Assembly (NCBI GenBank): GCA_900128585.1
Contig: LT642289.1
Span: forward strand, 2,064 to 25,440
Source: Stramenopiles sp. TOSAG23-3
Taxonomy: Eukaryota > Sar
Direction of reading: 5' to 3'
Length of the DNA: 23,377 nucleotides
Under the pieces are notes generated by a model. It was not told the origin of the DNA and did no database searches. It was given only the letters and a program-made list of their open reading frames with translations. A program made the translations under genes and the position numbers. How positions within the stretch are numbered: position 1 is the stretch's first letter; every line of letters begins with the position of its first letter. Below are positions 1-23,377 of this stretch, one piece after another.

Positions 1-165
1 TAATTAAAATTAATGTACTGCGAACTGAAATCTAGATTTAGACATTCTAGGTTTGCATTCCTTCATGAACTCTCTTTTTTAAAGATAATTTTTGTACTCT
101 TTTAAGCTCTTTACTCTTATAGTTGAGAATCTGTACGATAAATGGGGAAATTACAGAACCAGAAC
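1..165. other. AT-rich left-edge spacer
   Basis: This stretch lies 3' of the minus-strand helicase. It is AT-rich and contains no supportable gene. It is presumably the 3' untranslated and intergenic region of that gene. Confidence 0.5.
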
Positions 166-2346
166 TCAAGCAAAATCCTCCACAAATTGCTTGATTGCTT
201 CCAATGGGACCGGGCACGGGTCTTCTTTCAGAAACTCTTTGGGTAAATGTTCGGCTTCAAGCAAGACGCTGAGCATGCCCACGAACGATTTGAAGTAACC
301 GTTTACTTCCAAAATCCTCTCGGCCCTTGTGACCGCAACGTACCACAAGTTGAAGACTTCATCGTTCATGGGCTTGGCTTTGTAGTCCTCCCCGGTTTTC
401 AAAGCATTGTTGTATCCCGTGATGTCGACCAGTGGAGAAAAATCGTTTGCAAGGCGGACTTTCTTAAACTCTAACCCTTTGGACTGGTGCACAGTACTGA
501 AGCGGTACTTTGCCAACTGCCACGGAACAGTATCCGCAAGCAATTTAAGCATCAAGCCTGCAAACGATTCTGTGGCAGCCCCCCACCCTTCGACCCACGA
601 GATCAACATCAGCAGTGTCTGGTCTCTGGCATCTTCGGCCCACTTGTTCAGGGCTTCGAATGACGACCGGAATCGGGCCAAAACCTTGTCCCCTCCAAAG
701 GGCTTGTTCTCCTTTAATTTTTGGATCCGAATGGCTCGCTCCATCCAACCCTTCATTTTCTTTATCGAATTTTTGCCCACGACTCCAATCTTCAAGTCTC
801 GCAAATCAACGGCGCGAAAGTCAATTTTCTCCAGGCTGTCTTCGTCGCCTAGGCCATTCAATTCTTTCAAATGCTTCGTTACGATGTCGACCATTGTATC
901 GATCAAACCTTTATTTGTTCTTCCAATGATTGTGCAGGGGTAATTGTCTCTCTCCGTCCCCGTTGAACTGTCCACGGCGCCCGTCGACGGAGAAGGCGGA
1001 GTGGGCTGGGAGCGCTGAGTCCCGGTTCCTTTCCCCTTGCTTCCTTGGTACCGGACAAGACCGTGCACGGGCACATTCGTTTCCCAGTTTTTTTTGCCCC
1101 CCAGAAGGTTCATTTTGACCGGCTTTCCAAACTTACCGCCCTTCCCTTTGGTGACTATGTGGATGACGCAACGCTTCCACCACAAAATCAAATTAGCTGC
1201 ACGCTCGATGTTTTGGCCGAAACGAAACGAAGTTTGGAGCTTGAACATGTTCGTCAAAGTTGAGCGCACGCGCTCCAACGCGTGATCTGAGCCTCGAAAC
1301 TGGTAGATCGACTGATGAGGATCGCCAATCAAGAAACGTGCTGCATCGTGCTGGTCCCGCACCAACGCGGACTGGCACTCACTCACATCTTGCGCCTCGT
1401 CAAGAAGCACAATCTCAAACAGTTTGCCCATTTTTCTATGGACAAACTGGGCCCCATTCAACTGGGCGCACTTCAAGTAAATGTCGTGCTTGATCGGCAG
1501 CCTCGTATCTTTGATGTTGGCACAAACCTTGAAACAATTATGTGCCCACTCTACGTATGGGTACATCGCGCTCTTCGCCTCGTCGTGCCATTGTACGGCT
1601 TTGGCAGGGATGTGCTCGAGCAGAGGCTCGTGGCCTGCCGATTGACAAAACTTTTCCATCGTAGACCAAACAAAATAGCCAATGGAAGTGTAGTCTTCCG
1701 CCATCACCCCTTCGGCTTCGAAGCCCACAATTGGACCGAGGTCTTCAAACCTGTCAAAATTATCGTTTGAAATAGCAATATTTTCTCCTGCATGCTGAAG
1801 ACGAAACCACTGCAACGCCAAAGAGTGCAGTGTCATGCACTCAACGTGCGGCCCGAACCGCTTGGACGCGTCCAGCTGTGCCTCTTTGTTGAACGCGCAG
1901 TAGAGCACGGCCTTGTCTTTGTGCTGGTTGGATAAGTCGACCAGCGTCGTCGTTTTCCCTGTTCCCGCCCCGGCAATGATGGCAGCAAAGACCGAAGGGT
2001 CTGTACTGCAGCTAATAACAACTTGCTGCTCGGCTGTTGGCTGCCTCGTTGGCTGTCTCGGTGCCCGCGCAGCACATTCTTGACTGGGAAGTCTTCGCAC
2101 TTGCGGCACGTTGGCGTCGTTGGCCCTCGGTAACCACGGATCAAATGGGCTCATATCACCACCATAATCCAGCGCATACCACTTTTTCCTCCCAAAGTCG
2201 AACATCCCCCCTAATTTTTTGCACTCTTCCTTCTCTGCATACGGACAATTCAGGTACACGCGTGGAGCCGTCGATGGCGAAACCGAGTTCCTTCCCTTCA
2301 CCCGAGCCTTTTTCTTCGGTGACCTGTAACCGGGTTCCTCGGCCAT
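166..2346 (-). CDS. FBH1-like UvrD-family (SF1A) DNA helicase with DUF5710-like N-terminus
   Basis: Predicted nuclear 3'-5' DNA helicase of 726 aa, counted from the first ATG at 2346; the frame extends four codons upstream but only to a TTG. Seen: a basic NLS-like stretch at 9-19 (SPKKKARVKGR); a domain at about 29-73 with the pattern YLNCPYAEKEECKKLGG, KKWY and MSPFDPWLP, which resembles DUF5710; Walker A AGAGTGKTT with K131; motif II DEAQD at 316-320; GDPHQSIYQFRGS at 341-353; TSFRFG at 372-377; motif V TVHQSKGLEF near 618-627; motif VI NLWYVAVTRAE near 666-676. The FRFG, SKGLEF and YVAVTRA blocks match FBH1/FBXO18 closely. Family knowledge: FBH1 is an anti-recombinase that removes RAD51 and remodels stalled forks, usually inside an SCF ligase. 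Odd: no F-box is visible, so the SCF link may be absent. A Gly/Ser/Thr/Pro-rich insert lies around 435-470. Assignment as FBH1-type is strong; role is inferred. Confidence 0.9.
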   Translation of the reverse strand: MAEEPGYRSPKKKARVKGRNSVSPSTAPRVYLNCPYAEKEECKKLGGMFDFGRKKWYALDYGGDMSPFDPWLPRANDANVPQVRRLPSQECAARAPRQPTRQPTAEQQVVISCSTDPSVFAAIIAGAGTGKTTTLVDLSNQHKDKAVLYCAFNKEAQLDASKRFGPHVECMTLHSLALQWFRLQHAGENIAISNDNFDRFEDLGPIVGFEAEGVMAEDYTSIGYFVWSTMEKFCQSAGHEPLLEHIPAKAVQWHDEAKSAMYPYVEWAHNCFKVCANIKDTRLPIKHDIYLKCAQLNGAQFVHRKMGKLFEIVLLDEAQDVSECQSALVRDQHDAARFLIGDPHQSIYQFRGSDHALERVRSTLTNMFKLQTSFRFGQNIERAANLILWWKRCVIHIVTKGKGGKFGKPVKMNLLGGKKNWETNVPVHGLVRYQGSKGKGTGTQRSQPTPPSPSTGAVDSSTGTERDNYPCTIIGRTNKGLIDTMVDIVTKHLKELNGLGDEDSLEKIDFRAVDLRDLKIGVVGKNSIKKMKGWMERAIRIQKLKENKPFGGDKVLARFRSSFEALNKWAEDARDQTLLMLISWVEGWGAATESFAGLMLKLLADTVPWQLAKYRFSTVHQSKGLEFKKVRLANDFSPLVDITGYNNALKTGEDYKAKPMNDEVFNLWYVAVTRAERILEVNGYFKSFVGMLSVLLEAEHLPKEFLKEDPCPVPLEAIKQFVEDFA

Positions 2347-2752
2347 TTTTTTGGACAAAATAAAAAATACTTTAGAAAACTATATTAACAACAAAGACTA
2401 AACAGTACAAATATCATCCTATTCAAATAAAACAATGAATCTGCCTTCGTTTTCTTCCGTTCATAATATTTTTTTACACATTGTATTGTTGAAAATGTAT
2501 AGTGTCTATTTAGTTAGAATGAAAACTTTCGCAGTTTATCTTCCCGTCGTCGTCGGTAGTATAATACCATGCTTATTACAAGATACAAGATAACCACAAA
2601 GGGACAGCACAGGATGTGAACTTCACAAGAAGAAAAAAAGAAGAACCCGCGAAAGTACCAGGAGCTCAAGAGAATTTTAGTATATTAATTATACATACTA
2701 TTTTTAATATTTCTTACCTATAAAAAAACGAACAATTCTTTTTCGATTTCTT

Positions 2753-2784
2753 CTTCTTTTCTTCTTTTCTTCTTTTCTTCTTTT
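2753..2784 (+). repeat. (CTTCTTTT)4 microsatellite
   Basis: Four perfect tandem copies of CTTCTTTT, 32 bp, followed by a partial unit. It is a polypyrimidine tract on the plus strand, hence polypurine on the coding strand of the flanking minus-strand genes. It lies about 120 bp past the stop codon of the nuclease-helicase. Confidence 0.95.
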
Positions 2785-2851
2785 CATTATTATTTTAATA
2801 TTTCTATGAAAGCTTAAAAATATGGTGGAGGGTCGTCTATTCCTCATTACA

Positions 2852-2857
2852 TTTATT
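2852..2857 (-). terminator. Candidate poly(A) signal AATAAA for the nuclease-helicase gene
   Basis: TTTATT on the plus strand reads AATAAA on the minus strand. It sits about 50 nt downstream of the stop codon at 2907. The hexamer is common in AT-rich DNA, so this rests on position only. Confidence 0.35.
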
Positions 2858-2906
2858 TGTTTTTTGTCTTACTCACTATGTTGTCTTTGTATACTATTTT
2901 TTTGCA

Positions 2907-5900
2907 TTATTTTCTTGCACCGTTCATATGGCCACACTGATCGTACAGCTTTTTAAATTTTTTAGATTTTTTAGATTTTCGTGTCCCAGATCCTGTTGGG
3001 TTTACAGTATCCGGCGATGATTTTCGTTTCGGGGAGGGGTAGTCAGCAGATTCGAACGGTTGATTTCCACTGCTTCCTGCTCCTTCGCCGGCGCTCGGCG
3101 CACGTGGTTTTGCGTCAATAATTTCAGAGGATGCTGGTGCGGATACTTTCCTGTCCAAGCTGCTGGGGGTTGTGGGTATCACTGGGCTGCTGACGGCAAA
3201 CGATGCGCAGCCCTCACCGAGGCTTCTGTCCAAACTTGGTGGCAGAGGCAATGGTGGACAATTACGTTGCATCGCTTTGGCGCTCGCGCGGTCAGATGGT
3301 GAGGGAGCGAATGTTGCTGCGGAAAGTACATTCCCGCCTATTTTGTCGTTTCCATTTGCAAGAGAGACGCTGGGTGATTCTACATTCAATGTTGATGGAA
3401 CGCTCGCGGAAGTTGGTTGGTCGGAACCTTGAACGCTCATTGAACACAATCCATCTGACAAATACCTGACGTTCTGCGGTCCAGGAGAACTGGTCAGTAT
3501 GCCTTGGCTGTTTCCGCCAATGCTTGGGCTTTTAAGATAGGCCTCGTGAGATTCTTCGTCTGAATCACTGTCGGATGAAGCGCAATATGAACAATGTGAC
3601 AAACTAATAATGTCGTTCTTTAGTGACTGGCCTTGAGAACTTGCAATTAATTGTGACTCAACTGATTCTTGCACCACCAACGTGCTGCCACCACCGCTTG
3701 AGTTGCTCTCGATGGTCCCAGCTATAGAAAGTCCAGAGCTGTCGGTTTCATGTCCACACAAGTGTTCAAAAATATGGTAATCCTGCTCACCGCTCTTGGG
3801 GCAGCACAAGTGGTAAACCCCTTGCAGCAGCGAGTGCCCTTCTTCCGCGTTTGGGTTTTCGAATATGTCGAACGAAGGATTAATGATGGGATCTGACACG
3901 ATGAAAATTACTTTTGATTTAGCCCTAGTAAGTGCCACGATTAATCGGTTACGGGAAAACAAGAAACTGCTTTCTGCACGAACCATGCTGCTGTCAACAA
4001 ATCCATAGCATATGATCACCAGCGCAGCTTCTTGCCCTTGCATGCATTCGACAGTGTTTACAGTCACCCCTTCGAGATGCCGCTCAGAGATGCCGTTGAG
4101 TATCGCTTTCCGCTGTACATGGTGCGGTGTGATACAGAACACTCGGCCTTCGTCTTCAGAAGATTCTCTATAGCGGTTGACAATACGTGCAACCAGCTCT
4201 GCTTCGAAACTTCGGCCCTCCTCGTTTGTGAATGGCTCGGGCGCGCTAGAGGCAAGCTTAACCATTGTCACGGCATGCTTTGGGTTTAGATATTGGTTTA
4301 ACTTATCATCCAGAGCACTCCGTGGAGGTGGCGGTTCAAACTTCAGGCGCTCTGCACGGGCATAGACGCCGGCTGCATTCATCCGGCACTTACAGCCGCC
4401 GTTAGAGCAAATTTTGTACGAAGAGTAGCCTAGCGTATGCTCTGTCATTTTCGCGAGCGGGCGGCTCATTCGATGGTTTTCGTTCAGCTGTTTAAAATAA
4501 GACCCATCAGGATCAGCCTGCCCTGCCAGTTCAGTTGCAAGACGATTCTTAAGGTAAGTGAGAAAAGACTCGTACACTCTTGGCTGTGTTATTTCAGCTT
4601 CCAAATCTTTAGGGTACTCCTCGTGGACAATTGGTGCAAGTTGGAAATGGTCCCCAACTACAACTAAGCGCCCCTTGTCCTTCTGCAGCAAATTTATTGC
4701 AAGTGCTGCTTCTGGGACTCTCAACTGGGAAGCTTCATCTACGAACAGCATATCAAATTCATAAGTTTTCTTGGCTGTTTTGTCCAAAAAATTACGCTTG
4801 AAACGGTTGAGTGTCCATACTGTAGCACCAATGACGCACTGCGGGTTATCCTCCAAGAACTTCGTCATGGAATTGGGACGACGAATCTCCACCAATGGTG
4901 CAATTAGCTTGGGGTCGGCCTGTATCCATACCAGCCTTCCGCCAGCAAGTAATCGAACTTTGTATCGGCTCGATTCAACATCAACTTCGATTACTGTACC
5001 TATGGCCCAATCTCCGCTATATTTTACAACGCATTCGTCACCCGGACGATATACCTTTTTCTGAGGACTATTTTGCATTTTGCAAACCCTCACCGTATCA
5101 TCTAGCTTTCTAATTTTCTTTAACAAGTTGTTGATTGCCTCGTGTGTTGCAGCCGATACCAGTATCCGGAATGGCACATTTGCTAATATGAAAATTCGAA
5201 TCAGTTGAACTATTGTGCTTCCCGAAAAGAAAGTTTTGCCACTTCCTGGGGGTCCCCAAACAATTACTAGTCGGTGAGTTCGAATGGCCTCAAATATGTC
5301 GCTCTGTGAACTAGTCATTGAGAGCCCTGTTTTGCAGTCGCCCCCGTGTGTATTTATTGGTCCCTGGAAAGCCTGCAGGGCCGCAGTGTTCTTTCGCAGC
5401 CGTTCGCACCAAGCCAAAGGAGAATTCATGACGTACCAATAAGTGCTTACTTGAAGGCACCCAAATGCTTTGGCTTCGTCCGAAATGTAATTTTGAAGCT
5501 TTTGTGTGTTGAAATCTACGAAACGTGCGTGAACAGAGAATAATTTGTTCCGGTGGTTGCGAAAGTTGATGCCCGATGCTCTTTGAAACTGATGTTTGCC
5601 ATTTTTCTTCTTCTTCTGCATAATTGTGAGATTAAGTGTCACCAAATTATTTTCCTTGTCGATTTTGACAACTCTGCAAAAGCATAGTGGCCAATTGCAA
5701 CCGGGGTGCATGTTATAAGCTCGGTTGCACATACGCAAGTCGCTGTACTTCACAATATTTTGCTGCAACTTATTATTGTCTTTTCCCTCGACTAAAATGT
5801 AAGGACATGCCCCAAATTTGCAGTCGTCCAAGCTATCGATTCCAGCGATACATCGGAAGATAACGTCGCCCGAAATATTTTCATAGAGATATTTGCCATC

Positions 5901-8782
5901 TACTGATCCATCAGCGTATGCTTCAAAACGCAATACTGCTATTTTATCTTGTGTAATCTGATTTGGCAACGACGTTGTTCGGGACTGTAATTTTTCCCTA
6001 TATCTAGAAAGGAATTCAAAGTCAACAAAAAATCGCATTTTTTGGTACATAATGTCCTCAAATTGCAGCGGTGGGTCGACTTTAAGCGTGTCCGCTTCTT
6101 TCGGCAAAAACTTGGCAACGCCACGGCCAGGGGCTCTTAGGGCGCACAAAAGTGCGTTGCAAGCGCTTAACTCCCTCAGCAAGAGCGCTTTTAGTCGTTT
6201 GTATTTGTCGTCACTGACGCGGGCTTTGAATGCGTGCGCTAGCGCCCATGACTCGTAGATCCCCTGCTCCCCGAAACTGTCTAGCGCCTGTTCGTACGCT
6301 TCGGGGGAAATGTCGAGCGGCTTGTTACACAAACACTTCATTACGTCTTTCACGGTATAAAATGATGGAATCGGTAAAGCCACAAGTTTTTTTATTTCTT
6401 CCAATACGACGGAAAAACGTGGAAGCACATCTTGAAGTGCCTGCGTTTTCATATCCGGCTGGTGCTTCCAAACAATGTCGTCTGCTGTGTGCATCAGAAC
6501 GTACAAACATTTGAGGGTATTTTCAAAACCCACTTGATTCGGATCTGAGCCTTCTCTCTTGTAAGTTTCCAGCAAGTCAATCAACGAGGATACAATTGTT
6601 GCTGCAGTGTTTCTGTCTACAACATAGAACGACGTTTTTGGCTTCGATTCTGGGTTCAACTCCGTCAGTTCATCCATAATTTCTACCATGTCAGAAACGA
6701 ATTTTTTCATCAGTCCTCGGGACGCCTCCATGAATGTTTCGAATTTTTTAACCATATTCACGGGTCCTTGTGATTGTTTCGCCCCCTCCGGCGATTGTCT
6801 CTCATCCCCTTCGTTCCTTTCGGGGGCCATATTGGACGGTCGCGGAATGACTTCAAAATAAGTTTTTGTCCACTGATTGTAGCTGTAGTCCGTTCCTGGT
6901 GCATTTGCACCAGATCTGGTGCAAATGCAGTAGGAATATACACAATCGGAGCGCAAATCTTTCGGCATGGCAATAAAAACTCCCCAATCTTCTTCATTCG
7001 GAATTTGAAGACTGTATGCGCCTGTGGGATAAAACACCTGCTTTTTCCAACGGTCATCTGCCTTCGAACGGTTTGTATTGTATTCCTGCAAAGCTTTCAG
7101 CTTTGGAATGCCCCCGTCCAGCAGACCGCAAGCGTCGAACTTGACACCAAGTGTCGCACTCAAATTCCTTCTTTCTTCGAGCGACGTGGATGGATTTCCG
7201 ACGTCATTGCCTTCTACGTGTTCGCTTGCTTTTAATTGCGCCAGGCACTTGCTCAGGCTTTCGATATCTTCGCATGCGCCAACTGCAGGTGCAATGCTGT
7301 GGTTCCCCGCCAATGCCTCATTTTTTCTCCCGACAAAACTTTCGAGCCATTCTTTCTGCTCCCGCTCTATGTGCGGGATCTGCGAAAGCGTTTTCTTCTT
7401 GCTGGCTTCCGTTCTGCACTTATCAAACCAGCGGCAGCCCACACAACGCTCAGAAAAATGCCACTTTTGAACACTGTGCCCTTTTGTATAGTTTTCTTCC
7501 GTCAGAATAGTCGGCAATGTATGTTCGATGAATCGGTCCAGTGCTGGGATCATATCGCACAAGGAAAACATGGAGGGGGCCGTTTTACCATTCAACCACA
7601 CACCTGCAACATCAGAAATCTTTACCTGCGTTTTGTACGTCGTGTTTGTGACTTCGACTATTTTGCGCAGTGCGATACCGTAAAACGTTACTTGCGCGCG
7701 ATGTTCGAGTTTGATGTACCTTGACGCTTTTGCGTCAATTACAACTGCAATTCGTTCCTTCTTCTCGTTTTCTTCTATCACGATTAAATCTGGCATAAAG
7801 CGGGTAAACTTGACTGCGCCCTTCAGCTCATTTTCGTAAAACTCGGGGGGGACCTGGAACAGGGTTTGAAACAGGACGGTGCCTGAAAAGGGGGGTGGGG
7901 TATAAGTCAGCGATGCCATGAATGAGACATGTAAAGAAGGGTTGAACAAAGTAGATACTTACCAACTTCTGCGGTATGTAAAAGCTCCCGGGAACGACGG
8001 GCCTGGACCAAATAGAACTTACATGTATCGTCGTGCCGCTCCTCGGGAAATTTGCAACGGCACTTAGATCGTGTTCTTGCCAGTTTTTCTAAATCGATTA
8101 CCGTCTTTTTATTCAGGTTGGGGGTCTGCAGTTCGTCTCGGGCTGCTTGTACTGGGTTCTGTGCTTTGTTCAGCTCGTGCCACCGTTCAGGCAGGCCAGT
8201 GTTCTGCAAGTGTTCCACCAGCCGGTCCTCCCAGTCAAATCCTTTGTCCAGCACCGACGACATCCGACTGCCCTTGCGTACAATTTCATGCATATCGGTA
8301 GACTTATGGCCCAATAAATTCTGCATTTCACCGCCACCACCACCTTTTACAGCTGAACCTAAATGCAAATAACGCTCACAACCGTAATGAAAGAACCAAC
8401 CAAGCATTGACGGGGATATAAAGAACTTTGGCTGCGAGGTAGTGGGACGATTGTTCCGGGCCGCCGCCCTCGACGCCTTTCGTGCGTTTTCCTGTTCCCG
8501 CCGCCGTTCTTTCCCGTGCAAATGGTCCGTGTAATGTTTCAAAATAGTGTCCAAGTCCAACGCGATTCGTTTTTTGCACGTCTCGCAGCGAATCGCCTGG
8601 AGTTTCGCCTCTAGCCCCTCGCGGAAGTCACTGATAGCAACCATGCTAAACAAGCCATTGGAATCACGAAGCCTTGTTTTCGTTTCTTCGGGGATATTCC
8701 CGGGCAAGGCAGCAATGGCGGCCTCTAGTTGCTCCCCCGGAGCTTCACGTTCATTCACCGCACCGCCACTAATATCGGCCAT
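2907..8782 (-). CDS. DNA2-like Fe-S nuclease / SF1B helicase with Tudor-like insertion (join of 8782-7963 and 7882-2907)
   Basis: Two exons joined through an 80-nt intron give about 1931 aa from ATG 8782. Seen in order: possible C2H2 finger at 66-87 (C66, C69, H83, H87); a RecB/Cas4-type nuclease with C135 in GCERYLHL, D305 in PDL, D323 and K325 in the DAK motif, Q337 and Y341 as QxxxY, then C420, C423, C429 as CxxCx5C; a beta-rich Cys-containing region at about 880-1080; helicase motif I GPPGSGKT near 1150-1157; a Tudor/Agenet-like segment near 1218-1260; motif II DEAS at 1322; GDHFQLAP at 1350; NENHRM at 1407; VECMQGQE at 1551; NRLIVALTRAK at 1585-1595; then about 300 Ser/Pro-rich residues ending in Lys-rich NLS-like motifs. 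Family knowledge: DNA2 and Cas4 use this cysteine spacing to bind a 4Fe-4S cluster; DNA2 resects DNA ends and processes replication intermediates. The motif V/VI wording differs from classical DNA2, so this may be a distinct nuclease-helicase family with a related plan. The predicted site of action is the nucleus. Confidence 0.88.
6900..6929. repeat. Perfect 30-bp palindrome inside the nuclease-helicase CDS
   Basis: TGCATTTGCACCAGA is followed directly by its exact reverse complement, with no spacer. It occupies exactly ten codons of the gene, residues 592-601 (CICTRSGANA). The flanking bases (G at 6899 and G at 6930) do not pair, so the palindrome has sharp ends. Confidence 0.97.
7883..7962 (-). 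other. Spliceosomal intron (80 nt, phase 1) in the nuclease-helicase gene
   Basis: On the minus strand the exon ends at 7963 in ...GAAGTTG, followed by the consensus donor GTAAGTATC. The intron ends in CCCCCCTTTTCAG at 7883, with a branch-like CTGAC about 25 nt upstream of the acceptor. The first exon leaves one extra base (820 nt = 273 codons + 1) and the second begins at codon position 2, so splicing restores one frame and makes GGC (Gly274). The join links the first Fe-S cysteine (C135) to the DAK nuclease motif and the other three cysteines, which is strong independent support. Unspliced, the frame stops at 7907. Confidence 0.93.
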
Positions 8783-9091
8783 CTGTTCTTCTTTGCAGCC
8801 AGTTTAAGCTGCCAGCGGATTTACGAGGTTTTCTATATATTCTGTTCGTGCCTTGAAAACAAGAAAACTACTCTTACCGTGACCCAAAAAATGTACGAAC
8901 AAGCCTAACAAAATATTGTTGTTGTGTGATAATACCCGTATGTATTATTCTGTAAGAAGAAAAAAGGAACGCGAAAAAAGAAAAAAAAGAAGATATATAT
9001 TTTTTTTTGCTCCTCCTACTATGGTATAATATTATTCTATGTGTCATTCTCCCTCCTGTGTGTACCTCTTCCTCCTTGTCATTTCGCGGTT

Positions 9092-9115
9092 TTCTTCTTC
9101 TTCTTCTTCTTCTTC
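9092..9115 (+). repeat. (TTC)8 microsatellite
   Basis: Eight perfect TTC units. About 100-200 bp downstream the same strand turns into GAA/AAG-rich sequence (about 9208-9320), so complementary purine and pyrimidine arms sit close together. Confidence 0.93.
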
Positions 9116-9777
9116 CTCAACAATCAACCTTTTTTTATACAACATGCAATCAGCGTTCGGTACATTTTGGTTCGTACATTGTTCACCCTGCTGATATATA
9201 TATTCTAAAGAAGAAGACGACTATCTTTTATCAAAAAAAGAAGACGAATACGCCTCGTAGTTATGATGAAAGAAGAAAGAAGAACGAACGAAGAAGAAGA
9301 ATGAAAAAAAAGGAGAGAAATAGTTTTTAATATTTTTAAGTTATATTTCGCATTTATTAAATGTTCGAGGTTCGTACTCTCGAATGTATTATTATCAGTT
9401 AATGTCACTAGATGCCGCAACCAGAACCTTGCTGTGTCATGAAATTTAACACTCATAGCATAATATGTGTCCTTCCCTCTCTCTACATAAAGAAAGTTTT
9501 AAAAATGTTTAAAGATATTATTAATACGTGCAACGCACACAGCAGGAGGAAAAAACATCGGATAAGTAAGAGTTGGCTTCTACCAGTATACTTAAGACCG
9601 CAACAAGTATAGGGAATCCCTAATTTTCGGTTTCATATTTTCCGTCTTTAAAGCAATGCGCTGTGCTGGGAGATATAGAGATACGAAGAACGGCCGGTAT
9701 GATGAGAATGCCGTAATTTATTATTATTATTATATAATAGTTGTTCATATTTTCATTTCTTTCTTTCTCAATTCTTT

Positions 9778-9803
9778 CTTTCCATTCCATCTTTCCATTC
9801 CAT
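9778..9803 (+). repeat. Two tandem copies of CTTTCCATTCCAT
   Basis: A 13-bp unit is present twice without mismatch and is followed by a partial third unit (CTTTCC). It directly precedes the TTTC microsatellite and is part of the same pyrimidine-rich block. Confidence 0.9.
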
Positions 9804-9814
9804 CTTTCCTTCTA

Positions 9815-9816
9815 TT

Positions 9817-9846
<30 letters not shown>
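9815..9846 (+). repeat. (TTTC)8 microsatellite
   Basis: Eight perfect TTTC units, 32 bp, about 195 bp upstream of the ATG of the 118-aa protein gene. Confidence 0.95.
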
Positions 9847-9848
<2 letters not shown>

Positions 9849-10040
9849 TTCCTGTTTGTCTTTCTGGATTAGATTAAGAAAAACGAATTGTTCCAATTTT
9901 CACTGAAGCAACCAACAGGAGAGACCAGGAAGTAAATAGTTTCGGTTAGCATTCTTTCCCTTGCACTCACTTACTCAACTCACTCATAGGGTTCTTCTGG
10001 TTGACTTGTAAACGGGCCCCTTGGTAATAGGCTCGTTTCC

Positions 10041-10397
10041 ATGAATGCAATGGAACGGCCAAAAGTTTCCAAACCGATACGGAAGAAACTAAAGTCTCCA
10101 ATAAAAGCATTGAAATCGTTTGCGCGCAATTTTAAAAATCATATTGCACGGTGTACCGAGATAGACAAGGCGAACGGTAGGGCAAAGTTTTTGACCAAAC
10201 GTGTGGGGGCGGGCGGGAGAAACCCTATGCGGCGAAAGGGTTCCCCGACGAAGACGACAGGCAAGAAGAAGTACAGCGATTTAAGCGACAGCGAGGACGA
10301 AGACCAAATCGGGATAGAGATGGACGCGTCGCTTGCCCATGAGCGACGACTTGGACGATCTGTTATGATGTGGCGTGCAGATATCAAACCTATTTAA
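10041..10397 (+). CDS. Small basic protein with acidic Ser/Asp/Glu patch, unknown function
   Basis: 118 aa from ATG 10041; a second in-frame ATG lies three codons on. I do not recognise the family. Residues 1-80 are strongly basic and Lys/Arg-rich (KPIRKKLKSPIKALKSFARN; MRRKGSPTKTTGKKK). Residues about 81-92 form an acidic casein-kinase-2-like patch (SDLSDSEDEDQ). A short Arg-containing tail follows. This composition is typical of small nuclear or nucleolar nucleic-acid-binding proteins, which is inference only. A coding role is supported by a GC content above its AT-rich flanks, an ATG start and a non-repetitive sequence. It is divergent from the nuclease-helicase and convergent with the next gene. 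A candidate AATAAA lies at 10551-10556. It could be an exon of a larger gene. Confidence 0.55.
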   Translation: MNAMERPKVSKPIRKKLKSPIKALKSFARNFKNHIARCTEIDKANGRAKFLTKRVGAGGRNPMRRKGSPTKTTGKKKYSDLSDSEDEDQIGIEMDASLAHERRLGRSVMMWRADIKPI

Positions 10398-10748
10398 CAA
10401 ACACACGAATCTGACATTAAACATGTACAGATATATGTATTTTGAGAGATGTTGTTAAAATTTTTAAAGAATTAGTCCTCTTACAAATGTAAACATGTGC
10501 AGTTAATTTTAGTAAAGGTGTAAAAATGTAAAATTTATTTGCTTTACATTAATAAACACTCTCCAAATTGGTTCCATTCGACGGAAGAGATCCAGAAGGT
10601 TCATTTTGTTTTGGTGTAAAGGCGTTAATGGCGCGCGTAAATTATAAACAAATCTCGTACCAAAAAAGGTGTGTTAACTTTTCAATTAATTTAAATAATA
10701 CTCTCCGCTCTTTAAAACCGAACTGCTTTGTACATGCTGCGGACTTCC
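10398..10748. other. Convergent 3' spacer
   Basis: AT-rich 3' regions of two convergent genes. Candidate poly(A) hexamers are AATAAA at 10551-10556 on the plus strand and AATAAA on the minus strand at 10534-10539. They overlap, so the two transcripts may share complementary 3' ends. No gene was recognised. Confidence 0.45.
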
Positions 10749-11477
10749 CTACTTGCTGTCCCCCTTCGAAGGTGGTGTGTGCGCCCTCGCGATGGCTTTC
10801 GCAGCTGCCGACTTTACCTCTTCCTCTAGTTTCAACCGGCGCGTGGCTTCCTCGGCCGACCGCCGCTCGATCGCCCCCCCGGCAAACTTTGCGGCCGGCG
10901 ATGCGGCTTTGGCAGGTTTGAGATTTGAGAAAAACGCTTCGTCCTCTTTTTGTTCCTTAGCTTCCCGGTCTTTCTGTGGCATGGTTCCCACATCATCGCG
11001 TTCAGACGCACTGTCCCCTGCGACCAGGGAGGGAAAAGGGTCCGTCATGTGATGGGCAATCATGTCCGCCCTCGACTCCAAGTCTTCCAAATCGTCTACT
11101 TTTTGCTTCCAATCCCGAATATGCGGCTCTTCGTGCCGAAATGTGTCTGGGTGTTTGCTGACTGCTCTTCGCACTGCGCGCCTAATTTTTCGAACCATGT
11201 TGTACCCCTCCACGGTCGAAGGAGTTAGGTTCTCGTCTGGGTAGTGTCTCGTTCGGACGTAGTCGTCGTCCGACTTCCACCCTTCCGGCGCGCCCCTGAC
11301 CGTTGCCCCGGGGGGCGTTCCAAGGGCACCTCCGCGGCCGGGGGCATTACTCTGGGGGAGCGCATCGACCGGGCAGTACAAGACGGAGGGAGAAATCGCA
11401 AAAATGAGAGAAAGGATGACAAAAAAAAAAGACCGAGTCTTGGACAAAAGACTCTCGGGGGCGCACAACAACACCAT
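10749..11477 (-). CDS. Small secreted or ER-targeted protein, unknown function
   Basis: 242 aa from ATG 11477. I do not recognise the family. The N-terminus is a convincing signal peptide: K13 and R15 precede a hydrophobic core at about 17-29 (FFFVILSLIFAIS). A plausible signal-peptidase site follows A39, with V at -3 and A at -1. The mature part (about 203 aa) has a Gly/Pro-rich segment at about 43-65, a highly basic helix around 94-108 (VRKIRRAVRRAV), acidic and Arg-rich segments, and an Ala/Glu/Lys-rich helix near the C-terminus (about 205-232) that could form a coiled coil. No transmembrane segment follows the signal, so the product should be soluble in the secretory pathway. An organelle-targeting leader is possible if the organism has a secondary plastid. 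The coding call rests on GC content, length and the signal peptide. Confidence 0.65.
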   Translation of the reverse strand: MVLLCAPESLLSKTRSFFFVILSLIFAISPSVLYCPVDALPQSNAPGRGGALGTPPGATVRGAPEGWKSDDDYVRTRHYPDENLTPSTVEGYNMVRKIRRAVRRAVSKHPDTFRHEEPHIRDWKQKVDDLEDLESRADMIAHHMTDPFPSLVAGDSASERDDVGTMPQKDREAKEQKEDEAFFSNLKPAKAASPAAKFAGGAIERRSAEEATRRLKLEEEVKSAAAKAIARAHTPPSKGDSK

Positions 11478-12347
11478 ACCAGACTATTCAGCGGTGTCCT
11501 AAATTAAACGTGACCGAACGACGGCTATATCGTCGATTGGCCTGGCAACTTCCCGTCAGAGTATGTACGGCCTTGCAGTGATCGTACGGATGTTAATAAT
11601 ACACACCGTTTCAACTCGCTCGTTATTATAAAGGAAATAAACAATGGTCTATAAAGGAAAGAAAGACCTCCTTTCTTCATTGTCATCTTTATTTTTTATA
11701 TTTAGAATCATAAAATCATAAACTCATTCCATTTATTCATTCCCCCCAGTTAGTAGTTGTTTTTTTAATAATTATTAATAAATTTTAACCACCTCCTTCC
11801 TCCTCCTTCCTCCTCCTCATCCTCCTTTTTCTTTTTCTTTTTCTTTTTCTTCTTCTTCTTTTTAAAATTTATGATAGAACCGACTACTACCGTAGTACTA
11901 GACAACGAAACACGTAGTATTATTAATACAATACCATAATAATAGTCGTCTAGTAATTGAAATTCGTTTTTTTTTTTTTTAAATGTTTTTTTTTTCTCTT
12001 TCTTTTTTCTTCATAATAAAAAATTAATCTAATAATAATAATTTTGTTTCTTCTTCTTCTTTTTTTCTGTATCTTTTTTTTTTTGGAATTGAATTTGTGT
12101 TTGTAATAACTTTGTGAGCACAATAATATGTACAATAATATATATTATTTTTAAAAATGTAGACAACCATACGTAATTGTTGGAGTTTTCTTTTTTTACT
12201 TTTCTTACCGCTTCGTATAGAACAAAACAGTTGCACCGTACATATATTTTATTCCCTCCCCGTGAATTTTCATTCACTCCCGTCCGCCTTGTTCGACCGT
12301 TTTGATGGGGGCCGTGTAGAAGAAGAAGCGTAGGAGATCGCGCAATC
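11478..12347. other. Intergenic region between divergent genes, pyrimidine-rich
   Basis: 5' regions of the secreted protein (minus) and FANCA (plus). It contains CCTCCTT-type and CTTTTT tracts at about 11790-11863, long T runs at 11968-12015 and a TTC cluster near 12050. A TATATTTTATT string at about 12242-12252 lies roughly 100 nt upstream of the FANCA ATG and could serve as a TATA element. ORFs here are low-complexity Lys/Ile strings and were not accepted. Confidence 0.55.
11825..11848 (+). repeat. (CTTTTT)4 microsatellite
   Basis: Four tandem CTTTTT units followed by several CTT units, inside a longer uninterrupted pyrimidine block that starts near 11790. Confidence 0.9.
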
Positions 12348-15300
12348 ATGTTGAAACGAAAAATTTTTGAGCTCTTGAACAGTGACGTGTTCGATGATGG
12401 AAGAGGGGGCGGGGCGTCAGGATCCCCGGGCGGCAACTGGAAGCAGCGGAACAACAGTTTTGGAGTGAACAGGGGCGGGGCGAGGGCGGAGTCCCTTGAT
12501 GCGTTGAAGCGGGGGATGCAGTCGCTCGCTGCGGAGAAGAGGGGCAGCAACGAGTGGCTGCGGGAGGTGAAGGTGGCGAGCGCCCTCGCCCGTCATATTG
12601 TAAATAACTCAAAGATACCGGGGTGGTACTGCCCCGCCACGATACAAGAAACCGTGGACGCCGCCGCCCACATTTCGAAAACCTACCCCTTCTGCCCGGC
12701 CAGCTTCGTCACGAAGCTGTACCAGAACCACTGCGGCACGTACGCGGTTCCCCTCGGGCTCGGGTGGGGCCTGCACGTGAAGGGGCTCGCCGCGTTCGAG
12801 CAATTTTTGCTGCAGTCGTCGAAAGGTTTGGCCAGAGTTTGGCTGGAAGCAGTGAAAACGGCCCACGCGGAAGCGCCGTGGGGCTCGGAGAGGTCGGCGT
12901 ATGCGCTCTGGCTGCGGCACGCCACGACGTTCTTGCTGCAGTGCTGCTCCCCAACGCACACGGTTGGGGCGGAGGCGAAGCGGAGGCTGCTGTCTCGAAA
13001 CGCCATGGCAACCGTGAACGAGATGCGCCTAAGGAGCGACAGAGACCGAGACATGCCGCTGCTGCTGATCTATTTGTTAAAAACCGTGGACGTGGCCGAC
13101 GACGGCAGCAGACGACTGTGGCTGCGGACGTTCCAGCTGTCCACGCTGAAGAACATCCTTCGGCTGCCGTCCTCTACGGAGCCGGTGCCGGGCGCCCCCC
13201 GGGAGAGCAGCCTGTCCCCCGCTTCGTCCGCGGAGGACCGGCTCCCAACCGTGCTGGACGCGCTGAGAACATTTGTCGCCCAAATACAGTTAGAGGTCGT
13301 CATGGAAGGCTTGCAGTTCCTGCTGAATGAATCGGAGTCCATGCTGGAAGTAAACTGGTGCCTCATGAGGGAGTGCGTGGGGATGGTGATCGCCAAAGGC
13401 CAGGAGGGCGAGAGGGAGAAGGTTTTGCACGGGTTCCTGTCCCTGTCGAAGGGCCTTTGCGTTGCAAAGATCAAGGAAGGCCTCGTGGCGGTAGTCGCGT
13501 CGAATGTGCGGTTCGTTCAATGCCTTCTCCCTTTCATAGCAGGCAAAGGTTACAAGACGTTCTTCAAGGACATATTTGCGCGACCCTCCAAGGGCAGGGA
13601 CGGTGGCCGCGCCGGGCCATCTTCTCGGCCGGAAAGCGTGCTGAAGCCCCTGGTGGTTGGGAACAAGGATGGGGGGAACGTCTACGGTGCAGGGCGGGAG
13701 ATTCTGGGAAAAGGGTCGTACGATTTGTACGTGGAGCCCAGCAAACGGACCGTTTCGAGCTTTATCAAGGCCTTGGAGAGCCTTGTTCCCCTGGACAGCG
13801 TCGAGATCTTGCGCCTTAACAAGCACGTCGCCCTTTCGTTTCGCCTGGATTTTCGAGACTTGGTTGCCGACTACGTGGGCCTCGTGAATGCCCGCATCGA
13901 CGATTTGTGCACCTTGGCGCCCGACGATGGCCCGGGAAGCAGCGCAAAGGACCAGATTGCAAAGGACATCGTCGCGTACGTCGACGCGTTCCACACCTCG
14001 GGACAGGTCCCGAAATCCTTGGCGCAGACGGCCGTCTTCCGAAGGCAGTACTTTGTAAAAAGAGTTATCCCCGTCCTCCTCTCGTCCTCCCAAGTGTTTA
14101 TCAGCGATGCAGAGTACAATTTTCACAGAGAAAAGCGGCGGCTCATTGCTGCCCTGGCCGAAAAGTCGATTCTGCCCGCGAGCGTCTACTCCTCGTTCCT
14201 GCGGACGAGCCAAAGCAGCGAGAACCAGATGTCCCAGAGCAGTGGCAGCGACCGCTCCGCCTCGCTCTTGTCGAAACTGCCCAAAATGGCGCAGTCAATG
14301 GTGCGGGCCCCACCGGGCAAGCAGGACGTCGACGCCTCGGAAACGTACCGCATTAGGCGGCGCAAAACAGTAAAGGCCTGGCGTGCATATTTGGAGAGTT
14401 TGGCGAAAGAGATGATTGAGAAGCACGAGGACCGGGGTCAATTAGGAACGTATGTAATGGAGCTTGTTGACGCGGTCGGCGAATCGATGGTCCAGGTGCT
14501 GAACAGCGGACACGATTTTTCCTGCTGCAAAAAGTGGCTGGTCGACCTGTTTCGTGTGCTGCATCGATTGTTTTGCGATGGAAACATCGCACGTCACACT
14601 GATGGTCCTTGCAACGTGCGTGGCTCACTTGTCGCACAGCGCAGTCTTGGCCGACGACGAGTGCAGCACCAGCCTTTGGGGCCGGAAAGTACTGGCCAAG
14701 GTCGGACGGCAGTTGCTGGAGCTGACGTCGACGGAAACCTTCGTGGCAAACGCGTGGACCTTTTACGAGTACTACTTCCAGGCAGCATCATGGCACTTTG
14801 ACGGGATCGAACTGCAACCTTTGGGGAGCGCGAGGGCGCACGAACGCCAGCCTGCGCCAAACGGGGCGGCCAAAGGTGATTTTCGAGTGGAAGAGAGCAT
14901 CATCGTGTTTTGCCTCGCGTTGGACCGGAATGCAAAGGGCACCGGGGGCCAGTCGTCTGCCATGCGCTCCGTGCTAGGGGCCTTATCCATAAGCTCGTCC
15001 CTGCCGGACACGCTGATACTGGAGACTTGCTTTTTGAAGACGAACCGTCGGTCGATATCCGACGTATTTTGGAGCCACCCTCTATATCCCTTTGGGGACA
15101 TGCACCGAGCGTTTGTAGACATTCTAAAGACCATGCTCTTCCAGCGCGTGTTTCTGAGCACGTACGACGCTGCAACGAGTCACGCTCCCAACGAAATGAG
15201 CCTGGGGAACTGGCGCTCCTCCACGTCGTCCGAGTGGGACGAGGCCACCGCGCCGTTAGCAGCGCACGGAAGCACGGCCACGGAGGGGCGACGAACGGTA

Positions 15301-15987
15301 TTGCCGTGCTTTGGACTGCTGCTTGAAGTGGAGGAACGCATTGTGCCGAGGAGAGCCGCAGGCAAGCTGTTCCAGACAGCGTTGACGGAATTTTACGATG
15401 AGTTCACAGGTGGCAAGCACGAGATCAAGGGATGCTTTCACAGCATTGCCCTCTCTTTGGTGAATTTGAACGAGAAGGCTCGCAACGTTCGCGTTAAAGT
15501 TGCCCGAGCCTCTGTTGAGCTGTTGAGGGCGTTCCCCCCCCAGTTTTTTTTTACTGATTTTCAGGCTTTGTCAGACTACGTGTCCACATGGTTGGAGCCG
15601 TACCAGTTCTGGCCCCCGGGTGTCACCAGCGCGCTGGCGCGTACCGTGCAGCCCATGCATGGCGTCGACAAGCTACCGATATCTATCGCCTCAGCTTTTC
15701 TTCGACATTGGCCGCAGATTTCCTTTCTTCAGAACGGGGCGCGGCATTTTAAAACGATCAAGATGGTGCATGATTGGATCGTTGCCATTTCCTGCGACCA
15801 TTCCGGTGCGTGCCCGTACCCGATAACGCCTGGTCTCGAAAATGCCCTGGAAGCTCACAGCGATGCAATTCAGAAGTGTCGGGTAGAACTGCTGTCGTTG
15901 GGACATGGGGCATTGAGCGAAAGAATGCGCGTTTCTTTGCTGGAGAAAGATGGGAAGCAGTCAGGGGGAGAAAGCTTGATTAATTAG
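12348..15987 (+). CDS. FANCA: Fanconi anaemia group A (FANCA) homologue, frame broken near 14575
   Basis: The first frame runs from ATG 12348 and closes at 14801. The second is open from 14503 to the stop at 15987. Switching once at about 14565-14590 gives some 1210 aa; human FANCA has 1455. Diagnostic blocks I recognise from FANCA: FIKALESLVPL (about 472-482); DYVGLVNARIDDL (about 509-521); a VxxFxxTGxxP-like stretch (DAFHTSGQVP, about 546-555); FRRQYFVKRVIPVLL (about 564-578); ILPASVYSSFLR (about 608-619). The rest is helical, as in the alpha-solenoid of FANCA. Family knowledge: FANCA is the scaffold of the nuclear Fanconi core complex that directs FANCD2-FANCI monoubiquitination at interstrand crosslinks. 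Beyond 14590 the first frame becomes Arg/Gly-rich and unlike FANCA, whereas the second frame reads SHVTLMVLATCVAHL, which matches a conserved FANCA helix. The break may be a sequencing indel in TTTT at 14571-14574, a real mutation or ribosomal frameshifting. Identity is strong; functional status is open. Confidence 0.85.
14565..14590 (+). other. Frame switch inside FANCA (one surplus base)
   Basis: The upstream frame reads LHRLFCDGN and the downstream frame reads CFAMETSHV over the same bases. Removing one base, for example from the TTTT run at 14571-14574, joins LHRLF to AMETSHVTLM. No GTAAGT-like donor or well-placed pyrimidine-rich acceptor is present. The only GT-AG pair with the right length class that I found (14593-14644) would delete a conserved segment. 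Confidence 0.75.
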
Positions 15988-16009
15988 AGGAGGCAGTACA
16001 TGGTAAGAA

Positions 16010-16015
16010 AATAAA
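16010..16015 (+). terminator. Candidate poly(A) signal AATAAA for FANCA
   Basis: AATAAA lies 22 nt after the FANCA stop codon and just before the left arm of the inverted repeat. Its position is plausible, but the hexamer is frequent in AT-rich DNA. Confidence 0.4.
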
Positions 16016-16033
16016 TAATGAACCTCAGAATAA

Positions 16034-16308
16034 TACATTAAAAACAAGAAAATTGGCTGTTGTATAATACATTTTACTCTCTCTCTAATGTTAAAAAAAA
16101 TATATTTACTAAAAGTATATATGTAGTAATATGATATGCTTGAAGACTCTCACTTTATATCAGTCATCTTGGTTCTTCGAAATCTAAGATTGTTTTCCAA
16201 GTAATAAAAAATATTTTAAAATATATTTTTTAATGTTTAGTAGAGTTCAGTTTGCAGTACATTAAGTTAATTACTTAAACAACAGCCAATTTTCTTGTTT
16301 TTAATGTA
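16034..16308. repeat. 30-bp perfect inverted repeat (arms 16034-16063 and 16279-16308)
   Basis: The left arm contains ACAAGAAAATTGGCTGTTGT and the right arm contains its exact reverse complement, ACAACAGCCAATTTTCTTGT. The full perfect match is 30 bp per arm, separated by 215 bp of AT-rich sequence. It could fold as a long stem-loop or be the ends of a small MITE-like element. No transposase or target-site duplication was identified. Confidence 0.95.
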
Positions 16309-16345
16309 ATTACTTAAATAACAGCCAATTTTCTTGTTTTAATGT
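16269..16345 (+). repeat. Two adjacent copies of a 38/39-bp tandem repeat
   Basis: Copy 1 at 16269-16307 and copy 2 at 16308-16345 both begin AATTACTTAAA and contain AACAGCCAATTTTCTTGTTT. They differ by one substitution (C/T) and one T in a homopolymer. Each copy contains the right-arm sequence of the inverted repeat, so the arm was duplicated recently. Confidence 0.95.
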
Positions 16346-16375
16346 TTTACGCTTATAAAGTTTTCATTTTCCCCC

Positions 16376-18175
16376 TCAGACTCCCATTTTACTGAAAGAG
16401 TGGCGCAGCGCAGCGTAAGATTTTGTGTCCAAATCGTTGACGGCCGGCAGCACTCGGTCTTTGTCAACGCCGAGCACGCCCCCGACAATCTTCAGGGCAA
16501 CGCTGGACAGGGATTTGCCTTTCTCCTTCACGACCTCAATTTGGTCCTCCAGCGAATAACTTTTACCAGTTTCGTCGGTAGCAAGGTCTCCAAACATTAA
16601 CGAGATAAAATCTTTCGCAGCGGCATGGCTGTCAACGTCCTTGGCCATTTCGTCGTTCCCCAGTGCGGTCTTTTCTGCCAGATCGCTCGCCTGCTTCAGC
16701 GCGCCCATTCGCTCGTTGAAGTCAAAGTACCACATCGTAAACGAAAACCGCTCGCCGTAACAAGGTCGTACCTCGTGCTCAATTTGGTCGGAAAAGAACA
16801 GCGCAAGCCTCCCCCCCTCGGGCGCAATGTCGACGGGGTCCTTGGTCGAAGGGTGAATACGAAGGTGCCCCCCGTCGCTCTCTTTCCACTTTTCAGGGTT
16901 CAGATAGCAGAGCACCGTCAGTTTTCTCCCATCTCTTGTCGTGTTGTCCACGTGCCTCTGGAACCGTCCGCCCTCATTGTAGTTTGCCAGCATGCAGTCG
17001 CTCCGTTCTGAAATCCCATTGAGGTAGGGCACTTTTCGGCTCAACTTTTCAAACACAAGCTTGTCGATGGCCTTCATGGTGGACTTCAGCGCCAAGAATT
17101 TGGATAGGGGGAGCTCGCCCTTCATTGCCAAGGCCTGCAGCGCGGGCTTGCAGGGCGCCACGTCCCCCCTTGTCTGCGGCTGGACCCCTGCTGAATCAAA
17201 CTGTTGGGTGTTTTGGTTTTTATGACCGCCGCACATCCATAAAACTTTGTCGCCACGCACGGAAGGAACCGTGACGTGCGCCCCGACTTCGTTCGATTTT
17301 CCCACCCAGATCTCGCTCTTCTCAAAGTAGGGTTCCAGTGAAATCGCCTCTTGGCGAATTTCAGTGCACGTGTCCGCGCTGAGAAAATTGTCGCAGATCG
17401 CGTACCCATTGTCCACGAGCTGCTTGGCGAGCTTCTCGACGTTTTTGTTCCCTCCCACTTTCTTCTTCTTTTTCCCCCTCCTCTTTCCACCGCCCGGCGC
17501 CGTTCTGCCCAGCAGCATGTCGTTCAAGCCCTTCAAGTTCACAATGAGGTCTATGGCCTCGGCTACGATTGCGTTTGACTTTTCTCCAGACGCGTCGTTC
17601 TCCTGACCATGGAAGGTGAAGGACGGGGCGTGGAGCTGGCGCGATTCCCCCACTGCCCTTTCCTGCTGCGATCTATACTCCTTTATCGAATTCTGAATGA
17701 CTACGATGAATTTTCGTTTCGTCGTGTAGTTCTTTTTTGTGGCGACATCCAGGTTTATCTCCAGCAGCTTTTCGAAAATCTTAAAGTCGACGTCGCCCGT
17801 CTTTAGCAAGACCCTGAGCTTTGTCGACAGCTCTGTCGCGTCTTTGCACTTGAACAGCACTGCCAATTGGTTCTTCGCTTTGTCCAGTCGCACTTCGTCT
17901 TTCGTGGGCGGGGCCGTAGCCTTTTCCTTGGACGGCTTCGCCTTCGACTCTATCAGCTGGTAGATGGTCATGAGCTGCGAGCACGTTTTCATGTCTTTGC
18001 GTTGGACACAAATATCAATATGCAACTGCAAGGTCTTGATGAACTCAATGTCGATTTTCCCCTTTTCAAAGAATGCGGTCACCATCCTCTCTAAAACGGT
18101 CGCGTCAGGACACTGCAAAAGAATCTTCAGTTTGTCGTGCGCATCGCCCCGTTTTGGATTGACAAGAGACGCCAT
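16376..18175 (-). CDS. EGLN/PHD-type prolyl 4-hydroxylase with tandem N-terminal helical repeats
   Basis: 599 aa from ATG 18175; the frame extends eight codons further, but only to a TTG. Seen: two copies of an unrecognised 65-residue helical repeat at about 15-77 and 101-167, sharing the pattern LLxCxDATxL...FxxGxxDxxxxxxL; a Lys-rich linker at about 231-240 (KRRGKKKKK); a 2-oxoglutarate/Fe(II) dioxygenase domain at about 245-490 starting GYAICDNFLSADTC. Iron ligands are H408 and D410 (RHVDN) and H467 (IEHEV). The 2-oxoglutarate-binding arginine is R476 (ERFSFTMWYFD). Spacing and wording (CYLNPEKW, GGHLRIHP, RLALFFSD) match human PHD2/EGLN1. Family knowledge: these enzymes hydroxylate prolines using O2, for example HIF-alpha in animals and Skp1 in some protists, and act as oxygen sensors in cytosol or nucleus. 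The substrate here is unknown. The C-terminal 100 residues are helical and unassigned. Confidence 0.93.
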   Translation of the reverse strand: MASLVNPKRGDAHDKLKILLQCPDATVLERMVTAFFEKGKIDIEFIKTLQLHIDICVQRKDMKTCSQLMTIYQLIESKAKPSKEKATAPPTKDEVRLDKAKNQLAVLFKCKDATELSTKLRVLLKTGDVDFKIFEKLLEINLDVATKKNYTTKRKFIVVIQNSIKEYRSQQERAVGESRQLHAPSFTFHGQENDASGEKSNAIVAEAIDLIVNLKGLNDMLLGRTAPGGGKRRGKKKKKVGGNKNVEKLAKQLVDNGYAICDNFLSADTCTEIRQEAISLEPYFEKSEIWVGKSNEVGAHVTVPSVRGDKVLWMCGGHKNQNTQQFDSAGVQPQTRGDVAPCKPALQALAMKGELPLSKFLALKSTMKAIDKLVFEKLSRKVPYLNGISERSDCMLANYNEGGRFQRHVDNTTRDGRKLTVLCYLNPEKWKESDGGHLRIHPSTKDPVDIAPEGGRLALFFSDQIEHEVRPCYGERFSFTMWYFDFNERMGALKQASDLAEKTALGNDEMAKDVDSHAAAKDFISLMFGDLATDETGKSYSLEDQIEVVKEKGKSLSSVALKIVGGVLGVDKDRVLPAVNDLDTKSYAALRHSFSKMGV

Positions 18176-19046
18176 GGGAGCAGTCGAAGCAAGCTCCAAT
18201 AAAAACGAACGAGAGGATTCGACGGGCTAGGCAAACGAATCGTGGGCGCAGCGTTATCCTTTTGTGTCTATAAGAAGCGCGCAGTTAACAGTATATTATC
18301 GTTGGTTGAACATCTAATCAAAGATGGAAAAGAAGAACGGACAAAATATGACACAATATATACGAGTATATGGGGTGTGGGAAGTGGGAAGGAAGGAATG
18401 TCAATGAATTGTTTGAATGAAAAATATAACACCACATATAAGATACCGTACGAGGATGTCAAAGTATGAAGTATTACCAAGGTAGCACAGCACGTATTAT
18501 ATATATTTATTACATACGAGTAGACGACTAACAAATTCATCTAAAAAAAAAAAAGATTCTTCTCTTTTGTCATGTTATTACATTATATTATTAGACTAAT
18601 ATGAATAGAATCAAATAACGAATAATGGCTTTGTATTTTAGTAGTGAAATATTCTTCCGATTTTCTATTTTTTCTATGCTATGAGATGATGTATCATTTT
18701 TTCGCCAATGGTGCTGTGGTGATGATCCATTTTTTTCTTTCTTCTTCTTCTTCTTCTTCTTTTTCTTTCTTCTTTCTTTCTTCTACTTTTTCTTTTTTTT
18801 TTTTTTTCGTCGCGCAAAAAAAAAATTATAAAGTAATTGTTTTTGCGCCGCGGGGGGGAGACAATAATTTAAAAAACACAATTGAATGAACAGTATTAGA
18901 AAATGTATATTATAATAAAATGCACGACTAGAATAGGATTTTTAAAAATTTTGGGCAACAAAGCATCATTGAGTTTGTGATTTCGTTTCTACTGCGATCT
19001 GATTCTGGTATTAATACAATTCGCGCGCGCGTGTGTGTTCAAGACG
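18176..19046. other. Intergenic region between divergent hydroxylase and ubiquitin-like genes
   Basis: It carries both 5' regions. It is AT-rich, with (TTC)7 at 18739-18759, A and T runs and a G run (CGCGGGGGGGAG) near 18848. A CTTATAGA string on the minus strand (about 18267-18274) lies roughly 95 nt upstream of the hydroxylase ATG. An open frame at 18242-18469 begins only with GTG and has no ATG until late, so it was not accepted. No RNA gene was recognised. Confidence 0.55.
18739..18759 (+). repeat. (TTC)7 microsatellite
   Basis: Seven perfect TTC units within a pyrimidine-rich block extending to about 18808. Confidence 0.92.
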
Positions 19047-19313
19047 ATGAAGCTTACGCTGAGTTTGCAGCCAGGGAACAAGTTGCAACTTCCAATGGAA
19101 ATTGATGACGACAAGGCGGCTTTGATGACCGTTGCAGATTTTAAGGGAAAAATAATGGAATTTAATAGCTCAAAACCAGCCGAACAGCTACATGTTGTGT
19201 ATGGCAGTACCATTTTGGACGATGGCTGTCTTTTTGCAAAGTATGGTATCAAGGATGGTGACACAATCAAGTTTTTGTTTGCAGCGGTTCAGTCTGGGAG
19301 TGGGAAAGTTTAA
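19047..19313 (+). CDS. Stand-alone ubiquitin-like domain protein
   Basis: 88 aa from ATG 19047; the frame extends four codons upstream, but only to a GTG. Residues 1-80 follow the ubiquitin fold: MKLTLSLQPG as strand 1, a longer-than-usual first hairpin (LPMEIDDDKAALM), VADFKGKIMEF as the helix, PAEQLHVVYGSTILDDG matching the ubiquitin 'p.eqLrLiy.Gk.LeDd' segment, and YGIKDGDTIKFLF as the final strand. The tail QSGSGKV has no Gly-Gly, so it is unlikely to be conjugated like ubiquitin. It more likely acts as an interaction module, as the N-terminal Ubl of Rad23 or Dsk2 does, or is an adaptor. It is convergent with the NRPS-FIST gene, 228 bp away. It could be the first exon of a larger shuttle protein, but no consensus donor is seen before the stop. 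Confidence 0.8.
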   Translation: MKLTLSLQPGNKLQLPMEIDDDKAALMTVADFKGKIMEFNSSKPAEQLHVVYGSTILDDGCLFAKYGIKDGDTIKFLFAAVQSGSGKV

Positions 19314-19541
19314 GCGAATTGTGCATGTTTGCAGGAGTTTGTTTGGTTTCGACTATTCACAGTGCAAACTCACCTTGCCGAAACCCTTGGGATGTCCCAG
19401 ATTGTATGAACAGAGACAATACCATGGCGATCTAGTCTAGAATCATACACAGATATAACAATATGAATATTTCCCATGTGTTAAAAAATATCTAATTAAC
19501 TTTTAAAATGTTTACGGTCATTTTTTGTTTTTTCATTTTTG
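19314..19541. other. Short convergent spacer
   Basis: 228 bp of 3' sequence between the ubiquitin-like gene and the NRPS-FIST gene. No gene, strong hairpin or clear poly(A) hexamer for the minus-strand gene was recognised. Confidence 0.5.
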
Positions 19542-22500
19542 TTACGCTTGCCACTGACGTCCTCGTGCGTCACGTACTCGCACAGATCCGACCGAAATCC
19601 TCTGTTTGCTTTTGCCAAAAAGCAGCAAGGAATACATGAGGTTGCCGTGATGCACACTTCCCCTACCATCTGTCCCCTGTTCACCATATGGTAAAATACC
19701 CATGAACGGCTGGCCTTGCAAACTTGTGGAAAGGTTTTTGGCCACATCATCGATTTGATCGCGGATCTGCAAACTGCAGCCGGCACAATAGAAAGCCAGC
19801 GCGCCCTGAAGTTTCTCACAAAATTCCCCCACCGCCGGCGCCTCAGTTGCGGCCTCGACTAGCTCTACCAGGTCCGTGGATGATGTAGTCATGAGTGTCA
19901 ATTCCTGCCCCGTTGCAACGTCGGCAAATAGCCGGATCCCATTGCTGCTGGTGATCGATTCTGGATGCATCAGTTGAAAGAAATCATCGTCACATCGGCT
20001 CCCCAGCGGCCGCATTGTGGACAGCTGGAAAAGCTTGTTGCCGATAGAAGCAGCTTCTCCTTGCATCAGTGTACATAACTCGTCTACATGGCTCTGGTCG
20101 GCCTTATTTGCATTAGCTGCCGCATCCTCTGAAGTAAGCAGCCACTCTCGATAGACATCACTTGCAGGCTTGCCATCAATCTCGAGTATCTCCCGATGGG
20201 CCTTTTTTGTTACAATGCCGCGGCAAGCGGTCGGCTCGTAGCAGGAGGAGAAGATCGTTGCAGTGTGCACACTGGTCCACAGCATGACAACCGACACACC
20301 ATCATTGCTCACGTCGACACGCTCTCTGTGGGCGGAAGCTACCCACCACCCGTGTGTTGCCAGATCACCAGCAGCGGAACCGCCAATGACTGGCACGTTG
20401 TTAACAACAGTCGCAATACCGGCCAAAATCTCCTCTTCGAAGCCGAAAGTTCCATTTACGATGATGACATCTGGATTGTCAGCGCGCTTGGCGTCACTCA
20501 TGGCCATGTTAGCCGCTTCGCACCCAGCCTCGCGTGCACTCCTTTGTGTGCTCGCGCCCTCCGCAAAACCAAGACCGATGGTTCCTTGGGGGTCCGCGAT
20601 GCCAAGCAGTGCCAGCCTGGATACACCACGGTTGGTGAGAGCCCCGACTTGGGGCACTGACGAGACGCACGCAATCCGTGCGTCCGGAGCCATTAATTGC
20701 AGGCTTCCGACAACCGCTTTTGCATCTAGCGTAGAGTCTGCGGTCACCAGAATTAGCTGTGGCATTCGCCCACTTCGCGAAACAAACTCCCCATATGCGT
20801 CCTGGGCGCACTTTGCTGAGTCGTCCTCGAAGCCTTTGGATGTACCAGTGCAGACACAGAAGTCGTCCATTTTGTCCCGCAGCGATCGCAGTGGGGCGGA
20901 ATTTCGTGGCGATGAACTTGACAAAGTCCTTGACAGTCCTTTTACAGTTCGTACGAAATGAAAGTTGGTTCTAGCAGATTGCCGCGATGGGCGTGCTGCT
21001 GTTTGCAACAGACGCTGCATAATCCGGCCGATAGCCCTGGCTCCAGAGTCACGAACCACAGCATAGTGATCGCCTTCGTACAGGTAAATGGGCAAATTCG
21101 ACAACGGAATACCAGCCATCCCCCAGCCAAAATCACGGCGGCTGTGCCCCGGGTACGCCTGAAGATGGGGATTTGTGTCTGTACCGCGGAGGAGATGCAC
21201 CACCACGCGCTCCGGGTTGCTGCTGTCCAGCTGGGGACGGTACGCTGCGAGTGCCCGAAGGTTGCGCTGGTAGACATCGAACGATTCTGAAAACTCTACA
21301 AGTGACTGTTCCTTGGGCAACACTGAGAGTCGCTGCAGCGCAATGAGCATGTCCTGCCGAGGCGCGGACGACAAACTCAGCGAACTCGCCAATGGCAGCC
21401 TCGACGAGCGTTCATCATGCGCTACAATGTCTTTTGCAAACTGCACGAGTGACGCCGCTTCGTCTTCCAGCACGGTTGTGCCCTCAACGGGTGCTGGGCT
21501 GTCTACGAGTATTACGCTGGCAAGAGACTTGCCCTGCCGACGCAATTGGAGCAGCATCTCTACAGCCAAAACGCCTCCCATAGACCAGCCTCCGAGGGAG
21601 AATTTGTCCTTCCGCCCCTCCGGCAAAGTGTCAAGGTGCTCTAGCACAGCGCCAACAAGGTCGGCAGCAATGCTCTCGAGTGACGCCTGCTCAACATCTC
21701 GGCAAACATGGGTGTGCGAGAGAGCGATAATGGGTTGCTCCGCACCCAAGATATCGGCTAGCTTCTTGTAGCAGAGCGATTCTCCTGTCACGGGCGCGAC
21801 GAAAAATAGGGGAGGCAAGCAGCCAGTCTCATTGTACAACACAGCTACTGTGTTGAACGATGACGTGGATTCACTGACGGAATCGTCCCTTTGGAGCCAG
21901 GTAGCGAGGGCAGCGATGCTGTCGTGCTTTTGCAGCACCTCCAAGGGCACGCGCTGGCCGAACGCGTCCTTGACCTTGTACCGCATCTGCAGCAGCTTGA
22001 TCGACGATCCCCCCAAAATTTTACTAAATGCCTCCATCACGCCAAAGCCCCCCTTTCCCAGCACAGCCTCCCATATCTCCCGGAGGCGAGTTTCTGTATC
22101 GTTGCGTGGCTCAACGTGCTGCAGCCCGGTGGTGGACTGCAGCTGCTGTTCCTCTAGGTGCGCTCCGAGTTTTTTGAGTGCCTGTCGGTCGACCTTTCCA
22201 GACACACTGACGGGGAATTCCGGCAGCAGCACTATGTACTGTGGGACCATGTAGTATGCCACTCGGCTCTTGAGGCCCTCTTGCACAGCGTCAAGCACTA
22301 ATGCCTTCTTCGCCTCGACCGTCGGCGCGTCCGTGTCCACACAAACAACAAATGCGACGAGCTGCTGCGCTCCCTTCTTTCCTACAGGCATACACAACGA
22401 GCTTTTGACCACACTGTCAACAGCATTGATTGCAGCCTCTACCTCACCGATTTCCACGCGGAAACCGTTTATTTTAATTTGAAAGTCTGTGCGGCCGAGG

Positions 22501-23377
22501 ATCTCGATGTTTCCGTCCGAATAAAGGCGACCGAGGTCGCCAGTTCGGTAAATAAGTTCTCCACCCAACGCTTCGCATTGGACGAAGGCCTTCTTCGTCT
22601 TTTCCACATCGCCCCAGTATCCGCAGGCCAGCCCGTCTCCCCCGATACAGATCTCCCCCGATACAAGATCCGGCACAGGTTCCAGCGTCTCGGTGTCTAG
22701 AACGAACATTTTTTGATTGCCCAAGGCACTGCCATATGGAATACTTGTCCACTCTGAACAGATATCGCCAATTGGATACCAGCATGACCAGATTGAGGCT
22801 TCGGTGGCACCACCTAACGAGATTATAGAAAGGCCTTCGGTTGACAGAAGCTCTTTGAGGGTACTTGCCATTGTTAGAGGAATGAAATCCCCCGATAATA
22901 GTACAAGCCGCAGGGGAAGGCATCTGAAGCGCTCGCGGACCTCATTCGACGAGCCAACAAAGTCAAGCATCATCGTCATCACAGGGGGAGCCGTGTTCCA
23001 AATTGTTACCTGATGCTTCTCGAGCAAGTCGAGCCAGTGCGCGGGGTCCCCCTTTAGCCTATGGTCGGGCATGACTAGTGTACCACCGGTTGCCATGACA
23101 CCAAAGATGTCATACACTGATAGATCGAAACTCAACGCAGCAAGAGAGAGGACTTTGTCTTTGGCCGTGACTCCAAAGCGTTCATTCATATCAATGCATG
23201 TATTGGAACCGCCAGAGTGTGGGATCTTGACGCCTTTTGGCTTGCCCGTGCTACCGGAGGTAAAAATAATGTAAGCGAGGTCGCTCAACTGCACCTGACC
23301 TGCCTCATCGTCAACGCCTGGCAAGAAGTGTGCTTCTGGTGACTCCTCTGCCACCAAAATGATCCGCACTGCGCTCA
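19542..23377 (-). CDS. NRPS-like protein: adenylation (Cys code) - carrier - thioesterase - FIST sensor; 5' end outside window
   Basis: The frame is open to the right edge, so the N-terminus is missing. Numbers count from codon 23369. Seen: adenylation domain with A3 YIIFTSGSTGKPKGV (33-47), A4 FDLSVYDIFG, A5 LGGATEASIWS, A7 YRTGDLG, A8 GRTDFQIKINGFRVE and A10 SGKVDR; code residues D82, L83, Y86, N125, L157, S159, L185, I193, W194, K392 spell DLYNLSLIWK, the classical cysteine code. Carrier domain at about 418-495 with LGGSS, S456 as the phosphopantetheine site. Type I thioesterase at about 516-785 with GWSMG (S596), D623 and H768 (EGDHYAV). FIST_N at about 835-1055 (LILVTADS, PVIGGSAAGD) and FIST_C at about 1056-1252 (GKPASDVYREWL, GILPYGEQG, HHGN). 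Family knowledge: A-T-TE modules load, hold and release an amino acid or peptide; FIST is a sensor domain thought to bind small ligands, known in bacterial signalling proteins and eukaryotic FBXO22. Inference: a cysteine-derived product made and sensed by one chain. Upstream C or Cy domains may lie beyond the edge. A bacterial origin of the module is possible. Confidence 0.93.
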   Translation of the reverse strand, partial: SAVRIILVAEESPEAHFLPGVDDEAGQVQLSDLAYIIFTSGSTGKPKGVKIPHSGGSNTCIDMNERFGVTAKDKVLSLAALSFDLSVYDIFGVMATGGTLVMPDHRLKGDPAHWLDLLEKHQVTIWNTAPPVMTMMLDFVGSSNEVRERFRCLPLRLVLLSGDFIPLTMASTLKELLSTEGLSIISLGGATEASIWSCWYPIGDICSEWTSIPYGSALGNQKMFVLDTETLEPVPDLVSGEICIGGDGLACGYWGDVEKTKKAFVQCEALGGELIYRTGDLGRLYSDGNIEILGRTDFQIKINGFRVEIGEVEAAINAVDSVVKSSLCMPVGKKGAQQLVAFVVCVDTDAPTVEAKKALVLDAVQEGLKSRVAYYMVPQYIVLLPEFPVSVSGKVDRQALKKLGAHLEEQQLQSTTGLQHVEPRNDTETRLREIWEAVLGKGGFGVMEAFSKILGGSSIKLLQMRYKVKDAFGQRVPLEVLQKHDSIAALATWLQRDDSVSESTSSFNTVAVLYNETGCLPPLFFVAPVTGESLCYKKLADILGAEQPIIALSHTHVCRDVEQASLESIAADLVGAVLEHLDTLPEGRKDKFSLGGWSMGGVLAVEMLLQLRRQGKSLASVILVDSPAPVEGTTVLEDEAASLVQFAKDIVAHDERSSRLPLASSLSLSSAPRQDMLIALQRLSVLPKEQSLVEFSESFDVYQRNLRALAAYRPQLDSSNPERVVVHLLRGTDTNPHLQAYPGHSRRDFGWGMAGIPLSNLPIYLYEGDHYAVVRDSGARAIGRIMQRLLQTAARPSRQSARTNFHFVRTVKGLSRTLSSSSPRNSAPLRSLRDKMDDFCVCTGTSKGFEDDSAKCAQDAYGEFVSRSGRMPQLILVTADSTLDAKAVVGSLQLMAPDARIACVSSVPQVGALTNRGVSRLALLGIADPQGTIGLGFAEGASTQRSAREAGCEAANMAMSDAKRADNPDVIIVNGTFGFEEEILAGIATVVNNVPVIGGSAAGDLATHGWWVASAHRERVDVSNDGVSVVMLWTSVHTATIFSSCYEPTACRGIVTKKAHREILEIDGKPASDVYREWLLTSEDAAANANKADQSHVDELCTLMQGEAASIGNKLFQLSTMRPLGSRCDDDFFQLMHPESITSSNGIRLFADVATGQELTLMTTSSTDLVELVEAATEAPAVGEFCEKLQGALAFYCAGCSLQIRDQIDDVAKNLSTSLQGQPFMGILPYGEQGTDGRGSVHHGNLMYSLLLFGKSKQRISVGSVRVRDARGRQWQA

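Follow-up and report, generated by a model that had tools for sequence, protein, structure and literature searches.

The bacterial synthetases BmdB (bacillamide), PchE (dihydroaeruginoic acid synthetase) and that of PDB entry 6LTA, which we take to be the Cy synthetase FmoA3, are the closest described counterparts of the enzymatic part of the gene analysed here: like this gene or its fuller relatives, they combine a condensation domain of the Cy type, a cysteine-type adenylation code and a carrier domain. Assembly lines of nonribosomal peptide synthetases (NRPSs) are usually controlled by transcription or by partner proteins, and to our knowledge none of these three enzymes ends in a FIST domain. 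The FIST part of the gene has its counterparts elsewhere. NosP, a bacterial sensor of haem and NO that likewise consists of FIST_N and FIST_C, is a standalone protein with a cognate kinase, and NosP FIST proteins have been described beside histidine kinases, as far as the accessible text of the reports goes (PMC12570481, PMC8738867). FBXO22 is a ubiquitin ligase receptor that joins an F-box to FIST and has no biosynthetic domains.

The window, i.e. the whole stretch of DNA analysed, comprises 23,377 nucleotides (bases 2064-25440 of a contig of Stramenopiles sp. TOSAG23-3), and its last base is the end of the contig. A stop-free frame runs on the minus strand from the contig edge to a stop codon at 19542 (Table 1); when the bases of this stretch were shuffled 200 times, no open frame exceeded 298 codons. 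At the junction of the thioesterase (TE) and FIST, between codons 780 and 860, each of the other two forward frames contains one stop. A sequence-only reading had proposed one uninterrupted frame with adenylation, carrier and thioesterase domains followed by a FIST pair. That order holds, on the minus strand (the reading gave no strand), but the adenylation domain is incomplete, and the condensation part is absent from the window, because the contig ends there. In the region of residues 835-1252, where the same reading had placed FIST, FIST_N is followed by FIST_C and both Pfam models score far over their cut-offs, which places the tail in the FIST family.

Table 1. Features of the NRPS-FIST gene (positions in the window; residues of the window protein)
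Feature	Position	Strand	Basis and remarks
Open reading frame, A (part)-T-TE-FIST_N-FIST_C	19542..23375	minus	1277 codons and stop; 5' end cut by contig end
Adenylation domain, residues 24-254	22614..23306	minus	Pfam AMP-binding, E 5.5e-51; profile 155-384 of 384, C-terminal 60% of model; code positions DLYNLSLIWK
AMP-binding_C subdomain, residues 311-394, with code lysine 394	22194..22445	minus	Pfam, 23.4 bits, just below cut-off 24.5
Carrier (PP-binding) domain, residues 430-494, Ser458 in GGSS	21894..22088	minus	Pfam PP-binding, E 1.1e-6, 29.2 bits (cut-off 20.8); alignment
Thioesterase domain, residues ~520-795; candidate triad Ser598 (GWSMGG), Asp625, His770	20991..21818	minus	Pfam Thioesterase, residues 522-633, E 9.6e-13, 49.3 bits (cut-off 26.4); conservation
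TE-FIST linker, residues 794-838, low-confidence, probably disordered	20862..20996	minus	AlphaFold pLDDT <50, blocks 24-29; alignment
FIST_N domain, residues 873-1069	20169..20759	minus	Pfam FIST, E 8.8e-19, 68.6 bits (cut-off 23.2); model; fold match
Cys1045 of SSCY	20241..20243	minus	Conservation comparison
FIST_C domain, residues 1113-1234, YCAGC motif (Cys1197, Cys1200)	19674..20039	minus	Pfam FIST_C, E 4.2e-16, 59.7 bits (cut-off 28.5); conservation

The same architecture, for which the sequence-only reading had proposed a search, recurs in other records. Of 1642 matches scored in a protein search the best 120 were listed, and among these nine proteins (P0001-P0005 and P0007-P0010) carry NRPS domains together with FIST_N, and eight of the nine also FIST_C; the NRPS-FIST relatives among the matches listed are 37-81% identical to the window protein. 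P0001 (81% identical, 1858 residues) comprises Condensation, adenylation, carrier, thioesterase, FIST and FIST_C, while P0009 (37% identical) has a second carrier added at the N-terminus and one adenylation domain only. The part lost at the contig end is thus revealed by the fuller relatives as a heterocyclisation domain and, in one of them, an N-terminal carrier, the fullest order being carrier - Cy - A - carrier - TE - FIST. The TE-FIST junction is continuous in the eight aligned relatives (P0001-P0005 and P0008-P0010), including P0005, a EukProt record; P0007 is absent from the junction alignment and from the Pfam scan of the relatives, because the second half of its FIST is out of frame. 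A search with the FIST part limited to long proteins gave six matches, namely five NRPS-FIST proteins and P0121, in which a kinase and leucine-rich repeats (LRRs) are combined with FIST. The earlier view of a cysteine-type NRPS in frame with FIST, in a host that is very probably a eukaryote, is upheld, and divergent relatives have kept the fusion. That view had also included the statement that no described NRPS is known to end in FIST; it agrees with our literature search on FIST domains and nonribosomal peptide synthetases, which found no such architecture among the matches listed, and a search for heterocyclization by nonribosomal peptide synthetases in protists gave no match. Within the literature searched, as far as its accessible text extends, the NRPS-FIST architecture is without prior description.

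The code positions of the window adenylation domain, obtained by motif alignment, presumably specify cysteine. They are identical in P0005 and P0008, one position off in P0001, P0004 and P0009, and three positions off in P0010 (DLFNMSMIWK); the code is incomplete in P0002 and P0003, and P0006 and P0007 stand outside the code alignment. Carrier Ser458 and thioesterase Ser598, Asp625 and His770, already noted as intact active-site residues from the sequence alone, are shared by all nine aligned sequences (window and eight relatives), and the latter three are, by motif, candidates for the catalytic triad. The window alone among the nine has one extra residue just before GGSS. Replacement of HHxxxD by DxxxxD is the mark of heterocyclisation (Cy) domains, and the condensation domains of P0001, P0009 and P0010 exhibit FDLLVAD or FDLLIAD without HHxxxD. 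A search of the PDB sequences with P0001 matched BmdB, PchE and 6LTA, among others, and the top PDB match of the window adenylation part alone is linear gramicidin synthase A. Judged by its motifs, the window gene is the C-terminal part of a heterocyclising NRPS that activates cysteine and whose product would likely be a 2-substituted thiazoline carboxylate, given the cysteine code, the Cy-type motifs and the PDB matches. Neither a Condensation match nor a phosphopantetheinyl transferase (PF01648) was found elsewhere in the assembly, which may be incomplete, so nothing follows from either result. Unlike the bacterial BmdB, PchE and 6LTA, the window gene has one module followed by TE and FIST, and very probably belongs to a eukaryote.

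The histories of the enzyme and of its tail are broadly congruent. In a tree of 53 rows, which includes 33 of the 80 bacterial loci described below, the 15 FIST domains labelled eukaryote-like form one clade (SH-aLRT 99), and 12 of these again form one clade (100/100) in a smaller, more careful tree of 35 rows with 23 of those loci. Similarly, 13 adenylation domains form one clade in a tree of 59 rows (support 99); these count P0006, P0011 and P0074, whose records lack FIST, and include P0007. The subclades P0008+P0009, P0004+P0005 and window+P0001-P0003 agree between the 53-row FIST tree and the 59-row adenylation tree. As both parts form one clade each with matching subclades, the fusion looks old and inherited, and a single fusion followed by joint descent would be the simplest reading of these trees. 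For nine proteins, the distances of the adenylation, TE and FIST blocks show correlations of 0.97 to 0.99, values that are inflated by two groups of very unequal depth. In the trees of these nine proteins P0004 and P0005 are paired by TE and by FIST and unpaired by the adenylation domain; the larger, 59-row adenylation tree pairs them. P0121 falls within the eukaryote-like FIST clade, and a tree that places it outside the NRPS-FIST set is not rejected (AU p 0.446). The bacterial rows nearest to this clade are those of Chloroflexota and Myxococcota (support 81 in the 53-row tree), and the 35-row tree is silent on the donor of FIST, because it was rooted on bacteria.

The model of the FIST tail (pLDDT 89.9) predicts the three-repeat fold of FBXO22, which is the best of the fold matches that extend over most of the model; the others are cyanuric acid hydrolase and chorismatase. 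VIA-align superimposed the model on FBXO22 with an rmsd of 3.5 over 264 residues, at 14% identity across the structural alignment, and Foldseek gave the same ranking (E 9.7e-10, rmsd 10.1) with a low TM of 0.43. A search of the PDB sequences with the FIST profile gave no match at E up to 10, and the link between the tail and FBXO22 is seen only by the fold search. Residues were compared with the 75 of 80 bacterial loci that passed a length filter of 380-499 codons. Position 1045 is Cys in all 15 eukaryote-like FISTs, as opposed to Gly, which is fixed in all 75 bacterial FISTs compared, and the Cys fixed at position 907 in the bacterial rows is replaced by Val or another residue in the eukaryote-like clade; with these two substitutions, the ligand of FIST may have changed. 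Cys, Glu, His and Asn residues are invariant between the bacterial FISTs and this clade. The joint model of TE and FIST is weak (pLDDT 64.4, pTM 0.41) and thus gives no contact between the domains, and the linker that connects them is rich in Arg and Ser, with very low model confidence.

Bacterial relatives of the tail were collected from one genome per species of bacteria and archaea (84,980 species) with the pattern G[AC]L[AIV]xYC[AG]GC alone, which gave 104 matches, 94 relatives and 80 loci kept; the presence of YC[AG]GC in all 80 is a product of this selection and no evidence of conservation. In 79 loci the frame is FIST-sized (243-478 codons, a few of them cut by contig ends), the exception being L056, with 794 codons and an N-terminal part without a Pfam match. 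No Cy-A-T-TE match was found at E 1e-3 in the 80 loci, which represent only FIST groups chosen by the pattern and many of which have flanks shorter than 8 kb, and a bacterial cluster holding both NRPS and FIST parts was accordingly rejected as a source within this set. A scan of viral contigs for FIST gave 18 pattern matches and no relatives, and a viral origin was likewise rejected. A neighbour cluster, defined by single linkage, recurs at 59 of the 80 loci, and 58 have a same-strand frame of at least 150 codons within 400 bases of FIST. Pfam was run on the downstream neighbours of this kind, 41 of 75, and 28 of these 41 are histidine-kinase-like; the domains detected were HATPase_c (28), response regulator (24), HisKA (22), GGDEF (10), EAL (8) and H-NOX (2). 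Like NosP, many of the bacterial relatives thus adjoin histidine kinases, GGDEF/EAL proteins or H-NOX, whereas the window FIST is fused to an NRPS and has a kinase context only through these relatives. From the FIST-sized, NRPS-free loci with kinase-like neighbours we conclude that a NosP-like sensor is the most probable ancestor of the tail. A sensory role also gains support from this setting, as the bacterial relatives stand next to kinases and other signalling genes in the manner of auxiliary sensors.

As the best of the readings weighed here, we consider it plausible, though still short of probable, that FIST is a ligand sensor and gates, in cis, a synthetase that forms thiazolines. This reading draws on the probable sensor ancestry, on the retention of the domain and on the occurrence of a same-clade FIST on the kinase P0121. 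A bacterial NosP-like FIST sensor would have been captured, fused behind the thioesterase and since inherited with the enzyme. In the synthetase, an acyl group on the upstream carrier would be condensed with cysteine and the product closed to a thiazoline, which the thioesterase would then release. The ligand bound by FIST would be a small one, perhaps haem or NO, the product of the pathway itself or a signal of redox or electrophilic nature, and the ligand-bound domain might alter the activity of the synthetase via the flexible linker. Several observations speak against sensing in cis: residues fixed in the bacterial rows are changed at 1045 and 907, the TE-FIST model is weak, the nine-protein adenylation tree does not recover the P0004+P0005 pair of the TE and FIST trees, and the FIST of FBXO22 is reported, in the accessible text, to lack an obvious ligand pocket (PMC11185555). 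The more specific proposal, in which a captured bacterial FIST of the NO/haem type gates a thiazoline-forming NRPS in a protist lineage and NO, haem, the redox state or the product itself would directly set the synthesis of a small chelator or signal molecule, all within one polypeptide, is offered tentatively, as one possibility. A sensor in the enzyme's own tail, if true, would be a new control of natural product synthesis, kept over long divergence, and would provide a handle on the secondary metabolism of uncultured protists. With enzyme and putative sensor in one chain, NRPS-FIST is also a test case for FIST ligands.

FIST might instead bind the released thiazoline, or its acyl or aldehyde form, for storage, transport or protection and exert no control over the enzyme. 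We regard this as unlikely, although FIST directly follows the releasing thioesterase, an extra cysteine is fixed in the eukaryote-like clade and, by analogy, a cysteine of the human FBXO22 FIST binds aldehydes covalently according to the accessible part of one report (PMC13316043). The bacterial relatives adjoin signalling genes and a matching NRPS at none of the 80 loci, and stoichiometric storage would be costly for such a huge enzyme. A docking platform for a partner protein, for instance a loading ligase or the product's target, would resemble the FIST of FBXO22 in its recruitment of BACH1. The invariant Cys, Glu, His and Asn, shared from bacteria to this clade, suggest a small-molecule site in preference to a changing surface, without amounting to proof, and make docking rather doubtful in our view. 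It would nevertheless agree with the recruitment of proteins by the FIST of FBXO22 (PMC11185555, accessible text), which is the best fold match of the tail, with the module's dependence on an external acyl donor (P0009 carries an additional carrier at its N-terminus but a single adenylation domain) and with the same-clade FIST on the LRR-containing kinase P0121.

By analogy with the fold of cyanuric acid hydrolase and chorismatase, FIST might be a catalytic domain for tailoring or release, but a common fold is no proof of function and the neighbours of the bacterial relatives are signalling genes, which leaves catalysis improbable. We consider it very unlikely that the cell contains FIST as a protein of its own, produced from a start internal to the linker or by proteolysis, so that the fusion would be only genetic. 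The Arg/Ser-rich linker of very low model confidence would suit such a separation, and the gene models P0122, P0123, P0131 and P0133 begin at a Met within the linker or at its end, P0122 and P0133 on contigs of ~2.9 kb; the contigs of P0123 and P0131 (1.6 and 0.8 kb), however, are too short for the NRPS part, the frame is unbroken in the window, P0001-P0005 and P0008-P0010, and neither a GTRAG nor a GTATG donor occurs in codons 781-870. An assembly chimera or contamination, which an assembly of 660 contigs and a gene running to a contig end might suggest, is hardly credible, and a chimera was rejected in view of the recurrence of the architecture in other records at 37-81% identity and of the broadly congruent histories of A, TE and FIST. 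Pfam also gave a weak FANCA-like match in the window, which fits a eukaryotic origin.

The FIST domain of P0121, a protein in which a protein kinase and LRR precede FIST, belongs to the same clade as that of the NRPS-FIST proteins, and FIST of this kind therefore occurs in fusions with no fewer than two proteins that are unrelated to each other. Among the bacterial relatives, the FIST protein encoded at locus L056 (6759-9137) has about 400 additional residues at its N-terminus, which matched no family in a Pfam scan. Haem-NO-binding genes adjoin bacterial FIST genes at two loci (L066 and L073, see the table), and the neighbour cluster that contains the L073 gene is present in 5 of the 80 loci.

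Within the NRPS-FIST family, the window protein exhibits one more residue than all eight aligned relatives at residues 450-456 (about 22008-22028, reverse strand), immediately upstream of the GGSS motif of the carrier domain and beside a run of G, which may reflect either a change in this lineage or a sequencing error. In P0006, a relative whose record carries no FIST, the adenylation domain contains an insertion and the end beyond the thioesterase is garbled, a pattern that resembles the translation of unspliced introns. A second adenylation-carrier protein, of at least 974 residues, is encoded in the window's own genome (contig C571); to judge by appearance, its C-terminal part resembles a membrane segment together with a left-handed helix acyltransferase.

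Other genes of the window and H-NOX neighbours of bacterial FIST genes
Feature	Position	Strand	Remark
Superfamily 1 helicase-like gene	166-2358	-	Pfam
Superfamily 1 helicase-like gene	2907-7949	-	Pfam
Protein with FANCA helical domain	12348-14801	+	Pfam, 28.6 bits (cut-off 28)
Small ubiquitin-like protein	19050-19310	+	PF00240, 28 bits
H-NOX	L066:8805-9353		immediately downstream of FIST gene
H-NOX	L073:5765-6313		immediately downstream of FIST gene

The ubiquitin-like gene is convergent with the NRPS-FIST gene. The FANCA match, barely above its cut-off, is consistent with a eukaryotic source, and the two helicase-like genes are adjacent, one of them with DUF5710 at its N-terminus.
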